Shown here: piece after piece, positions 1 to 64,000 of the stretch | How the letters are laid out: every line of letters begins with the position of its first letter | How positions within the stretch are numbered: position 1 is the first letter of the stretch | Source of the DNA: a virus | Length of the DNA stretch: 64,000 nt | Virus record (IMG/VR): IMGVR_UViG_3300025120_010288 | Location: 1-64,000 of that record | Direction: 5' to 3' (one strand) | Translations under genes and position numbers: made by a program | The notes under the pieces: model-generated | Database searches by the model: none | What the model saw: the letters and a program-made list of their open reading frames with translations, nothing else | What the model was told of the DNA's origin: nothing

Positions 1-921
1 ACCGCTAAAGGTCAAGCTGAGTTTGAAGCACAAGCTGAATGGACTAAAAAAGCTGACAAAGAATACTTTGCAAACATAGATGATATTGATAGCTACGAAC
101 TGTTCAAGCCTATGTTAGCACACGACTTTACAAAAACTCCAGTTGAAGATGGATTCACACAACCTAAGCTAGATGGTATACGTTGTGTAGTTGACAAGCA
201 TGGTATGCACACCAGAGGCGGTAAGCCTATTAACAGTTGCCCACACATTTGGGAAAGTGTAAAGCATATCATTGAAGCTAACCCAAACATTGTACTAGAT
301 GGCGAACTTTACAATCATGAACTTAAAGCAGACTTCCAAAAGATTGTTAGCTTGGTTCGCAAAGTAAAGTGCAGACCAGAAGAGATTGCAGAAAGTGCAG
401 AGCTAGTTGAATATCACATCTATGATATGTATGATAAAAATGATCCTAATAAACTGTTTATGGATCGTTCGGTATGGTTAGCTAATAATGTATCAGGTAA
501 TATGATTGTATTAGTTAATACTGACGTTGCAAACAATAGTGCAGACATTGATAGGCTGTATGGCGAGTATACAGAAGCTGGTTACGAAGGACAGATGGTA
601 CGACAGGATGCTCCTTACCAGTGTAAACGTAGCAAGAGCTTACTAAAACGCAAAGAGTTTATTACTGAGGAATTTACTGTTAAACAAGTAATTGAAGGAC
701 AAGGTGCATGGACTGGATATGCAAAACGTTTTGTGCTTGAACTGCCCGATGGTCGTGAGTTTGGTAGCGGCATACGTGGCACCCAGGTACAGCTAAAACA
801 ATTATTAGAAGCAGAACAAAAACCCAATTGGGTTACATGCAGATTCTTTGAATACAGCAACGATGGCGTGCCACGCTTTCCTGTTATTATTGATTATGGA
901 ATTGGTCAAAGAACAGATTAA
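1..921 (+). CDS. ATP-dependent DNA ligase (5' end cut off)
   Basis: Seals nicks in DNA during phage replication, using ATP to form a lysine-AMP intermediate. The frame is open from base 1, so the N-terminus lies outside the window; the first in-frame ATG (112) is internal. Nucleotidyltransferase motifs appear in order: motif I KLDGIR with the adenylated lysine at bases 166-168, motif III LDGELY, motif IV YEGQMVR and motif V LLKRKEF. A short OB-fold-like region follows, with the GSGIRG and VTCRFFEYS stretches. The visible part is 306 residues, so this is a compact ligase like those of T7 or marine T4-like phages. A sigma70 promoter begins just after the stop codon. The family is clear; the exact subtype is not. 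Confidence 0.9.
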   Translation, partial: TAKGQAEFEAQAEWTKKADKEYFANIDDIDSYELFKPMLAHDFTKTPVEDGFTQPKLDGIRCVVDKHGMHTRGGKPINSCPHIWESVKHIIEANPNIVLDGELYNHELKADFQKIVSLVRKVKCRPEEIAESAELVEYHIYDMYDKNDPNKLFMDRSVWLANNVSGNMIVLVNTDVANNSADIDRLYGEYTEAGYEGQMVRQDAPYQCKRSKSLLKRKEFITEEFTVKQVIEGQGAWTGYAKRFVLELPDGREFGSGIRGTQVQLKQLLEAEQKPNWVTCRFFEYSNDGVPRFPVIIDYGIGQRTD

Positions 922-923
922 GG

Positions 924-952
924 TTGACAGTAATTATTACATATGCTATATT
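924..952 (+). promoter_or_regulatory. Sigma70-type promoter for the TylF-like gene
   Basis: -35 TTGACA at 924-929 and -10 TATATT at 947-952, with a 17 bp spacer. It lies directly after the ligase stop codon. A strong Shine-Dalgarno (CGGAGG) follows before the ATG at 978. Confidence 0.8.
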
Positions 953-977
953 GTGTATGTAACAACGGAGGTAATTA

Positions 978-1703
978 ATGCATCAAGTGATTGATAAAAT
1001 ACAACAGTGGTGGAAATATCCACAACCTAGTAGGGCAGAACGTAAATTATTAGGGTTGTATACCGACAGCTTTGACACTGACATGCAGGCAAGGTTAATA
1101 GCAAGTCGCAGTAGTGCTCAGTATATTATTGATAGTATGCCGGATGTAACTAACTTTCCTACTGATTATGACTTGCATGAATTTGTTAGTAATTGGGTAG
1201 ACCCCAAGTTAGCAGGTTATGGGTTGTTTTGTGAGTTTGGTGTTGCAACTGGACGAACACTGAATCATTTTGCAAAGTTATTTCCTGAACGCATCATATA
1301 CGGATTTGATGGGTTTGAAGGACTGCCCAAAGATTGGGGCCGGATGAAAGCTGGACATTTTGCACAAAAGCTACCAAAGGTGCGTGATAATTGTGAATTA
1401 ATTGTAGGTTGGTTTGATAATACATTACCTAAATGGTTACCCAAACACAAGGAACCTATTGCATTGTTGCATATAGATGCTGACTTGTATAGTAGTACAG
1501 TAACCGTATTGGAATGTTTACGCAACCAGATAGTACCAAATACTATTATAGTATTTGATGAATACATGAACTATCCAAATTGGGAACGACATGAATTTTT
1601 GGCTTGGAAAGAATTTGTTGAAAAGCATGATGTTGAATATGAATATATTGGATATGTAAGCAAGCATCAACAATGTGCAATACGAGTAAAAAAGATTGGA
1701 TAA
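978..1703 (+). CDS. TylF/MycF-like SAM-dependent O-methyltransferase
   Basis: Probably methylates a sugar or small molecule. The SAM-binding loop CEFGVATGRT begins at C85. A DGFEGLP motif follows, then HIDADLYSST near residue 164, which in the macrocin O-methyltransferase family supplies acidic metal-binding residues, then IVFDEY. At 241 residues it is the usual family length. It has its own sigma70 promoter and an ACGGAGG ribosome site. Phage members may act on capsule or LPS sugars; with glycan genes at the other end of the window, surface glycan methylation is a reasonable inference. The substrate cannot be read from the sequence. Confidence 0.8.
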   Translation: MHQVIDKIQQWWKYPQPSRAERKLLGLYTDSFDTDMQARLIASRSSAQYIIDSMPDVTNFPTDYDLHEFVSNWVDPKLAGYGLFCEFGVATGRTLNHFAKLFPERIIYGFDGFEGLPKDWGRMKAGHFAQKLPKVRDNCELIVGWFDNTLPKWLPKHKEPIALLHIDADLYSSTVTVLECLRNQIVPNTIIVFDEYMNYPNWERHEFLAWKEFVEKHDVEYEYIGYVSKHQQCAIRVKKIG

Positions 1704-1706
1704 ACA

Positions 1707-1961
1707 ATGTTTGAACAGTTGGAGTTCCATCCTGTATTCCATGGCGGCAGTCAAGCTCTAAAAGATTATGGAAAATATCAATTGAGTGTGGTGTTGCTTC
1801 CAGAAAATCAATTGTACGAAGCTGCAATATTTGATTGTGGACAATTTGTGCAACTACCTGGTATTAATTATGGAGATGACGTTATTCCAGGGTTGACAAC
1901 TAATATGGTAACTGCTATTATGCAAAAGTTAAAACTAATAGAAATAGCATCAGGAGAATAA
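1707..1961 (+). CDS. Hypothetical protein, 84 aa
   Basis: Small acidic protein starting three bases after the methyltransferase stop, so probably co-transcribed and translationally coupled. No membrane segment, cysteine motif or recognised domain. The next gene starts 2 bp downstream behind a clear GGAGA, which supports a real operon. Function unknown. Confidence 0.65.
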   Translation: MFEQLEFHPVFHGGSQALKDYGKYQLSVVLLPENQLYEAAIFDCGQFVQLPGINYGDDVIPGLTTNMVTAIMQKLKLIEIASGE

Positions 1962-1963
1962 CA

Positions 1964-3205
1964 TTGTCTTTAAAATTAGTACACGACGAAGTCACTGATA
2001 TAAGAAGCTATGCTGATATTGTAAACAGCAAATACAGCGATGCTGAAAGTCAATATGTAAGCATGGCAGATCGTTGGCAGGATGCTGTTGATAGTATTCC
2101 AAATCCAACGGCACGTAATGCAGTAAAGCTGTCGCTGGAACAAGCAAAAAAACGCTTTCGTAAACGTTATCCAGACTTAACTGACTGGCACGATCCTAAC
2201 TTTCGTTTGTGTACAGCACAACAACTTTTTTTAGCACAGATATTAATTGATGCAACTATGCAACGTAAATTGAATATTGCATGGGTGCTTGAAATTGTTA
2301 GCAATTTTAATGCTTGGCAAGCTCGACCAGTTAGTGTGTACCGTATACACGATCCAGAAAATGTCAAATATACTGGACAAGAAGAATGGTATGCTAGTTG
2401 GGATGGACAGCACACAACTGGTGCTGAATGGGTTATTGCTTGTGAAATACTAGGACTTGATCCTGTTCAAGTAAAAATACCAGTTGTATTTTATGATGTA
2501 AGAAGTAAAGCTGAAATACGTGAGATGTTTGTTAAAGGGAACACCAGTGAAGGTCAAAAGTTTTTAGATCGTATTGATATTTGGGAACAAATGATATATG
2601 GTGTACGTATTGACGGTAGCGACAATTTAGATTGGTTAAACGCTGAACAAAAGCAACAGTATTTGGAAAATGCAGGTTTATTTTTAACTGACAACAAGTT
2701 TAACGATCATCATGAACCCGGAGCAATTACTCGAGTCCAAGACATTGCCGACAAAAAAGTTAGTGCAGAAATTGTTAGACAGTTTTGTGTATATGCTGAA
2801 CAAGTGTTAAGTTTTCAAGAACGTGCTATTAATACAAAAGAAGCTCCTATTATATTAGGTTTCTTGCGTATGGCAGAAGCAGGTGATGTCAAGTATACAG
2901 ATAATGAATTAAAAAGTTTAGCAGACTATTGCACAATGACATTTGGTGCTGATTTTGATGAAGCAGGACCTTTTTGGGCTCAACTTGAAATATCGTATCG
3001 AAATTGGTGGGAACGCTATTATGAAAATGTAGAAGAAAGTTTACGACCTGAACGAGCACGTATGAACAAAGATTGGATACAAGGTGGTACTTTCTTTTAT
3101 TACCAATTGAAAAAAGGTTGGTACGATGATAATGGTGATCCAATACAATTGCCTCGTCTTAATATTGGTACTAGTTTTCGTCCAGACGAAGAAGATCTGT
3201 TCTAA
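1964..3205 (+). CDS. ParB/Srx-fold N-terminal domain protein
   Basis: 413 residues with a TTG start, chosen because GGAGA (1952-1956) lies 7 nt upstream and no suitable ATG exists. The segment around residues 100-200 (ARPVSVYRIHDP, ASWDGQHTTGA, VPVVFYDV) resembles ParB/sulfiredoxin-fold proteins, where the DGQHR-like loop binds nucleotide or metal. The rest is helical and matches nothing I know. Phages use such domains in nucleases or DNA-binding switches. The assignment rests on the DGQH loop and its spacing, so activity is uncertain. It overlaps the next gene by one base (TAATG). Confidence 0.6.
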   Translation: MSLKLVHDEVTDIRSYADIVNSKYSDAESQYVSMADRWQDAVDSIPNPTARNAVKLSLEQAKKRFRKRYPDLTDWHDPNFRLCTAQQLFLAQILIDATMQRKLNIAWVLEIVSNFNAWQARPVSVYRIHDPENVKYTGQEEWYASWDGQHTTGAEWVIACEILGLDPVQVKIPVVFYDVRSKAEIREMFVKGNTSEGQKFLDRIDIWEQMIYGVRIDGSDNLDWLNAEQKQQYLENAGLFLTDNKFNDHHEPGAITRVQDIADKKVSAEIVRQFCVYAEQVLSFQERAINTKEAPIILGFLRMAEAGDVKYTDNELKSLADYCTMTFGADFDEAGPFWAQLEISYRNWWERYYENVEESLRPERARMNKDWIQGGTFFYYQLKKGWYDDNGDPIQLPRLNIGTSFRPDEEDLF

Positions 3206-3762
3206 TGGAGCAAACACTTCAAGAAAGCGTTAGTACGTTTAATCGTATCAATCACGGACGAGTGGTACGCAATGGCGAAAGTTATGTGCAAACCGAACAG
3301 TATATTCACAAGAGGATTGATGACGCATTAGACGAATACGATGACATAACTGAAACTAATCAACGTGCAAGATTAATACGAGATAATATTGATTTTTTAT
3401 TACGTCGATATCACGGATATTGTGTTAAAGATCGTATTGGAGCACATTATAGACAGTTAGGGCTCAAACACGATGATATTACAGACTTTGAGCATGTTTT
3501 ACCAGCTGCTGTTGTCCGAGATTTACTATTATTTAGGCGTATCTCAATTGAGCAAGCTATGAATCCACCTACGTGTATTTTACACAGGGATAAACATAAA
3601 TTGCTAGCAGAGATAGGACTAGCTAGTAAAACACCTGATATTTGGAATTTTTGGAATCGATACGCTGATCTAGATATTCAGGTGCAAACACATGATAATA
3701 CCAAAATTGACATGGAAACATGGAATTTAGGTACACATTATGACTATTTTATAAAAAATTAA
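3205..3762 (+). CDS. Hypothetical protein, 185 aa
   Basis: Starts in a TAATG overlap with the ParB-like gene, so the two are translated together. Rich in charged and aromatic residues (RRYHGYC, ILHRDKHK, IWNFWNRYADLD) with no signal or membrane segment. The His/Asp-rich centre could suggest a nuclease, but I see no complete HNH or other catalytic signature. It ends the 978-3762 operon, followed by a hairpin. Confidence 0.65.
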   Translation: MEQTLQESVSTFNRINHGRVVRNGESYVQTEQYIHKRIDDALDEYDDITETNQRARLIRDNIDFLLRRYHGYCVKDRIGAHYRQLGLKHDDITDFEHVLPAAVVRDLLLFRRISIEQAMNPPTCILHRDKHKLLAEIGLASKTPDIWNFWNRYADLDIQVQTHDNTKIDMETWNLGTHYDYFIKN

Positions 3763-3765
3763 GGA

Positions 3766-3787
3766 ATTTGGCAGATTTTTGCCAAAT
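3766..3787 (+). terminator. Hairpin after the first operon
   Basis: Perfect 8 bp stem (ATTTGGCA at 3766-3773 with TGCCAAAT at 3780-3787) and a 6 nt T-rich loop, directly after a stop codon and before a new promoter. There is no T-tract, so termination strength is doubtful. Confidence 0.45.
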
Positions 3788-3792
3788 AAAGG

Positions 3793-3821
3793 TTGACAGA
3801 CCCTAAAAACTGTTATATACT
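3793..3821 (+). promoter_or_regulatory. Sigma70-type promoter for the HTH_39-like gene
   Basis: -35 TTGACA at 3793-3798 and -10 TATACT at 3816-3821, 17 bp spacer. It drives a single short gene bounded by hairpins on both sides. Confidence 0.85.
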
Positions 3822-3877
3822 TTAACAATATGCTGCATTAAATCAGTATATACATTTTAAATAATTTGGAGAAAACT

Positions 3878-4135
3878 ATGGCTTTTACTAAACTTAAAGA
3901 AAATCAAACTGTGTTCCTTGAGAAGTATCTACGAGGTACAGGCAAGTCGCTAACAGCGGCTGATGCTAACGCACGGTTTGGTATTAAAAACCTTCCAGCT
4001 CGTATGAGCGAATTCCGTAAAGCAGGACTTAAGGTTAACGTTGATGTTGCTACTTCTGGCAAGTCAAAGTATACTGTGTCTGCTCGGTCAATGGACGGAT
4101 CACGTGCTCGGGTGTTTAATACAACTGAGTCTTAA
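3878..4135 (+). CDS. Small winged-helix (HTH_39-like) DNA-binding protein
   Basis: 85 residues. The ATG at 3878 is used because GGAGA (3868-3872) precedes it; an in-frame TTG at 3866 would lie before that ribosome site. The centre (KSLTAADANARFGIKNLPARMSEFRKAG, paraphrased: T-A-x-A-N-x-x-F-G, then L-x-A-R-x-x-E-x-R-K-x-G) matches the phage helix-turn-helix family HTH_39, in which a short winged helix binds DNA. It is a one-gene transcription unit with a strong promoter and a following hairpin, as expected for an abundant regulator or nucleoid protein. Target DNA is unknown. Confidence 0.65.
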   Translation: MAFTKLKENQTVFLEKYLRGTGKSLTAADANARFGIKNLPARMSEFRKAGLKVNVDVATSGKSKYTVSARSMDGSRARVFNTTES

Positions 4136-4142
4136 GAATAGC

Positions 4143-4171
4143 AAAGGGCGTAGCATTTAGTTACGCCCTTT
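4143..4171 (+). terminator. Terminator-like hairpin after the HTH gene
   Basis: Perfect 10 bp stem AAAGGGCGTA / TACGCCCTTT (4143-4152 with 4162-4171) and a 9 nt loop. It is GC-rich for this genome and lies between a stop codon and the next promoter. The stem ends in TTT but no longer U-run follows. Confidence 0.6.
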
Positions 4172-4183
4172 CCGTGAAAAAGG

Positions 4184-4212
4184 TTGACCTTTTGATAAAG
4201 ATGTTGTATACT
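4184..4212 (+). promoter_or_regulatory. Sigma70-type promoter for the gene at 4249
   Basis: -35 TTGACC at 4184-4189 and -10 TATACT at 4207-4212, 17 bp spacer. The leader contains AAGTTAGAAAT (4222-4232), which recurs behind the promoter at 18890. Confidence 0.8.
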
Positions 4213-4248
4213 TTATATTGTAAGTTAGAAATGTAGAGGAACCCTAAG

Positions 4249-4890
4249 ATGTTAGATGAACATGTTTGGAATGCAGATCAAGTTTGGGCAAGTGCAAGTT
4301 ACGCTACTCGCATAAACAAAGGCAAGTATATCAAACGTTCAGTTGATGCTTGGGGAGGAACGCCTGCTGTTATAGCTAGTAAAGCTACAGCTATGAAGGC
4401 TTTACAGGATAACTTATACAATGATGCAGACATTGCTAATGGAAAATTAGCTCGAGAATGGTTTGGTAAAAGTATTATGTTTAAAACATTTTCCAATAAC
4501 TTAACCAGTTTTGATTCTAGTATTAGTAATGTGCTGAGCATTGAGGACTTTACTCCTTCTGATACAAGACAGCATTTAGGATTAATTTGCAGTCAAGTAC
4601 CAAACTATATTGCAGGCACAGCTCTTGAAGGGCTAGCTTCTTTAAAGAACCGGTACGAAGTTGGAGAACGCCCTACAATTACTATTGTACCTCACAAGTG
4701 TATCTACAGTGAAAACTGGGGCACTTATTACATTGAAGCAATTGCAGATAATGAAGGTCGTGTGTTGTTCCCTTACAAAGATCGTCTTGAATTAAAAAAG
4801 ACATATACTGTTAAAGGAACAATTAAGTCACATGATAAAGATTTATCTCGGTTAAATCGTGTTACAATCATTGGGCAAACTAGCCCGTAA
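4249..4890 (+). CDS. Hypothetical protein, 213 aa
   Basis: First gene of a sigma70-driven unit. Soluble, mixed alpha/beta by eye, with a C-terminal half rich in beta-type sequence (TITIVPHKCIYSENWG, YTVKGTIKSH). No recognised motif. The gene after it begins with a translation start region almost identical to that of the HTH gene at 3878. Likely early expression; role unknown. Confidence 0.65.
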   Translation: MLDEHVWNADQVWASASYATRINKGKYIKRSVDAWGGTPAVIASKATAMKALQDNLYNDADIANGKLAREWFGKSIMFKTFSNNLTSFDSSISNVLSIEDFTPSDTRQHLGLICSQVPNYIAGTALEGLASLKNRYEVGERPTITIVPHKCIYSENWGTYYIEAIADNEGRVLFPYKDRLELKKTYTVKGTIKSHDKDLSRLNRVTIIGQTSP

Positions 4891-4908
4891 ATTTATTTGG
4901 AGAAAACT

Positions 4909-5277
4909 ATGACTAACTTAAACAAAACTTTTACTATTGCTGGTACTGCCAGGAACAAAGATGGATCACTAAAAGTCCGCTTTGCCAATGATATGGTAAG
5001 CCGATTAAAAATTCTTTTTGCACATGGATGTACTGATGTTAACTTAATTGAGTTACCGAGTCCAATGAATAAAATTGAAGCAATGCGTCATTTGAAATTA
5101 ACATCGGTATATGATGATCCTGATGCTCAATACCATATTGACACTCGGCTGGAAGAAACAATTCGGCATAGTAGGTCAATAGCAACTCGTAGTTTAATGA
5201 GTACTGGTACAGTTGGAATGCCTAGTTATGGTATCAACACCGAGGAAAATATTAATAAAGTGGTAGAACCTGCATAA
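4909..5277 (+). CDS. Conserved phage hypothetical protein, 122 aa
   Basis: Start at ATG 4909 behind TTTGGAGAAAACT; the in-frame TTG at 4897 lies upstream of the ribosome site and is rejected. The N-terminal stretch (KTFTIAGTARNKDGSLKVRF) and the motif VNLIELPSPMNKIEAM are of a kind I associate with small early proteins of marine T4-like phages, but no function is known to me. A 17 nt block including the ATG is identical to that before 3878. Co-transcribed with the gene at 4249. Confidence 0.65.
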   Translation: MTNLNKTFTIAGTARNKDGSLKVRFANDMVSRLKILFAHGCTDVNLIELPSPMNKIEAMRHLKLTSVYDDPDAQYHIDTRLEETIRHSRSIATRSLMSTGTVGMPSYGINTEENINKVVEPA

Positions 5278-5285
5278 TTAATATT

Positions 5286-5564
5286 ATGAGTCAATTTGCA
5301 AATGATATTGAATTGGAAGAACATGTGCGCCGAGTAATGATAGAGATTTGTGCAGTTATGTGGAATCACGGTCATCGTAAAATTCCTGTAGCACCAATAC
5401 TAGAGTTGCTTGGTTGTACACACGAAAGTAGTCAGACACATGCTGACGACTATTTTGAGCTAGATGTAGATTTTGAAAAGTATCTAGCCGAATACTTAAT
5501 TCTTGAAGAAGAATCTGAAGAATTAACAAACATTGAAATCCCACCTGGGACAGTGATACAATAG
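5286..5564 (+). CDS. Hypothetical acidic protein, 92 aa
   Basis: Strongly acidic C-terminal half (many Asp/Glu) and no recognised domain. It lies 8 bp after the previous gene and 9 bp before the next, which has a clear GGAGA. Acidic small phage proteins can mimic DNA or bind host enzymes, but that is speculation. Confidence 0.6.
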   Translation: MSQFANDIELEEHVRRVMIEICAVMWNHGHRKIPVAPILELLGCTHESSQTHADDYFELDVDFEKYLAEYLILEEESEELTNIEIPPGTVIQ

Positions 5565-5573
5565 GAGAAACTA

Positions 5574-5762
5574 ATGTCACAAGATACACACACGGCGCTT
5601 GTTGAAGCGTTTGAAACATATGTTGCTGAAAACACCAAACTACGTGAAAAAGGTGTTAAAGCTTCAGCTGCAAGAGCTCGTAAAGCTCTTCAAGAAATTA
5701 CGCATGCAATTAAAACACGGCGTAAAGAAATTCTTGAAGAAAAAGAAGCAATTCAAAAGTAG
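5574..5762 (+). CDS. Histone H1-like (Hc1-type) small basic protein
   Basis: 62 residues, largely one long amphipathic helix. The pattern VKASAARARKALQEI, then KTRRKEILEEKEAI, resembles bacterial Hc1/histone H1-like proteins, which bind DNA non-specifically. A GGAGAAACTA ribosome site precedes the ATG. It could compact phage or host DNA, or form a coiled-coil adaptor. The match is by pattern only. Confidence 0.55.
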   Translation: MSQDTHTALVEAFETYVAENTKLREKGVKASAARARKALQEITHAIKTRRKEILEEKEAIQK

Positions 5763-5770
5763 GTGATATC

Positions 5771-6121
5771 ATGAGTGATTATGATACCACTATAAGTATC
5801 CCTAGCATTACAATGGCTGGGGATACTTTCACACTTGATGATACAATTACAATTGATTCATCAACCGTAAGTCCTTATACAATAACCGGAGATTCTGTTA
5901 CAGACTGGACTAGTAATATTACAACCGAGAGTCCGTATATTACATACAACCGGCTTAGTGATCAAATTTCAAAAATTGAGAAACGACTAAACATTTTAGA
6001 AGTCAATAAAGAGCTTGAAGATGATTGGGAAGAACTTCGTAGGATTGGTGACAAATACCGTGAACTTGAAGCCACTATTAACAACAAAAATCAAATGTGG
6101 AAAAAGTTATCAGATGAATAA
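5771..6121 (+). CDS. Hypothetical protein with C-terminal coiled coil, 116 aa
   Basis: The first 60 residues are Thr/Ser/Ile-rich and look like extended beta (repeats of TIS, TIDSST, TITGDS). Residues 62-115 form a heptad-like helix (LSDQISKIEKRLNILEV...). Such a layout suits a small structural or assembly protein. It overlaps the NAD synthetase start by 8 bp. Function unknown. Confidence 0.6.
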   Translation: MSDYDTTISIPSITMAGDTFTLDDTITIDSSTVSPYTITGDSVTDWTSNITTESPYITYNRLSDQISKIEKRLNILEVNKELEDDWEELRRIGDKYRELEATINNKNQMWKKLSDE

Positions 6122-6884
6122 TACAGCAAAATTTATAGCAGAGTGGATTGACGATTATGCCAATGACTCTAGTATGAATGGTTTTGTAGTTGGTATTAGT
6201 GGAGGAATTGATAGCAGTGTTGTAAGTACATTATGTGCAAGTACTGGAAAACCTACAACAGTTATTACAATGCCCATCAAACAAAAGATAGAACAAAACG
6301 ATTTAAGTATGGCACATGCTAAATGGTTAACAGATAGATACGATAATGTATCACATCAAATATACAATCTTGATGCAGTATTTGATGAATTTAAAAAATT
6401 ATTTTATATTGAAAATACATTAGCTTTGGCCAACAGTCGCAGTCGATTAAGAATGACAACATTGTATCAAATTTCACAAACACAAAATGCATTAGTTGTA
6501 GGCACAGGAAATAAAGTTGAAGACTTTGGTATTGGTTTCTACACCAAATATGGTGATGGTGGCGTTGATATTTCACCTATTGCTGACTGTTACAAAACCG
6601 AAGTATGGGATATGGGACGCAGTATGGGCATACTACAAGATATTATTGATGCCGAACCAACTGATGGACTTTGGGATGATGGCAGGACCGACCAAGAACA
6701 AATTGGTATGAGCTATGAGCAATTGGAATATGCAATGCAAGTCAATGAAGGCATGCCAAATGTAAAAGAAATCTCTGATACAGCTGCATTAGAAAAGTAT
6801 GCATTGCTGAGAAAACCAAACTTGCACAAAATGAATCCAATTCCAGTGTGTAAAATTCCAAAGAAAATCCGCAATAGTATATGA
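6114..6884 (+). CDS. nadE: NH3-dependent NAD(+) synthetase
   Basis: Converts deamido-NAD to NAD using ATP and ammonia. The PP-loop SGGIDSS is at residues 29-35. Further family motifs are the N-S-R-x-R-M-T-T-L-Y stretch near 105, [22 protein letters not shown], and [14 protein letters not shown], where the synthetase lines its substrate pocket. At 256 residues it is a single-domain enzyme without the glutaminase part. The start at 6114 overlaps the preceding gene; the longer in-frame reading from 6015 lies wholly inside that gene. It overlaps the ferredoxin gene by ATGA, so the two are coupled. HxGH nucleotidyltransferases at 32589 and 38600 could supply an upstream step. Confidence 0.88.
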
Positions 6885-7204
6885 CATACGTTGTTACTGA
6901 AGCATGTATTAAATGCCGATACACTGATTGTGTTGAAGTATGCCCGGTGGATTGTTTTAAAGCAGGTCCAAACTTTTTGGTTATTGATCCTATTGAATGT
7001 ATTGACTGCGGTGTATGTGTACCTGAATGTCCAGTTGATGCAATATATGCAGAATACGATTTGCCTGAAGAAATGTTGCATTTTACAGAATTAAATGCTG
7101 AACTCAGCCAGGAATGGGAAGTGATAGATGCACAAGAAGATCCTGACCCTGATGCGGAAGAATATTCAACTATAACAGAAAAACTTCATTTACTTGAACG
7201 TTAA
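6881..7204 (+). CDS. fdxA: FdxA-type [3Fe-4S][4Fe-4S] ferredoxin
   Basis: Soluble one-electron carrier. All nine cysteines expected for the Azotobacter ferredoxin I family are present: C9, C12, C17, C21, C25 and C40, C43, C46, C50. The long C-terminal tail typical of this family (LNAELSQEW ... [10 protein letters not shown]) is intact, giving 107 residues as in cellular FdxA. Such complete seven-iron ferredoxins are usually bacterial housekeeping genes, so a host origin is likely. Starts ATGA inside the nadE stop. Possible partners are the redox enzymes in this phage (radical SAM, RfbH-like dehydrase) or host metabolism. Confidence 0.92.
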
Positions 7205-7207
7205 CAG

Positions 7208-7236
7208 TTGACAATTTTCTAGACTTGTGTTATAAT
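7208..7236 (+). promoter_or_regulatory. Perfect-consensus sigma70 promoter
   Basis: -35 TTGACA at 7208-7213 and -10 TATAAT at 7231-7236, 17 bp spacer. This is the exact consensus and starts a few bases after the ferredoxin stop. It reads into the small gene at 7271. Confidence 0.88.
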
Positions 7237-7270
7237 AGTGTTACATTAACATAAACTAAAGAGGTTGAAA

Positions 7271-7474
7271 GTGCATAAATTATCAAATATGACAGTAAGT
7301 GATGACGAAGCACGAGCATTTGGCATCTCTGACAGAGAACTTATTAAGACATTGTATAAGAAAGTAGTTATGCTCGAAGAAAGACTTAACGAGTCTGAGC
7401 ATAACTCTAGACTATGCAGAGAATGGATTGCCAAAAACGAAGGTATTTTATTCCGTCTCAATCGTGGAGATTAA
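7271..7474 (+). CDS. Hypothetical coiled-coil protein, 67 aa
   Basis: GTG start chosen because GAGG (7261-7264) lies 6 nt upstream; a TTG at 7265 would abut the ribosome site. Helical and charged (LIKTLYKKVVMLEERLNESEH), probably a short coiled coil. Driven by a consensus promoter, so it should be well expressed. Function unknown. Confidence 0.6.
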   Translation: MHKLSNMTVSDDEARAFGISDRELIKTLYKKVVMLEERLNESEHNSRLCREWIAKNEGILFRLNRGD

Positions 7475-7476
7475 TT

Positions 7477-7911
7477 ATGACTATGCATTTAGTTGGTCCT
7501 TACATGACCACAACCAATTATCGCAAGCGTAAAGCAACCAAACGTACTAAAAAACAACAAGCAGAATTTGAACAGCGTCATCGCGAGTACAATAAAAGTA
7601 TGAAGCGTATAGGCTGTCATTCACAACAAATGACACTAGAAGATTTTGACTTGTATGTACGAGGAAAATACAAGCCAAAAGCTACTAAATCTAAACCGTA
7701 TGTACCTGCTGACACACAAGGTTGGCGCAGAGAAACTCCTCACATTCCAAGCCTTGGCGATGGAGTTGGAACAGGTGCGGCTAAAGAAAGTAATGTGTAC
7801 AGCGGTGAAAGACAACTGCTGGGCATAGCAACAATGCACAAGAGCAATATGGTTCCTGTGTTTGCTGACCAAAAAGAGCAAGCGAAAGAAATCGCAAGCA
7901 TGAGACGATAA
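7477..7911 (+). CDS. Conserved basic hypothetical protein, 144 aa
   Basis: ATG at 7477 with GGAGA 6 nt upstream; the longer reading from 7414 lies inside the previous gene. N-terminal half is strongly basic (NYRKRKATKRTKKQQ, EFEQRHREYNKSMKR), followed by a loop-rich C-terminus. Looks like a nucleic-acid- or ribosome-associated protein, but no family is recognised. The stop overlaps a late-type motif GATAAATA. Confidence 0.6.
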   Translation: MTMHLVGPYMTTTNYRKRKATKRTKKQQAEFEQRHREYNKSMKRIGCHSQQMTLEDFDLYVRGKYKPKATKSKPYVPADTQGWRRETPHIPSLGDGVGTGAAKESNVYSGERQLLGIATMHKSNMVPVFADQKEQAKEIASMRR

Positions 7912-7914
7912 ATA
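7907..7914 (+). promoter_or_regulatory. Late-promoter-like motif GATAAATA
   Basis: T4-late-like octamer 16 nt before the ATG at 7931; an AAGGAAAA ribosome site lies between. Resemblance only. Confidence 0.5.
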
Positions 7915-7930
7915 TAGTACAAGGAAAACA

Positions 7931-8260
7931 ATGATGAAAATTGAAAATCAACAATCTTTTGACAGCTTAGACAACGCTGAAATGGAAACAATGCAACAGT
8001 TTTTGCGTGAAGCATTGCGTAAAAACACTGTAGAAGTTACATTTGATAAAGCTGATGGCACCAAACGAGTAATGAAATGCACACTCAATGAAGCTGTACT
8101 TCCTGTTGTTGAGGTTGATCCAGATAAACCTGCTAAAACAAAAAAGAATAACCCTGACGTTATGTCAGTGTTTGATATAGAAGCTAAGGGGTGGAGAAGT
8201 TTTCGATGGGATCGCTTAAAAAGTGTAAACTACAATCTCAATTTAGGCGTAAATGAGTAA
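7931..8260 (+). CDS. DUF2693-like SH3-barrel phage protein
   Basis: 109 residues. The pattern VEVTFDKADGTKRVMKCTL, then VMSVFDIEAKGWRSFRWDRL, is characteristic of a widespread small phage family (DUF2693) predicted to form an SH3-like beta barrel. Its role is unknown; single-stranded nucleic acid or translation-related binding has been guessed. It overlaps the IF-1 gene by 8 bp and sits behind a late-type motif, so both should be made late. Confidence 0.7.
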   Translation: MMKIENQQSFDSLDNAEMETMQQFLREALRKNTVEVTFDKADGTKRVMKCTLNEAVLPVVEVDPDKPAKTKKNNPDVMSVFDIEAKGWRSFRWDRLKSVNYNLNLGVNE

Positions 8261-8474
8261 AGCAGACGATTATATTAAAATGCAAGGCACTGTGGTAGAA
8301 GTTCTGCCCAGTGCCAAATTCAAAATAAAACTTGAATCCAATAACGTTGAAATACTAGGCCATGTTAGTGGACGTATGAGAAAGAATAATATACGTGTAC
8401 TACTAGGAGATACGGTTACTATTGAAATAAGTGCATACGATTTAAGTAAAGGTCGTATCGTCCAACGACACTAA
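8253..8474 (+). CDS. infA: Translation initiation factor IF-1 homologue
   Basis: 73 residues, against 72 for E. coli IF-1. It is a full-length OB-fold with the family signatures: IKMQGTVVEVLPSAKFKIKL at the N-terminus, HVSGRMRKNNIRVLLGDTV in the middle, and the terminal YDLSKGRI. IF-1 binds the 30S A site and assists start-codon selection with IF-2 and IF-3. A phage copy could bias initiation toward late phage mRNAs, many of which seem leaderless here (inference). Translationally coupled to the DUF2693-like gene. Confidence 0.9.
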   Translation: MSKADDYIKMQGTVVEVLPSAKFKIKLESNNVEILGHVSGRMRKNNIRVLLGDTVTIEISAYDLSKGRIVQRH

Positions 8475-8477
8475 ATA
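8470..8477 (+). promoter_or_regulatory. Late-promoter-like motif ACTAAATA
   Basis: Octamer overlapping the infA stop codon and 24 nt before the SOD start. A GGAGAGG ribosome site follows. Confidence 0.5.
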
Positions 8478-8501
8478 CTTAATAACAGTAGGAGAGGTTA
8501 G

Positions 8502-9062
8502 TTGGCATACATGAGACAAGTTATAGATTTAATTGAAGCAAGCACTCGGCCTGCTAAATTAGAAACAACCCCACTTCCATATGCAACAAACGCCCTTGCT
8601 CCAAGCATGAGCCAAGCTACAATTGATTATCATTACGAAAATCTAACCAAAGCATATGCTAAAAACTACAACACAGGCAAAGGCAACAAAGATTTTAATC
8701 GTGCGGGAAGCTATTTGCACAACAAATTTTGGCCACAATTTAAAGCGCCGGCCGGTGCTAATGCTGCCAATCGACCCAAAGGTGCAGTGCTTGAATTAAT
8801 TCAAGCAAACTTTGAAGATTACGAAGATTTTAAACAAGCGTTTAAAGAAGCTGCAACAAGTATAATGGGAAGTGGTTGGGCTTATCTTAGCACAAATGGT
8901 ACTATTAAAACTATTAAAAACCACGCCGTGCGTACTGATATTGCCATGTTAGTTGATATGTGGGAACACAGTTGGGCACTGGATTACCAGCAAGATAAAG
9001 GAAAATATGTAGATAATATTTTCAAAATAATTGACTGGAACGTAATTAACGAAAGACTCTAA
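8502..9062 (+). CDS. Fe/Mn superoxide dismutase with N-terminal extension
   Basis: Converts superoxide to O2 and H2O2. The four metal ligands of the Fe/Mn family align: H44 (IDYHYENL), H73 (YLHNKFW), D152 and H156 (DMWEHSW). The usual second-sphere HH pair after the first ligand is replaced by LT. The SOD fold begins near residue 23 (TPLPYATNAL); the first ~20 residues (AYMRQVIDLIEAS) are extra and resemble T4 capsid-targeting peptides with an L-x-E cleavage site. TTG at 8502 is preferred from GGAG 7 nt upstream; ATG 8511 is possible and keeps the extension. A late-type motif precedes it. No signal peptide. Confidence 0.85.
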   Translation: MAYMRQVIDLIEASTRPAKLETTPLPYATNALAPSMSQATIDYHYENLTKAYAKNYNTGKGNKDFNRAGSYLHNKFWPQFKAPAGANAANRPKGAVLELIQANFEDYEDFKQAFKEAATSIMGSGWAYLSTNGTIKTIKNHAVRTDIAMLVDMWEHSWALDYQQDKGKYVDNIFKIIDWNVINERL

Positions 9063-9064
9063 TA

Positions 9065-9379
9065 TTGCTTATTGAAGAAAGTGCAGTTAAAAAACTCAGC
9101 GAACTAAAAGAACCTGGATTTCCATACTTCAGAATATACGTCGACGGTGGTGGATGTAGTGGATTTCAATATGGGTTTCAGTTTGTTGAGCAAACATATG
9201 ATGACGATAAATTATTTGAATTTGATAATATTACTATTATTGTTGATACTATGAGTTATGCATTTTTAGGGGAAAGCACAGTAGCTTGGGAAGAAGATAT
9301 TATGGGTGCCCAGTTAAAAATAAACAACCCAGGAGTAGCAAGTACGTGCGGATGCGGTGCAAGTTTTTGTCCAAAATAA
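9065..9379 (+). CDS. A-type iron-sulfur carrier (ErpA/IscA/HesB family)
   Basis: Carries Fe-S clusters to target proteins. The three conserved cysteines are C31 (GGGCSGFQY), C95 and C97 (STCGCGASF), and the chain is full length at 104 residues. TTG start, two bases after the SOD stop, with only a weak ribosome site, so probably coupled to SOD. HesB-like proteins occur in marine phages. Here it sits close to FdxA and SOD, a small Fe-S and oxidative-stress group. ErpA versus IscA cannot be decided. Confidence 0.88.
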   Translation: MLIEESAVKKLSELKEPGFPYFRIYVDGGGCSGFQYGFQFVEQTYDDDKLFEFDNITIIVDTMSYAFLGESTVAWEEDIMGAQLKINNPGVASTCGCGASFCPK

Positions 9380-9382
9380 ATC

Positions 9383-9862
9383 ATGCACATCAAATTTTTC
9401 ATTTTATCAACTATATGTGTGCTAACAAGTTGCTCACCAAAAATTAATTCTAATCTTGTGGTTGCCGAACAGTATTTTGGTTACAACGAATACACACATA
9501 GACAAGAATTAAAAACATTCACAGGAATAGACCCAGTTAAAACTGAATGGTGTGCAGCGTTTGTAAATGCAGTGCTAGCAGAACAAGGTATTCTGGGTAG
9601 CAAAAGTGTAAGTGATAATCCTTTAATGGCACGTAGTTTTTTAAACTGGGGAGAAAAAGTTAGCAAAACAGATATACAACCAGGAGATCTTGTTGTGTTT
9701 CCTAGAGGACCAATGCCATGGAATGGGCATGTGGGTTTTTATGTAAGTACTACCAAAAGCAATAGCTGGGTAATACTTGGCGGAAACCAATCAAAACAAG
9801 TAAAGTACGACTTATACATACCTTCAACTGCGATTGCAATACGCAGACAACCTGTACAGTAA
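9383..9862 (+). CDS. Lipoprotein CHAP/NlpC-like peptidoglycan hydrolase (TIGR02594-like)
   Basis: Likely a cysteine amidase or peptidase cutting peptidoglycan. Residues 1-17 form a signal with lipobox LTSC (C17), so export and lipidation are predicted. The catalytic core has EWCAAFVNAVL (nucleophile Cys), a PGDLVVFPRG loop and GHVGFYV with the catalytic His. These match the TIGR02594 group of phage and bacterial wall hydrolases. A lipid-anchored lysis enzyme is unusual; it could act from the periplasm or be virion-associated. It is next to the fibre genes and far from the spanins at 33 kb. Confidence 0.75.
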   Translation: MHIKFFILSTICVLTSCSPKINSNLVVAEQYFGYNEYTHRQELKTFTGIDPVKTEWCAAFVNAVLAEQGILGSKSVSDNPLMARSFLNWGEKVSKTDIQPGDLVVFPRGPMPWNGHVGFYVSTTKSNSWVILGGNQSKQVKYDLYIPSTAIAIRRQPVQ

Positions 9863-9874
9863 TATGCATAATGC

Positions 9875-9882
9875 GGTAAATA
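9875..9882 (+). promoter_or_regulatory. Late-promoter-like motif GGTAAATA
   Basis: Octamer 30 nt before the first fibre gene (9913), in the 50 bp intergenic gap. Confidence 0.5.
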
Positions 9883-9912
9883 TAAGAATAAGAACAGTGC
9901 TGGGAGTATTTA

Positions 9913-10527
9913 ATGACGCAACAGGTAATTAACACAGGCGCAGTAGCCAATGATGGCACTGGTGATCCTTTACGCAGTGCCTTTATAAAGGCAGATGATA
10001 ATTTTGATGCAATCTGGGCATATGGTCCAGTTGATACCAATATCAAAATTAGCGGAACTACAATAACAGCAACCAGCACAAATGGTAATATAACACTTGC
10101 TCCCAACGGAATAGGAAGTGTAATAACAACCAATGTGTTACCTTCAACAAGTAATGTATACACATTAGGAAGTAGTACAGCTTACTACAACAGTGCTCAT
10201 ATTACTACTGTAAACACTCCTACACTTGCAGCTACAGCTATTACTGCCACAACAATAACTGGTGGGACTATAGCAGGATCTCATACTGGTACTTTTGACG
10301 GTGATCTAACTGGAAGTGTATTTGCTGATGACAGTTCATTGTTAGTTGATGGCATCAACAGTACAGCAACACTTACAGCGTTAACAACAGGTAATGTTAC
10401 CACAACACCACAAACAGTAACTAGTACTAGTCCAGGAACAGCAGGACAAATTGCTGTAGATGCTGACTATGTTTATGTTTGTACAGCGACAAACACTTGG
10501 AAACGTGCGGCATTGTCAACTTTCTAG
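9913..10527 (+). CDS. Tail fibre-like structural protein
   Basis: 204 residues, Thr/Ser/Ala-rich and repetitive (ITATSTNGNITL, TAITATTITGG), typical of trimeric beta fibres. The N-terminus INTGAVANDGTGDPLRSAF recurs in the next gene and, more weakly, in the gene at 15056, suggesting a shared virion-attachment module. The C-terminal ~45 residues (GQIAVDADYVYVCTATNTWKR) form a small cap also seen in short form in the next protein. A late-type motif lies upstream. Probably a virion protein; attachment site unknown. Confidence 0.75.
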   Translation: MTQQVINTGAVANDGTGDPLRSAFIKADDNFDAIWAYGPVDTNIKISGTTITATSTNGNITLAPNGIGSVITTNVLPSTSNVYTLGSSTAYYNSAHITTVNTPTLAATAITATTITGGTIAGSHTGTFDGDLTGSVFADDSSLLVDGINSTATLTALTTGNVTTTPQTVTSTSPGTAGQIAVDADYVYVCTATNTWKRAALSTF

Positions 10528-10529
10528 TA

Positions 10530-10537
10530 CATAAATA
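10530..10537 (+). promoter_or_regulatory. Late-promoter-like motif CATAAATA
   Basis: Octamer 17 nt before the ATG at 10555, overlapping the gap after the fibre stop; GGCGGAG ribosome site follows. Confidence 0.55.
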
Positions 10538-10554
10538 TTTAGGCGGAGATTAAA

Positions 10555-10833
10555 ATGACTCAACAAACAATTAACATAGGTGCTGAACCAAATGACGGGC
10601 AAGGAGACAGTATTCGTGTTTCTTATACCAAAACAAATGAAAATTTTAACGAGTTATACAGTCGTTTACAACCTGCACCTACTATAAATACAGGTAGCAC
10701 TGGTGATGTTGCTGGGATGATAGCAGTACAAACTGATCCAACAAAAGCAGATTTTAGTAAATTTTATTATTGTTTTCAAGACTACGATGGTAGTAGTGAA
10801 ATATGGAAAGTATTATCAGGAAGCACATTCTAA
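10555..10833 (+). CDS. Short fibre-like protein, 92 aa
   Basis: A minimal version of the previous fibre: N-terminal attachment-like motif (INIGAEPNDGQGDSIR) joined almost directly to the C-terminal cap (GMIAVQTDPTKADFSKFYYCF). It lacks the repetitive shaft. It abuts the giant fibre gene with no gap (TAA ATG), so the two are coupled. It may be an adaptor or assembly guide for the large fibre. Confidence 0.7.
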   Translation: MTQQTINIGAEPNDGQGDSIRVSYTKTNENFNELYSRLQPAPTINTGSTGDVAGMIAVQTDPTKADFSKFYYCFQDYDGSSEIWKVLSGSTF

Positions 10834-13800
10834 ATGGCACAACCACAGTGGGTAACATTAGCAGGCAGTTTAGGCACTATTGCCGAAGGGGAATTTTACC
10901 AAATACCTCTTGAAACAACTGTGTCTGATGCATCAACTGTATATTATTCTCTAATTGCAGGACGGTTCCCACAAGGTATTCAAGTTACGGACACTGGCAT
11001 AATTGAAGGCACTCCTAAAAGTGTAGAATATATTCAAGGTGTTCCTACTGAAGTAAGCCGAGATATAACCAGCACATTTACAATACGTGCGTTTACTAAA
11101 AAACCAGATGGTGTTACGACCAATCGAATTAATGATAGAACATTTAACTTAACTGTAAGTGGCCAGGATGTTCCACAGTTTGTAACACCTGCAGGATTAT
11201 TAACTACAAGTTTTGATGCTAAACAGATAAGTTTTCAAATTGAAACATCTGACACTGATACAACAGACACAGTAGTTGTTACCCTACTAAGTGGTACTTT
11301 GCCTCCTGGCTTAACATTAAGTTCAAGTGGATTAATTAGTGGTATTATTACACCAGGTGAAACAACTCTATATACGTTTGTATTAAAAATAAGTGATGGC
11401 AAAGATCAAGACATTAGAAGTTTCAGTATTCAAGTAATTAATCAAGAAGACATGAGTGCTGATACAATTGAATTTACAGCAGACAGTACTGTGATTACAG
11501 CAGATGCAAGCCCAACTCGCACACCAATACTACTAACACCGCCGGGTGATTTAGGAAAGGTAAGAGCAGATAATTATTTTGCTTTTCAGTTTACCAGTAT
11601 TGACTTTGATGGAGACACAGTTGAGTATAGCATTAGTACTGGGAATGGTATTGGATATGACGCCACTGGCAGTTTATACGACGAAGATGGAATTGGATTT
11701 GACAAAGGCGACTTTAGTTTGCCGCCTGGCTTACTAATTGATGATGAAACTGGTTGGTTTTATGGATACATACCCGACCAAGGTGCAACTGAAACCACTT
11801 ATAGATTTTCAGTACAAGTTTACAAAGCAAACAACATTACATTTATCAGCCCACCTGCATTTTTTACTATTACAATTGTTGGGAATATTGACACTGAAGT
11901 TAAATGGTTAACTCCTGCTAATTTAGGAACAATTGATAATGGAGCAATCAGTGAAAAATATGTGCAAGCAATTAACACTGGCGGAAAAGCGTTACAATAC
12001 AAAATTCCAAGCGGCAGTGATAGTAAATTACCGCAAGGATTAGAATTACAAGAAACAGGAATTATTACAGGACGAGTTAGCTTTAACACATTTGCTTTAG
12101 ACAGCGGCACAACTACATTTGATGTAACTCGAGACACACGGTTAGATGTTCCAGTAACAACATTTGATTTAAAGTTTACATTTACAGTAAATGCATACAG
12201 TCCACAAACTCAAGAACTTGGATTAAAAATACAAGTAATTACAATGTCAAACGGCGGCAGTGGTTACACAACCCAACCAATTATTACAATATCTTCTCCA
12301 CCAGATAGCGAAGTTGCAACGCCAGCAACTGCTGGATTGGCTACAATAGTTGATGGAGTGATTACATCAATTGCAGTTGGTAACCCAGGCAGAGGATATA
12401 CAACTCCCCCTCAAATTACTATAACTGGAGGTGGCGGAACTGGAGCTGAAGCAACAGCAAAAATGAGCGAGATTGACCAAGTCAACAGTGTTAGTGTTAA
12501 CAGAATTTTTACAATAACTGTAACAAGAGAATATCAAAGTCCGTATAATGCATTGTATATAAAAGCAATGCCAAATGACACTGATAGAGAGAAGATAACA
12601 GATATTCTACAAAATCAAGATTTAATTCCATATAATTCATTGTATCGACCTGATGATCCAAATTTTGGAATATCAAGCAATTTATCTTATGCACATGCAT
12701 ATGGACTAACTCCAACTACCTATAAAAAATATGTTGAAAGTTTAAATCTAAATCACTATCGAAAAAATCTTACGCTTGGAGAGATTAAAACTGCTAGAGC
12801 ATTGGATGCAAATGGCAATCCTAAGTATGAAGTAGTATATGCTAATATAGTTGACAACTTGGTCAACAACAAAGGTGTCAGTGTAAGCAAAAGTGTTAAA
12901 CTACCGTATAGTGTTACAGTTGATGGGTCACTTACATCTGCAAAAAATAGCTGGGATGCATTTGATCCCAATCCAGAAGTAAAACCATTGCCATTGTCTA
13001 AACAGACTACCGCTTGGTTTGACGCTGCTAAAGATTTAAATATGCTTACAAACATTGGCAGCCAAATGGCAAGGCAATGGGCAGATGATTTACAACCAGG
13101 TGATCCTGCTGCCCCAGGTGGTAGTAAAGCTGGTGAGCCTTTTAACTGGAAACCCGAAAACAGTTGTGATATATATAAAGGTGAACCAGAAAGATATGCA
13201 AGATTTAAGGATCAAATAGCTGCACTAGGTGGTGAAAATGGAAATATTATCTGGAGTTGTTATAACTTAGATGGTGTAGTAAATTGTGCTCCGTTTGCAT
13301 TTTTAGTTGAAGAGGGCGAATATGCATACTTGGTGTGCCGCGGAACATTAAACCTAAATGATAGTAGACTAGACGCATTGGCATTACCAAGTGCTAATCC
13401 AATTGGAGGATTTGGTAAAGGTCTTGTTCATAGTGGATTTAATAGAGCAAGCCTTGGATTGGGAATGGATCCTTTTACTGATCGAATTTTTCCAAATATT
13501 AGAGACGTTGCACAAGGAATATCTATTACCCAGGCGTTAAACAATACTACTAAAAAGAAATTACGATTAGGTGGACACAGTTTAGGTGGTGTTATGACAG
13601 TGTGGACTACTATGTTTGCACAGTACTTAGATAAATTTGATGTTATTGAATCATACCCAAGTGCTGGACCACTACCGGGTAATCCTAATTTTGGACTATG
13701 GTTTAACGCACTTGAAGACAAGTCAGGTAATAAGTTAGGTGATAGTTTTCAAAGACTTACCAACAAGTACGACGGCATTCCAACTGTACCTGGGCCTAAA

Positions 13801-15051
13801 TTTGGATACGCAAATGTTGGTGTTCATGTACAATACGAAGCTGAATATTTAAATGATGAGGGGAAACCTGATGTTGGCGAAAATCATCAAATTTGTTGTG
13901 CGTATGCATATGCACTACAACATCCGTTTGATCCTTACAACAATAAAAATAACGGTGTAGATTGTGTGTTTCCTAAACCAATTCCTAAACCAATTCCACC
14001 ACTGATATTGACAAGTGCTGACAATCTATACAATCCAAACGATCATTATGATAATTTAGTTGCAGAATTAACTGGTGGAGACTTTCCAGAACCACGTACT
14101 TCTCAAATAGTATCAACTGTATACCCAAACAGTTTGTTTAACATGAGAGAACAAGTTATTACTCAAGTTGGGCAAGTTAGTAAACAATTACCTGATTGGA
14201 TGACAAGTACACAGGAAGATGGAAGTGTATTAGGATTTACCCCGGCTTGGATACTTGCATATGTTGAACCTGGTAAAGCTGACGAAATAAAATACTTTTT
14301 AAATCAAGACACCACACTAAATTTAAATCAAATAGACTTTGAAGTAGATCGATATAACTTAGATTTAGGACAAAGTTTTAATTGGAACACTAGTAAACAA
14401 GAATGGATCCCATCTCCACCATTAGTTACAACTTTTGATGAACTTGATAGACCAAGCCAGTTACTGGATCGTGGTGAAGTAACATATGCAACAGTATTGC
14501 CTTATGTTGATGTGCAGTATAAAACACTTGATTATATTGCAGCCCGTGGTGGATTAGATGGGGCAACCACCAAAGCAGAAATTAATGGAAGTATTATAAT
14601 ATTCCAAAGACAAGAAGGTTTTAGTGACCTAACGCCAGACCAAGGATTTACTAAATTTGAAGTACTATACGATGGTGGTAGCCCAACTGGCTATGACAAT
14701 GGATCTTTTGATCAAAGTACAATTCTTACTGACACACAACGATTAGATACCTATAGAGTATCAGTTGCAGATGATAATATTGTAACATTAACACAAGTAA
14801 AAAACATTACCACGTATGATTATGTACTAGTAACAAGTGGTACACGATTTAATAATACACAATTGTACATTCCACCAGTACCAAGTGAGGGCTTGACAAG
14901 GATTAATTGGTCTTTAATACCAGAAGAACCAACTACAGCTACCATTTTTGATGGCAATAGCACCGTGTTCTCTAGCCCTGCAGATACGTGGACCGGTACA
15001 GATATACATGATAAATATCTTGTATTCCCGAAAACGAACATATTAGGATAA
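10834..15051 (+). CDS. Giant fibre/adhesin with Ig-like repeats and embedded class 3 lipase domain
   Basis: 1405 residues. Residues ~1-420 hold about four Ig-like (He_PIG type) repeats marked by LPPGLTLSSSGLISG-like turns (near 50, 155, 295, 400). Residues ~470-540 carry two GxGYTTxPxITI blocks. A complete class 3 lipase core follows: C-R-G-T at 835-838 (family F-R-G-T), HSGF at 866-869, nucleophile elbow GHSLGG with S916, acid D980 (NKYDGIP) and candidate base H1018 (ENHQICC). A proline hinge from two copies of PKPI starts at 1047, and the rest is beta-rich. Likely a virion fibre that binds and perhaps cleaves surface lipid or acylated glycan. It has no export signal. Confidence 0.8.
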   Translation: MAQPQWVTLAGSLGTIAEGEFYQIPLETTVSDASTVYYSLIAGRFPQGIQVTDTGIIEGTPKSVEYIQGVPTEVSRDITSTFTIRAFTKKPDGVTTNRINDRTFNLTVSGQDVPQFVTPAGLLTTSFDAKQISFQIETSDTDTTDTVVVTLLSGTLPPGLTLSSSGLISGIITPGETTLYTFVLKISDGKDQDIRSFSIQVINQEDMSADTIEFTADSTVITADASPTRTPILLTPPGDLGKVRADNYFAFQFTSIDFDGDTVEYSISTGNGIGYDATGSLYDEDGIGFDKGDFSLPPGLLIDDETGWFYGYIPDQGATETTYRFSVQVYKANNITFISPPAFFTITIVGNIDTEVKWLTPANLGTIDNGAISEKYVQAINTGGKALQYKIPSGSDSKLPQGLELQETGIITGRVSFNTFALDSGTTTFDVTRDTRLDVPVTTFDLKFTFTVNAYSPQTQELGLKIQVITMSNGGSGYTTQPIITISSPPDSEVATPATAGLATIVDGVITSIAVGNPGRGYTTPPQITITGGGGTGAEATAKMSEIDQVNSVSVNRIFTITVTREYQSPYNALYIKAMPNDTDREKITDILQNQDLIPYNSLYRPDDPNFGISSNLSYAHAYGLTPTTYKKYVESLNLNHYRKNLTLGEIKTARALDANGNPKYEVVYANIVDNLVNNKGVSVSKSVKLPYSVTVDGSLTSAKNSWDAFDPNPEVKPLPLSKQTTAWFDAAKDLNMLTNIGSQMARQWADDLQPGDPAAPGGSKAGEPFNWKPENSCDIYKGEPERYARFKDQIAALGGENGNIIWSCYNLDGVVNCAPFAFLVEEGEYAYLVCRGTLNLNDSRLDALALPSANPIGGFGKGLVHSGFNRASLGLGMDPFTDRIFPNIRDVAQGISITQALNNTTKKKLRLGGHSLGGVMTVWTTMFAQYLDKFDVIESYPSAGPLPGNPNFGLWFNALEDKSGNKLGDSFQRLTNKYDGIPTVPGPKFGYANVGVHVQYEAEYLNDEGKPDVGENHQICCAYAYALQHPFDPYNNKNNGVDCVFPKPIPKPIPPLILTSADNLYNPNDHYDNLVAELTGGDFPEPRTSQIVSTVYPNSLFNMREQVITQVGQVSKQLPDWMTSTQEDGSVLGFTPAWILAYVEPGKADEIKYFLNQDTTLNLNQIDFEVDRYNLDLGQSFNWNTSKQEWIPSPPLVTTFDELDRPSQLLDRGEVTYATVLPYVDVQYKTLDYIAARGGLDGATTKAEINGSIIIFQRQEGFSDLTPDQGFTKFEVLYDGGSPTGYDNGSFDQSTILTDTQRLDTYRVSVADDNIVTLTQVKNITTYDYVLVTSGTRFNNTQLYIPPVPSEGLTRINWSLIPEEPTTATIFDGNSTVFSSPADTWTGTDIHDKYLVFPKTNILG

Positions 15052-15055
15052 AAAA

Positions 15056-15934
15056 ATGACCAGTAATATTAACCCAAATAACATCAACGGCGCTTACCCT
15101 GTAGCAGGGCAAGACAATGATTCGCAAGGTTTCCGTGATAACTTTACGAATATAAAAACTAACTTTACATATGCGAGTGATGAAATTGATGATTTGCAAA
15201 GCAAGGCAGTGCTTAAAGCAGCACTGACGGGAACAACGCTAAACAATAACATGAATCTTAACTCTATTAGTAATGGCAGTTTATTTGCAATGAGTGAGCC
15301 TCGTGTAGCGTTAGGGACTACTACAACCGGTACATTAAACTTTGCACAAAGTTCTTATTATACTATAACAACTGGCGGAAGTGTAACGATATCATTTAGT
15401 AACTTTCCAGCTACTGGATCAACAGCTCGAATACGACTACAAATAACAGTCACCAACACAACTTACACATTAACATTGCCAGCCGCAGTTACAGTAGGAG
15501 TTGATAATCTGCAAGGTTATTCTTCTAATGTTATTACCTTTAATAAAACTGGCACATATGAATATGAATTTGAAACAAATGATGCTGGTACAACTGTTAG
15601 TATATTTGATTTAAATCGCAATGCAGACCCAATATATCTCCCTAGTGCTGAAGATTTAGCAGACACAGGAGCAGCAAGCCTTACAGTAACAACCAGTTAC
15701 TTTACAACAGCTGCAGCAGAAACAGCCACATTAGCTGCAGGCAGTGAAGGCCAAATAAAAACATTTGCCATGTACGGTGATACTGGAGATATGGTTATTA
15801 CTGTAACCAATGCTGGATGGAAAGCTACGGGCACAGGTACAATAACATTTGCTAATATTGGTGAAGCATGCACACTGATGTATATCAATAGCAAATGGTT
15901 TGCTACAGGAAACAACGGCGCAGTTTTTGCTTGA
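15056..15934 (+). CDS. Fibre-like structural protein, 292 aa
   Basis: N-terminus NINPNNINGAYPVAGQDNDSQGF, then RDNFTNIKTNF, is a motif I associate with fibre proteins of marine T4-like phages and probably mediates virion attachment. The remainder is Thr-rich beta sequence (TTGTLNFAQSSYYTI, ITVTNTTYTLTL) ending in a globular cap (TCNSKW-like LMYINSKWFATGN). Starts 4 bp after the giant fibre. Its stop codon overlaps the -35 of the next promoter. Confidence 0.75.
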   Translation: MTSNINPNNINGAYPVAGQDNDSQGFRDNFTNIKTNFTYASDEIDDLQSKAVLKAALTGTTLNNNMNLNSISNGSLFAMSEPRVALGTTTTGTLNFAQSSYYTITTGGSVTISFSNFPATGSTARIRLQITVTNTTYTLTLPAAVTVGVDNLQGYSSNVITFNKTGTYEYEFETNDAGTTVSIFDLNRNADPIYLPSAEDLADTGAASLTVTTSYFTTAAAETATLAAGSEGQIKTFAMYGDTGDMVITVTNAGWKATGTGTITFANIGEACTLMYINSKWFATGNNGAVFA

Positions 15935-15959
15935 CAAGGACAGCTTTTTGCTGTAATAT
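15931..15959 (+). promoter_or_regulatory. Sigma70-type promoter with hairpin in the spacer
   Basis: -35 TTGACA at 15931-15936 and -10 TAATAT at 15954-15959, 17 bp spacer. The spacer holds a perfect inverted repeat ACAGC-TTTTT-GCTGT (15940-15954). The ATG of the next gene (15966) is only 6 nt after the -10, so the transcript would start at or next to the start codon. Confidence 0.75.
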
Positions 15960-15965
15960 ATTACT

Positions 15966-16208
15966 ATGGAACATCCTTTAGTATTCATAGATTCTAATCT
16001 GACAATTGCAGAAGTGCAAGAAAAAACCAACGAATTGCAAAAAAAGTTAAACAGTGCTTATCGTTTGGGCAATGCTCACCTGGCACACCAAATTCAAATG
16101 GCCCTTGAAACATACAAACGTAAATTATCTGAGATGTATGAACAACTTGCTAGGGAAGAAGCAGGCGAAGATGGACGTGATCTTGGCAGCTATATTGATA
16201 TATCATGA
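15966..16208 (+). CDS. Hypothetical coiled-coil protein, 80 aa
   Basis: Mostly one helix with heptad spacing (IAEVQEKTNELQKKLNSAYR, YKRKLSEMYEQLAREEA). No Shine-Dalgarno is visible and the start codon sits at the predicted transcription start, so a leaderless mRNA is likely. It overlaps the DnaE-like gene by 4 bp (ATGA). The tight pairing suggests it may bind that protein. Confidence 0.65.
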   Translation: MEHPLVFIDSNLTIAEVQEKTNELQKKLNSAYRLGNAHLAHQIQMALETYKRKLSEMYEQLAREEAGEDGRDLGSYIDIS

Positions 16209-16729
16209 TGAATCAAAATAAGTTTGGCGAAATAGTATTCAACGATATTGATATAAATGACACACTACTCAGTGGAGTCAGCATTGATGATCTTGTTAAT
16301 ATACGAATTGATCAAACAATAGATTTAAAAAAATTACAAGTATTATTTCCAGATACGTCTAGTATAACAACTTGGAAATCACCACAAACAGACAATATAT
16401 CAGTACAGGAGTTTGATCGACAAAATCAAAGTCAGTGGTTTATGCCAGAAAAATATCAAAATTTAGACCTGCCGCAACACATACTTGGGTTGTGCAGTAA
16501 TGATGCTGAATTGCAACGAGTCGGTGAAGAACTTTTGTTGTTCCAAGAGCGTGATATGTTTGATATATTAAAATTTATGGTTTATTTGGTAGACCATATG
16601 CGTGAAAATAATATTGTTTGGGGTATAGGGCGTGGAAGTAGTGTTGCAAGTTTTGTATTATATCTAATAGGAGTGCATCGTATTAATAGTATGTACTACG
16701 ATTTAGACGTACAGGAATTTCTACGTTAA
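16205..16729 (+). CDS. Stand-alone DNA polymerase III alpha-like fragment
   Basis: 174 residues. Residues ~138-174 (WGIGRGSSVASFVLYLIG, then VHRIN...YYDLDVQEFLR) resemble the GxGRGSAAGSLVAYLLGIT...PLKYDLLFERFL block of bacterial DnaE, part of the active-site region of the replicative polymerase. The PHP, palm catalytic aspartates and tau-binding parts are absent, so it cannot polymerise alone. It might act as a decoy for host clamp or helicase-loader contacts, or have been recruited for DNA binding. Similar short DnaE-like genes occur in marine T4-like phages as far as I recall. A phage gp43 is also present. Confidence 0.6.
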   Translation: MMNQNKFGEIVFNDIDINDTLLSGVSIDDLVNIRIDQTIDLKKLQVLFPDTSSITTWKSPQTDNISVQEFDRQNQSQWFMPEKYQNLDLPQHILGLCSNDAELQRVGEELLLFQERDMFDILKFMVYLVDHMRENNIVWGIGRGSSVASFVLYLIGVHRINSMYYDLDVQEFLR

Positions 16730-16732
16730 ATA
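16725..16732 (+). promoter_or_regulatory. Late-promoter-like motif GTTAAATA
   Basis: Octamer overlapping the stop of the DnaE-like gene, 30 nt before the ATG at 16763; TAGGAGAA ribosome site follows. Confidence 0.45.
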
Positions 16733-16762
16733 CATTGTAACGCACGTTAATAGGAGAACATA

Positions 16763-17221
16763 ATGTCAAAAGTTTATAGAACAGCACATGGGCGTAGAAT
16801 TGATTTAGGCGAAATAATGCTTAAAAACGAAAAAGTTCGAGCAGTAGGTAACATGGGTGTAAATGCCCGTGGTGATCTAGTAAATTCATACAACGAAAGT
16901 ATTCAAACTCGCAATCAACAAGTTCGCAATCAATACAATGTACAAGTTACAAATGTAAGTGATGATACTATTTACAGTAGTTCAGCACAGCAAACAGCAA
17001 TGGAAGCGGCAGTACCAGATACTGTAGTACCTGTTAGTATTGAAGAAGAAATAGAGCAAGTAAGCCCCGATGAACGTCCGCCTCTTGCTGAGAAAAAAGA
17101 AGAAAATAAAGTCAAAGAAAGTAAACCCACAGGACTTGCAGCAGCTATTGCAAAGTCACAATCGGTTAAGCAAGAAAAAGTAGCAGATCCAAGTGCATCA
17201 ACTGGAGTTAAACGAATCTAA
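16763..17221 (+). CDS. Conserved phage hypothetical protein, 152 aa
   Basis: N-terminal 60 residues (YRTAHGRRIDLGEIMLKNEKVRAVGNMGVNARGD, in pieces: YRTAHGR, KNEKVRAVG, VNARGD) look conserved and basic; the rest is low-complexity, Glu/Lys/Pro-rich and probably disordered. No catalytic motif. It is immediately followed, without a gap, by the GroES-like gene, and both lie behind a late-type motif. Role in head assembly is possible from that pairing but unproven. Confidence 0.65.
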   Translation: MSKVYRTAHGRRIDLGEIMLKNEKVRAVGNMGVNARGDLVNSYNESIQTRNQQVRNQYNVQVTNVSDDTIYSSSAQQTAMEAAVPDTVVPVSIEEEIEQVSPDERPPLAEKKEENKVKESKPTGLAAAIAKSQSVKQEKVADPSASTGVKRI

Positions 17222-17602
17222 ATGGCCGGAACAAAAGCTCACAGTGTAGTAGCAATTGATGCTCTCACTGCAATTGGTGATACAATATTAGTTGTAGATA
17301 TGGAGTTTGGTGAACGAGCTCTTAGTAGTGGAATTGTACTACTAAATGATGACGGTAAATCACACGGTATTCGCCCTAGATGGGGCTGTGTGTTTGCTAA
17401 AGGACCTGAGTCTAGTAACAATATTGATATTGGTAATTATATCTTGGTAAGTCATGGACGTTGGACACGTGGAGTTGATATTGAGATAAACAAAGAAGTT
17501 GTAACCATTCGGCGTGTAGATCCAAATGATATACTTGCTAAGTCTGCTACACGTCCAGATGATGATACACTCAGCACAGCAATAAGCATTACTCAAAAAT
17601 AA
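17222..17602 (+). CDS. GroES-like co-chaperonin (T4 gp31 analogue)
   Basis: 126 residues. The Cpn10 pattern is visible: LTAIGDTILVVDM (like PLxDRVLV), SGIVLLNDDGKSHG (mobile loop region), WGCVFAKGPES (like GEVVAVGPG) and IGNYILVSHGRWTRG. In T4-like phages a GroES substitute works with host GroEL to fold the major capsid protein. Sequence similarity to true GroES is modest, so this is a fold-level call. Its upstream neighbour abuts it. Confidence 0.65.
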   Translation: MAGTKAHSVVAIDALTAIGDTILVVDMEFGERALSSGIVLLNDDGKSHGIRPRWGCVFAKGPESSNNIDIGNYILVSHGRWTRGVDIEINKEVVTIRRVDPNDILAKSATRPDDDTLSTAISITQK

Positions 17603-17605
17603 TAG

Positions 17606-17634
17606 TTGACAAATTAATTTATATCTGCTATACT
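17606..17634 (+). promoter_or_regulatory. Sigma70-type promoter for clamp loader
   Basis: -35 TTGACA at 17606-17611 and -10 TATACT at 17629-17634, 17 bp spacer. It begins 4 bp after the GroES-like stop; TAGGAGC precedes the ATG at 17670. Confidence 0.85.
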
Positions 17635-17669
17635 TTAACTTACATATGTGAGATTAGATAGGAGCAAAA

Positions 17670-18590
17670 ATGAAAGAGTTATGGACAGAAAAGTATCGTC
17701 CGACGACTGTTGACGGGTATGTGTTTCGTGACAACGAACAAAAAGCACAAGTACAAACTTGGATAGACAGCGGTACTATTCCACATTTATTGTTTAGTGG
17801 TGCTCCTGGGGTTGGCAAAACTACACTAGCAAAAATATTAATTAATACGCTTGATATTGACGAATACGATGTATTAGAAATTAATGCTAGTAGAGAAAAC
17901 AGCATTGACACTATCCGTGATAAGATCACAGGCTTTGTGCAAACAATGCCATTTGGTGACTTTAAGATTGTACTACTTGATGAGGCTGACTATATATCAC
18001 CAAATGGGCAAGCTGCATTGCGTGGTGTTATGGAAACATATCATGCAAGTGCTAGATTTATATTAACTTGTAACTATCCCAATAGAGTTATTCCAGCATT
18101 ACATTCGAGATGTCAAGGCTTTCATATTGAAAGAGTAGATCAAACTGAATTTACTGCCAGGATTGCAACAATACTAATTGAAGAAGGTGTAGAACTTGAC
18201 CTTGACACATTGGATAATTATGTAAAGGCAACATATCCCGATTTACGCAAATGCATCAACATGTGTCAAATGAACAGCACAGCTGGGTCATTAACAGCAC
18301 AAAAAGGTGACGAAGGTGGTGCAACCAAAGAATGGAAACTTGGTGCGGTTGAATTGTTCAAAGCAGGTAAAATACGTGAAGCAAGAACGTTGATCTGTAG
18401 CAGTGCCCGTCCTGAAGAAATGGAAGATGTATTTCGTTGGATGTATGATCATTTAGATATATGGAGTGCTGACGAAACAGTACAGGATCAAGCTATTGTT
18501 GTTATTAGACAAGGACTAGTAAATCATAGTTTTGTTGCTGACCCAGAAATTAATTTAAGTGCAACCCTTATTGAATTAAGTAATTTGTAA
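17670..18590 (+). CDS. 44: Sliding clamp loader large subunit (T4 gp44-like)
   Basis: AAA+ ATPase that opens the gp45 ring and loads it on DNA. Walker A GAPGVGKTT at residues 44-52, Walker B LLDEADYIS near 105-113, sensor 1 LTCNYPN and the SRC arginine-finger motif (HSRCQ) near 145. N-terminal LWTEKYRP is the RFC-box start found in RFC and gp44 proteins. Length 306, near T4 gp44 (319). It is driven by its own sigma70 promoter. The small subunit gp62 was not found in the window; the 82 aa gene after it does not resemble gp62. Confidence 0.92.
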   Translation: MKELWTEKYRPTTVDGYVFRDNEQKAQVQTWIDSGTIPHLLFSGAPGVGKTTLAKILINTLDIDEYDVLEINASRENSIDTIRDKITGFVQTMPFGDFKIVLLDEADYISPNGQAALRGVMETYHASARFILTCNYPNRVIPALHSRCQGFHIERVDQTEFTARIATILIEEGVELDLDTLDNYVKATYPDLRKCINMCQMNSTAGSLTAQKGDEGGATKEWKLGAVELFKAGKIREARTLICSSARPEEMEDVFRWMYDHLDIWSADETVQDQAIVVIRQGLVNHSFVADPEINLSATLIELSNL

Positions 18591-18838
18591 TGTACACTAT
18601 TGAATATGATTATGATGAAGTTAGCATTACAATATTAGATGATTATGCCAGACACGAAGATTTAATTGTAAATGCATTTGATGATATTGTTTACTTTAGG
18701 CAATATGATCCTGATATAGATCGAATGATATCTATTGCTATTGCACCGTCACAATGGGACGAGCTTATTAGTGCAATAAACAGCCCAGAAGGGGCATTTA
18801 TTACCCGTACAAAGCATGTAAAAAACAAAAAAAGTTAA
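18590..18838 (+). CDS. Hypothetical acidic protein, 82 aa
   Basis: TAATG overlap with the clamp loader gene, so coupled. Asp/Tyr-rich N-terminus and a basic C-terminal tail (TRTKHVKNKKS). No family recognised; not convincingly gp62, which is about twice as long in T4. The stop codon lies in the loop of an A/T hairpin. Confidence 0.6.
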   Translation: MYTIEYDYDEVSITILDDYARHEDLIVNAFDDIVYFRQYDPDIDRMISIAIAPSQWDELISAINSPEGAFITRTKHVKNKKS

Positions 18839-18847
18839 ACTTTTTTT
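18827..18847 (+). terminator. Terminator-like A/T hairpin with T-run
   Basis: AAAAAAAGT (18827-18835) and ACTTTTTTT (18839-18847) form a 9 bp stem with the TAA stop codon as loop, giving seven Ts at the end. Almost pure A/T, so weak, but well placed between a stop and the next promoter. Confidence 0.5.
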
Positions 18848-18889
18848 CTAATTCCTTATTAATCAATGACTTAGCTGGCCAGGAAAAGG

Positions 18890-18918
18890 TTGACCATTTG
18901 AGCTTTATAGTCTATACT
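18890..18918 (+). promoter_or_regulatory. Sigma70-type promoter
   Basis: -35 TTGACC at 18890-18895 and -10 TATACT at 18913-18918, 17 bp spacer. The leader contains AAGTTAGAAAT (18928-18938), shared with the promoter at 4184; TTAGGAGC follows. Confidence 0.82.
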
Positions 18919-18950
18919 ATATATATAAAGTTAGAAATTAGGAGCAACAC

Positions 18951-19283
18951 ATGCTAGTACAAGTTATCCACAGTGCGTTTAGTGAGCGTAATAACCCAAT
19001 TACAGTTGCAACAGTTAAAGCACCTCAAAGTGATATAGATGCAGCACTTGAGTATGCTTATCGTTGGACTAACAATGTAATGGGTAGTTGGAGCCGCGAT
19101 GAGCAAGTATTCGAAGACGGTTCTGAGAACGGTGATTTTAATCCAAATGTTACTCGAGTCGCTCCATTGCATAATGGAATGGGACTACGATCAACTTCAA
19201 TGGGAGATCGAATGATAATTGATGGTGTAACTTACGAAGTTGCAATGTTTGGTTTTGAAAAACTTGATGAGGAGACTGTATAA
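18951..19283 (+). CDS. Hypothetical protein, 110 aa
   Basis: First gene of an early-type unit. Mixed fold with RSTSMGDRMIIDGVTYEVAMFGFEKL at the C-terminus, a pattern of small beta-rich phage proteins I cannot name. Its TAATG overlap with the 57 aa gene and that gene's TAATG overlap with the next make a tightly coupled three-gene run. Confidence 0.65.
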   Translation: MLVQVIHSAFSERNNPITVATVKAPQSDIDAALEYAYRWTNNVMGSWSRDEQVFEDGSENGDFNPNVTRVAPLHNGMGLRSTSMGDRMIIDGVTYEVAMFGFEKLDEETV

Positions 19284-19456
19284 TGAATCCGATTGAGCAA
19301 CTTGACAATCTCATTGCGTCTACAAAACGTAAAAGCACAACTATTTTTGATTTTGAAACATACAGAGAATATTGTGCTGCTCGACGAGGATTTCATGTCA
19401 TTCCTGAAGAGCTGTTTGATAACCTTAAAGCTGATGTTGTGCCAGGAGATCAATAA
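19283..19456 (+). CDS. Hypothetical protein, 57 aa
   Basis: Short gene held between two TAATG overlaps, which is the main evidence that it is real. Sequence is helical with TIFDFETYREYCAARRG and FHVIPEELFDNLKAD. No domain recognised. Confidence 0.6.
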   Translation: MNPIEQLDNLIASTKRKSTTIFDFETYREYCAARRGFHVIPEELFDNLKADVVPGDQ

Positions 19457-19725
19457 TGCCAACTAATTATAATCCATTGGGTTGGGCTAAGAAATTTTGT
19501 AACGCACATAATCTTATGCAAATTGGTGATGAAGTTGTTAGTCGGCACGGTGTTGCCAAGATTATAGGTATTGAATTGTGTGAAAACAAATATGAAAAAT
19601 ATGGCATTGAAGTAAAGCAGGTATACGCACTATACAAAGATCGTTGCGTATTTGATTTAGACAATGGCCATTGGGCATACGGTTATCAAGTAGATATTAT
19701 CAAAAAAGAGGTTGACACAACTTAA
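19456..19725 (+). CDS. Hypothetical protein, 89 aa
   Basis: Last gene of the 18951 unit. Contains IGDEVVSRHGVAKIIGIEL and CVFDLDNGHWAYGYQVDI, suggesting a small SH3/KOW-like beta barrel. Function unknown. Its 3' end overlaps the -35 element of the next promoter. Confidence 0.6.
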   Translation: MPTNYNPLGWAKKFCNAHNLMQIGDEVVSRHGVAKIIGIELCENKYEKYGIEVKQVYALYKDRCVFDLDNGHWAYGYQVDIIKKEVDTT

Positions 19726-19740
19726 AAACTGTGTTATATT
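19712..19740 (+). promoter_or_regulatory. Sigma70-type promoter for the HAD gene
   Basis: -35 TTGACA at 19712-19717 and -10 TATATT at 19735-19740, 17 bp spacer. The -35 lies inside the end of the previous gene. Confidence 0.82.
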
Positions 19741-19769
19741 AATTTGTAAGTAAGAAAAAGAGTTAGAAA

Positions 19770-20357
19770 ATGAATAAAGTAATATTAACAGACTGCGACG
19801 GTGTCTTACTTGATTGGGAAACACAGTTTAAAGATTGGATGCAACAACAAGGGTATACGTTAGTTGATCCAGCCGCATACAACATGAGTGTTGCATACAA
19901 TGTACCTAAAGAAGAATCCAAACGATTAGTTAAGATTTTCAATGAAAGTGCATGGATGGGCTTTTTGCCTGCACTACGGGACGCACGGAGCGGAGTTGCT
20001 AAACTAGTTGAGGCTGGTTACCAGTTTATAGTTATTACCAGTTTAAGTTTAGATGCCAAAGCAAAAATGCTACGGATTAGCAACTTAAAAAATATATTTG
20101 GTAAAGATGTTTTTCTTGATGTTGTGTGTTTGGATACTGGTGCCGATAAAGATGATGCACTAGCTGAATACAAAAACACTGGCATGTATTGGTTAGAAGA
20201 TAAAACTGAAAATGCGTTGTGTGGTGTACGAGCTGGTTTAAAAAGTATTTTAATTACACACGATCATAATCTTAGCTGTAATGAAAACAAAACAGATATT
20301 ATTCGGTGCGATAGCTGGAGCGACATAGTTGACGTTATTACCCAAACCCCTGGTTAA
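19770..20357 (+). CDS. HAD-superfamily hydrolase, 5'-nucleotidase-like
   Basis: Phosphatase with motif I DCDGVLLDW (nucleophile Asp at residue 8 and Asp at 10), motif II VITSLS near residue 89, and the late motif WLEDKTENA near 148. The overall size (195) and early DxDGVL are typical of deoxyribonucleotidases (NT5C-like), which would fit nucleotide pool control in a phage, though sugar phosphates are possible. Driven by its own promoter. The next gene starts 29 bp before its stop. Confidence 0.75.
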   Translation: MNKVILTDCDGVLLDWETQFKDWMQQQGYTLVDPAAYNMSVAYNVPKEESKRLVKIFNESAWMGFLPALRDARSGVAKLVEAGYQFIVITSLSLDAKAKMLRISNLKNIFGKDVFLDVVCLDTGADKDDALAEYKNTGMYWLEDKTENALCGVRAGLKSILITHDHNLSCNENKTDIIRCDSWSDIVDVITQTPG

Positions 20358-20979
20358 CAACACAGTATTATTAATGTATGGCAGTGGCCTAAGTGGAGAA
20401 TTTATCACTTGGGCTTTGTCACAGAGTTTAGATAACTTTGCAGTTGGAGAAAATCACTGGGAAGGAGCAAGATTTAAATATACTGATGCTATTGGTCGAA
20501 GCATGTATGGTGGTGATAGTGTTATTAAAGTAAATGAAGTACTTGATAGGTACAGAATGTTTAACGAAAATCAAAGTCAAGCAGGCGAAAAACATTTTGT
20601 AATGTTACATCCAGATCCTCAAAACATACAATTTGTGCGTGAAAATTTTAATACTTGCCCAATGATTGAAATAGTTAATCGTAAGTTATCAAGTCAAACT
20701 TTTCAACACCTAGGTCGTCAAAAAATAACACAAGACGATATAAAAAACAGCGGAGCAAGTTTTATACCAAATTTTGGGTTAAAACCATACAGAAAAGTAT
20801 ACAATGCCCTAGACCATTTAGAAATTGAATGGGAAGATCTAATTTTAACAAATACCAATCAAGTGTTAGAGAATGTATCAAAATTTGTAGACGGCTTAAT
20901 TGATGTCTCTATTTTTAATCGTTTACTAAATGATTATAAAAAACGTAACCAAAGTTACTTAAATTCTATAAAGATTTAA
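20329..20979 (+). CDS. P-loop protein, sulfotransferase-like
   Basis: 216 residues from a TTG start supported by GGAG nine nt upstream; ATG 20374 would remove the first strand of the fold. LMYGSGLSGEFITWAL near residue 15 resembles a relaxed P-loop as in sulfotransferase-fold proteins. The rest has no firm motif. Several such weak P-loop proteins are scattered over this window (25892, 31051, 58630). It converges on phoH and the coding ends overlap by 21 bp. Confidence 0.5.
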   Translation: MTLLPKPLVNNTVLLMYGSGLSGEFITWALSQSLDNFAVGENHWEGARFKYTDAIGRSMYGGDSVIKVNEVLDRYRMFNENQSQAGEKHFVMLHPDPQNIQFVRENFNTCPMIEIVNRKLSSQTFQHLGRQKITQDDIKNSGASFIPNFGLKPYRKVYNALDHLEIEWEDLILTNTNQVLENVSKFVDGLIDVSIFNRLLNDYKKRNQSYLNSIKI

Positions 20980-21690
20980 TACACTACTAATAATTGGGTG
21001 TCTTTGTATATCTTTTAATCCGAGTCTACATACATCAAGTCCTGGTGTTGGCTCTGCATCTAATCTACTGCATAAGTCTAATAATCCATTATTTGAAATT
21101 GTCTTATCGGTTTGTTCAATGTCTCCTGTTATTATAATTTTACTACCCTCACCAATACGTGTTAAAAGCATCTTAACTTGATTGGGTGTAGCGTTTTGCA
21201 TTTCATCAGCAACAATCCATGAATTTTTAAAAGTTCTACCTCGCATAAAAGCAAGTGGTGATATCTCAATGATTTCATCCTCAATAAACTTGTTTACTTG
21301 TGCTGGAGTATAAAACTCTTTCATGATGTCAGTAAGTGGTCTTGTCCAAGGTTCCATTTTTGCATTTAGGTCGCCGGGTAAGAATCCGTGTTTTTCTTCC
21401 TCAACACCAACTGCTGGCCTAGTGATAATAATTTTACTGCACTCGTTTTGTTGAAATGATTTTAGTGCCGCTAACATTCCAAGATAACTTTTACCGGATC
21501 CAGCTGGACCTACTGCGATTGTAATGTCTGTATTTGGATTACATAAACTTAGTACAAGTGATTCTTGGGATACACTTCTTGGAACTAGATTAATAGATTT
21601 AGTTCTTGAAGGTTTGACGTATTTGTAGGAAATGTCCGTAGTATTTCCATCTTGTATTAATTGGAACTTACGATTTGTTTTTCGTGCCAA
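20959..21690 (-). CDS. phoH: PhoH-like ATPase
   Basis: P-loop ATPase widely found in marine phages, with suggested RNA/phosphate-stress roles. Walker A GPAGSGKS at residues 61-68; RPAVGVEEEKHGFLPGDL and the acidic Walker B VADEMQNATPNQ are the typical PhoH blocks, followed by ITGDIEQTD. Reverse strand. The start is TTG, supported by AAAGGAGAG on that strand. One of only two minus-strand genes here. An AGTAAATA motif (minus strand, 21733-21740) lies about 45 bp upstream. Confidence 0.92.
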   Translation of the reverse strand: MARKTNRKFQLIQDGNTTDISYKYVKPSRTKSINLVPRSVSQESLVLSLCNPNTDITIAVGPAGSGKSYLGMLAALKSFQQNECSKIIITRPAVGVEEEKHGFLPGDLNAKMEPWTRPLTDIMKEFYTPAQVNKFIEDEIIEISPLAFMRGRTFKNSWIVADEMQNATPNQVKMLLTRIGEGSKIIITGDIEQTDKTISNNGLLDLCSRLDAEPTPGLDVCRLGLKDIQRHPIISSVLNLYRI

Positions 21691-21732
21691 AAATATCTCT
21701 CCTTTGAGTTAACTTTCAACCGTCTACATGTT

Positions 21733-21740
21733 TATTTACT
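21733..21740 (-). promoter_or_regulatory. Late-promoter-like motif AGTAAATA for phoH
   Basis: Minus-strand octamer about 43 nt before the phoH start. The 156 bp divergent gap 21691-21846 otherwise holds only the phoH ribosome site and the GATAAATA motif of the opposite gene. Confidence 0.35.
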
Positions 21741-21833
21741 ACCTAACAAAACATTTTAAAACATACTATAGAATAATCGTAAACGCCGATAAGTATAGTA
21801 CGTATTCAGTATATCTGCATACCCTAGCATAAA

Positions 21834-21841
21834 GATAAATA
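21834..21841 (+). promoter_or_regulatory. Late-promoter-like motif GATAAATA, leaderless geometry
   Basis: Octamer ends 5 nt before the ATG at 21847 and no Shine-Dalgarno intervenes. With T4-late spacing, transcription would start at the start codon. Confidence 0.6.
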
Positions 21842-21846
21842 ATACT

Positions 21847-22395
21847 ATGGACGAAAATATATTCAAGAACGACACAGATTACTGGATGGTTGCACAGAAC
21901 ATCAAGGATATCTATATGAGTGAAGGTAGTATGCTCACACTTATGGACTTTGAACGAGTACTTGATGAGTTAGATATTTACGCATTTAAAAACTGGGAAA
22001 AGGGAGAGCTAGTAGCAGGTCCTGATATTGAAAGATACTCGGTTAGCTGTACCTTTATGTGGCCCAAAGATTTGATGCCTGACCCTAGAGGGGGCAAAAG
22101 ATTGTTACCATTTGATATCAATGTTAAATGGAAGAAAACAAAAATTACTATACCAATTAAAATTGAAAATCCAAGTGATTATGCAAATGGTACTAAAGTA
22201 GCAAAACTAGTAAAAAAACCAGTTTGGCTTGTAGAAATAGTAATGCCTAAATCATTAATAAGTGATATCCGCACTGGTAGTATTGAACTAGAAGGTGATG
22301 TTATTGACCTTGAAGATATTGACAGCAGCTATCAAAATGACCTAGATCAAGAAGAGTATGTAGCAGATGACAACATTGAAGCACAAACTGGCTAA
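21847..22395 (+). CDS. Hypothetical phage protein, 182 aa
   Basis: Acidic soluble protein with a beta-rich middle (YSVSCTFMWPKDLMPDPRGG, LPFDINVKWKKTKITIPIKI) and a very acidic tail. I recognise no named family. The ATG sits right behind a late-type motif and lacks a ribosome site, so a leaderless late transcript is likely. Overlaps the next gene by 29 bp in another frame. Confidence 0.65.
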   Translation: MDENIFKNDTDYWMVAQNIKDIYMSEGSMLTLMDFERVLDELDIYAFKNWEKGELVAGPDIERYSVSCTFMWPKDLMPDPRGGKRLLPFDINVKWKKTKITIPIKIENPSDYANGTKVAKLVKKPVWLVEIVMPKSLISDIRTGSIELEGDVIDLEDIDSSYQNDLDQEEYVADDNIEAQTG

Positions 22396-22930
22396 TAAGC
22401 CACTATACGAAACATTAAATTATAAAGACATGGTTGGCATGGTAGATCCAGTTGTCACGGTAGATGAATTTGTATCTAAAATGGGAGAAGATGATGACAT
22501 TACTGTTTTATCTTTTACTGTTAAGGACAAAAAAGCCGCAGATGATTTATCAAATTGGTTTGAAAAAGGCTATGATTTTGTGCTAGACTCAGAAGTCAGC
22601 CCAGGAGAAATAAGCACAGGCAAATATCTTGTGTTTGTTGAACTAAAACGCCGAACTTGGGTTAGTGAACGTATTAATGACATGTTAGATGACTTGAATA
22701 CACTAACTGATATCAATGTTGATGATTGGGCATTCACATACGATAAAAAATCATACAAATGGGATAAGGAAGTATACGACGATAAGGTACCTAATAGTCC
22801 ACATGAATATAGAGAAATCATTGATATTGAACTTAATGAATGGCGTAATGCAGCAGGCATTGCTCCTAAAAAAATTTACAAAACAGATCGAATATTACGC
22901 AACTTACAAGCAAACGCTGGTATAATTTAA
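22367..22930 (+). CDS. Hypothetical phage protein, 187 aa
   Basis: Starts inside the end of the previous gene. Contains DDDITVLSFTVKDKKAADDLSNWFEKG and DVSPGEISTGKYLVFVEL-like beta segments. No catalytic motif. Paired by overlap with the 21847 gene, so perhaps a partner in the same particle or complex. Confidence 0.65.
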   Translation: MTTLKHKLANKPLYETLNYKDMVGMVDPVVTVDEFVSKMGEDDDITVLSFTVKDKKAADDLSNWFEKGYDFVLDSEVSPGEISTGKYLVFVELKRRTWVSERINDMLDDLNTLTDINVDDWAFTYDKKSYKWDKEVYDDKVPNSPHEYREIIDIELNEWRNAAGIAPKKIYKTDRILRNLQANAGII

Positions 22931-22933
22931 AAA

Positions 22934-23599
22934 ATGCATTCATTACGTAGTTACGGGTGTAGTTTCATATACGGAACTGACTTGCAAGACAACGTTGATA
23001 ATCCTCACTTGCCTAGTCAATACACTTGGCCAGCACTATTAGCACAACATGCACAATTAGAATATGTGTGTAATGCTAGAGGTGGTAGTGGCAACTTACA
23101 TATACTTGAAAAACTTTTACGTGATGTGCATAAAAATCCGCAAGACTTTTATATTATTGGATGGACCTGGATTGATAGATTTGATTATACTGATACTAAA
23201 TTTGATCAAAACGATCATTGGTATACACTTACCCCAACTAACACAAGCACAGTAGCTAAAACTTATTATAAAGAATTACACAGCGAAGTAAGGGATAAGT
23301 TTGCAAGTTTAACTTACATAAACACTGCAATTGATGCATTGAATACAGCAGGCTCAAGTTACATTATGACTTGTATGGATAATTTAATATTTGACAACCA
23401 ATGGAATGCACCCGATAGTACCAAATATTTACAACAGCGTATTGTTCCTCACATAATGACTTTTGCAGGTGATACGTTTTTAAATTTTGCAAAATCCAAT
23501 AATCATCCTATAAGTACTACACTGCACCCGTTAGAAAAAGCACACCAGCAAGCCGAAGTTCTAATGCGACCTGTGTTCAATGAAAGTAGAAACAAATGA
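22934..23599 (+). CDS. SGNH/GDSL-like hydrolase
   Basis: 221 residues. Block I-like YGCSFIYGTD near residue 7 (Ser in GCS), block III-like GGSGN near residue 50 and a C-terminal LHPLEKAH near 195 resembling the D-x-x-H block. These suggest an esterase/acetylhydrolase, perhaps trimming acetyl groups from glycans. The normal block V Asp is not clear (LHPLEKAH instead of DxxH), so activity is uncertain. No signal peptide. The stop overlaps the next gene by ATGA. Confidence 0.55.
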   Translation: MHSLRSYGCSFIYGTDLQDNVDNPHLPSQYTWPALLAQHAQLEYVCNARGGSGNLHILEKLLRDVHKNPQDFYIIGWTWIDRFDYTDTKFDQNDHWYTLTPTNTSTVAKTYYKELHSEVRDKFASLTYINTAIDALNTAGSSYIMTCMDNLIFDNQWNAPDSTKYLQQRIVPHIMTFAGDTFLNFAKSNNHPISTTLHPLEKAHQQAEVLMRPVFNESRNK

Positions 23600-24366
23600 A
23601 TCTTAGTGTAATACAAAATATTTCTACTGTGGAATACTATCCGTATCCATATGTGATAGTCGAAGATGCATTGCCTAATAAATTATACAATGAACTACAC
23701 AACAGTTTTCCTGACAAATTGTTACTAGAGCAGCCTGCCGAAGATATAGATTATGTTACCGGCAAACCTATTTGTTATAGATATAAAAGCTCAAAAGCCG
23801 CACAAGAACAAGTTATTCCCAATATATGGAAAGATTTTTTTGAATACCATACTAGTGCTGAATATTTTCGAGCATGTGCAAGGCTTTTTGAAAAACCAAT
23901 TATTGAATATTACAGTGCAGAATTTTATGAAAATTTATTAAGTGACCCAGTAGGAGTACGCAAGTTACGTAAAGGACCTTTAGTAACAGATTGTCAGTTT
24001 GTGTTACACGAAGCACTTGGCGAAACCAGCACCACAAAAGTTCCGCATATGGATAATAGTAAAGAAATATACGCCGGTTTACTGTATATGAAACATCATG
24101 ATGATAAAAGCACAGGCGGAGATTTTGTAGTACATGAAGTAGACACAAACAACGATCAATGGTTTAATCCACAAGGTGGTCGTAATGTACTTGACGGGTT
24201 TCATCGTCCATATAATGTGGTACCATATAAACAAAATATGTTTACTATGTTTTTGAATGTGTTTAACAGCATACATAGTGTAACACCAAGGAAAAACGCC
24301 GTTGAACGTAGATATAGCATCAACATCATTGGCGAGTTCAAAGATAAAAAGATGTGGGAACACTAA
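23596..24366 (+). CDS. 2-oxoglutarate/Fe(II)-dependent oxygenase
   Basis: Probably hydroxylates a peptide or small molecule. Iron ligands: the HxD pair in VPHMDNSKE (His and Asp, near residue 153) and the distal His in NSIHSV; the Arg in ERRYSINI would bind 2-oxoglutarate. The core double-stranded beta helix runs from about 130 to 250. Such oxygenases are common accessory genes of marine T4-like phages. Coupled by overlaps on both sides, forming a run with the SGNH-like and sulfotransferase genes. Confidence 0.78.
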   Translation: MNLSVIQNISTVEYYPYPYVIVEDALPNKLYNELHNSFPDKLLLEQPAEDIDYVTGKPICYRYKSSKAAQEQVIPNIWKDFFEYHTSAEYFRACARLFEKPIIEYYSAEFYENLLSDPVGVRKLRKGPLVTDCQFVLHEALGETSTTKVPHMDNSKEIYAGLLYMKHHDDKSTGGDFVVHEVDTNNDQWFNPQGGRNVLDGFHRPYNVVPYKQNMFTMFLNVFNSIHSVTPRKNAVERRYSINIIGEFKDKKMWEH

Positions 24367-25115
24367 TGCCTATTAAAGATGATATTGCAGCAGGATTGAG
24401 AACCAAGCCACCAAGGCTACAAGCAAAAAAATCAAAAGAAACTAAGGATACAGTGAGATTTAATATAACAAGATGGCCTGAATTTAATGTAAACTTTTGG
24501 GCAATTAACAAAAATGCCAGTAGTACTATTATTAATCATTTAATACATGAAGCAACTGGTGTAGATGTTGACTATGAACATCGTTACGGCCAAGAAGGCA
24601 AACGTCTTATTCAAGACAGACGTATTGACAGAGATGAAGCACTTCGCAATCAACATCTTAACTTTGCTATAGTGCGACACCCTCAAGATAGATTTGAAAG
24701 TGCATACAGGCAGTTTAAATTTCGTGACGAGCCCGAGGGGCTTAAGGCTGCACGTAAAGCAAGATTTGATAAAAGCTGGGAACCTCAAGATTTTTTAGAA
24801 TATATTGAACGTAAGTTTGAACTTAGAAAAGATCCTGTTGTTAAAAAATATTCACAACTAAGTGGAAACAAACATTTCTGGAAACAAATGGATTTTATTC
24901 CATTTAAGGTGTTAGATAAAATAGACTACATTGTTAAGTTAGAAGAATTAAATGACAAGTGGCCTTTGAAACTTATAGGACCACCAACATTTATTGCAAA
25001 TTCTACAGAACCACAGCCTTTACCTGACTATGATCTAGAACTTTTAAAAAATCTATACTTGGAAGATTTTTTAACTTTTAATTATACTTTAAAGTTTGGT
25101 ATAGACAAAGAATAA
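24366..25115 (+). CDS. Sulfotransferase (Sulfotransfer_2-like)
   Basis: Transfers sulfate from PAPS. The 5'-phosphosulfate loop is INKNASST (residues 47-54) and the 3'-phosphate motif FAIVRHPQDRFESAY (near 100), both hallmarks of the carbohydrate sulfotransferase family. ATG at 24366 is chosen from the TAATG overlap; a GTG at 24354 is in frame. A lysine/arginine-rich region follows the catalytic half. Its end overlaps the opposing methyltransferase by 27 bp. PAPS could come from the APS-kinase-like protein at 31966 or from the host. Confidence 0.8.
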   Translation: MPIKDDIAAGLRTKPPRLQAKKSKETKDTVRFNITRWPEFNVNFWAINKNASSTIINHLIHEATGVDVDYEHRYGQEGKRLIQDRRIDRDEALRNQHLNFAIVRHPQDRFESAYRQFKFRDEPEGLKAARKARFDKSWEPQDFLEYIERKFELRKDPVVKKYSQLSGNKHFWKQMDFIPFKVLDKIDYIVKLEELNDKWPLKLIGPPTFIANSTEPQPLPDYDLELLKNLYLEDFLTFNYTLKFGIDKE

Positions 25116-25823
25116 ACGCTCGAGTGCATCTTTTTTAAATGTTTCTAAAAACAAATTGTACTTTTTTTCAAATTCTTTTGCTACAGCAAAGTTCCATGGA
25201 AATATATCTACCCATGGGCCAGTTTTATGCGGAATACCTGGATTGGCCCGCAAATAAAATTTTCCCCCGGGCTGTAGTAGGTTAACACAATGCGAAAAAC
25301 GTTGTTCAATATCATCTTTGCTGTTGAAATTGATACTACCTAGTGCAATGATGTTGTCATGTGATTCTGGCTCAACAGCATATTCCAGTATGTCTACCAT
25401 ATAGTCGGCCATATCGTTGTAAGGATCAATACCAACCAAATTGGGTATAAGTTCTTTATATGGATGATATCCACACCCAACGTCTAGTACACTTTTTGGA
25501 TTAGCTTCATTTATAACATCAGCTAATTTAAATCCAGTGTAATCGTACTCTGCGTTACGAGGTACCCAAACTTTACTAAAAAAGTGATTGCTATACTGTG
25601 TATCTAAATCATTGACAATATCTTCAACAGTTCCAGTTTCTATCATATAAAACCCTAAAGTTTTATGTATATTCTTTTTGTACTTAGAAAACCTAGCAGG
25701 TGTCCACGGAAGTTCCTCTATTCGAGTTTTTTCTGTAATATCATCATATAATGATGAATAGCGTTTTAATTTAAAACTATCTTGTAAATTTTCTAGCACA
25801 AGAGTTAAAATCTTTTGATTCAT
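25089..25823 (-). CDS. SAM-dependent methyltransferase
   Basis: Class I methyltransferase with motif I VLDVGCGYHPY near residue 112, LVGIDPYND (motif II, acidic residue for SAM ribose) and CVNLLQPGGKFYLR (motif post-III). The N-terminal 100 residues are a lid or recognition domain. The start is the ATG at 25823 behind AAAGGAAT; an upstream TTG would precede the ribosome site. Minus strand and convergent with the sulfotransferase. Substrate unknown. Confidence 0.75.
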   Translation of the reverse strand: MNQKILTLVLENLQDSFKLKRYSSLYDDITEKTRIEELPWTPARFSKYKKNIHKTLGFYMIETGTVEDIVNDLDTQYSNHFFSKVWVPRNAEYDYTGFKLADVINEANPKSVLDVGCGYHPYKELIPNLVGIDPYNDMADYMVDILEYAVEPESHDNIIALGSINFNSKDDIEQRFSHCVNLLQPGGKFYLRANPGIPHKTGPWVDIFPWNFAVAKEFEKKYNLFLETFKKDALERLFFVYTKL

Positions 25824-25891
25824 ACTAAAATATTCCTTTGTTAACAAATTTCTATAAGTACTTTATACAAGTAATTATCACGGAAGCAATC

Positions 25892-26515
25892 ATGCAATTT
25901 ATTTTCGCAGCTGGCGCGCCTGGCTCAAAATGGAGTAGTGTATGTAAAAATATATATGCTAGTCCCTCTATTAATACTTCTGATCACACTAACGAACGAC
26001 AATACTGGCACGATGCAAGTGGCACTAGTAATTTAATGCATAGTGGCGCTTACTGGGATCCTGGTATGGAGTTTGGACGTGGGTTTGACAATATTGATCA
26101 TCTTAGCAAAACAGAAGCAGAAGATGAATTTATTGCCCCTTTTGCAAGTTTTGAAGGAACTGCAATTGTAAAAAGCCATGTGTTTTGTAACCATTTAGAA
26201 CACTTGTCAAAAACTTGGTTAGATGTTCCTATTGTTTTAATTCATAGACCCGATGATGCATGTTTAGGATGGTGGGTTAAGTGTGGACACTTTGACATCA
26301 CTTATCCTTTGTATCATGAATATTACAAAAATCTTCGTACTATGGCAACAATTATCAAAAAACAAAACGAAGATTTATCCAAATTTATTGCAAACAATAA
26401 CTGTATGCAATATACTACAAATCAAGAGTTATGCAATGACCTTGGTTTACTTGCACCACCGCAAGTTCAAAACTACGTTAATGATAACATTAACGTATAT
26501 CTTTATAAAAACTAG
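25892..26515 (+). CDS. P-loop sulfotransferase-like protein
   Basis: 207 residues from ATG 25892 behind a CGGAAG site (an upstream in-frame start at 25838 is less likely). FIFAAGAPGSKWSSVCKNIY near residues 3-20 resembles the phosphate-binding loop of sulfotransferases, and VPIVLIHRPDDACLGWW (near 118) resembles the 3'-phosphate motif. It could be a sulfotransferase or an inactive relative. It faces the methyltransferase divergently and precedes the transporter genes. Confidence 0.5.
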   Translation: MQFIFAAGAPGSKWSSVCKNIYASPSINTSDHTNERQYWHDASGTSNLMHSGAYWDPGMEFGRGFDNIDHLSKTEAEDEFIAPFASFEGTAIVKSHVFCNHLEHLSKTWLDVPIVLIHRPDDACLGWWVKCGHFDITYPLYHEYYKNLRTMATIIKKQNEDLSKFIANNNCMQYTTNQELCNDLGLLAPPQVQNYVNDNINVYLYKN

Positions 26516-26535
26516 AATAAAGGAAAGACTAAAAA

Positions 26536-27588
26536 ATGAAAAAAATTGTTACTTTTGTAACAGCATTAATGTTGTCATCAACAGCAGCACTTGCTGATTA
26601 CACTCTTATTGTTCCACAAGCACCAGGTAAAGGTACTAGTGTATGGGGAGAAATTATTGCCAAGAACTTGGAACAGTTTATTGGTGAACCGGTAGTGGTA
26701 CGCCATATTCCAGGCGCACGTGACATTCCGGGCTTTAACAAGTTTCACAACAGCCTACGTTTTGATGACAAAACAATTATGGTTGCACACGGTGGTAACG
26801 GTGTGTCATACTTGCTAGACGATGTTGATTATAACTATTACGATTATGATCTTATTGGTTCAATGAACAATGATATTGTGCTTGGTAAACAAGAAGGCAA
26901 GAACGAAAAAACAGAAACTTGGACCATTGCAGGCGGATCAGGTTTTGAACCAGATGCAGCAGCAGCGGCCATGTTGATATGTGGACCACAGCCAAACGGT
27001 TCAATTGATGCATACTTGGAATGCTGGCGTGAGCGAGTAACTTGGGTCAACGGGGTATCAGGCGGTGAAAAGCGTCTAGGTTTTCAAAATGGTGAATTTG
27101 ATATTGCACGTGAATCACCAGCGGCATGGAAACGTTTCTATACAGGTATCGAAGGTAACGAACTTTGGTTCACACACGGCATCCTAGACTTGGAAAACAA
27201 AGTACAAATGGATGATCCAAACTTTCCAAACACACAGTTCGAAGATGTATATGAGGCATTGTGGGGCGAACGTCCAGCTGGTGACTTGTATCAAGCATAT
27301 CGGTTAACACGTAACTGGCGAGATGCAATTCAAAAATCATTATGGGTTAACAAAGGCAATCCAAACACTACAAAAATTAAAGATGCTGTAACTGCAATGA
27401 TCAACGATCCAGTTGCAAGTGCAGAAATTTATGCTAAGACAGGTGTTTATCCTTGGATCCAAGACGGTCCAGCATTGTTGGCAACTCTTAAATCATTGAT
27501 TACAGAGAAAGCTCTTAAAGATGCTGTTACGTGGAACCAAGAAGCATATGGCTTCCCATCAATTTACAAACCACAGCTACTAGACTAA
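26536..27588 (+). CDS. TctC-like solute-binding protein of a tripartite tricarboxylate transporter
   Basis: Periplasmic protein that captures a carboxylate for the TctA membrane subunit. Residues 1-20 are a clear signal peptide ending in AALA before DYTLIVPQ. The family N-terminal block is present (LIVPQAPGKGTSVWGEI, then EPVVVRHIPGARDIPGF). At 350 residues it is slightly longer than usual. A strong AAGGAAAG site precedes the ATG. It looks more GC-rich and more regular in codon use than its neighbours, which would fit recent acquisition (impression by eye). Directly followed by tctA. Confidence 0.87.
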   Translation: MKKIVTFVTALMLSSTAALADYTLIVPQAPGKGTSVWGEIIAKNLEQFIGEPVVVRHIPGARDIPGFNKFHNSLRFDDKTIMVAHGGNGVSYLLDDVDYNYYDYDLIGSMNNDIVLGKQEGKNEKTETWTIAGGSGFEPDAAAAAMLICGPQPNGSIDAYLECWRERVTWVNGVSGGEKRLGFQNGEFDIARESPAAWKRFYTGIEGNELWFTHGILDLENKVQMDDPNFPNTQFEDVYEALWGERPAGDLYQAYRLTRNWRDAIQKSLWVNKGNPNTTKIKDAVTAMINDPVASAEIYAKTGVYPWIQDGPALLATLKSLITEKALKDAVTWNQEAYGFPSIYKPQLLD

Positions 27589-27603
27589 GAAAGGTTAAAC
27601 TTT

Positions 27604-29115
27604 ATGATTGAATACTTGATCTGGGCAACACTTGGTACTCTTTACGGAATGCTAGTTGGCATTATCCCAATTGCAGGAGTTACTACAGCCCTAATTACAG
27701 TGTTCAGCATGGGTACTTACTTTATGGCCGACCCCTATTTGGGGTTGGTCTTCTTAACTGCTATTGTTGCTAGTTGTGCTAGTGCTGATAGTTACACAAG
27801 TATCCTAACTGGCATACCCGGCGCAAGTACAACAGCAGCTTGCGTTATAGACGGCTACCCAATGGCAAAGAAAGGCCAAGCCGCTAGAGCAATGGGAATA
27901 GCAATTGCAGACAGTACGTTCAACGGTGTTGTGTATGCTGTGTTTGCATTTGCACTATTACCATTTTACGGAAAAATTATTGTATTATTTGGACGCCCAG
28001 AGTTTTTGGGCTTCATGATGATGGCATTGGCCTGTGTAGGCTTTGTTGCAAGTAAGAATGTGTTTACAAGTATTTGTGCAATTATATTTGGACTGTTTTT
28101 AGGTATGATTGGGCAAGATGTTGTGGGCAATCCACGTTATGCATTTGGTTGGGAATATCTAGAAAGTGGCATTGGTATGATTGTGCTACTATCAGGATTG
28201 TTTGGCATACCAGAATTATTAGATGGCTTTAGACGTGGTGCTAAAAGTGCAGCTCCACCAATATCAGATCAGTACTGGACACAAATGCGTCAAGGATTTA
28301 ACGATGCTAGAAAGAATTGGCGAGATATGGTGCGTGGTGGCGCTATAGGATTCGTCACAGGACTACTTCCGGGTGTAGGAGGGGCAGTTGGTGATTTCCT
28401 TGCATATGGAGCAACCAAAGCTGCACACAAAGAAAAAGATCAAGAAGTACCATTCGGAGAAGGTAATCCAGTAGGATTGCTAGGATGTGAAGGAGCCAAC
28501 AATGCACAAAAAGTATCTAGTATGATACCTGCTTGTTTGTTTGGTATTCCAGCAGCACCATTTGCAGCTATGGTCATGGCAATCTGTATGTATTTTGGTA
28601 TGGAAATTGGGCAACCTAGCCTATTAGATGATACACAGTTTACAAACAGTTTATTATTAGGTTACATCTTTGGTACTATTGGTGTTGCATTATTAAGTAT
28701 ATTTTTATACAAATATATTATTAAAATATTAGAAGTGCCATATTGGATTTACGCAACATTTATTTTAACTGTAATTGTTTATGCAAACATGCAATATACA
28801 GGTGGATGGGAAGATTTAGCATTACTTGCTATACTAAGTGCAATTGGTTGTTTCTTAAAATATTACAATGTAAGTCGCCCTGCTATTCTAGTTGCATATG
28901 TTGTGGCATTTAAAATTGATGAATACTTTTGGGGAACATTGCAGTTATATGGATACAAACAATGGAAAGAAGGATTAGCAGCCTGGGCTGACATTAGATG
29001 GCTAGAATTGTTTAGTCCAACTGATCATCCAATCTTTATTGTGTGTATTACTATTAGTGTTGCTATCTTTGTAAATAGCTTAGTAAGAAAAGACAAAGGT
29101 CTTGAATATACATGA
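27604..29115 (+). CDS. TctA-like membrane subunit of a tripartite tricarboxylate transporter
   Basis: Large permease, 503 residues, full length for the family, with about twelve hydrophobic segments. Family blocks are clear: LGTLYGMLVGIIPIAGV at the N-terminus, SILTGIPGASTTAACVIDGYP near 75, and FVTGLLPGVGGAVGDFLAYG near 255, the duplicated GxxPG substrate loops. It lies 15 bp after tctC; the small TctB subunit normally between or near them is missing. It would sit in the host inner membrane and use an ion gradient. Overlaps the amidinotransferase by ATGA. Confidence 0.9.
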   Translation: MIEYLIWATLGTLYGMLVGIIPIAGVTTALITVFSMGTYFMADPYLGLVFLTAIVASCASADSYTSILTGIPGASTTAACVIDGYPMAKKGQAARAMGIAIADSTFNGVVYAVFAFALLPFYGKIIVLFGRPEFLGFMMMALACVGFVASKNVFTSICAIIFGLFLGMIGQDVVGNPRYAFGWEYLESGIGMIVLLSGLFGIPELLDGFRRGAKSAAPPISDQYWTQMRQGFNDARKNWRDMVRGGAIGFVTGLLPGVGGAVGDFLAYGATKAAHKEKDQEVPFGEGNPVGLLGCEGANNAQKVSSMIPACLFGIPAAPFAAMVMAICMYFGMEIGQPSLLDDTQFTNSLLLGYIFGTIGVALLSIFLYKYIIKILEVPYWIYATFILTVIVYANMQYTGGWEDLALLAILSAIGCFLKYYNVSRPAILVAYVVAFKIDEYFWGTLQLYGYKQWKEGLAAWADIRWLELFSPTDHPIFIVCITISVAIFVNSLVRKDKGLEYT

Positions 29116-30353
29116 CGTACAATATATGGAACAAATGGGATCCATTACAAAATGTAATGCTTGGTACTTGTTACACTAGCGAATTTTTTAGAGACATTGT
29201 TAGTGTAAAAGTACGTGATGCATTGTGTCAAATTGCTGATGAAACTGAAGAAGATTTAGCAGCATTCCACGACATTCTTGTGGACTTTGGGGTAGATGTA
29301 ATACGTCCAAAATTAGATCGCAATGATTCAATAATGAATTATGTTAATTTAGATGGACAAATACCTAATCGTATACCACGTTCTCCTTTACAACCTAGAG
29401 ATCAACAGTTAGTTGTGGGAAATGATTTAGTTTATGTGAACGAAAACGATCACTCTGCTATAAAAACAGCACTGGATGCATACAATCCACAACACAAATG
29501 GATTAATTTTGGAGGCAATAGCAAACTTGGTGGCATAGATAGACAAACTGTATTTGAAAATACATTTAGAGTAAAGTATGATATAATGTCAGGCAGCGAC
29601 TGGCCTGGCGTAGACAGTTGTTTATCACACAAATTTATTGCTAGTAGTTTTATAACCAAAGAGATCAATCAACTACATCAACATGTAAATCAATTGGTGG
29701 ATAACTACAATCACAATCGTATTGGTGCGCCAAGTATAACCAGTGTTGGCAAGGACATTTACATTGATAGTTATGTGAGCGACTTTGATATTAAACAACA
29801 CACAGACATATTTGAAGATTTTAGAATCAATAGACTTACAATTGGTGGACACAACGATGCATGTTTTCATACACTCAAACCAGGTGTTATATTAAGTTTA
29901 TTTGAAATACAAAAATACGAACATACTTTCCCAAATTGGGATGTGTGTTATTTGCCTGATGCAGCATATAATGCTATCCCTGAATTTATGAAAATACGTA
30001 ACAGTGTAAATGGTAAATGGTGGGTACCAGGACAAGAAGATAACAGTGAATTTACTCAATTTGTTGAAACTTGGTTAAAAGATTGGGTAGGATATGTTGA
30101 GGAAACAGTGTTTGATGTCAATGTATTAGTACTTGATGAACACCATGTTTGTGTAAATAACATTAATAATAAAGAAGTCAACAAATTTTTAAAGAAACAT
30201 AACATGGAACCAGTGTTAGTTCCATGGAGGCATCGATATTTTTGGGACGGTGGATTGCATTGTATAACGCTTGATTTAAATCGACGTGGTACACAACAAG
30301 ACTATTTCCCCAATCGCAAAGATGCTATTTTAGATTTAGGAGCAGTACTATGA
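29112..30353 (+). CDS. Amidinotransferase-like protein (pentein fold)
   Basis: 413 residues resembling glycine/inosamine amidinotransferases. The N-terminal WDPLQNVMLGT is the family opening motif; catalytic His is H247 in GGHNDACFHTLKPG and catalytic Cys is C384 in GGLHCITLDLNRRG. Reaction would move an amidino group from arginine to an amine, or hydrolyse it. Start overlaps the TctA stop. The neighbour oxygenase and sulfotransferase-like genes are coupled behind it. A role in small-molecule or glycan decoration is possible; the acceptor is unknown. Confidence 0.75.
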   Translation: MTYNIWNKWDPLQNVMLGTCYTSEFFRDIVSVKVRDALCQIADETEEDLAAFHDILVDFGVDVIRPKLDRNDSIMNYVNLDGQIPNRIPRSPLQPRDQQLVVGNDLVYVNENDHSAIKTALDAYNPQHKWINFGGNSKLGGIDRQTVFENTFRVKYDIMSGSDWPGVDSCLSHKFIASSFITKEINQLHQHVNQLVDNYNHNRIGAPSITSVGKDIYIDSYVSDFDIKQHTDIFEDFRINRLTIGGHNDACFHTLKPGVILSLFEIQKYEHTFPNWDVCYLPDAAYNAIPEFMKIRNSVNGKWWVPGQEDNSEFTQFVETWLKDWVGYVEETVFDVNVLVLDEHHVCVNNINNKEVNKFLKKHNMEPVLVPWRHRYFWDGGLHCITLDLNRRGTQQDYFPNRKDAILDLGAVL

Positions 30354-31054
30354 CACAAGAATCTTATACAAGCAGCTGGCAATGGACAGTAGATAACAGT
30401 GACTATCATTTTGATTATACTCGTCACGATCAACCAGGAGAATGGTTTACTCAATTAGGAAAATACTCAGGTGAATGGACACAAGAGTTAGAGACTTTAA
30501 TGGAAGCCTCTAATCCTATCACTTGGCGCTCACGTAAAATATCACCGCACTATCTTAATAAAGATGGTACATATGAACAAAGTAATATGATTGATCAAGA
30601 AGAAGCTGACTTAGAAAACACCGGGATTGATAAAAATTTAGTGCTAACTGATGTGATTGAGAAAGAAGACTTGCCTCCAGTTTTTGAACGTATGTATAAG
30701 GTTTTTGGGCTTGAAGATCCATGGGTTAGATTGCATTTACAACAACCGGGTCAAATGTTTAATTTACATATTGATAAATTGTATGATCGTTATCCAGAAG
30801 ATCCTAGTCAAGTAGTAAGAATTGTTGTTAATTTAACTGATTGGGAACCAGGACAGTTTTATGCATATGGTACTTACAACATGAGTCACTGGAGTTCAGG
30901 CGATATACACATGTTTGATTGGCAAAATATTCCACATGCTACGGCAAATTGCAGCAGAAGTATTCGACCAACCATGATGATGACTGGTGTTAAAACTAAA
31001 CTAACAGAGGAAGTGTTGGCTAATACAACACCAACCTCAATTTACAGTATATGA
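30350..31054 (+). CDS. Fe(II)/2-oxoglutarate oxygenase-like protein (Asp/Asn hydroxylase type)
   Basis: 234 residues with WVRLHLQQPGQMFNLHIDK, containing an HxD pair, and a distal His in IPHATANCSRSIRP followed by an Arg suited to 2-oxoglutarate binding. The arrangement is like aspartyl/asparaginyl beta-hydroxylases. ATGA overlaps on both sides place it in a run from tctA to 31956. Second oxygenase of this window, unrelated in sequence to the one at 23596. Confidence 0.65.
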   Translation: MTQESYTSSWQWTVDNSDYHFDYTRHDQPGEWFTQLGKYSGEWTQELETLMEASNPITWRSRKISPHYLNKDGTYEQSNMIDQEEADLENTGIDKNLVLTDVIEKEDLPPVFERMYKVFGLEDPWVRLHLQQPGQMFNLHIDKLYDRYPEDPSQVVRIVVNLTDWEPGQFYAYGTYNMSHWSSGDIHMFDWQNIPHATANCSRSIRPTMMMTGVKTKLTEEVLANTTPTSIYSI

Positions 31055-31956
31055 CAAAACCAACTTTACTAATTGTTATTGGGCCGCAAGGCAGTGGTAA
31101 TCACATGTGGAGTAAAATACTAAGCTCGCACAGTGATGTTATTGGGTGGCAACAACTTCAAGAAGAATACTGGGTTGGGCACGATAATGAACCATTTGCT
31201 GACTGTTGGCGCAATCCTCTATTATTGAAAGAGTTTGATTTTAGCAAAAGTAATTATTGGGTCACAAGTATTAGTGTGCCTTATTTTGATGATGGTAAAG
31301 AAAAAACTCCGTTAATAATGGAATTTATTGGCACTGCAATACAACATGTAAACATTAAAGTTGCATTGATAAGCAGAGATAAAAGCATACTCGAGAACCA
31401 ACAGCAGCGTCTTAGAGAAAGAGTCACACTACCTAAATTTGTTGAAGAAACTGAACATACTGTTCATCCTGATGTGTATTTAAGTTTTGAGAGCTTACAC
31501 CTATACGGGAGTAAATACTTGCAGCACATTGGGACGCTTTTGGACTTTCCTGTCGATTTTGAACATGAAAATATATTAGAAAATGATTCAAATAAAAAAT
31601 ATATTACAGGATATAACGATAGCGATTACTGGTTAGACAACTTAGCACGTAAAACAAGTAGTGCAAATGTTAAAACTGTTAGACCTGAGCCTACCGAGGA
31701 GGTCAAAATGGGAAGAATAGCAAGATGGTGGCATAACTTTTGGCGAGAAGAATACGAGCTTATTATAACTGTGCCAGATATTAACACAGTACACGACAAT
31801 GGTGATAGATCAAACACTAAAAAAGATCTACACTTTTCTGCTAAAAAATTAATAAAAACATCTCCAAAACATTTTATATTTGTAGATATGAAAGATCAAA
31901 GGAATGAAATTAAATTTTTAACAGCAACAGATTTTCATATTATAAAAATATGGTGA
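31051..31956 (+). CDS. P-loop protein, probable sulfotransferase
   Basis: 301 residues. LLIVIGPQGSGNHMWSKIL (residues 5-23) is a P-loop of the sulfotransferase kind, with the GSGNH variant seen in marine phage proteins. The C-terminal ~90 residues, after a basic linker (MGRIARWWHNFWREE), look like a separate small domain. It lies directly before the APS-kinase-like gene, which supports a PAPS-dependent role. ATGA overlap with the oxygenase. Confidence 0.6.
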   Translation: MTKPTLLIVIGPQGSGNHMWSKILSSHSDVIGWQQLQEEYWVGHDNEPFADCWRNPLLLKEFDFSKSNYWVTSISVPYFDDGKEKTPLIMEFIGTAIQHVNIKVALISRDKSILENQQQRLRERVTLPKFVEETEHTVHPDVYLSFESLHLYGSKYLQHIGTLLDFPVDFEHENILENDSNKKYITGYNDSDYWLDNLARKTSSANVKTVRPEPTEEVKMGRIARWWHNFWREEYELIITVPDINTVHDNGDRSNTKKDLHFSAKKLIKTSPKHFIFVDMKDQRNEIKFLTATDFHIIKIW

Positions 31957-31965
31957 GGGAAAATA

Positions 31966-32418
31966 ATGAAAATATTAATATTTGGGCTTCCAGGTAGTGG
32001 TAAAACTACACTGGCAAAACCATTTGCGGAGTTAATTGGTGGTGTGCATATTAATGCCGATGCAGTAAGAACAAAATACGAAGGACCCGACATGTCACAG
32101 TGGGACTTTAGTTTATCCGGAAGAGTACGCCAAGCAGTTCGTATGAAACATTTGTCAGACGGTGTAGTACTAGCAGGCAAGATTGCTGTTACAGATTTTG
32201 TATGCCCTACAGAAGCATCACGTAAAGAATTTGCCCCTGACTTTACTGTGTGGATGGATACTATTAAAGAAGGTAGGTTTGAAGATACAAACAAGGTATT
32301 TGAACAACCAATACATTGCAACTATCATGTGTCAGATTGGTTTGAAGATACGCATGTGGCGTTAGTCCAGGTTGTTAATCGTTATATTGAATGGCAAGAA
32401 AAACTTGACAAACAATAA
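31966..32418 (+). CDS. Adenylylsulfate kinase-like protein (CysC family)
   Basis: Phosphorylates APS to PAPS in the canonical family. Walker A GLPGSGKT at residues 7-14, INADAVRTKYEGPD, and a DFVCPTEASRKEF stretch with VWMDTI and GRFEDTNKVFEQP. The subfamily differs from classical CysC (no F-I-S-P motif) but is regularly annotated as APS kinase and is found next to DUF2061 genes, as here. 150 residues. With three or more sulfotransferase-like genes in the window, PAPS supply is the natural reading, but the substrate is not proven. Confidence 0.7.
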   Translation: MKILIFGLPGSGKTTLAKPFAELIGGVHINADAVRTKYEGPDMSQWDFSLSGRVRQAVRMKHLSDGVVLAGKIAVTDFVCPTEASRKEFAPDFTVWMDTIKEGRFEDTNKVFEQPIHCNYHVSDWFEDTHVALVQVVNRYIEWQEKLDKQ

Positions 32419-32602
32419 AAAAGCAATAGCTAAAACAATCACATGGAGAATTACTGGAACATTAACTACTTTCACAGTAGGATGGATTGTTAGCGGTAGT
32501 ATCACAATTGGTATAGGAATAGCTAGTATTGAGTTTTGGGCCAAGCTCGTATTGTATTATGTACACGAACGTTTATGGGATAAAAAAGATGAGTCACTTT
32601 GA
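32405..32602 (+). CDS. DUF2061 small membrane protein
   Basis: 65 residues with KAIAKTITWRITGTLTTF, then ISGS-like VSGSITIGIGIASIEFWAKL, and YYVHERLW: all the hallmarks of DUF2061. Two membrane segments. Start at TTG 32405 overlapping the kinase stop is preferred over a longer in-frame TTG at 32372; the ribosome site is weak. DUF2061 genes often travel with APS-kinase-like genes in bacteria. Function unknown, perhaps sulfate or sulfonate related. Confidence 0.8.
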   Translation: MTNNKKAIAKTITWRITGTLTTFTVGWIVSGSITIGIGIASIEFWAKLVLYYVHERLWDKKDESL

Positions 32603-33005
32603 TTGGAAGAAACCAACAACACAAATGCTAGGGAGATGGCAACCGTGGCACGATGGACACACAGCACTATTTAAAAAAGCATTGTTAGAGACAGGACAAG
32701 TGTGTATACAAGTACGCAATGTTGGCGGGATTGTAGGTGCAGATGCAGGCGACGGGCGTACTGCCACACAAGATGATAATCCTTTTGATGTAGAAACAGT
32801 GTTTGGAAATATAGTTAAAGAATTAAAAAAAGAAGGCTTTACACATAATAAAGAGTATGTTATAATGATAGTACCCAACATTGTTGATATCAGCTACGGA
32901 AGAGGTGTAGGGTACACGTTTACACAACATGATCTTGGAGAAGAGATACATAATATTAGTGCTACACAAATTAGAGCACAATTGCGTGAAGAAGGAAAAC
33001 TTTAA
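32589..33005 (+). CDS. HxGH nucleotidyltransferase (NMNAT/cytidylyltransferase-like)
   Basis: 138 residues from ATG 32589, overlapping DUF2061. Active-site GRWQPWHDGH (H21 and H24) and the C-terminal ISATQIRAQL, the ISxTxIR motif, define the fold. These enzymes join a nucleotide to a phosphorylated substrate. Two readings fit: an NMN/NaMN adenylyltransferase feeding the NAD synthetase at 6114, or an unusual sulfate-activating enzyme suggested by the CysC/DUF2061 neighbours. The sequence alone cannot decide. Confidence 0.72.
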   Translation: MSHFDWKKPTTQMLGRWQPWHDGHTALFKKALLETGQVCIQVRNVGGIVGADAGDGRTATQDDNPFDVETVFGNIVKELKKEGFTHNKEYVIMIVPNIVDISYGRGVGYTFTQHDLGEEIHNISATQIRAQLREEGKL

Positions 33006-33016
33006 AGGAAACTATC

Positions 33017-33502
33017 ATGGGTATACTAGCTTCGTTAAAATTATTTGCTGTGGTAGGTGTGTTAGCAGGTGCTGGATTTTTATTTAATCAAACCACTAAT
33101 TTAAAAGCCGAACTAGCAGTTGCAGATGGAAACATTATTACACTTGAAACAGCAAAAGAACAACAAGATGCAGTAATAGAAAGTATGAAACAAGATATTG
33201 TACAAAAAACTCAACTAGCTGAAGAAATGCAAGCAACAATTGAACAGCAAGCAAAAGACTTGGCTGCTCTTAACGAAAGGTTTCAGCGTAGTGCAAATGG
33301 TAATCCACGTGATATTGGCAATTTAGCAATAGCTCGTCCACAAAGTGTACAAAGAGTAATTAATAATGCTAGTGCAAAAGCTGCAAGATGCATAGAACTA
33401 GCAAGTGGTGCAACCTTAAACGAGGAGGAATTAAAAGTTGAAAGTAAAAATTCAGAATGCCAGGGTCTTCTTGATACTTTGCGTACTGCCACTAGTCCTT
33501 AG
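33017..33502 (+). CDS. Inner-membrane spanin (Rz-like)
   Basis: 161 residues: a short cytoplasmic tip, one N-terminal membrane segment (residues ~5-22) and a long periplasmic coiled coil (LAEEMQATIEQQAKDLAALNE). This is the i-spanin layout. Decisive evidence is the overlapping lipoprotein gene in another frame, the Rz/Rz1 arrangement. Together they fuse inner and outer membranes in the last step of lysis. Sequence similarity to T4 PseT.3 is not obvious. Confidence 0.72.
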   Translation: MGILASLKLFAVVGVLAGAGFLFNQTTNLKAELAVADGNIITLETAKEQQDAVIESMKQDIVQKTQLAEEMQATIEQQAKDLAALNERFQRSANGNPRDIGNLAIARPQSVQRVINNASAKAARCIELASGATLNEEELKVESKNSECQGLLDTLRTATSP

Positions 33503-33815
33503 TGCTTGTAGTAATTTTAGTACGCAACGAGAAATTATTGAAGTAGCAGCAAAACCTGTTGAACGGGTTCCACTTGCATTGCCCGAGATCCCTCCATTAA
33601 TAATAGATACACCAGAATGGATAATTGTAACTCCTAATAACGTTGATGCTGTATGGGAACAACTTGGCAAAGATCGAAAAGACATTGTTATATTTGGGTT
33701 AACCGATGATGGTTATGAACAGCTCAGTTTAGATTTTGCTGAAATGCGAAATTACATTGCACAACAAAAACAAGTAATATTACAATATAAAAAATACTAC
33801 GAAGCGAATGAGTAA
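33438..33815 (+). CDS. Outer-membrane spanin lipoprotein (Rz1-like)
   Basis: 125 residues starting at TTG with GGAGGA about 9 nt upstream, inside the i-spanin gene (65 bp overlap). The signal peptide ends in lipobox LSAC (C24), and a proline-rich stretch ([15 protein letters not shown]) follows, as in many o-spanins. The C-terminal part is helical and could contact the i-spanin coiled coil. The stop is joined to the DnaJ-like gene by TAATG. Confidence 0.75.
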
Positions 33816-34564
33816 TGAACAATTATGCTGTTCTTGGTGTACAACACGGAGCGTCTTTGGATGAAATTAAAAAAGCATACAAACGTAAAGTTATGGAACA
33901 TCATCCTGACAGAGGTGGTGATGCCGATAAGTTTCGCCAAGTAACACAAGCATATGAATCATTAACCAATAAAAGCGAGCCAATAACTCCTACATTTGGA
34001 TCAAGTCCACAGTGGGACTTAGATGATATGTTTGCTAGATTTGGCGCTCATATGAATCCACGTCATCAACAAATAGCTCGAGTATTACTACGAGTAGACC
34101 TTGAAGATGCAGTACAAGGTGGCAAACGTTTGATTAGTTTGCAAACACCACAAACCAGTAATATTGATATAGAAGTAGATTTGCCACGTGGAGTAATTGA
34201 TGGGCAAAAGATAAAATATGGTAACATTAAAGGTTTGGGGTTTGACTTAATTGTAGAATTTCGAATCAATCCAAATAAGAAATGGCAACGGGTTGGGGAT
34301 GATTTATATCTCACTATTAAACTTCCAATTTGGCAACTTATAACAGGAAGCTGTGTTAACATAATAACTATATACGGTAGACAAATAGCAGTAACAATAC
34401 CCGAACGATTCCAACCTGGCAGACAACTGCGGTTAGCCAAACAAGGTGTACATAACGAAGCTATGAGCAACACCGGAGATTTGCATTTAAAAGTTGAAGG
34501 AACTATTCCATTGAATATCCATCCCGACTTGTTAAAAGCAATCCAAGACCTATCAAACAACTAA
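33815..34564 (+). CDS. DnaJ-like co-chaperone
   Basis: 249 residues. The J domain has YAVLGV at the start and the essential HPD at residues 30-32, which stimulates DnaK ATPase. A short linker ([15 protein letters not shown]) leads to a C-terminal substrate-binding region ([37 protein letters not shown]), without the zinc-finger repeats, so it is CbpA-like. It probably works with host DnaK in virion assembly or takeover. It sits between the spanins and the ClpA-like gene. Confidence 0.9.
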
Positions 34565-34567
34565 ATA
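34560..34567 (+). promoter_or_regulatory. Late-promoter-like motif ACTAAATA
   Basis: Octamer overlapping the DnaJ-like stop, 30 nt before the ClpA-like ATG; AAAGGA ribosome site follows. Confidence 0.5.
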
Positions 34568-34597
34568 TTATTATAGTAGAATAACTAAAGGACTGTT

Positions 34598-36910
34598 ATG
34601 CCAGACCAATCGAATGATATTGAACTAATTATTGAAAATGCAGTAAGATATGCTGTAGAAAAAATGCACGAATATGTAACAACCGAACACTTGTTATATA
34701 GTTTGTTGCATACACAACCGTTTAGGAAATTGCTTACACAATTTGGTGTTGATACACAAGCACTCAGCCAGGAAATTGATGCTTACATGAGCAGTTTAAC
34801 AGCCGTACAATCACAAGAAAAAATCATAAAACCAAAGAAAACAAACACAATTGAACGTGTGGTTAATCGAGCATTAACACAAGTCATGTTCCAAGGACGT
34901 AGTAGTATTACACCAATTGATTTGTATCTTAGTATAATGAGCGAAGGCAACAGCCATGCACAGTATTTTTTAATGAAGTATGGGGCAAATAACGCAACAT
35001 TCATGCAATGGTTAAACAAACAAAACAAAGGCAATGGTAACGAAATGCCAGGGCAACTTACAGAAAAAGCTGCACATGAGATATTAAATGAGTACTGTGA
35101 TAACATTACAGAAAAAGCTGCTGAAGGACTACTAGAGCCTATTATAGGACGAGACCAAGATATTGATGATATGATTGATGTATTAGCTAGAAAATTTAAA
35201 AGTAATGTGTTATTAATTGGTGACCCCGGCGTTGGTAAAACTGCACTTATTGATGGATTAAGTACTAAAATTGTAAACGATGAAGTACCTGAATACTTAC
35301 AGGGACATGATGTGTACGAACTTAATATTGGTAACTTGTTAGCAGGCAGCAAATACCGCGGTGACTTTGAAGAAAAATTAAAATATATTATAGAAGCTCT
35401 TAGTAAAAATAAAAATAGTATATTATTTATTGACGAAGCACACACTATGAGAGGGGCTGGTGCTACAGGTGGTGGCAGTGTTGATTTTGCAAACATGATT
35501 AAACCAGCACTTAGTAGAGGTACTCTTAAAGTTATTGCTAGTACTACATTTGAAGAATTTTACGAAACGTTTGAAAAAGACCGAGCATTGATGCGTAGAT
35601 TCCACAAACAAACAGTTGGGGAACCTACTCCTGAAGTTACTGAACAAATATTAATTGGCGTTAGCACAAGACTTGAACAATATCATAATGTATTAGTTGA
35701 CACTGATGCTATTATGAGTGCAGTAGAATTAAGCAACCGCTATATAACTGATAAGAAGAATCCAGATAAAAGCATTGATTTAATTGATGCAGTATGTGCT
35801 AAATTACGTGCAAAAGATTTGAAAGAAGCTACAGTAACAAAAGAAATGATTGTTGATCAAGTTAGCAGTGTTACTCAAATCAGTATAGATAGATTAGACA
35901 AAAGCAATAGCGACAAACTTACTAATCTTGAAACAAATATTAAAAGCAAGATATATGGCCAAGATACGGCAATTGACGAGATATTATCTAAAATTTATGT
36001 AAGTTTTAGTGGTATTGGAAATCCAAATCGCCCAATGGCAAGTTATCTATTTTTAGGGCCAACTGGCACAGGCAAAACTGAAGTTGCAAAACAACTAAGT
36101 GAACAATTGAGCATGCCTTTAATGAAATATGATATGAGTGAATATCAAGAAAAACATACATTAAGTACACTAATAGGTGCACCTCCTGGATATGTTGGAT
36201 TTGAAGACAGTAGTTTACAAGGTGGTAAATTAATTAGCGATATTAACAAAAATCCTTTTAGTATTTTGTTGTTTGATGAAATTGAAAAAGCTCATCCAGA
36301 TGTTACTAATATATTGTTGCAAATGTTAGACGAAGGAAATATTACCAGCAACAACGGAAAAGCCGTAAGTTGTAAAAATTGTTTAATTATACTTACAAGT
36401 AACTTAGGTGCGGCCGCAAGCGAACGAAACAACATTGGATTTGGGAATCAAGAAAAGACCGGTGAAGACGATAAAGCTATGAAACAATTTTTTAAGCCTG
36501 AATTTAGAAATAGGATTGATAGCATATGTAAATTTGATCATCTAAGTGAATTAAGTATTAAAAAGATTGTAGTTAAATTTTTAAATGAATTACGTGAGTC
36601 ATTAAGTGACAAAAAAATTAAACTTGATATATCAGAAACTGCGATAGATTATATAGCAACTAGTGGTTATGACAAGAAGATGGGTGCAAGACCACTTAGT
36701 AGAAAAATTGACAGTCTGGTGCGAGTCCCGTTAAGTAAAAGAATACTGTTTAATAATCTTCAAGATACTATTATAAAGATAGACTTTGTTGATGGTGACA
36801 TAGTATTTGAAGAAAAAGAATTATCTACTGTGGATTTAGAACCAGTAGTTGGTTCTGTAGACCAATCAGGATATATAGTAATTGACCGTTTTAAACCTAA
36901 AGATCAATAA
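34598..36910 (+). CDS. ClpA-like AAA+ unfoldase
   Basis: 770 residues, ClpA size. N-domain ~1-145 (ENAVRYAVEKMHEYVTTEHLL). First AAA module: Walker A GDPGVGKTA from residue 208 and LFIDEAHTMRGAG. Second module: Walker A GPTGTGKTE from 487, LLFDEIEKAHPD, and LDEGNITSNNGK. No ClpB-type coiled-coil middle domain. A tripeptide I613-G614-F615 after the second-module sensor strand sits where ClpA/ClpX carry the IGL/IGF loop that docks ClpP. With a phage ClpP at 59533 a complete phage protease is possible. Late-type motif upstream. Confidence 0.9.
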   Translation: MPDQSNDIELIIENAVRYAVEKMHEYVTTEHLLYSLLHTQPFRKLLTQFGVDTQALSQEIDAYMSSLTAVQSQEKIIKPKKTNTIERVVNRALTQVMFQGRSSITPIDLYLSIMSEGNSHAQYFLMKYGANNATFMQWLNKQNKGNGNEMPGQLTEKAAHEILNEYCDNITEKAAEGLLEPIIGRDQDIDDMIDVLARKFKSNVLLIGDPGVGKTALIDGLSTKIVNDEVPEYLQGHDVYELNIGNLLAGSKYRGDFEEKLKYIIEALSKNKNSILFIDEAHTMRGAGATGGGSVDFANMIKPALSRGTLKVIASTTFEEFYETFEKDRALMRRFHKQTVGEPTPEVTEQILIGVSTRLEQYHNVLVDTDAIMSAVELSNRYITDKKNPDKSIDLIDAVCAKLRAKDLKEATVTKEMIVDQVSSVTQISIDRLDKSNSDKLTNLETNIKSKIYGQDTAIDEILSKIYVSFSGIGNPNRPMASYLFLGPTGTGKTEVAKQLSEQLSMPLMKYDMSEYQEKHTLSTLIGAPPGYVGFEDSSLQGGKLISDINKNPFSILLFDEIEKAHPDVTNILLQMLDEGNITSNNGKAVSCKNCLIILTSNLGAAASERNNIGFGNQEKTGEDDKAMKQFFKPEFRNRIDSICKFDHLSELSIKKIVVKFLNELRESLSDKKIKLDISETAIDYIATSGYDKKMGARPLSRKIDSLVRVPLSKRILFNNLQDTIIKIDFVDGDIVFEEKELSTVDLEPVVGSVDQSGYIVIDRFKPKDQ

Positions 36911-36995
36911 GTGCAATACAAATAAGCTATATTTTAATCAATATCGGTATTGTCTGAGTTTTGATTTAATAGGGATCCAGTGCCTGCGAAACATC

Positions 36996-37598
36996 ATGCA
37001 AGTGCGTGATCAAACACAAATAAATAATTTTATTTTAACCAGTGTTGCGGAATACGCTCGAGGTCGCAAAGAAGGACCTTACTATCACGAACCCAAGCAT
37101 CCTAAGTTTGAAATTGGTCATGCAGACAACAAATGTTTGTTAAAGTTTGGTAACCGTTTGTATCAAAACAAAGGCAAAGTACACTTTAAAATTGTTTACG
37201 AATCAGGTGCATATGTATATGGAAATAATCTTATTGAATTAGCCGAATTGTTTGATGACACTTGTGCATTAGTTACTAATATAAGAGAAAGCGTAGTTAC
37301 AAGGCCTAGAGATTCTTTTGTATGTAGGCATAGTCTTCATAATTTACGCAGTTACTTTAAAGAACAACGAATAAACAGCAAAACAAAATCAAGCATTACA
37401 ACATATTTTAGAACTCAAGATACAAAAACTATAACACTTAGCAAAAGTATGTCAGAATTTTTAGATAGCCCACAACAGTTATGGATTGAAAGACATTACT
37501 TTTTTGATTATACAAACGCAAGCATTTTAAACATGTTAGAGTTTGCATATCCAAATTTAATTAGAGAGACAATGATAAAACATAAGGTAAATAGTTGA
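36996..37598 (+). CDS. Hypothetical phage protein, 200 aa
   Basis: Start set at ATG 36996, giving a protein that begins MQVRDQTQINNF; a longer in-frame reading into the clp gene is unlikely. Basic and aromatic-rich (RGRKEGPYYHEPKHPKF, KFGNRLYQNKGK). No recognised family. The 85 bp gap before it has no convincing promoter. Overlaps the next gene by four bases. Confidence 0.6.
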   Translation: MQVRDQTQINNFILTSVAEYARGRKEGPYYHEPKHPKFEIGHADNKCLLKFGNRLYQNKGKVHFKIVYESGAYVYGNNLIELAELFDDTCALVTNIRESVVTRPRDSFVCRHSLHNLRSYFKEQRINSKTKSSITTYFRTQDTKTITLSKSMSEFLDSPQQLWIERHYFFDYTNASILNMLEFAYPNLIRETMIKHKVNS

Positions 37599-37780
37599 CT
37601 ATGGCAAAGATACAAGAACAAATACTGATTATAAAGTTAAGCAAATTGGTTAAAGACGATTCCAATTCTGGAAATGTAGTAGCCGATACCGATGGGTTGA
37701 TTGGAACACTTGAGCAAGTGGCACAAGAACTAGTTGACAAAGACATCATAGTCGAAGTAGAGACGGTAGAACAGCAATGA
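37595..37780 (+). CDS. Hypothetical protein, 61 aa
   Basis: TTG start at 37595 is supported by AAGG seven nt upstream and by overlap with the previous stop; ATG 37601 is the alternative. Short helical and beta-type sequence (EQILIIKLSKLVKDD, DKDIIVEVETVEQQ). Function unknown. ATGA overlap with the next gene. Confidence 0.6.
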   Translation: MTMAKIQEQILIIKLSKLVKDDSNSGNVVADTDGLIGTLEQVAQELVDKDIIVEVETVEQQ

Positions 37781-38142
37781 AAACAACAACTTTACAATTA
37801 TTACCTACAACATCGTTTGGCACGCCCAGCGGTAATTACGATGGCAGTAGTGTTGATTGGGAAGGTGATCGAGCAAAAGCTGCTGCATATTATGTACGAG
37901 GTGGCGGACTTCAAACTGTTGCTTATTTCTTAACTGGATTTGTTGGAACTATTAATTGTCAAGGCAGTGTAGCAACAGATCCAACCACAGATGCTGATTG
38001 GTTTATAGTTGACACGTACACTGCAAGTAGCACAACAACTTCAAATTTTAGCAAAAACATAAACGGAAACCTGAGTTGGCTTAGAGCTGAAGTCAAAGAC
38101 TTTAGTGCTGGCAGTATTCAAAAATTAATGGTATCTTATTAA
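37777..38142 (+). CDS. Probable structural beta protein, 121 aa
   Basis: Gly/Ser/Thr-rich, no Lys-rich or catalytic motifs, with ALTERNATING beta-type segments (AAAYYVRGGGLQTVAYFLTG, ADWFIVDTYTAS). Resembles small phage decoration or fibre-tip proteins in composition. It is coupled to the genes on both sides. Role not known. Confidence 0.6.
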   Translation: MKTTTLQLLPTTSFGTPSGNYDGSSVDWEGDRAKAAAYYVRGGGLQTVAYFLTGFVGTINCQGSVATDPTTDADWFIVDTYTASSTTTSNFSKNINGNLSWLRAEVKDFSAGSIQKLMVSY

Positions 38143-38580
38143 ATGACCCCACAAACGTGTAACATTCGTTTCCAAACTCGAGCAACGGGATTGGGACTAA
38201 CCCTTACTATAAAACTTAACGATGAAGTAATTAAAACTTTTGAAGAAACTCCAGTTGAATGGACTGAGGTATTTTATAGCTTTCCTGACGAAGATAAGCC
38301 ATATAAACTTGTTATTGAAATGAGTGGCAAAACAGATGACCATACTGTGCTGGATGACGATGGTAATATTATGTTAGACTCGCTTATTGAAATCAAAGAT
38401 ATGTCACTTGATGAAATAGAGTTAGGATTTGTATTCAGTGAACAAGCAAAGTATCATCACAACGGTAATGGCTACACAGAATGGCAAGAAGAAGAATTCC
38501 ACGGCATAATGGGATGTAATGGCTACGTTGAAATGAACTTTACAGGACCAGTGTATCTGTGGTTACTAGAAAACATGTAA
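38143..38580 (+). CDS. Hypothetical beta-sandwich-like protein, 145 aa
   Basis: Starts directly after the previous stop. Beta-rich and acidic (LTLTIKLNDEVIKTFEE, YKLVIEMSGKTDDH), ending with EFHGIMGCNGYVEMNFTGPVYLWLL. Composition is like carbohydrate-binding or decoration domains and like the 94 aa protein at 44444, which shares the small-ligand-like YEIEFESW style. No family is assigned. Confidence 0.6.
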   Translation: MTPQTCNIRFQTRATGLGLTLTIKLNDEVIKTFEETPVEWTEVFYSFPDEDKPYKLVIEMSGKTDDHTVLDDDGNIMLDSLIEIKDMSLDEIELGFVFSEQAKYHHNGNGYTEWQEEEFHGIMGCNGYVEMNFTGPVYLWLLENM

Positions 38581-38586
38581 GATTAA

Positions 38587-38594
38587 AATAAATA
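38587..38594 (+). promoter_or_regulatory. Late-promoter-like motif AATAAATA, leaderless geometry
   Basis: Octamer ends 5 nt before the ATG at 38600 with no Shine-Dalgarno. Same spacing as at 21847, 44202 and 44444. Confidence 0.6.
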
Positions 38595-38599
38595 GTATT

Positions 38600-39652
38600 A
38601 TGAAAAAGTTAGTTATTATACCAGGTGGGTTTCATCCGTTTCATGCAGGACATATGAGCTTGTATAATGCAGCCAAGAGTGCATTTCCCAGTGCAGATGT
38701 GTATGTTGCTGCAACAAATGACAAAAGCACAAGACCGTTTCCTTTTAAATTGAAAAAGATGTTGGCTATTGCCGCTGGTGTTCCTGCTAACAGATTCATA
38801 CAAGTTAAATCACCTTTTAGAAGTCAAGAAATCACACAACATTACGATCCTAAAACTACGCAATTAATATATGTACGCAGTGAAAAAGACAAAACTGAAC
38901 AGCCTGTACCAGGTGGAAACAAAAAAGACGGATCGCCCAGTTACTTACAACCGTATTCACGCACAGGCCGTAAAGCTATGGATGAGTTTGCATACATGAC
39001 TTACATGCCAGTTGAGCAATTTGGACCTGGTATGACCAGTGCTACTGAAATACGTACTAAGTGGCCCGACATGCGTAATGATCAAAAACTTAATCTAGTA
39101 GGTGTACTTTATCCAAATTATGCTAATAACGAAAAACAATTACAAAAGTTAGTTGACATTATTGATCAAGTGCTTGGTAAACAAGTAGATGAAAGAAAAC
39201 TCACTGGTGCAGAAAAACGTAGTAAAGAAGTAAACTTTAAAAAACTAAAACCAGAACTTGATGACTTTAAGAAACGCTATGGCAAAGATGCAGAAAGTGT
39301 AATGCATGCTGTTGCAACAAAACAAGCAAAAGCAAAAAATGAAGATGTTGCAAACGAAGCCACTATGGCAAATACTGACGATGGTATACTAGTATATCCT
39401 GATGGTGGACTAGGTGGTTATTCTCCTGAGGGACTTGAACGTGCTGTAATACGACATTTTGAAGAAGTGCTTGCACAAGCTAAGTCTGGCAATTTAGATA
39501 ATGTTAATTACTTACTGTACAAAGGTGGAGTAATTGAAAGCAAACTCAAAGCATTGCGCCAATGGCAAGATTGGCTTGAAAAACGTGGCAAACGTCCACT
39601 AGCTAAAAGCAAGACATATGATCTTGCAAACGAAGATTACTTAGATGAATAA
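38600..39652 (+). CDS. HxGH nucleotidyltransferase domain fused to a phage C-terminal region
   Basis: 350 residues. The N-terminal half is a nucleotidyltransferase: PGGFHPFHAGH with H15 and H18, DVYVAATND, and a SATEIRTKWP motif near 150 (ISxTxIR-like). The C-terminal half (EKRSKEVNFKKLKPELDDFKKR, NEDVANEAT) is helical, Lys/Glu-rich and of a type seen in virion-associated proteins of marine T4-like phages. It may be packaged. Start codon lies at a late-type promoter with no ribosome site. Substrate unknown; an NAD or phospholipid-head-group link is only a guess. Confidence 0.7.
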   Translation: MKKLVIIPGGFHPFHAGHMSLYNAAKSAFPSADVYVAATNDKSTRPFPFKLKKMLAIAAGVPANRFIQVKSPFRSQEITQHYDPKTTQLIYVRSEKDKTEQPVPGGNKKDGSPSYLQPYSRTGRKAMDEFAYMTYMPVEQFGPGMTSATEIRTKWPDMRNDQKLNLVGVLYPNYANNEKQLQKLVDIIDQVLGKQVDERKLTGAEKRSKEVNFKKLKPELDDFKKRYGKDAESVMHAVATKQAKAKNEDVANEATMANTDDGILVYPDGGLGGYSPEGLERAVIRHFEEVLAQAKSGNLDNVNYLLYKGGVIESKLKALRQWQDWLEKRGKRPLAKSKTYDLANEDYLDE

Positions 39653-39906
39653 TGTCACCAAGTACTCTGATAGAAATCCTCCAGGAATGGCGTAAAGAAC
39701 GCAACAAACACTCCAACAAAACTTTCAAACAATGGTTAAAACATGTAGGCGGCCTTTGGGTGTCCAAAGAAGAATGGGCAAAGCTAGGGCGTTGGGAGAC
39801 ATGGCGTCCAGCTGTTAAAGATACAGGTAACAAATTAGGAAAATTATTCATAGTAAAAGTAGGAACAGTAATAATTTTAATACTATGGGTGACATTTTTC
39901 TCTTGA
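39652..39906 (+). CDS. Hypothetical membrane protein, 84 aa
   Basis: TAATG overlap with the previous gene. Basic, Trp-rich N-terminal region (WKHVGG-like KQWLKHVGGLWVSKEEW) and one C-terminal membrane helix (residues ~66-82). A tail-anchored small protein of unknown role. Its stop codon overlaps the -35 of the tRNA promoter. Confidence 0.6.
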   Translation: MSPSTLIEILQEWRKERNKHSNKTFKQWLKHVGGLWVSKEEWAKLGRWETWRPAVKDTGNKLGKLFIVKVGTVIILILWVTFFS

Positions 39907-39931
39907 CATTGTTATTAATGTGTCATATAAT
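39903..39931 (+). promoter_or_regulatory. Perfect-consensus sigma70 promoter for tRNA-Gly
   Basis: -35 TTGACA at 39903-39908 and -10 TATAAT at 39926-39931, 17 bp spacer. The tRNA begins 13 nt downstream. Confidence 0.88.
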
Positions 39932-39943
39932 AATATAGAATAA

Positions 39944-40017
39944 GCGGGTGTCGTATAATGGTATTACCTGAGATTTCCAATCTCATGACAGGAGTTCGAT
40001 TCTCCTCACCCGCTCCA
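39944..40017 (+). tRNA. tRNA-Gly (anticodon TCC), CCA encoded
   Basis: 71 nt body plus encoded CCA (40015-40017). Acceptor stem GCGGGTG/CACCCGC pairs perfectly, the anticodon stem TGAGA/TCTCA encloses loop TTTCCAA with anticodon TCC, and the T arm GGAG-TTCGATT-CTCC is canonical. It reads GGA and related glycine codons, which this AT-rich genome uses often. Driven by a perfect promoter. Confidence 0.92.
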
Positions 40018-40048
40018 ACTATAAATTTATCCCGTACCAGTTATGCAG

Positions 40049-40056
40049 TGTAAATA
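40049..40056 (+). promoter_or_regulatory. Late-promoter-like motif TGTAAATA
   Basis: Octamer between tRNA-Gly and the glycosyltransferase, 31 nt before the ATG at 40088; AGAGGA site follows. Confidence 0.45.
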
Positions 40057-40087
40057 TGCATAGTGTCACAACATATTAGAGGATTAT

Positions 40088-41023
40088 ATGCCAAGTACAA
40101 CCAAAACAATACCTACAGATGAATTTGAACAAGCCGAAGAGGGCATTAAACAGTCAGAACAAACTGGTAATCAAGTAACAGTTGATGTTGACTATTTAAG
40201 AACTACTAAAATACATATTTGTATGCCATGTTACGGAGGACAGTTAACCGAATCAGCATTTATGAGTTATATTCGATTTGCTAATACATGTCGACAACTT
40301 GACATTGATTGGACAATGGAAACACTAACAAATGAAAGTTTGATTTGTCGGGCTCGTAATACATTAGTTTCACGTTTCTTGTCTAACCCAGACAGCACTC
40401 ATTTAATGTTTATTGATGCTGACATTGGGTGGGAGCCTTGGCATTTATTAGCACTACTTGATCACAGGAAAGATGTAATTGGTGGGCTATATCCAATGAA
40501 AACCCTTCCCATTAAATGGGTTGTAAATGGGTTTGAAGGAGCAGAAATTGATGGTAACTTACAGGAAGTAAGTAAAACCGGCACTGGCTTTATGCTAATT
40601 AAACGTGATGTATTTGAGAAATTAAATCATCACAAGAGTGTTATTCCATTCAAAAACGACATTGGCCTAGACCCAGCACTGGACCAACATCTCAAAACAT
40701 ATTTTACTACAGAAGTACGTGACAATCGATACTATAGTGAAGATTGGACCTTTTGTGAAAACTTCCGAGACATTGGCGGAAAAATTTGGATTGACAAACG
40801 AGTGTTGTTATCACATACTGGTACTTTTGTATATGACTTTAAAACACAGCCAAAAATTTATCAAGCTCTAAAAGAACTTGAGGCAAACAATCAAATTACA
40901 AAACTACAACCAGCAGAAGAATCTGACCAAGAAGAAGCAATTTCAGAAAAACCTGAGATTGGTGACGTTGCTCCTATATTATCTGCTACTAACAAAAAGA
41001 AAACAAAGACAAAGCCCGCGTGA
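40088..41023 (+). CDS. GT-A fold glycosyltransferase-like protein
   Basis: 311 residues. KIHICMPCYGGQL near residue 38, then LMFIDADIGWEPWH near 105 with the DxD metal motif, and GGLYP plus TGTGFMLIKRDVF, the usual core of GT-A enzymes. The C-terminal ~50 residues are a Glu/Lys-rich tail (EESDQEEAIS). It may decorate virion proteins, phage DNA or host surface sugars; donors and acceptors cannot be told. It lies between the two tRNAs. Confidence 0.75.
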   Translation: MPSTTKTIPTDEFEQAEEGIKQSEQTGNQVTVDVDYLRTTKIHICMPCYGGQLTESAFMSYIRFANTCRQLDIDWTMETLTNESLICRARNTLVSRFLSNPDSTHLMFIDADIGWEPWHLLALLDHRKDVIGGLYPMKTLPIKWVVNGFEGAEIDGNLQEVSKTGTGFMLIKRDVFEKLNHHKSVIPFKNDIGLDPALDQHLKTYFTTEVRDNRYYSEDWTFCENFRDIGGKIWIDKRVLLSHTGTFVYDFKTQPKIYQALKELEANNQITKLQPAEESDQEEAISEKPEIGDVAPILSATNKKKTKTKPA

Positions 41024-41029
41024 AAGATA

Positions 41030-41106
41030 CTGCCCTTAGCTCAGCTGGATAGAGCAAGTGCCTTCTAAGCACTAGGTCGGAGGTTCGAATCCCTCAGGGC
41101 AGGCCA
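41030..41106 (+). tRNA. tRNA-Arg (anticodon TCT), CCA encoded
   Basis: 74 nt body plus CCA (41104-41106). Acceptor CTGCCCT/AGGGCAG, D stem GCTC/GAGC and anticodon stem AGTGC/GCACT are all perfect, with loop CTTCTAA and anticodon TCT reading AGA/AGG. The layout is like E. coli tRNA-Arg(UCU). The T stem GGAGG/CCCTC has one A-C mismatch and one G-T wobble, so it is slightly degraded or needs modification. No own promoter seen; it probably reads from upstream. Confidence 0.85.
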
Positions 41107-41140
41107 ATTTGACTCTTCAGTTCATGCATTTTAGATCTAA

Positions 41141-41148
41141 GGTAAATA
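41141..41148 (+). promoter_or_regulatory. Late-promoter-like motif GGTAAATA near start codon
   Basis: Octamer ends 7 nt before the ATG at 41156 with no ribosome site, close to the leaderless geometry seen elsewhere. Confidence 0.55.
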
Positions 41149-41155
41149 TGTTACA

Positions 41156-43642
41156 ATGGATATACATGAGCTAGAAAACTACCAATTATCAGATGCAGTG
41201 AAATTTCACCAAGCATTAAATCCCGTACTATGGAACAGTAACGAACATTTAGAACCAGAAGTTCGAGATGCGTTGTTGTCAATGGCTGATGATTTTAGAG
41301 AATTCCTCGGCGTGCCTGCGTTAGATATTAAAGATATCACTGTCAGTGGCAGTAACAGTGCTTATAATTATACACCAACTAGTGATATAGATTTACACCT
41401 TGTTGTAGATATTTCAAAACTCAAAGACAATGAAATATATGCAGAGCTATTTAATGCTAAAAAATATCAATACAACGATTTGCACAACTTTCATGTTGGA
41501 GATCATGACGTTGAATTGTATGTACAACAAGCAGATGAAACGCATCATTCACAAGGAATTTATAGTTTAGTTGACAATGAATGGAAACGTGTACCCAGTC
41601 GAAAGTTTCCAAAAATAGATGACATGAGTGTACAAAACAAGTACGAAGATTTAGGTCATCGTATTGAAGCTGCTATTGCCGATGGTGGAATAGAAGAATT
41701 AACCAGTATTAATGAAAAAATTGGAAAAATTCGCAGTAATGGATTAGAAACAACTGGCGAGTTTGGACCTGAGAACTTATCTTTTAAATTGTTACGTAAC
41801 AATGGATTAATTGATGAATTACGCAATGCCCTCAATAATGCTGTTGATGATGAGTTTAGTATTAAAGAAACTACTCCTAGCATACTAGATGAAATATGGG
41901 GATTTGCTTCTAGGAGTGGATCTAGCCGAAGCCGTGGTACAATTAAAAAGAAAAAAGAAAAGTTTGAACCTAGTACTAGAGACAAATTAATAGCACGTAG
42001 ACAAGCAGCTGCAAAAGGCGATAAAGATGCGTTCCGTAAAAGTTATGATCAACTATCTAAAGAAAAAGAAGTAACTGAAGTAATTGACGAACCACAAGAA
42101 GTTGAAAACATTGTAATTACGATTAAAAAATTTGTAGACTACTGTAAAGACTATTTGAAAATAGAAACTGTTCCAATTATACGTATTAAAAAAGACCCAC
42201 AGTGGAGTAAACGCAACAAAACATTTGGACAATATGACAGTTTAAATAATTTACTTCATATCAGTGTTGCAAATCGACACACAGTAGATGTACTTAGAAC
42301 ATTAGCCCATGAACTAGTACACCGAAAGCAAACGGAACTAGCCGATCTTCCGTATGATGCTGGCACAACTGGTAGTCACTGGGAAAACGAAGCCAATGCT
42401 GGCGCTGGTATCATAATGCGTAACTTTGCTGAACAAAACCCAAGTGCATTTGTATTTGAAAGCAGCGGGTATATTCCAACTGCAGCACAAGCTAACGATC
42501 CACGATACAGTATGGCACTAACCAAAGATGTACGACCTGGCGCTATACATAAAAATGCTAAAAAGATGGGATGGAAAACTGATAAGTTGGGAAGACCTCC
42601 TGTTATGATGAAAAAAGCTGCAAAAAACAGCACTCCTAATAAACTTTTTAATTTGGGATTAAGTGAGGATATTTCACAACCACAATTAGACGGTCTGGAA
42701 ACAATTGTTGATCGTGCATTTAGTAAAGTAGGTATTGATGTTGAGTTTACTCGACATTTTTTACAAAGAGCAAACGATGATCGTAACGGTGAACCAATTA
42801 CTATAAAAGAATTAGGTCAAATATTTGCTAAAGAATATAAGCGTTGGGGCAAACCTATTGCACAAATGGGGCCTGATACACAAGCAGTAATGAAAGATTT
42901 AGAAAGCGATATTAATATCCCATTCGCTCTAAATTGGAATGGCAAAGAACTAGAACTAGTTGCTAAAACTGTAATGCGTAAGAAAAACTTTAAAACACCA
43001 AATCAAGAGTTTAGAGTTGAAAACAAAGTAAACGAAGCATTGGATAATCCATATCCTTATACACTAGAAGGACCTAGCAAAATTGGCACTTGGGTAGGAA
43101 AAGCAGACACACCTAATGGTCCACTAGTTATGGACTTTGACGGAAATGAAAATCAAGATGATTTTAGTATTGACTTTTCAGTTAACAGAAGAATGGGCCT
43201 TGAAGGTACCGGAGATGCATTTAGAATATTCGCTACAGTTGTAGCAATAATGAATGAATGGATATCCAAAGTAGGCATTGAACGTGTACAACAATTTGAT
43301 TTTAACGCTGACAAAGAAGAACATGACAGTGACGGTAGATCAAAATTATATGATCGCTTTGCAAAAAAACTTGCTAGCCAATTGGGATGGAGTGTACAAA
43401 AGAGTGTTACAGGCAATGGTAGTACAGACTTCTTTTCACTACAGAATCCAAAACTACAAACAAATGAAAACTTTGCTGACGGTAAGAAAAAAGGTAAAAG
43501 TCGTCCAGGTAGAGTAAAGAAGTCAGGTGCTAGTTGTAATGGCACAGTAACACAGTTGCGTAAACGTGCTAAAAATTCAAGTGGTGAGAAGGCTAAAATG
43601 TATCACTGGTGTGCAAATATGAAGTCAGGAAAGAAAAAATGA
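41156..43642 (+). CDS. Multi-domain protein: nucleotidyltransferase, zinc-metallopeptidase-like and basic Cys-containing tail
   Basis: 828 residues in one frame. A polymerase-beta-type nucleotidyltransferase near 60-90: SGSNSAYNYTPTSDIDLH with G65-S66 and D77/D79. A metallopeptidase-like domain follows: HELVH at H385-H389 and acidic SHWENEANAG with E410/E412 as possible third ligand, as in gluzincins. Later an FTRHFLQRANDDRNG block near 545 suggests another small domain. The tail carries SCNGTVTQLRKRAKNSSGEKAK, then MYHWCANMKSGKK, a basic two-cysteine module. Likely a virion-carried, injected protein. Single gene, ATGA overlap with the next. Confidence 0.7.
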   Translation: MDIHELENYQLSDAVKFHQALNPVLWNSNEHLEPEVRDALLSMADDFREFLGVPALDIKDITVSGSNSAYNYTPTSDIDLHLVVDISKLKDNEIYAELFNAKKYQYNDLHNFHVGDHDVELYVQQADETHHSQGIYSLVDNEWKRVPSRKFPKIDDMSVQNKYEDLGHRIEAAIADGGIEELTSINEKIGKIRSNGLETTGEFGPENLSFKLLRNNGLIDELRNALNNAVDDEFSIKETTPSILDEIWGFASRSGSSRSRGTIKKKKEKFEPSTRDKLIARRQAAAKGDKDAFRKSYDQLSKEKEVTEVIDEPQEVENIVITIKKFVDYCKDYLKIETVPIIRIKKDPQWSKRNKTFGQYDSLNNLLHISVANRHTVDVLRTLAHELVHRKQTELADLPYDAGTTGSHWENEANAGAGIIMRNFAEQNPSAFVFESSGYIPTAAQANDPRYSMALTKDVRPGAIHKNAKKMGWKTDKLGRPPVMMKKAAKNSTPNKLFNLGLSEDISQPQLDGLETIVDRAFSKVGIDVEFTRHFLQRANDDRNGEPITIKELGQIFAKEYKRWGKPIAQMGPDTQAVMKDLESDINIPFALNWNGKELELVAKTVMRKKNFKTPNQEFRVENKVNEALDNPYPYTLEGPSKIGTWVGKADTPNGPLVMDFDGNENQDDFSIDFSVNRRMGLEGTGDAFRIFATVVAIMNEWISKVGIERVQQFDFNADKEEHDSDGRSKLYDRFAKKLASQLGWSVQKSVTGNGSTDFFSLQNPKLQTNENFADGKKKGKSRPGRVKKSGASCNGTVTQLRKRAKNSSGEKAKMYHWCANMKSGKKK

Positions 43643-44193
43643 GAGCTATTCAATTCATAGAAAGTACAATATATGAACAGTTAGGTAGAAAACTACCCGA
43701 TTCTGCAGAAATTTATGTTGACATGGATGGTGTATTAGCTGATTTTTTTGGTGAGTGGACTAAAATGATGAATGTCAAAAACTGGAAAGACATCAAAGAT
43801 ATACAACCTGCATTGCAAAAAATACGCAACACAGAAAATTTTTGGTTAAACTTGCCATTGCTACCCGAAGCTAAAAAGTTACTAATGTTAATTAAAAAAG
43901 TCAAAGGTAGTTACAATATATGTACAAGTCCTCTAGCCGATGATCCTAGAAGTGAGCCGCACAAGCGTGAATGGATTAAAAAGAATCTAGCATTTTTCCC
44001 ACCAAAAAACATTTATATTACACATGATAAACCACAGTTTGCCAAAAACCCAGATGGTACTCCTAATATACTAATTGATGACTTTGGTAAAAACATTGCA
44101 GCGTGGGAAGCAGCAGGTGGTATTGGATTTAAATACAAAGACACAAAATTTAATAGAACAGCCAAAGCACTCAGCATGGCAGAAAACGGATAA
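43639..44193 (+). CDS. HAD hydrolase with capsid-targeting-like N-terminus
   Basis: 184 residues from ATG 43639 (ATGA overlap, AGGAAAG site); a longer GTG reading from 43609 lies in the previous gene. The N-terminus MRAIQFIESTIYEQ matches the M-x-x-x-x-F-I pattern of T4 capsid targeting peptides. The body is a nucleotidase-type HAD enzyme: VDMDGVLADFFGEW (Asp pair), ICTSPL and LIDDFGKNIAAWEAAGG. Second HAD nucleotidase-like gene in the window. If packaged, it would act at the start of infection, e.g. on nucleotides. Confidence 0.75.
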   Translation: MRAIQFIESTIYEQLGRKLPDSAEIYVDMDGVLADFFGEWTKMMNVKNWKDIKDIQPALQKIRNTENFWLNLPLLPEAKKLLMLIKKVKGSYNICTSPLADDPRSEPHKREWIKKNLAFFPPKNIYITHDKPQFAKNPDGTPNILIDDFGKNIAAWEAAGGIGFKYKDTKFNRTAKALSMAENG

Positions 44194-44196
44194 ATA
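44189..44196 (+). promoter_or_regulatory. Late-promoter-like motif GATAAATA, leaderless geometry
   Basis: Octamer overlaps the HAD stop and ends 5 nt before the ATG at 44202; no Shine-Dalgarno. Confidence 0.6.
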
Positions 44197-44201
44197 TATC
44201 T

Positions 44202-44435
44202 ATGAGGGCAAAACAGTTCATACGTAATACAAGAAACCAATACAATCATCCTTCAGCGGCAGGCGCTGGGTTGAAAACCTATACTATGAAAATTAAACTC
44301 AAACAGCCTGGGTATACTCAAATAGTTGACACTACAGTACAGGCTCGCACTCCAGAAATGGCACGTAGAATTATACGTCAGCAACACAATAACCGAAATG
44401 TAATAGTTGGAACACCTCGGGAAATCAAAAGCTAA
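44202..44435 (+). CDS. Small basic protein with capsid-targeting-like N-terminus, 77 aa
   Basis: Begins MRAKQFIRNTRNQY, like the HAD gene before it. The remainder has beta-type KIKLKQPGYTQIVDTTVQA and MARRIIRQQHNNRNVIVG, strongly basic. Suited to DNA binding inside a capsid. Its start is at a predicted late transcription start without a ribosome site. Confidence 0.65.
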   Translation: MRAKQFIRNTRNQYNHPSAAGAGLKTYTMKIKLKQPGYTQIVDTTVQARTPEMARRIIRQQHNNRNVIVGTPREIKS

Positions 44436-44438
44436 ATA
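44431..44438 (+). promoter_or_regulatory. Late-promoter-like motif GCTAAATA, leaderless geometry
   Basis: Octamer overlaps the stop of the previous gene and ends 5 nt before the GTG at 44444; no ribosome site in between. Confidence 0.55.
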
Positions 44439-44443
44439 AAAAT

Positions 44444-44728
44444 GTGGAAAACATTTTTGTAAAAGCAGCTTTTGATATTCATTGTCGTCCTTTGAAAGGA
44501 ACAGTACCCGTTTACCGAATATATGTTGACGGTGAATTGTTTACTGAACGTAAATGGGTGTGGAATAAAAACGAATACCTTACACAAATATTACAAATTG
44601 AAGCACCCCCAGGGGAATACGAAATAGAATTTGAGAGCTGGGATACTGAATTAAGCACTTACAATTACAAAATACTTGTAGGTGACAATACTAGTTGGAT
44701 AGATAAAGACAGGTTGTTAATTGGATGA
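44444..44728 (+). CDS. Hypothetical beta-sandwich-like protein, 94 aa
   Basis: GTG start; an ATG two bases upstream runs into a stop at once. Beta-type sequence (VYRIYVDGELFTERKWVW, GEYEIEFESWDTELSTYNYKI) resembles a small carbohydrate-binding or decoration domain, comparable to the 145 aa protein at 38143. The start codon is placed at a late-type promoter. ATGA overlap with a 55 aa gene. Confidence 0.6.
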   Translation: MENIFVKAAFDIHCRPLKGTVPVYRIYVDGELFTERKWVWNKNEYLTQILQIEAPPGEYEIEFESWDTELSTYNYKILVGDNTSWIDKDRLLIG

Positions 44729-44892
44729 GAGCAATTGAATTTATAAAAGAAGAAGCAACAACTAGTTCTAATGTTGCTGTAGTAAGCCAAAATATGAATG
44801 GTGTTATAACTCGCAACAACGAGCCCGATAAGCATAAATACCTATATACAATTAATAAGAAAAGGTACCAAAATGCTAGCCCAAAATCTTAA
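44725..44892 (+). CDS. Short protein with capsid-targeting-like N-terminus, 55 aa
   Basis: Starts ATGA in the previous stop and runs 20 bp into the Dps gene. N-terminus MRAIEFIKEEATTSSNVAVV is of the same kind as the genes at 43639 and 44202 and contains I-K-E, a T4 prohead protease type site. The body is unremarkable. Too short to prove by composition, but both the overlap and the motif support it. Confidence 0.6.
   Translation: MRAIEFIKEEATTSSNVAVVSQNMNGVITRNNEPDKHKYLYTINKKRYQNASPKS
44833..44840 (+). promoter_or_regulatory. Late-promoter-like motif CATAAATA
   Basis: Octamer inside the 55 aa gene, 32 nt before the Dps ATG. Confidence 0.5.
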
Positions 44893-45316
44893 AGTTTTAT
44901 TAGCCAGTAGTTATGCATTCGGATTGAAAGCACAAAACTTTCATTGGAATGTAGAAGGACTAAACTTCTCGGAATATCATTTATTCTTTGAGAACTTATA
45001 TAATGAAGTAAACAACAACACTATCGATAGATGTGCTGAATTTGTGCGTGTGTTAGACGAATATAGCCCTGGTAGTTTTAGCCGATTTCAAGAACTTAGT
45101 TTAATTGAAGATCAAACTAAGATTCCACGTGCAATGTTAATGTTTGAAGAACTTGATAGAGATAACACTATTATACTAGAACATTTGCGTCCCACCTTTG
45201 AATCAGCACAAGAAGAAAAACACGAAGGCATTGCAAATTTTATTGCTGAGAGAGAAGATGCTCATGGCAAACACGGTTGGATGCTTAAAAGTTTTTTAAA
45301 AGGAAATAGAGTATGA
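44873..45316 (+). CDS. dps: Dps/ferritin-like protein
   Basis: 147 residues, a four-helix Dps-type chain. Ferroxidase ligands typical of Dps: H24 (QNFHWNV), H36 (YHLFFE), D52 and E56 (TIDRCAE). In cells Dps cages bind DNA and store iron while consuming H2O2. The C-terminal REDAHGKHGWML completes helix 4. Phage Dps might protect phage DNA or control iron during takeover, complementing SOD and the Fe-S proteins. It starts inside the previous gene and ends in an ATGA overlap. No N-terminal targeting-like extension. Confidence 0.85.
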   Translation: MLAQNLKVLLASSYAFGLKAQNFHWNVEGLNFSEYHLFFENLYNEVNNNTIDRCAEFVRVLDEYSPGSFSRFQELSLIEDQTKIPRAMLMFEELDRDNTIILEHLRPTFESAQEEKHEGIANFIAEREDAHGKHGWMLKSFLKGNRV

Positions 45317-46098
45317 CAAGCACTAGTATGACAGACATACTTGCAGGCTTTAACAAAGCAGCTAGTGGTAAAAATGTTAGCAGATCGAGCAAGGGTGACC
45401 CAAATGATATGTTTGCAATCCTTCAAAGGTTAGACGAAACCAAAGAAGGACCTGGTACACCAACATTAGGAGCTAAAGCTAAGATACCTAATATTTCTCC
45501 AGTATTAGGAACTAACAAACCTATCAAACATCCTCTTGATGGGTACTTAGTAGGAGAAGATGTTGAAGATTTACGTGAACTAGGTGACCGGGCTGAACGA
45601 GATCATGAAGTACAAATGGCAAGATCAGACTTGTATAAAATTGCAAAGTATGCCATGAAACTTCATTCCATGTTAAAAAATGTAAGTGAAGAAGAAGGCA
45701 TCGAAGGCTGGAAACAAAGTAAAATTACTAAAGCAGCTGATTATATTGGTAGTGTATATCACTCACTTGACTACGAAACAAATGTTGAAGATGAAGTTGT
45801 AATACAAACCGAAGATATACTTAGTCAACTACAAGCAGAAATTGGTGATGTACTATCTGATGTAAGCGATAGTTTGGATGACAAAGACATACAAGATATG
45901 ATGCCTGACAAAGGTGATACACTTGGAACAATAGTAAAAACAATTACTACAGATGACGGACGTGATATTAAAATTACTGGTAACGAAGATGATGGTTTTC
46001 GGGTAGTAATTAAAGATAAAACAAGTGAAAGTAGTTTTGCAAACTTAGAAGAAGCATCAATGGCTGTTGAGATGTACTGTGCAAGGAATGCAAAATGA
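45313..46098 (+). CDS. Acidic phage protein, probably virion-related, 261 aa
   Basis: N-terminus SMTDILAGFNKAASGKNVSR is followed by a flexible stretch and a helical region (EDLRELGDRAERDHEVQMAR, MKLHSMLKNVSEEEGIEGWK) of a type I associate with cyanophage structural-cluster genes. C-terminal half is acidic and ends in a beta-type DGRDIKITGNEDDGFRVVI. No enzyme motif. In an ATGA run from Dps to the end of this cluster. Confidence 0.65.
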   Translation: MTSTSMTDILAGFNKAASGKNVSRSSKGDPNDMFAILQRLDETKEGPGTPTLGAKAKIPNISPVLGTNKPIKHPLDGYLVGEDVEDLRELGDRAERDHEVQMARSDLYKIAKYAMKLHSMLKNVSEEEGIEGWKQSKITKAADYIGSVYHSLDYETNVEDEVVIQTEDILSQLQAEIGDVLSDVSDSLDDKDIQDMMPDKGDTLGTIVKTITTDDGRDIKITGNEDDGFRVVIKDKTSESSFANLEEASMAVEMYCARNAK

Positions 46099-47147
46099 TT
46101 ATAAGACAACTCTTTGAATCACAAATACCAAACATTGCTGATCGAGAGTTTACAGTTGACAACCATACCTATTATACAGATATTGATGATGATGGGGATG
46201 TTAGAAAACTTTGGCATTATTTAGAATTGCCAAATGGGGATGTAGTTGAACCAGATTTTACTCCATACGAACGCATGGATGTAGACACAGTTAGAGCCTT
46301 TATAGAACAAGGGTATCCCAAGAGAAAAGGACCAGGACCATTGCGTAAATCAGATTTTATAACAAGCGAAAGCCGCGAAACAACTAAAACACAATTGGTA
46401 GCTGCTGATATTGGTCGTATACTAATGGACAAAGGGGCAAAGACAAACGACATGAAACTGTCGGTACTGTTAAGCCGTTTAGGCGATGAGCTAACTAGAT
46501 TTGGCGAGCCTTTTGCTGCTAAAAATACTACAGATCTTGCTAAAGCTGTTGGAATAAATGTTGCACAAATCAACAAACTTATCAAATATGGACAGGCAAT
46601 ACTCAACAGAGATGGGCCAATTGATCCTAGAACGCTAGGTGGGAAAAGTGATCTCGACGAGGCATGGGCTGGAGATGCAGATATTAAAAGCACAGGTAAA
46701 TGGGCTGGTAAAACTATTGCCGAGCTTCAGAAACGCCGTAATGCATTAAAGAAAAAAGAAAAAAGAACATCAGCCGAAAGCACCGAGTTACGACAAATTA
46801 ATTTTGCTATACGTAGCAAAAAAGACTGGAAAGGTAAAGTAGCTGAAGAAATGTCAACTACACCACACGATGATGTTGAAGTAAAAAATCCAAAAACTGG
46901 AATGACTCAAACAGTTTCTAAAGATAAAGCCAAGCAATTGATACGCAAAGGTTATCAAGTTGTAGGTGTCCATCACAATGAATCAATTACAGAAGCACAG
47001 TTTAACGAAGCAGCAGGCGAAAAAGATGCTTGCTATCACAAAGTTAAAAGTCGTTACAAAGTATGGCCTAGTGCATATGCTAGTGGCGCACTAGTTAAAT
47101 GCCGCAAAGTTGGTGCTGCTAACTGGGGCAACAAAGGTAAAAAATAA
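46095..47147 (+). CDS. Mosaic phage protein with capsid-targeting-like N-terminus and Cys/Lys module
   Basis: 350 residues. N-terminus MIIRQLFESQIPN contains L-F-E, a T4 gp21-type cleavage site. Middle parts are helical, with VAEEMSTTPHDDVEVKNPKTG and SKDKAKQLIRKGYQVVG, looking like repeats of small modules. The C-terminal ~45 residues (KDACYHKVKSRYKVWPSAYA, then SGALVKCRKVGAANWG) form a basic two-Cys motif found at ends of other phage and large-virus proteins. Probably packaged and DNA-associated; no enzymatic motif found. TAATG overlap with the next gene. Confidence 0.65.
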   Translation: MIIRQLFESQIPNIADREFTVDNHTYYTDIDDDGDVRKLWHYLELPNGDVVEPDFTPYERMDVDTVRAFIEQGYPKRKGPGPLRKSDFITSESRETTKTQLVAADIGRILMDKGAKTNDMKLSVLLSRLGDELTRFGEPFAAKNTTDLAKAVGINVAQINKLIKYGQAILNRDGPIDPRTLGGKSDLDEAWAGDADIKSTGKWAGKTIAELQKRRNALKKKEKRTSAESTELRQINFAIRSKKDWKGKVAEEMSTTPHDDVEVKNPKTGMTQTVSKDKAKQLIRKGYQVVGVHHNESITEAQFNEAAGEKDACYHKVKSRYKVWPSAYASGALVKCRKVGAANWGNKGKK

Positions 47148-48268
47148 TGATTATACAGGATTTCATCACAGAGAAGTGTTGGAAAGGCTACAAAAAGAAG
47201 GGCATGAAAACCATGTTCGGAAAACGTGTGCCTAACTGTATTAAGAACGAAGATGTTGGCGGCGAGTATAGTGCATGGGATCATGAATACCCTGTAGAAT
47301 ATGCAGAATTTTTAGGTAAAACATTTGGTCCACCAGACGAACTGACTAAAGAACAAGCAGTTTGGCATGACAAAGACGGATTCAAAAGAATTGTTGTAAG
47401 AGATGAATATATCTTACATGGATCACCAGCACCACACTATGACTTTGTATACTGTTATGTTGACTTAGAAGTGCCAGAAGAACTAAGTGATGAACTAGCA
47501 AAATGTAGTGGTAGTATACTAATTGATCATCTGAAGAATGAAGTAGGCGCACGTTGTGGTAGTCTTACTGCAAATGCAACTACACTAAACTTTGTAATGG
47601 ATGTAGTAGCAGGTAGAGTAGAACCAACAAAAGAAGAATACGAAGCTCGTATACTTGGTATGAAGAAACAATTTGAAGACGGCGAACGCTATGAATTAGA
47701 TTGGTGGCCAGATGAATCAAGTGACGCAGATCCAGATAATCCTTACTATGCAGAAGGCATCAAAGAAGATCTTAAAGCCTGGTTTGGTAAAGGCAAAAAA
47801 GGCGGTGCTGGCGGAGGTGGATGGGATCGTTACAATACTAAAGGCGAACGTATTGGAAAATGCGGAGATGCCAGTAAAGGCGAAGGCAAACCTAAATGTT
47901 TAAGCAAAAGCAGAGCTGCAAGTCTACGATCCAAAGGTGGTAAGAAAGCTATTGGTGCTGCAGTTAGTAAAAAGCGTAGAAACGATCCAAATAAAAATCG
48001 CAAGGGCAAAGCTAAAAACGTAAGCAACACAGTAAAAGAATCTAAAGTAAGTGTATTGGATGCAATCAATCGTATTGTCGACAATCAACAGGCTGAAAAC
48101 GTAAAGTTGTCTGATGGTCGGGTATTAATTGATTTGTTCACAGCTAGTGCAATACAGCAAGTATACAATGCTGTAAATGACACAAATAAAGAAAAAATAT
48201 CTCAAAAAATAAACACCAGCAGTGGTCTAAATCAAATAGCAAGTTTTGCATTTAAACAACTTACATAA
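47147..48268 (+). CDS. Mosaic phage protein with capsid-targeting-like N-terminus and several Cys/Lys modules
   Basis: 373 residues. Starts MIIQDFITEK (I-T-E cleavage-type site) and at once has CWKGYKKKGMKTMFGKR...NCIK, a basic two-Cys module. The middle (YDFVYCYVDLEVPEELSDEL) is globular and acidic. Near 205-290 lies a long Gly/Lys/Arg-rich stretch with GWDRYNTKGERIGKCGD, PKCLSKSRAASLRSKGGKKA and KKRRNDPNKNRKGKAK, again a two-Cys DNA-binding-like module. Ends in a helical domain. Likely another packaged, DNA-bound protein. Confidence 0.65.
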   Translation: MIIQDFITEKCWKGYKKKGMKTMFGKRVPNCIKNEDVGGEYSAWDHEYPVEYAEFLGKTFGPPDELTKEQAVWHDKDGFKRIVVRDEYILHGSPAPHYDFVYCYVDLEVPEELSDELAKCSGSILIDHLKNEVGARCGSLTANATTLNFVMDVVAGRVEPTKEEYEARILGMKKQFEDGERYELDWWPDESSDADPDNPYYAEGIKEDLKAWFGKGKKGGAGGGGWDRYNTKGERIGKCGDASKGEGKPKCLSKSRAASLRSKGGKKAIGAAVSKKRRNDPNKNRKGKAKNVSNTVKESKVSVLDAINRIVDNQQAENVKLSDGRVLIDLFTASAIQQVYNAVNDTNKEKISQKINTSSGLNQIASFAFKQLT

Positions 48269-48271
48269 GAC

Positions 48272-48300
48272 TTGACTTAGCATGTTTGTTGTGTTATAAT
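48272..48300 (+). promoter_or_regulatory. Sigma70-type promoter, leaderless geometry
   Basis: -35 TTGACT at 48272-48277 and -10 TATAAT at 48295-48300, 17 bp spacer. The ATG at 48307 is 6 nt after the -10, so the transcript would start at the start codon. Confidence 0.8.
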
Positions 48301-48306
48301 AGTATT

Positions 48307-49005
48307 ATGAATTATATATTTGATATTGACGGAACACTAACACCAAGTCGAGGTATTATTGACATACATTTTAAAATGTTTTTTAATACATTTTGCTTAG
48401 ATAATGATGTTTATCTAGTTACTGGCAGTGACCGTGCTAAAACCATCGAGCAACTAGGTGAAGACACTTATATTCTATGCAAGCGTGTTTACCAATGTTC
48501 AGGCAGTGATGTTTGGGACGGTGACACAAATATACTTAAAAGCGAATGGAAAGTACCAGAGCATGTACGTTCATGGCTAGAGGATAAACTTGAAGAAAGT
48601 AATTTTAGTATACGCACAGGTAATCACATCGAAGAAAGACCAGGTATGATTAACTTTAGTATTGTGGGACGTAATGCAAATGCAAAGCAACGTGCGGCTT
48701 ATGTAGAATCTGAAAAATTTATTAGCGAACGTAGTATAATTGCTGATTTGTTTAATCGAGAATTTCCAGAATTATTAGCTCGAGTTGGCGGGGACACAGG
48801 AATTGATATTGGTCCTGTTGGCGCAGATAAAAGCCAAATATTACGAGACTTTGATGATTCAAGCATTATAAATTTCTACGGTGATGCTATGGGCTTATCT
48901 GGTAACGATTTTCCACTTAAAGTGGCATTACTAGAAAGAGGCAACAGTTATAGTCATACTGTAGTTGATTGGAAACACACTTGGGAGTTGCTAAAAAGTC
49001 TATGA
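48307..49005 (+). CDS. HAD phosphatase of the phosphomannomutase-like group
   Basis: 232 residues. Motif I FDIDGTLTPSRG at the N-terminus, VYLVTGSDRAKT (motif II), and GGDTGIDIGPVGADKSQIL near 160-178 with FYGDAMGLSGND (motif IV). This set is that of eukaryotic-type phosphomannomutase and related sugar phosphatases. Could make mannose-1-phosphate for glycan synthesis, in keeping with the sugar genes at 60-64 kb, or be a simple phosphatase. ATG 48307 lacks a ribosome site and lies at the predicted transcription start. Confidence 0.75.
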   Translation: MNYIFDIDGTLTPSRGIIDIHFKMFFNTFCLDNDVYLVTGSDRAKTIEQLGEDTYILCKRVYQCSGSDVWDGDTNILKSEWKVPEHVRSWLEDKLEESNFSIRTGNHIEERPGMINFSIVGRNANAKQRAAYVESEKFISERSIIADLFNREFPELLARVGGDTGIDIGPVGADKSQILRDFDDSSIINFYGDAMGLSGNDFPLKVALLERGNSYSHTVVDWKHTWELLKSL

Positions 49006-50102
49006 GTGATTGGTTGTGTCCTGATTTAGCTCATTCATTATTTGTTGAACGAAATCCACAAGGCAATCCTCAAATTGCTTTTTGTTGTAATGCCATGAGT
49101 CAACCTGCTGAAACTGTTGATCAAAACGATCCAGTATTAGCTCGTGAACGTAATATTAGTATTACACAAGGAATACTCCCTCCATCATGTATACGTTGCA
49201 GTAGAAGTGAAGAGCTTGGTGCACCTAGTAGGCGTACTGCAATTATTGAACATTACCGCAGTAATGATATACATTTAGGTCCTGATATACAACTACACAA
49301 TTTAGATTTTAATTGTCAAACTGTGTGCAATTTAAAATGTATAATGTGCAATGGAGACTACAGTAGTAGTTGGCATGATGACGAAGTTAAGTTAGGTATA
49401 ACCAACCAACGTAGCACTCCTAAAAATAGAAATCTTGCACAAGAAATATCAGCAAAAGATTTGCGACGAGTTCATTTCAATGGCGGTGAGCCATTTATGA
49501 GTAATGATCATATTCATTTACTACAAAAAATAATCAAAGAAGGCAATCCTGAGAAGTGCCAACTAAGTTACAACACAAACGGCACATATATTCCCACAAA
49601 CAATGTACTGAAACTCTGGCAACAATTTCAATTAGTAAAAGTTTATTTTAGTATAGACGCAATTAATGAACAATTTGAATACATTAGATTTCCAGCAAAA
49701 TGGAATGATGTAACCCAAAACATTCAATGGTGGAAACAATTAAATGATCCTTGTGTTATACTAGAGTTTAATGTAAGTGTAGGTGTACAAAACATACTTT
49801 ATTTGCCACAATTAATCGATTGGATTGAAAATACGGTAACTGCTAATGCACAAGGAGACCCAGTTAATACCAGCGTTCAGTTAGTAACACACCCAAGTTT
49901 AGGATTGGAAAATTTACCTGTAAAAAATCGTAAATTAGCTATTGACATATTGAAAAATTTATCGTATTATAACTGGAGTAATGGCTTATTGGCTCATTTA
50001 GAAAACAATGCAACACCCAATACTGAATGGAAAAATTGGTTATCTAAATTGGATCATATCCGCCAAAACAACTGGCAAACTAGTTTGTCTTTATTAATTT
50101 AA
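49002..50102 (+). CDS. Radical SAM protein
   Basis: 366 residues from ATG 49002 (ATGA overlap). The [4Fe-4S]/SAM motif is C109-x3-C113-x2-C116 (VCNLKCIMC), followed by HFNGGEPFM (SAM-binding GGE) and YNTNGTYI. The N-terminal ~75 residues hold extra cysteines (WLCPD, FCCNA, SCIRC), which may carry an auxiliary Fe-S cluster. Enzymes of this kind modify peptides or small molecules. The product is unknown. The reductant could be FdxA at 6881. Confidence 0.82.
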   Translation: MSDWLCPDLAHSLFVERNPQGNPQIAFCCNAMSQPAETVDQNDPVLARERNISITQGILPPSCIRCSRSEELGAPSRRTAIIEHYRSNDIHLGPDIQLHNLDFNCQTVCNLKCIMCNGDYSSSWHDDEVKLGITNQRSTPKNRNLAQEISAKDLRRVHFNGGEPFMSNDHIHLLQKIIKEGNPEKCQLSYNTNGTYIPTNNVLKLWQQFQLVKVYFSIDAINEQFEYIRFPAKWNDVTQNIQWWKQLNDPCVILEFNVSVGVQNILYLPQLIDWIENTVTANAQGDPVNTSVQLVTHPSLGLENLPVKNRKLAIDILKNLSYYNWSNGLLAHLENNATPNTEWKNWLSKLDHIRQNNWQTSLSLLI

Positions 50103-50116
50103 TCAGGCACAATGTT

Positions 50117-50287
50117 ATGAATGAAATACGTGTAGTAAGATTTTTAAAAGACTTGTTAAATCCTGAAATGTACGGACATGCTGTTAGTGCAGAAGTTCGG
50201 GACAGGGCAAGAATGCTACTGGATATGAAACCAGTAGAAACAACAACCGCAATTATTAATGCTGACAAAATAAGGAGCAGTAAATGA
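50117..50287 (+). CDS. Hypothetical protein, 56 aa
   Basis: Fits in the gap between the radical SAM gene and the DsbA-like gene and ends with an ATGA overlap. Contains RFLKDLLNPEMYGHAVSAEV, a helical segment recalling small T4-like phage proteins, possibly a gp33-type late transcription factor by position next to a DsbA-like gene, but too short and divergent to call. Confidence 0.6.
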   Translation: MNEIRVVRFLKDLLNPEMYGHAVSAEVRDRARMLLDMKPVETTTAIINADKIRSSK

Positions 50288-50538
50288 CTACTTTTAATCA
50301 AGAGCAAAAAATTAAACTAGGACAAATTATCAACGAAGGTATTACTGTAATGCACGAAGTTGAAGCACTTAACAGTGGACTTAGTGATACAATAAAAGCT
50401 ATTGCCGAAGAAATAGATATTAAACCTAGTGTGTTAAAAAAAGCAATTCGTATTGCATATAAAAGTGGGTTTACACAGGAACAAGAAGACCACGACACGT
50501 TAGAAACTATACTAACCACGGTGGGTAAAACACTCTGA
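50284..50538 (+). CDS. DsbA-like double-stranded DNA-binding protein (T4 late transcription)
   Basis: 84 residues, helical and acidic/basic mixed, with DTIKAIAEEIDIKPSVLKKA and YKSGFTQEQEDHDTL. Length and pattern resemble T4 DsbA (89 aa), which binds DNA near late promoters. The match is by pattern, so modest. ATGA overlap upstream, then a 111 bp gap before gp43. Confidence 0.5.
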   Translation: MTTFNQEQKIKLGQIINEGITVMHEVEALNSGLSDTIKAIAEEIDIKPSVLKKAIRIAYKSGFTQEQEDHDTLETILTTVGKTL

Positions 50539-50649
50539 ACACTGACATAAAAGTTTTAGGCATCAAGGATTTAGCTAATTAAAGTAGAGAGTCGCTCACT
50601 AACGAGTATGAAACACGGTAAGTTGGCCATAAACAACACAGGAGAGTAA

Positions 50650-53319
50650 ATGAGTTATGTAGATGCATTATATGATCGAAACAAAGATCGTATTCATATT
50701 GTAGAACGCAAAAGCAATGGCGAGAGAGTGTATCAAGACTTTCCTGCACAGTATGTGATGTACTATCCGGATCCCAAGGGCAAACATCGCACAATTTTTG
50801 GCGATCCAGTAAGTAGATTTGCTACCAAACAAGGCAAAGAGTTTCATAAAGAACTAAAAATGCATCATGGAGAAACACTGTATGAAAGTGATATTAATCC
50901 AGTGTTTAGATGTTTAGCCGATAATTATCAAGGACAAGATGCTCCTAAACTGAACGTTTGCTTTTTTGATATTGAGACTGACTTTGATGCTAAAAAAGGA
51001 TTTAGTCCTCCGGCTGATCCTTTTAATCCAATTACAGCTATTACATTGTATTGTAATTGGATTGACAAACTAATAACATTAGCTATTCCACCAAAAAATA
51101 TGAGCGAGCAAAGTGCATACGATAGTGTTGCAGGATTTGATAATACGTATTTGTTTATGGGGCCTGATGCTGAAGCTGACTTATTAAAAGCATTTTTAGA
51201 TTTAATTGATGATGCTGATGTACTTACAGGATGGAACAGCGAAGGTTATGATATTCCGTATACTGTAAATAGATGTATACGAGTATTAAGCAAGGATGAT
51301 ACTAGACGTTTTTGTTTATGGGATCAGTTGCCTAAACAACGCACATTTGAGCGGTTTGGTGCAGAAAATATTACATTTGACTTAATTGGTCGAGTACACA
51401 TGGACTATATGCAATTGTATCGCAAGTACACGTATGAAGAACGACATAGTTACAGTCTAGATGCAATTGGTGATTATGAAAACCTTGGCAGTAAAACAGT
51501 GTACGAAGGTACACTAGATTCATTGTACAACAATGACTTTCGTAAGTTTATAGAATATAACAGACAAGACGTTGTGCTTCTTAAAGACATTGATAACAAG
51601 TTAAAGTTTTTAGATCTAGCAAACACACTAGCACATGAAAACACAGTGCTGTTGCCCACAACAATGGGGGCTGTTGCAGTTACTGAACAAGCTATTATCA
51701 ACGAAGCACACGAGCAGGGACTAGTTGTACCAAGCCGCAAAAACAGAGATGGAATGGGAGATACACAAGCTGCAGGCGCCTATGTTGCGTATCCCAAAAA
51801 AGGTATACATGAATGGGTTGGTAGTATTGACATTAATAGTCTATACCCCAGTGCAATTCGTGCATGTAATATGGGGCCTGAGTCTATAATTGGACAATTA
51901 AGACCTATAATGACCGACAGCTATATACAAGACAAACAAAATGCAGGCAATAGTTTTGCAGCAAGTTGGGAAGGCTTGTTTGGTAGCTTAGAATACACCG
52001 AGGTAATGAAACAATCCAAAGATGTTGATATAACTGTGGACTGGGAAAATGAAACTAGCGAAACATTTAGTGCCGCACAAATTTGGAAAATGATTTTCGA
52101 TAGCAATCGTCCTTGGATACTAAGTGCAAATGGTACAATCTTTACACATGATAAAAAAGCAATTATACCTGGCTTGTTAGAGCGTTGGTATGCTGAACGT
52201 AAAGTTATGCAAAAGAAGTTACGTGAATGCAACGAAAGTGAAAAAGAATACTGGGATAAGCGACAGTTGGTTAAGAAGATTAACTTGAACAGTTTGTATG
52301 GTGCTATTCTTAATCCTGGTTGTAGATTCTTTGATAAGCGTATTGGACAGTCAACTACACTAACAGGTAGAGCTATTGCCCACCATATGGATGCATTTAC
52401 AAATGAATGTATTACAGGCAAATACGATCACACAGGCGATGCTGTTATATATGGCGATACAGACAGTGTTTATTTTAGTGCATACCCTGTTCTCAAAGAA
52501 GAAATTGATGCTGATAAAATGGAATGGAACAAAGAAATTTGTGCTCAACTGTATGATACTATTAGTGATGAACTAAATGTAAGTTTTCCTGCATTTATGG
52601 AACAAGCATTCCATTGTCCACGGGCAAATGGTGAGATAATCAAAGGTGGTCGAGAGATTGTTGCTACAAAAGGATTATATATTACAAAAAAACGCTATGC
52701 AGTAATGGTGTATGATCTTGAGGGTAAACGTATGGATGTTGATGGCAAACCAGGCAAGGTAAAAGCTATGGGGCTTGATCTCAAACGTAGTGACACTCCT
52801 AAGGTTATACAAGACTTTTTAAGCGAAGTACTAACGCACACACTTATTGGTGGATCTAAACCTGAAATAATTGATCGTATACGAGAGTTTAAATTAGAGT
52901 TTACTCAACGTCCTGGTTGGGAGAAAGGTTCACCAAAACGTGTTAACAATCTAACTAAGTACCAAAAGCTACAAGAAAAAAATGGCAAAACAAACATGCC
53001 TGGTCATGTAAGAGCAGCATTGAATTGGAACACACTGCGTCGAATGAACAGTGATGCATACAGTACTGAAATGACAGATGGTATGAAGATTATTGTGTGT
53101 AAATTAAAACAAAATCCATTGGGATACACTAGTATTGCATATCCTATTGATCAGTTGCGTTTGCCACAATGGTTCCAAGATCTTCCTTTTGATCACGCAG
53201 CTATGGAAAGTACTGTCATTGATGGAAAGATACAGAATTTATTAGGAGTTCTTAATTGGGACCTAAATACACAGACTAATACAGAAAACACTTTCCAGTC
53301 TTTATTTGAGTTTGAATGA
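50650..53319 (+). CDS. 43: Family B DNA polymerase (T4 gp43-like)
   Basis: 889 residues, T4 gp43 size (898). Exonuclease: FDIETDFD with D107/E109, then TGWNSEGYDIPY and EYNRQDVVLL. Polymerase: DINSLYPSAIRACNMGPESI with SLYPS at 397-401, KKINLNSLYGAILNPG near 547, and YGDTDSVYF at 601-609 with the catalytic aspartates, followed by ITKKRYAVMV. Uninterrupted, no intein or intron. The C-terminal end should hold the clamp-binding peptide. AGGAGAG is 5 nt before the ATG. The 111 bp leader holds no obvious sigma70 promoter and may carry translational control, as in T4. Confidence 0.95.
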   Translation: MSYVDALYDRNKDRIHIVERKSNGERVYQDFPAQYVMYYPDPKGKHRTIFGDPVSRFATKQGKEFHKELKMHHGETLYESDINPVFRCLADNYQGQDAPKLNVCFFDIETDFDAKKGFSPPADPFNPITAITLYCNWIDKLITLAIPPKNMSEQSAYDSVAGFDNTYLFMGPDAEADLLKAFLDLIDDADVLTGWNSEGYDIPYTVNRCIRVLSKDDTRRFCLWDQLPKQRTFERFGAENITFDLIGRVHMDYMQLYRKYTYEERHSYSLDAIGDYENLGSKTVYEGTLDSLYNNDFRKFIEYNRQDVVLLKDIDNKLKFLDLANTLAHENTVLLPTTMGAVAVTEQAIINEAHEQGLVVPSRKNRDGMGDTQAAGAYVAYPKKGIHEWVGSIDINSLYPSAIRACNMGPESIIGQLRPIMTDSYIQDKQNAGNSFAASWEGLFGSLEYTEVMKQSKDVDITVDWENETSETFSAAQIWKMIFDSNRPWILSANGTIFTHDKKAIIPGLLERWYAERKVMQKKLRECNESEKEYWDKRQLVKKINLNSLYGAILNPGCRFFDKRIGQSTTLTGRAIAHHMDAFTNECITGKYDHTGDAVIYGDTDSVYFSAYPVLKEEIDADKMEWNKEICAQLYDTISDELNVSFPAFMEQAFHCPRANGEIIKGGREIVATKGLYITKKRYAVMVYDLEGKRMDVDGKPGKVKAMGLDLKRSDTPKVIQDFLSEVLTHTLIGGSKPEIIDRIREFKLEFTQRPGWEKGSPKRVNNLTKYQKLQEKNGKTNMPGHVRAALNWNTLRRMNSDAYSTEMTDGMKIIVCKLKQNPLGYTSIAYPIDQLRLPQWFQDLPFDHAAMESTVIDGKIQNLLGVLNWDLNTQTNTENTFQSLFEFE

Positions 53320-53320
53320 T

Positions 53321-54265
53321 ATGAAACTTAGCCAGATAGTCAATACTAGATATCAATTAGGATCTTACGATCCAATTAAAAGCAGGCAAGAGGCTTTGCT
53401 TGGGTTTGAGAAATATCTTAAGAGTGCAGAATCAGGTGTTGGCTCAGATACACTACTTGCCCTAAACAATGCATTTGACAGTATATCCAACAGTATAGAA
53501 AATTATACACAAATATATGATGAACATTTGGATTATTTGGATTCAGAAATTGAGTTACAGGAAGCTGAATATTTTGCAAACAGTCGTCAACTATATGATG
53601 ATATGCAACACGAAACAAATGAATACATTTTAAGTAGACAAGCACAATTCAATAAAGAAACCAGTAACTGGATTAACACTAGGATTGAAAGTTATGGCGA
53701 TTGGCATCATGCAGGACTAATCTTTAGGCCCATGCAAGGACAAATGTTATCATCATTGGTTAGAATGGATCCTTTGTATTTGGTAGATCAACATGCTGAG
53801 TTGCTAGAACCAGTGTTTGAAACAGCTCGCAAAGAACACAGTTTGCAATATGTTAATCGACTCAATGACTATGTTATCAACGAACGTGATGGACACGGAT
53901 TTCTTGATAAGTTGCCGCAGAATCAATTTGGTTATATGCTAGCATATAACTTTTTTAATTATAAACCCTTGGAAGTAATAATTTCTTATCTTGAAGGTGC
54001 ATGGGAACTATTACGACCAGGAGGTAAAATTGCATTTACAATCAATGATTGTGACAGGCCGGGTGCAGTTGTACTTGCCGAAAACTTCTTTAGTATGTAC
54101 ACCCCAGGGAGTTATATTGAAGATTATGCACTAGAAAAAGGGTATAACATTGTTGAATGGAAAGAATTAGATAGTGCAAATACATGGGTTGAACTTACCA
54201 AAGCTGGAACTTTAGAGAGTATCCGGGGTGGACAAAGTTTAACAATGATCCATAAAAGTCATTGA
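53321..54265 (+). CDS. Methyltransferase-like protein with N-terminal coiled coil
   Basis: 314 residues from ATG 53321, one base after the gp43 stop; a TTG at 53306 is the alternative. N-terminal 130 residues are helical and coiled. The C-terminal part has YLEGAWELLRPGGKIAFTIND, CDRPGAVVLAENFFS and GYNIVEWKELDS, the later strands of a class I methyltransferase, but the usual SAM loop (GxGxG) is not clear. Located between polymerase and clamp genes. Activity uncertain. Confidence 0.6.
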   Translation: MKLSQIVNTRYQLGSYDPIKSRQEALLGFEKYLKSAESGVGSDTLLALNNAFDSISNSIENYTQIYDEHLDYLDSEIELQEAEYFANSRQLYDDMQHETNEYILSRQAQFNKETSNWINTRIESYGDWHHAGLIFRPMQGQMLSSLVRMDPLYLVDQHAELLEPVFETARKEHSLQYVNRLNDYVINERDGHGFLDKLPQNQFGYMLAYNFFNYKPLEVIISYLEGAWELLRPGGKIAFTINDCDRPGAVVLAENFFSMYTPGSYIEDYALEKGYNIVEWKELDSANTWVELTKAGTLESIRGGQSLTMIHKSH

Positions 54266-54290
54266 CTTTTAACAATAAATCAGCTATAAT
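54262..54290 (+). promoter_or_regulatory. Sigma70-type promoter for gp45
   Basis: -35 TTGACT at 54262-54267 and -10 TATAAT at 54285-54290, 17 bp spacer. It overlaps the previous stop codon. Confidence 0.85.
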
Positions 54291-54319
54291 ATTATTAATT
54301 ACATGATAAGGAAAAGATA

Positions 54320-55051
54320 ATGAGAGACCATTTATTAGACCTAGTGTCGCACAGCTTTGATCTAGGGTGCATTGAACTTGTTAAGATCAGTGGCACTACA
54401 ACTGAAACTGTTATTGATGGATTAGCAGAAGATCGTAGTGTTGTACTACAAGCTAAATTCCATAATCCAGTTGCTGATTTTATTGGCACATTTGGAATGC
54501 CCAACTTAAACAAGTTAAAAATTATTCTAAATCTAAGCGAGTATAAAGAAAATGCAACTATTTCTATTAAGAAACAAGATAGAAACGGTGAGAGTGTCCC
54601 AGTAGGGATGAATTTTGTTAACGCTGCCGGCGACTTTAAGAATGATTATCGCTTTATGACAAGTGAAATTATTAATGAAAAGCTCAAAGCAGTAAAGTTT
54701 AAAGGTGTAAGCTGGAATATTAGTTTTGAGCCATCTATGGCTGCAATTGGAAGGCTTAAAATGCAAGCCGCAGCAAATGCAGAAGAACTACACTTTATTG
54801 CAAAAACAGAAAACGGTGATCTTAAATTTATGTTTGGTGATCATAGTACTCATGCTGGTGAGTTTGTATTTGAACCAGGTATAAGTGGCACACTTAAACG
54901 CAGTTGGAGTTGGCCAGTACGACAGTTCATTGGTATTATGGATCTGGTTGGTGACAAAAAGATTGAAATTAGCGATGACGGTGCCGCACAAATTACAGTA
55001 GACAGTGGGGTTGCAGAGTACAAGTACATTCTGCCAGCACAGAGCAAGTGA
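54320..55051 (+). CDS. 45: Sliding clamp (T4 gp45-like)
   Basis: 243 residues, near T4 gp45 (228). Forms the trimeric ring that holds gp43 on DNA and, in T4, activates late transcription. Recognised by LVSHSFDLGCIELVKI, AKFHNPVADFIGTFGM, and a C-terminal SGTLKRSWSWPVRQFIGIMD. Own promoter and AAGGAAAAG site. Presence of gp45 with late-type promoters fits a T4-style late programme, although gp55 and gp33 were not identified in the window. The GTGA overlap couples it to the sulfotransferase. Confidence 0.88.
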   Translation: MRDHLLDLVSHSFDLGCIELVKISGTTTETVIDGLAEDRSVVLQAKFHNPVADFIGTFGMPNLNKLKIILNLSEYKENATISIKKQDRNGESVPVGMNFVNAAGDFKNDYRFMTSEIINEKLKAVKFKGVSWNISFEPSMAAIGRLKMQAAANAEELHFIAKTENGDLKFMFGDHSTHAGEFVFEPGISGTLKRSWSWPVRQFIGIMDLVGDKKIEISDDGAAQITVDSGVAEYKYILPAQSK

Positions 55052-55695
55052 GCAGACAGTTCTTATCACATGTGTACGGAGAAGGTGTAATCAATCGTCC
55101 CAGGCAATTAGCATATTTTCATATTCCAAAAAATGCTAGCAGTTGGTGTAAACGTTACGTTGCACAGCTTGGTGTTAATCTATTAGAAGATACTTGGCAT
55201 GCAACAAACCTGCAACAAGAGCAGCGTAACGAATATCTAAGTGTGGTACTGTTGCGTGATCCACTAAAACGCTGGTACAGTTATTGCCATATGGAAAGAA
55301 CTGTGGATCAAGTGGACAAGAATCATATTATGAGTATGTTGACAGAACCAAAAAAGATTGCACAAATGTTCTCAAACGAACACCTTGCACCACAAACTTG
55401 GTTTTTTGATTACGATGCAAACAACACGCAAACTCGACAACGTGATACGGTATTTTTTAATGTAGACGAAGACTTGTCTGCAAACTTGCAACACTTTTTT
55501 AAAAACCAAGGATTTAAAAATTGGGAGAATTGCCCTGAGCCGTTTAACCAAAGTCCAGTGACAAAACAGAGAAAACGTGCTATAAAAGAATGGAAACGTT
55601 GGTTGCGTGATCCAGATATAGCACACGCCTGGCGCACTCTTTACCAAGATGATATTGAACTAATACGACTAGCTAATTTTTACAAAGCATGGTGA
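55048..55695 (+). CDS. Sulfotransferase (Sulfotransfer_2-like)
   Basis: 215 residues from GTG 55048 in the gp45 stop. PAPS motifs: FHIPKNASSWCKRY near residue 25 and LSVVLLRDPLKRWYSY near 70. Third clear or probable sulfotransferase in the window after 24366 and 31051. Basic C-terminal half (KQRKRAIKEWKRW). Located between the clamp and the DpdA-like gene; acceptor unknown. Confidence 0.78.
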   Translation: MSRQFLSHVYGEGVINRPRQLAYFHIPKNASSWCKRYVAQLGVNLLEDTWHATNLQQEQRNEYLSVVLLRDPLKRWYSYCHMERTVDQVDKNHIMSMLTEPKKIAQMFSNEHLAPQTWFFDYDANNTQTRQRDTVFFNVDEDLSANLQHFFKNQGFKNWENCPEPFNQSPVTKQRKRAIKEWKRWLRDPDIAHAWRTLYQDDIELIRLANFYKAW

Positions 55696-57215
55696 CAATG
55701 GAACAAGATAATTTAACAGAAAAACAAAACGACTATGCAATATTCTTACCTGCTATTAGTAGTTTTTATGGCACATATATAGGCAAGCAACGCCATATGG
55801 AATATGTTCCACAAGATAGAATGCCCGCACAAATACCTGACATGGAAATGATGAATTGGCTTAATCCAAAAAAAGGATTGTTTCCATATAAATGGAGTTT
55901 GTATAGTGCAGGGCATGCTAACTTAGATATGACCAAAGTTGCACCCAAAGAAGATATGGTGCGTAATAGAGATCCCAATAGTTTTATGTTAGCTGACAGT
56001 GGAGGCTTCCAAATCGCCAAAGGCGTTTGGCCTGGGGATTGGAAAAATCCTAAATGCCCACATGCTGAAAAGAAACGTCGGGCAGTGTTAGAATGGCAAA
56101 TGCAAATAAGCGACTATGCTATGACTATGGATATTCCAACTTGGACCAGCACTAATCCAGAGTGGGCTAAAGCAAGTGGCATATACTCTTATGAAGATGC
56201 TGTAACTGCTACTAAGTTTAATAACGATTATTGGATGGCAAATCGGTATGGTGACACTAAAATATTAAATGTATTACAAGGTGCTAATCATGCTGACGCA
56301 GACAGTTGGTATGAAACAATGAAACACTACTGCGATCCTAGCTTACATGAAAAACCATTTAATGGTTGGGCAATGGGCGGACAAAACATGTGTGATTTGC
56401 ATTTAGTATTGCGTAGACTTGTTGCTCTTGTACATGATGGATTGTTAGAAAGCGGGCATCAAGACTGGATGCACTTTTTGGGTACTAGTAAATTAGAATG
56501 GGCAGTAGTACTTACAGATTTACAACGTGCAATACGCAAGTACCATAATCCTACTTTTACTATTTCATTTGATTGTGCTAGTCCGTTTTTAGCTACTGCA
56601 AATGGACAGTTGTATTATAATATATCAACTGAAGATAGAAAAAAGTGGAGTTATCAAATGGAAAGTACTGCTGATAATAAAGCATGGGCAAAAGATTCAC
56701 GAAGTTATAGAGATGCAGTATTGCAAGAAAAAGTACATTCAAAATTTGAAGACTCACCAATTAGTAGTCGTATGTCAGTAAGTGATGTATGTTATTATGG
56801 GCCAGGTGACCTAAATAAAATTGGCAAAGAAGGTAAAACCAGTTGGGATAGTTTCAGTTATGCATTGCTAATGGGTCATAATGTATGGATGCATCTAGAA
56901 GCAGTACAACGTGCTAACCGAATAGTTGACCAAGGTGGTGGTCCTAGTATGTTGTTGCATCCTCTAGATAGTGGTCTTAACACCCGCACATTAATTGATC
57001 AAATTTTTGCACAACACGATAGAAAAAAGTCATTGCAAATGATTGATGATTATGCTAGTATATGGGAAAGAGTAATTGGTACAAGAGGCTATACAGGTAA
57101 AAAAGCAACAAATGCAACCAGTATGTTCAACAATTTGTTTGAAACTGATGATGCAGAATTTGACGAAGTTGAGTTTGATGAATCGTTATTAGATAAATTA
57201 GAGGAATCAGTATGA
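55689..57215 (+). CDS. DpdA-like transglycosylase (tRNA-guanine transglycosylase family)
   Basis: 508 residues. TGT-fold motifs are all present: LADSGGFQIAKG with D103, NVLQGANH, GWAMGGQNM, HFLGTSK and SFDCASPF with D295, matching the nucleophile-bearing FDCV block of TGT. The Cys-x-Cys zinc site of bacterial TGT is not visible. Phage proteins of this kind (DpdA) exchange guanine for 7-deazaguanine bases in DNA and protect against restriction. The two acidic residues suggest it is active. It heads a coupled four-gene run ending in a QueD-like gene. Starts in overlap with the sulfotransferase. Confidence 0.8.
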   Translation: MVTMEQDNLTEKQNDYAIFLPAISSFYGTYIGKQRHMEYVPQDRMPAQIPDMEMMNWLNPKKGLFPYKWSLYSAGHANLDMTKVAPKEDMVRNRDPNSFMLADSGGFQIAKGVWPGDWKNPKCPHAEKKRRAVLEWQMQISDYAMTMDIPTWTSTNPEWAKASGIYSYEDAVTATKFNNDYWMANRYGDTKILNVLQGANHADADSWYETMKHYCDPSLHEKPFNGWAMGGQNMCDLHLVLRRLVALVHDGLLESGHQDWMHFLGTSKLEWAVVLTDLQRAIRKYHNPTFTISFDCASPFLATANGQLYYNISTEDRKKWSYQMESTADNKAWAKDSRSYRDAVLQEKVHSKFEDSPISSRMSVSDVCYYGPGDLNKIGKEGKTSWDSFSYALLMGHNVWMHLEAVQRANRIVDQGGGPSMLLHPLDSGLNTRTLIDQIFAQHDRKKSLQMIDDYASIWERVIGTRGYTGKKATNATSMFNNLFETDDAEFDEVEFDESLLDKLEESV

Positions 57216-57394
57216 CAAAAAATCAACTGAATCGACTGCAAAACAAGCACAGTGAAATGTCAAAACAAGTAGATATGTTAGAGAAAAATCGCAACACCAA
57301 CCGCACTACGGAATCTAAAATACAACTTAATGATTTAAAAAAACAAAAACTTTTATTACGAGATCAAATTGAAAAGGCAAAATTAGATGGATAG
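57212..57394 (+). CDS. YdcH/DUF465-like small coiled-coil protein, 60 aa
   Basis: One hairpin of helices with LNRLQNKHSEMSKQVDMLEK and LNDLKKQKLLLRDQIEKAK, the latter like the LKKQKLxLKDEI end of DUF465. ATGA overlap with the DpdA-like gene and an 8 bp overlap with the next. Possibly an adaptor for the modification proteins. Confidence 0.65.
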   Translation: MTKNQLNRLQNKHSEMSKQVDMLEKNRNTNRTTESKIQLNDLKKQKLLLRDQIEKAKLDG

Positions 57395-57899
57395 AGCCGG
57401 GCACAGTAATATAGCATTTTTTACAGGACGTGAAATTGAACGTACACCACAATACGGACAGCATACATTGTTTGTAGTTGGAGTACAATCAGTTGATACT
57501 ATTGTAAAACATGCAGATATGCATGGATGCAATCATATTTATCTTGGAGCTGATATGAGTTTTAACGTTACTGTTAATACCCAAGATCAATGGGATCCAT
57601 GGGAAAAAATTGGGCATGCATTGCTGGATAGAAATTTTTGGGTTACATTAGATATTGATGCAAGTCAAGTTGAAGGATTATTAGAAACTGGGCTTACTGA
57701 AAAAAGACGATTTATCCCAATGATCAGCGTTAAACTACCTTACATTGATCAACTTGGTTACAATGCATGTATTAAAATTGATGACAAAGACTTTGATGCA
57801 AGCAATCCAGGGGTTTGGGTGCACCAATTAGAAACTTTAAAGCATAGAAATAACTTCACATGCTGGGACAACTATACACAAGATGAGGTAATAAAATGA
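57387..57899 (+). CDS. Unknown protein of the deazaguanine-like cassette, 170 aa
   Basis: Alpha/beta by eye, with NIAFFTGREIERTPQYGQH, CNHIYLGADMSFNVTV, NFWVTLDIDASQVEGLLE and FIPMISVKLPYIDQLGYNAC. The repeated strand-helix order could be half a TIM-barrel or a QueE-type remnant, but the radical SAM cysteines of QueE are absent. Overlaps both neighbours, so it very likely belongs to the same pathway. Function unknown. Confidence 0.65.
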   Translation: MDRAGHSNIAFFTGREIERTPQYGQHTLFVVGVQSVDTIVKHADMHGCNHIYLGADMSFNVTVNTQDQWDPWEKIGHALLDRNFWVTLDIDASQVEGLLETGLTEKRRFIPMISVKLPYIDQLGYNACIKIDDKDFDASNPGVWVHQLETLKHRNNFTCWDNYTQDEVIK

Positions 57900-58330
57900 T
57901 ACAACAAGAACGTGAACTTGCCGATTCAAGGAGACAACAAGCACATAGAATGATTTGGGTAACTTTTGCCAAAGAGGGTATTCATATGTATCCTGGTGCT
58001 GATAAAGATCCTAAGTTAGCAACTGGTGGCTGGGATGATGTATCATTCTTGGGTGTTCCACATCGTCATATTTTTCATTTTCGTGTTGGGATTGAAGTAT
58101 TTCACAATGATCGAGATATTGAGTTTATACAATTCAAACGTTGGTTAGAGCGGTTGTACAGCGAAGGTACATTAGAACTTGATCATAAAAGTTGCGAAAT
58201 GATAAGTGATGATATATACTTTCAAGTTGTTAACAAATATCCAAATCGTGATATTGAAATATCAGTAAGTGAGGATAATGAAAACGGTTGTGAAATATTC
58301 TACGGTAAAAAAATTGCGTTAAATACTTGA
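57896..58330 (+). CDS. QueD/6-pyruvoyl-tetrahydropterin synthase-like protein
   Basis: 144 residues with T-fold features: H30 as possible first zinc ligand, HRH at 56-58 in VPHRHIFHFRVGIEV (HxH zinc pair), DRDIEFIQFKRWLE, the catalytic-type D96-H97 in LELDHKS, and E126 in ISVSEDNENG. This order is that of QueD/PTPS, which makes 6-carboxy-tetrahydropterin, the first dedicated precursor of preQ0. Spacing differs from cellular QueD, so the match is moderate. ATGA overlap with the previous gene. Confidence 0.6.
   Translation: MIQQERELADSRRQQAHRMIWVTFAKEGIHMYPGADKDPKLATGGWDDVSFLGVPHRHIFHFRVGIEVFHNDRDIEFIQFKRWLERLYSEGTLELDHKSCEMISDDIYFQVVNKYPNRDIEISVSEDNENGCEIFYGKKIALNT
58318..58325 (+). promoter_or_regulatory. 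Late-promoter-like motif GTTAAATA
   Basis: Octamer at the end of the QueD-like gene, 44 nt before the ATG at 58370; AAAAGGAAT site follows. Confidence 0.4.
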
Positions 58331-58369
58331 GTAACACATTTACTAGTACATTCTAAAAGGAATATAAAA

Positions 58370-58633
58370 ATGTCTAAAACCGCAGTCAAATTCAACACTA
58401 CAACCAACAGTGTATTTGATGATTTAGATTTATTTCGTAAATTCTGTGTATCGCATGGATACAGTTTTAACGAACAAAACTTGTATAACTGGAAAAGTTA
58501 TGCATACCAGCAATATAGTAAATTTATTAACGGTAAATTTGCTAAAAATATGTGGGAGATTGACGAAGCTAACTTTAAAAAATCTTCTTTCCGTAAACCT
58601 TACAATCGAAATAACAACTATCGTAGAAAATGA
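58370..58633 (+). CDS. Hypothetical basic protein, 87 aa
   Basis: Starts behind AAAGGAAT. Contains FDDLDLFRKFCVSHGYSFNE and a basic Asn/Arg-rich tail (KPYNRNNNYRRK). Small, probably nucleic-acid binding by composition. ATGA overlap with the next gene. Confidence 0.6.
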   Translation: MSKTAVKFNTTTNSVFDDLDLFRKFCVSHGYSFNEQNLYNWKSYAYQQYSKFINGKFAKNMWEIDEANFKKSSFRKPYNRNNNYRRK

Positions 58634-59511
58634 TAGGTGTTTGGTTTGTGCCAGGTATGTTTGGTAGTACAATTGAACAAGTACTTAGAACATATCTGAG
58701 CGACTACAGTAATAGTAATAGTACTATATTACCAGATGGAAGCCTGCACAGTTTAGATAAAATGGCCCACTTGGCACTTACCAAAGATCTCAATAGTTTT
58801 GTAGACAACCATCACCAGTACCCTGATAGCATTGTAACAGTGATGTATCCTTTTATTGATCAACATCGCAATGAACTACAACACACATTAGCACCTATAT
58901 TAAACAGTAAAAATATATTAGTATACAGTGATTCTTTGTGTGCTAGTGAATTAAACTTATTGTTTCAGTACTATAAAATTGCTAATGGTAGTGCTTGGAA
59001 AAAAGGTCGTAGTGTTTTTGCAGGAAACAATAAGTTAGATGCACAACAATGGAATTCCGCTTATCAAAGTTTTAATGACCTCAACGATTGGGAATGGAGA
59101 GAATGGTTTAGCTTATTTTACCCAGGATATACATCCGAATGGCAAGACCAAAATGTTCCCAATGATTGGTTGGTACTAAGCAACACTGAATTATTATTTG
59201 AACCTGTTGCGTCTTGGCATCGTATATTTGAATATTTAGATAAAACACCATTACTAGGGTTAAATGATTTTGCTAAAATTTGGCAAGATAAACAAAACTA
59301 CATAATTGAAGAATTTAATTTAATTGATCAAATTGTAAAAAATACAATTGATAATAAAGAATTCAATTGGATATGTATTAGCCCAGTTGCTGAGGCTATT
59401 GTACAAAATAGACTGAGATCTGCAGGGTGGGAAATAAAATGCCAAGATTTAAATATTTTTCCAACCACAACAAAACACTTGCATAATATAATTGAACGTG
59501 TTATAATATAA
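58630..59511 (+). CDS. Hypothetical protein, sulfotransferase-like fold possible, 293 aa
   Basis: N-terminal IGVWFVPGMFGSTIEQVLRT recalls a relaxed P-loop of the sulfotransferase-like proteins at 20329 and 25892. The remainder has WLVLSNTELLFEPVASWHR but no firm 3'-phosphate motif. No signal or membrane segment. Could be an inactive or divergent relative. Confidence 0.5.
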   Translation: MIGVWFVPGMFGSTIEQVLRTYLSDYSNSNSTILPDGSLHSLDKMAHLALTKDLNSFVDNHHQYPDSIVTVMYPFIDQHRNELQHTLAPILNSKNILVYSDSLCASELNLLFQYYKIANGSAWKKGRSVFAGNNKLDAQQWNSAYQSFNDLNDWEWREWFSLFYPGYTSEWQDQNVPNDWLVLSNTELLFEPVASWHRIFEYLDKTPLLGLNDFAKIWQDKQNYIIEEFNLIDQIVKNTIDNKEFNWICISPVAEAIVQNRLRSAGWEIKCQDLNIFPTTTKHLHNIIERVII

Positions 59512-59532
59512 ACATTAATCACAGGAGACAAC

Positions 59533-60150
59533 ATGCCACTAATACCAATGGTTGTAGAACAAACTACTCGAGGAGAACGTAGTTGGGATATTTACTCACG
59601 TTTAATGACTGACCGTATTGTAATGTTAAACGGTCAAGTTGAAGATAATATGGCAAATGTTATTGTTGCACAATTATTATTTTTAGAGAGCGAAGATCCA
59701 GACAAAGATATTAATTTATACATCAACAGTCCAGGCGGCGCCGTGACAGCGGGCTTGGCTATTTACGATACTATGCAGTTTATCAAATGTGATGTGCGTA
59801 CTATTGTAATGGGCCAGGCCTGCTCGATGGGCAGTTTTCTATCACAAGCAGGCGCAGTTGGTAAACGTAATGTGTTGCCAGAATCACGTACAATGATACA
59901 TCGAGTAAGTAGTGGAACACGTGGCACTAATGGCAGTGTACATGTGCAAGAACTACAGTTTGAGGATGCTATTCGTAGCATGGAAGAAAGTAAAAAAGTA
60001 AACAAACGTCTTACTGAACTTTATGTTAAACACAACACAAAAGGTAAGACATATGAAGAACTATTTGAAACAATGAAGTTTGACACATTCCTTACAGCAG
60101 AAGAAGCAGTTGAATATGGACTAGCTGACACTGTAGTTGACAAACGATAA
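59533..60150 (+). CDS. clpP: ClpP-like serine protease
   Basis: 205 residues, the usual ClpP length. Catalytic triad by alignment: S98 in [10 protein letters not shown]123 in MIHRVSSG and D184 in [17 protein letters not shown]. Oxyanion and substrate strands [19 protein letters not shown] and KRNVLPESR are intact. Cellular ClpP is a 14-mer opened by ClpA/ClpX; the ClpA-like gene at 34598 with an IGF loop is the natural partner. A role as prohead protease is an alternative. It has a CAGGAGA site and no propeptide beyond the first few residues. Confidence 0.9.
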
Positions 60151-60164
60151 ACAGGAGAATTAAC

Positions 60165-61343
60165 ATGCGTAAACTGTTTTATATGGGATTAGAACCATAC
60201 GAAGGTCGTTATACATTACAATTACAAGACTGGAGCGAACGTGCATTTAAACGCAGGGGCATTGACTATGTTATTGTTCCTGGTACAACTATTGATAATA
60301 CCAAAGCAATTAGTGTTGGCCAAGTGTTAGATGCACATGGACGCAGTTACTTTGGTATGAGTCAAATGATGAATCTTGTACAAATGATGCGTGAAGGTGA
60401 ATGCACTGGCGAAGACGTTGTTTTCTTTGAAGATATGTTTCAGCCTGGTATGGAAAGTTTGCCTTATATTATGGATCAAATTCCACAAGAAGATCGTCCA
60501 AAAGTTTGGGTGCGTTGTTTAGCACAGGCTGTAGATCCAGATGACTTTGTGCATGTTTGGGGTATGAGCAAGTGGATGAGTTTGTATGAAGAAATGTGTA
60601 ATGAATTTGTTACAGGTGTATTAGCAAGCAATGAAGAAATGGTTGCTAACATGAAAGTTGCAAACTGGAAGGCTCCTCTCTATAATGTCAGCGGACTTGC
60701 TTTTGATAAGACAGAAGTGCAGGAACGGGTAAACGGTGTAATCAAAGATTGGTTAGATCGCGTGGATCGTGTTGTGTTTACTGCACGTTTTGATCAGGAA
60801 AAACAACCAGACTTCTACATGGATTTGATTGAGGAATGGTACGGAACACCCGGAACACCCGAAGTAGAGTTTGCTATTTTACAAGGCGGACCATTGCGTT
60901 CAAACAATCCAAAGTTCATCGAACGTGCTAGAAAAATGCAAGAACGTGGTCAACTTGTTATCTACGAAAACTTGAAGAAAGACGAATACTACAATATTGT
61001 AAATCACAGTAAAGTATTGTTTAACTGTGCATTGCAGGACTGGACAAGCAATACTGTAAGTGAAGCAGATGCATTGGGTTGTAATGTATTGTTTCCAGCA
61101 TATCGTAGTTTTCCTGAAATCTTTAACAACGATCATACACGTTTGTATGTTCCGTGGAGTATCGAAGATGCAATGAACAAAATGCAAACTTTATTACAAG
61201 TTCCACACAAAGACGTTGGTAAGATTTCGGATTGGACCACTGGTACTATTGATCGATACATTGATATTATGCAAGGAAACGATTGGGAATGGAACCGGGA
61301 TAGCAATCGTTATAGAGATAAAGTATCACAGCCTAAATACTAG
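60165..61343 (+). CDS. GT-B fold glycosyltransferase-like protein
   Basis: 392 residues. The C-terminal half has VVFTARFDQEKQPDF, then NHSKVLFNCALQDWTSNTVSEADALGCNVLFPAYRSFPEIF split by features: the SEADALGC segment corresponds to the sugar-donor E-x7-E region of GT-B enzymes. The N-terminal part is YMGLEPYEGRYTL and binds the acceptor. A short tandem 9 nt repeat (GGAACACCC, 60843-60860) encodes GTPGTP. AGGAGAA site. Begins the right-hand sugar gene block. Confidence 0.75.
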   Translation: MRKLFYMGLEPYEGRYTLQLQDWSERAFKRRGIDYVIVPGTTIDNTKAISVGQVLDAHGRSYFGMSQMMNLVQMMREGECTGEDVVFFEDMFQPGMESLPYIMDQIPQEDRPKVWVRCLAQAVDPDDFVHVWGMSKWMSLYEEMCNEFVTGVLASNEEMVANMKVANWKAPLYNVSGLAFDKTEVQERVNGVIKDWLDRVDRVVFTARFDQEKQPDFYMDLIEEWYGTPGTPEVEFAILQGGPLRSNNPKFIERARKMQERGQLVIYENLKKDEYYNIVNHSKVLFNCALQDWTSNTVSEADALGCNVLFPAYRSFPEIFNNDHTRLYVPWSIEDAMNKMQTLLQVPHKDVGKISDWTTGTIDRYIDIMQGNDWEWNRDSNRYRDKVSQPKY

Positions 61344-61350
61344 TAAATAA
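61333..61350 (+). promoter_or_regulatory. Double late-promoter-like motif CCTAAATA / AGTAAATA
   Basis: Two octamers (61333-61340 and 61343-61350) separated by two bases, 25 nt before the ATG at 61376. The first overlaps the end of the previous gene. Confidence 0.45.
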
Positions 61351-61375
61351 GTAACAAAAAGCAAAAAGGTTTTAA

Positions 61376-62326
61376 ATGAAAATTGTATATGTTACTGGGT
61401 GTTGTGGATTTATTGGCAGTTATGTTACACAGCATTGTCTGGAATTGGGCTGGCGTGTTATTGGTGTTGACAAGATGACATACGCTAGTAATCCTGATTT
61501 ACTACAAGAATTTACCCAAAATCCTAATTTTAAATTTATACGCAATGATATTAACAATCTTGAAAGATTAATGGACTGTGATTATATCATTAACACAGCG
61601 GCTGAATCGCATGTGGACAACAGTATAGTTGATAGTGATGCATTTATACACAGTAATGTAAACGGTGTTCATCATTTACTCAAACTAATATTACACAAAC
61701 GCCACGCACTAAACATGCCTACATTTTTACATTTTAGTACAGATGAAGTGTATGGCGATATCAGTAGTGGTCAACATTTTGAATTTGACTTACTTAAACC
61801 TAGCAATCCATATAGTGCTAGTAAAGCAAGTGCAGATATGTTAGTGTATGCATGGGGTCGAACATTTAATATTCCTTACGTAATTGTGCGTCCCACCAAC
61901 AATTATGGTATAGGGCAATATGTTGAAAAGTTAATACCTAAAAGTATCAAACATCTTGGCTTAAACAGACCTATACATTTACACGACAACGGAAAACCTG
62001 TTCGAACTTGGTTACATGCTGACGACACTGCAAGGGCTATTACTACAATTATTGAAAGCAATGTTCAGAACGAAATATACAATATAAGTGGAAACACAGA
62101 ACTTCCAAACAAAATAGTAGTTCAAGCGATTATTAATAATTATTTTGATAAAGATTTAACTAATGATTGGGGAAAATATATTGGTCATATAAGCAGGCCT
62201 GGTCAAGACATACGCTATAGTGTTAATGATGACAAGTTAAAAAAATTAGGTTGGGAAGCAACTGCTGACTTTGATGAAGAACTGTATAAAATAACCAATT
62301 ATTACAAGGACAATTTTGTATGGTAG
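61376..62326 (+). CDS. NDP-sugar 4,6-dehydratase (RfbB-like SDR)
   Basis: 316 residues. Rossmann motif GCCGFIGS near residue 9, NTAAESHVDNS, catalytic FSTDEVYGD (Thr-Asp-Glu) near 124 and YSASKAS (Tyr-x3-Lys) near 146. This TDE motif marks dTDP- or CDP-glucose 4,6-dehydratases, which make the 4-keto-6-deoxy sugar needed for deoxyhexoses. Overlaps the next gene by 7 bp, whose product acts on such a sugar. Confidence 0.85.
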   Translation: MKIVYVTGCCGFIGSYVTQHCLELGWRVIGVDKMTYASNPDLLQEFTQNPNFKFIRNDINNLERLMDCDYIINTAAESHVDNSIVDSDAFIHSNVNGVHHLLKLILHKRHALNMPTFLHFSTDEVYGDISSGQHFEFDLLKPSNPYSASKASADMLVYAWGRTFNIPYVIVRPTNNYGIGQYVEKLIPKSIKHLGLNRPIHLHDNGKPVRTWLHADDTARAITTIIESNVQNEIYNISGNTELPNKIVVQAIINNYFDKDLTNDWGKYIGHISRPGQDIRYSVNDDKLKKLGWEATADFDEELYKITNYYKDNFVW

Positions 62327-63651
62327 ATGCCAAACTTGAAAACATATTATCACAAGTAAGTGATTACATTGTTGAAAAATCCAAAAATAAAACCTGGACC
62401 GAAGGAAAAGATCTTGTACATTATGCTGGCACTTATTATGACAGCGAAGAATATGTAGCAGGTGTAAAAAGTTTACTTGGTGGTTGGTTAGCAATGGGCA
62501 TGCAAAGCCGAAAGTTTGAAAAGTTTTTTCCTCCGCAATTTGGCAAACAGTATGGTATCCTAACCAACAGTGGGAGCAGTGCTAATCTGCTTATGATGAG
62601 CAGTTTAACAAGTAAACGCACACAGAATTTTCCCAAGGGTACTAAAGTACTGATGCCTATTGCAGGCTTTCCTACTACCCTAAATCCTACATTACAAGTC
62701 GGATTTAAACCTGTATTTGTAGATATTGAATTAGATACATTAAACATTGATTTGACTCATGCTGAAAAACTTATACGTGAACATGACATAAAAGTTATAA
62801 CATTTGCACATGTACTAGGTAATCCCCCTAACATGGACGATGTAATGACACTAGTTGACAAATATAATTTGGTATTATTAGAAGATTGCTGTGATGCATT
62901 AGGAAGTACATGGCATAACAAACCATTAGGAAGTTTTGGACTAATGGCAAGTTGTAGCTTTTATCCAGCACACCACATGACTATGGGTGAAGGTGGGTTT
63001 GTTGCCACAGCAGATAAATTACAAGAAACTGTTCTCACTAGTTTTAGAGAATGGGGCAGAGGTTGCTATTGCATAGGCCCAGAGGCTAATAAATTAAAAA
63101 ATGGTACATGTGGTAAACGTTTTAGTTGCTGGATCCCAACACTCCCAGATCATGTATTTGATCACAAATATGTATATGATGAAATTGGTTATAACCTAAA
63201 ACCTATTGAACTACAAGCTGCAATGGGTATGTGTCAATTAGAAAAATTGCCTACTATACATGCAAAACGTAGAAAAAACTTTGCACAACTAAGCAAAATA
63301 TACAGCAAATACGAAGAATTTTTTTATATTCCACGTGCCCAGCCAGGTAGTGATCCAAGTTGGTTTGCGTTTCCTTTAACTATACGCCCTGGGGCTCCGT
63401 TTACTAGAAGTGAGTATGTAGATTTTTTAGAAACAAATCTAATACAAACTCGTCCTTATTTTGCAGGAAACATTATGTTACAACCAGCCTACAGTCATTT
63501 AATGAATCCTGTGGATGCTAGAGACAATTATCCTGCAGCAACTCATGCTATGTTAAACACCATGTTTCACGGCACAAGCCCTGTTATAACAGCAGAACAA
63601 ATTCAATACATTGGAAAAGTAGCTGATCAATTTTTAGGAAAGTATAGATGA
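62320..63651 (+). CDS. CDP-4-keto-6-deoxyhexose C3-dehydrase E1-like enzyme (RfbH/DdhC)
   Basis: 443 residues of the DegT aminotransferase fold, but the PLP lysine is replaced by His: YPAHHMTMGEGG with H218, as in RfbH/E1. A [2Fe-2S] site with the E1 pattern is present: C191-x57-C249-x1-C251, then C264 (x12 instead of the usual x7; a five-residue insertion). With an E3-type reductase it removes the C3 hydroxyl to give 3,6-dideoxy sugars. No reductase gene is seen; the FdxA or host enzymes might donate electrons. Overlaps its dehydratase and the gene at the right edge. Confidence 0.85.
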   Translation: MVDAKLENILSQVSDYIVEKSKNKTWTEGKDLVHYAGTYYDSEEYVAGVKSLLGGWLAMGMQSRKFEKFFPPQFGKQYGILTNSGSSANLLMMSSLTSKRTQNFPKGTKVLMPIAGFPTTLNPTLQVGFKPVFVDIELDTLNIDLTHAEKLIREHDIKVITFAHVLGNPPNMDDVMTLVDKYNLVLLEDCCDALGSTWHNKPLGSFGLMASCSFYPAHHMTMGEGGFVATADKLQETVLTSFREWGRGCYCIGPEANKLKNGTCGKRFSCWIPTLPDHVFDHKYVYDEIGYNLKPIELQAAMGMCQLEKLPTIHAKRRKNFAQLSKIYSKYEEFFYIPRAQPGSDPSWFAFPLTIRPGAPFTRSEYVDFLETNLIQTRPYFAGNIMLQPAYSHLMNPVDARDNYPAATHAMLNTMFHGTSPVITAEQIQYIGKVADQFLGKYR

Positions 63652-64000
63652 AAAATTATGTAGTACAAACACTATGTCAAGTTACTGGAAACAATAAAAA
63701 CTCACGGTTAGATAAAGTACCACAAGACATGTCAAAAAAGTGGGAAACATATCAAGCAGTACAAAATGAAAGCTATAGTAGTATTAAACACTTCCTTGAA
63801 GGTGACTGGGAGTATGTGTTATTATCAGAACCTTGTGAGCATATGTTTGATGTGTTTAAGCAAAACTTTACAAAAATACATAAACTGTGGACCGAACAAG
63901 AATGTAATATATTATTCTGTGGGCTTGATGTGCAATTTATAAAACCTACTAAAATATTTGGTGAGTTTGACAAGTTTTTAATGTTTAATTATTCCGATCC
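63648..64000 (+). CDS. Putative glycosyltransferase-like protein (3' end cut off)
   Basis: Starts ATGA in the previous stop and is open to the window end (117 residues visible). The segment CNILFCGLDVQFIKPTKIF resembles the donor-binding DxD-like strand of GT-A proteins (L-D-V replacing D-x-D). Weak evidence on a partial chain; the sugar operon context supports it. Confidence 0.5.
   Translation, partial: MKNYVVQTLCQVTGNNKNSRLDKVPQDMSKKWETYQAVQNESYSSIKHFLEGDWEYVLLSEPCEHMFDVFKQNFTKIHKLWTEQECNILFCGLDVQFIKPTKIFGEFDKFLMFNYSD

Follow-up and report, generated by a model that had tools for sequence, protein, structure and literature searches.

An Atu_ph07-like jumbo myovirus probably carries, in one of its virion proteins, an active class 3 lipase/esterase that forms an exchangeable cassette and that would cut acyl esters on the host surface at adsorption. 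The protein of 1405 aa is encoded on the plus strand at 10834..15051 of the window, i.e. the stretch of 64,000 nucleotides analysed here, which belongs to a viral record of 70,856 bp. The fold, the intact catalytic triad, purifying selection and the cassette nature of the domain together with its turnover were computed; the activity of the lipase, the time at which it acts and its place in the virion are inferred.

The carrier has around 70 homologues on related phage contigs, including gp329 of Atu_ph07 and a protein of Sinorhizobium phage Phosso (XYS97278), which were gathered via the N-terminal region and the neighbouring clamp loader. Conserved segments follow one another in the order A (residues 1-460), B (553-694), C (1093-1202) and often D (1366-1405). 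In the window, with all features on the plus strand, the N-terminal conserved region (residues 1-456; 10834..12201) contains Ig-like He_PIG repeats (Pfam E 1.8e-16) and is kept in relatives. It is followed by a Gly-rich repeat (residues 463-548; 12220..12477) common to T4-like tail-fibre and virion structural proteins (PHROG 5342/701/17885), which is missing in some relatives, and the gap between A and B varies among them. Scaffold segments B (12490..12915) and C (14110..14439) are conserved and form the 5′ and 3′ borders of the lipase cassette (residues 695-1092; 12916..14109), and the conserved segment D lies at the C-terminus (14929..15048). The preliminary description had named the product a giant tail-fibre protein. 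Its length was given correctly, but the term tail fibre is too loose, as the PHROG 'tail fiber' matches are limited to the Gly-rich repeat; a more fitting name is virion structural protein, encoded in the baseplate/fibre gene cluster.

Pfam Lipase_3 (PF01764) matched residues 833-988 (13330..13797) with an E-value of 1.3e-6 and 28.8 bits against a cut-off of 22, which is the lowest score among the full-length members listed; the family was matched in all six aligned fused modules, at best with 3e-19. Across the 70,856-bp record, class 3 lipase matches were confined to the ORF at 10834-15051. The GHSLG elbow, the downstream Asp and His and the R-G-T/S oxyanion motif of the class 3 family are present. 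The residues listed in the preliminary description were all numbered correctly: C835-R836-G837-T838, of which R-G-T (13339..13347) is the oxyanion-hole motif of the family, H866-S-G-F869 (13429..13440), the nucleophile elbow G914-H-S916-L-G-G (13573..13590) with the codon of the catalytic S916 at 13579-13581, and the catalytic residues D980 (13771..13773) and H1018 (13885..13887). The lipase also lies, as had been stated, between the Ig-like He_PIG repeats on its N-terminal side and a Pro-rich stretch (residues 1047-1056; 13972..14001), the latter not being found in the other aligned fused relatives. When the 1405-aa protein was shuffled 20,000 times, GHSLG alone occurred six times and the ordered motif string never recurred, and a chance origin of the motifs was rejected on this basis. 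GDSL/SGNH esterases and O-antigen deacetylases belong to another hydrolase family than class 3 lipases; here the nucleophile lies in GHSLGG and the Pfam search returned Lipase_3 and no GDSL family. The NCBIfam search yielded no usable name.

The structure of the module was predicted with AlphaFold2 from an alignment of 46 rows, resulting in a mean pLDDT of 82.8 and a pTM of 0.85. A prediction from six sequences only was poor (pLDDT 51.8), and the Foldseek search based on it was not relied on. In the 46-row model, S916 is located at a strand-turn-helix elbow, a strand ends ahead of D980 and a helix starts behind H1018, all three residues lying in blocks with pLDDT values of 92-98. As to the structure check proposed in the preliminary description, the model has an alpha/beta hydrolase fold, that of class 3 lipases, with the triad residues at these strand and helix borders. 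The top 38 Foldseek matches in the PDB are all class 3 lipases or esterases, the best being feruloyl esterase A (FaeA; E 8.6e-12). The PDB matches span triacylglycerol lipases, phospholipases A1 and feruloyl esterase, and EDS1/PAD4 appear as well. TM-scores for the lipases reach only moderate values (0.34-0.47 by query length), which is partly due to long stretches of the module outside the core. Among viral models, class 3 lipases were matched, from large eukaryotic viruses and from some phages. Taken from sequence and model, the domain is a complete and very probably active class 3 lipase/esterase within a virion structural protein, as the preliminary description had proposed.

None of the residues 836-838 (RGT), S916, D980 and H1018 varies among the six aligned fused modules, nor does the elbow motif; of H-S-G-F, the G-F is kept in fused relatives, three of which have Q, A or K instead of the His. 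In order to extend the comparison, the 46-row alignment combined the six fused modules and a seventh with 36 free-standing viral class 3 lipase-type proteins and three bacterial lipases. All 46 rows share S916, D980 and H1018, at identities of 16-48% to the module of the window. The Ser and the Asp were part of the scan patterns by which the additional rows were retrieved; the His was not, so that the H1018 column constitutes an independent test. Values of dN/dS between fused lipase modules, named here by their loci, were 0.20 (L099/L100), 0.13 (L099/L082) and 0.14 (L082/L095), and the ratios with the larger dS values are rough since these are near saturation. The lipase domain is under purifying selection (dN/dS 0.13-0.2).

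A comparison of the carriers revealed that the lipase is a cassette of roughly 400 aa that a minority of them carry inserted between B and C. The gap between B and C comprises 4-64 aa in 67 of the 71 non-redundant proteins with both segments, none of these 67 having a lipase. It comprises 407-465 aa in four other distinct proteins and 398 aa in the window, and every long gap holds the same lipase. With partial proteins included, the lipase was found in seven distinct sequences (window, L082, L094/L095, L099/L184, L100, L101 and L182). The borders are sharp, the cassette beginning after -LPYP/S- (around residue 693) and ending before -TVYPNSL- (around 1095). The search for the same fusion in other phages, suggested beforehand, was thus successful, with the same borders on independent contigs. 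A scan of IMG/VR with the module alignment recovered fused relatives; single-sequence scans of phages and IMG/VR with the window module found nothing, nor did a module-alignment scan of GTDB genomes. Because one genome-pattern scan returned only three bacterial lipases, no cellular donor is named. On the clamp-loader tree, three changes are needed to explain the lipase label, of which the well-supported branches force only one.

The cassette itself is also subject to turnover. The loci L099 and L101 are separated in the clamp-loader tree by end branches of 0.008 and 0.027 (sum about 0.035) and their scaffold segments C are 80% identical, whereas the identity of the two lipases is no more than 40%. 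The cassette was either swapped for a distantly related version or altered by very rapid change, and both would be common in components exposed to a host surface that varies.

The closest relatives of the DNA polymerase are those of the jumbo phages Phosso (49%) and Atu_ph07 (46%), followed by 121Q/PBECO4-type phages, and the lipase-bearing relatives include phage records of 316 kb and 300 kb. By these sequence relationships, the 70,856-bp record is assigned as a fragment of a jumbo myovirus of the wider Atu_ph07-related group. The carrier homologue in Atu_ph07 was identified as gp329 (AUZ95088) by counting genes from published anchors (gp276/277, DNA polymerase; gp288, tail fibre; gp292, ClpA; gp312, clamp loader; gp327, tail fibre). 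According to the Atu_ph07 study, virion proteins cluster in CDS 284-329, among others (PMC6102473). Hence gp329 would be the last gene, at the border, of a virion cluster supported by mass spectrometry, and the position of this border suggests that it was itself detected. By homology with gp329, the 1405-aa protein is presumably part of the virion.

As a mechanism, the Ig-like scaffold would hold the lipase domain outside the particle, where it would hydrolyse acyl esters of the host surface during adsorption by a Ser-Asp-His mechanism, and this hydrolysis may clear or loosen a layer in front of the receptor or the outer membrane. The sequence does not select the substrate, because the fold family spans triacylglycerol lipases, phospholipases A1 and feruloyl esterase. 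In our judgement, acylated surface or matrix glycans account for about half of the expectation, envelope glycerolipids for roughly a third and other substrates for the small remainder. The family membership of phospholipases A1 and triacylglycerol lipases would suit a virion enzyme that acts on the membrane and cuts outer-membrane glycerolipids or lipid A acyl chains, thereby easing tail penetration. We regard this as unlikely, although it is the most plausible of the alternatives: membrane lipids vary little across hosts, yet the cassette is missing in most relatives and is only 40% identical between phages with nearly identical clamp loaders. Compared with membrane lipids, a variable target fits such turnover somewhat better, for instance the acyl groups of surface or matrix glycans. 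A weak further argument is a lid segment without the Asp-Trp common in free-standing relatives, and no specific feature points to lipid A; attack on lipoproteins, also suggested beforehand, is likewise not supported.

Less probable still is a role apart from attack on the host surface, in which the lipase would work after entry, in assembly or in lysis, or would be a pseudoenzyme that binds in adhesion. Class 3 lipase folds without lipase function do exist, as in plant EDS1/PAD4, and jumbo phages carry free-standing lipases too, with one encoded besides the fused lipase in the genome of L094/L095. Against such a role stand the carrier, which is Ig-like and comes from a virion family, the triad and oxyanion motif without variation in every aligned fused copy and the low dN/dS. 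That the fusion was seen here on a single metagenomic contig could also point to an artefact, i.e. a chance motif or a chimeric assembly in which a phage gene was joined to a lipase gene of cellular origin. No stop interrupts the frame, and the independent contigs with the same fusion and borders, among them the 316-kb and 300-kb phage records, refute a chimeric assembly, so that the probability of an artefact is negligible. Host-surface ester hydrolysis by an exchangeable cassette is the reading preferred here.

According to reviews, virion lipases are rare and lack proof (PMC5380687, PMC10621286). In the related jumbo phage XacN1, which has Rak2-like structural genes, the lipase ORF279 was detected in virions (PMC5852040). 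We found ORF279 (BBA65427) to be a class 3 lipase (Lipase_3 E 1.6e-11); it resembles the lipase of the window in its family and in its jumbo-phage origin but is free-standing (about 237 aa), encoded near capsid genes and without a structural carrier. Virion triacylglycerol lipases have been predicted, but not proved by experiment, for phages of Cellulophaga and Pseudomonas (Pires 2016, cited in PMC5380687). These are likewise lipases predicted on the particle, in other phages, and tblastn of a fused module against the phage collection (E 1) showed no similarity to them. Virion-packaged lipases are thus not unprecedented, since XacN1 packages ORF279 and others have been predicted. Phage particles or tail genes also provide ester hydrolases of the GDSL/SGNH esterase and O-antigen deacetylase type, e.g. 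Peru-2 P2_42, the Nickievirus GDSL lipase and those of Vi phages (PMC13320782, PMC12173070, PMC5380687). Outside phages, Aspergillus niger feruloyl esterase A and the Rhizomucor and Thermomyces lipases share the fold and the Ser-Asp-His arrangement; these fungal enzymes are secreted and only about 20% identical, and their substrate is not transferable. The open-licence literature yielded no description of a jumbo-phage structural protein with a fused class 3 lipase, and no class 3 lipase retrieved by pattern, in scans that took in some codon choices, lies in a large structural protein. What is new here is a class 3 lipase that serves as an exchangeable module within a virion protein of a jumbo phage, which extends the idea of virion lipases. 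In the sources covered, the role of virion lipases is untested and one has been detected, in a jumbo phage. Free-standing class 3 lipases are frequent among viral contigs, about 60 of which in IMG/VR (loci L198-L271) encode them, mostly with 200-330 aa.

The homologues in Atu_ph07 and Phosso share with the window the Ig-like repeats, the segments B and C and the location in a jumbo-phage fibre cluster, but their B-C site comprises only about 30 aa and they carry an N-terminal subtilase domain (Peptidase_S8; E about 1e-36) in place of the lipase. The metagenomic homologue L135 (1622-5578) has an N-terminal YHYH domain (PF14240; E 2.4e-22) and neither lipase nor subtilase there. As the subtilase and YHYH domains sit at another site than the lipase, the carrier can accept inserts at more than one position. 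It is conceivable, at slightly less than even chances, that Atu_ph07-like jumbo phages possess a virion carrier with interchangeable enzymes (class 3 lipase, subtilase and others), whose lipase form would open acylated host surfaces beyond the reach of ordinary glycan depolymerases. One carrier with a lipase, with a protease or with nothing, together with two near-identical phages bearing different lipases, provides a natural comparison by which it becomes directly testable what a particle-borne lipase cuts and whether it sets the host range.

Several other genes of the window, all on the plus strand unless given without strand, were recorded. A small lipoprotein-like ORF (9383-9862) just upstream of the fibre-type genes has a signal ending in LTSCS and a CHAP/NlpC-P60 domain, and an iron/manganese superoxide dismutase followed by an A-type iron-sulphur protein (8502-9379) adjoins the virion genes. 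A complete TctA of 503 aa (27604-29115; Pfam E 2.3e-90), the large membrane subunit of a tripartite tricarboxylate transporter, is possibly a phage metabolic gene. Relatives of it, at 24-29% identity, were present in no more than seven records of the phage collection, and several of these records are short or bacterial; no TctB or TctC partner was recognised in the neighbouring genes tested. Moreover, a sulfotransferase family protein (24354-25115), a TylF-type methyltransferase (978-1703), a nucleotide-sugar epimerase (61376-62326, no strand given) and an aminotransferase (62320-63651, likewise) possibly form a glycan-modifying set.
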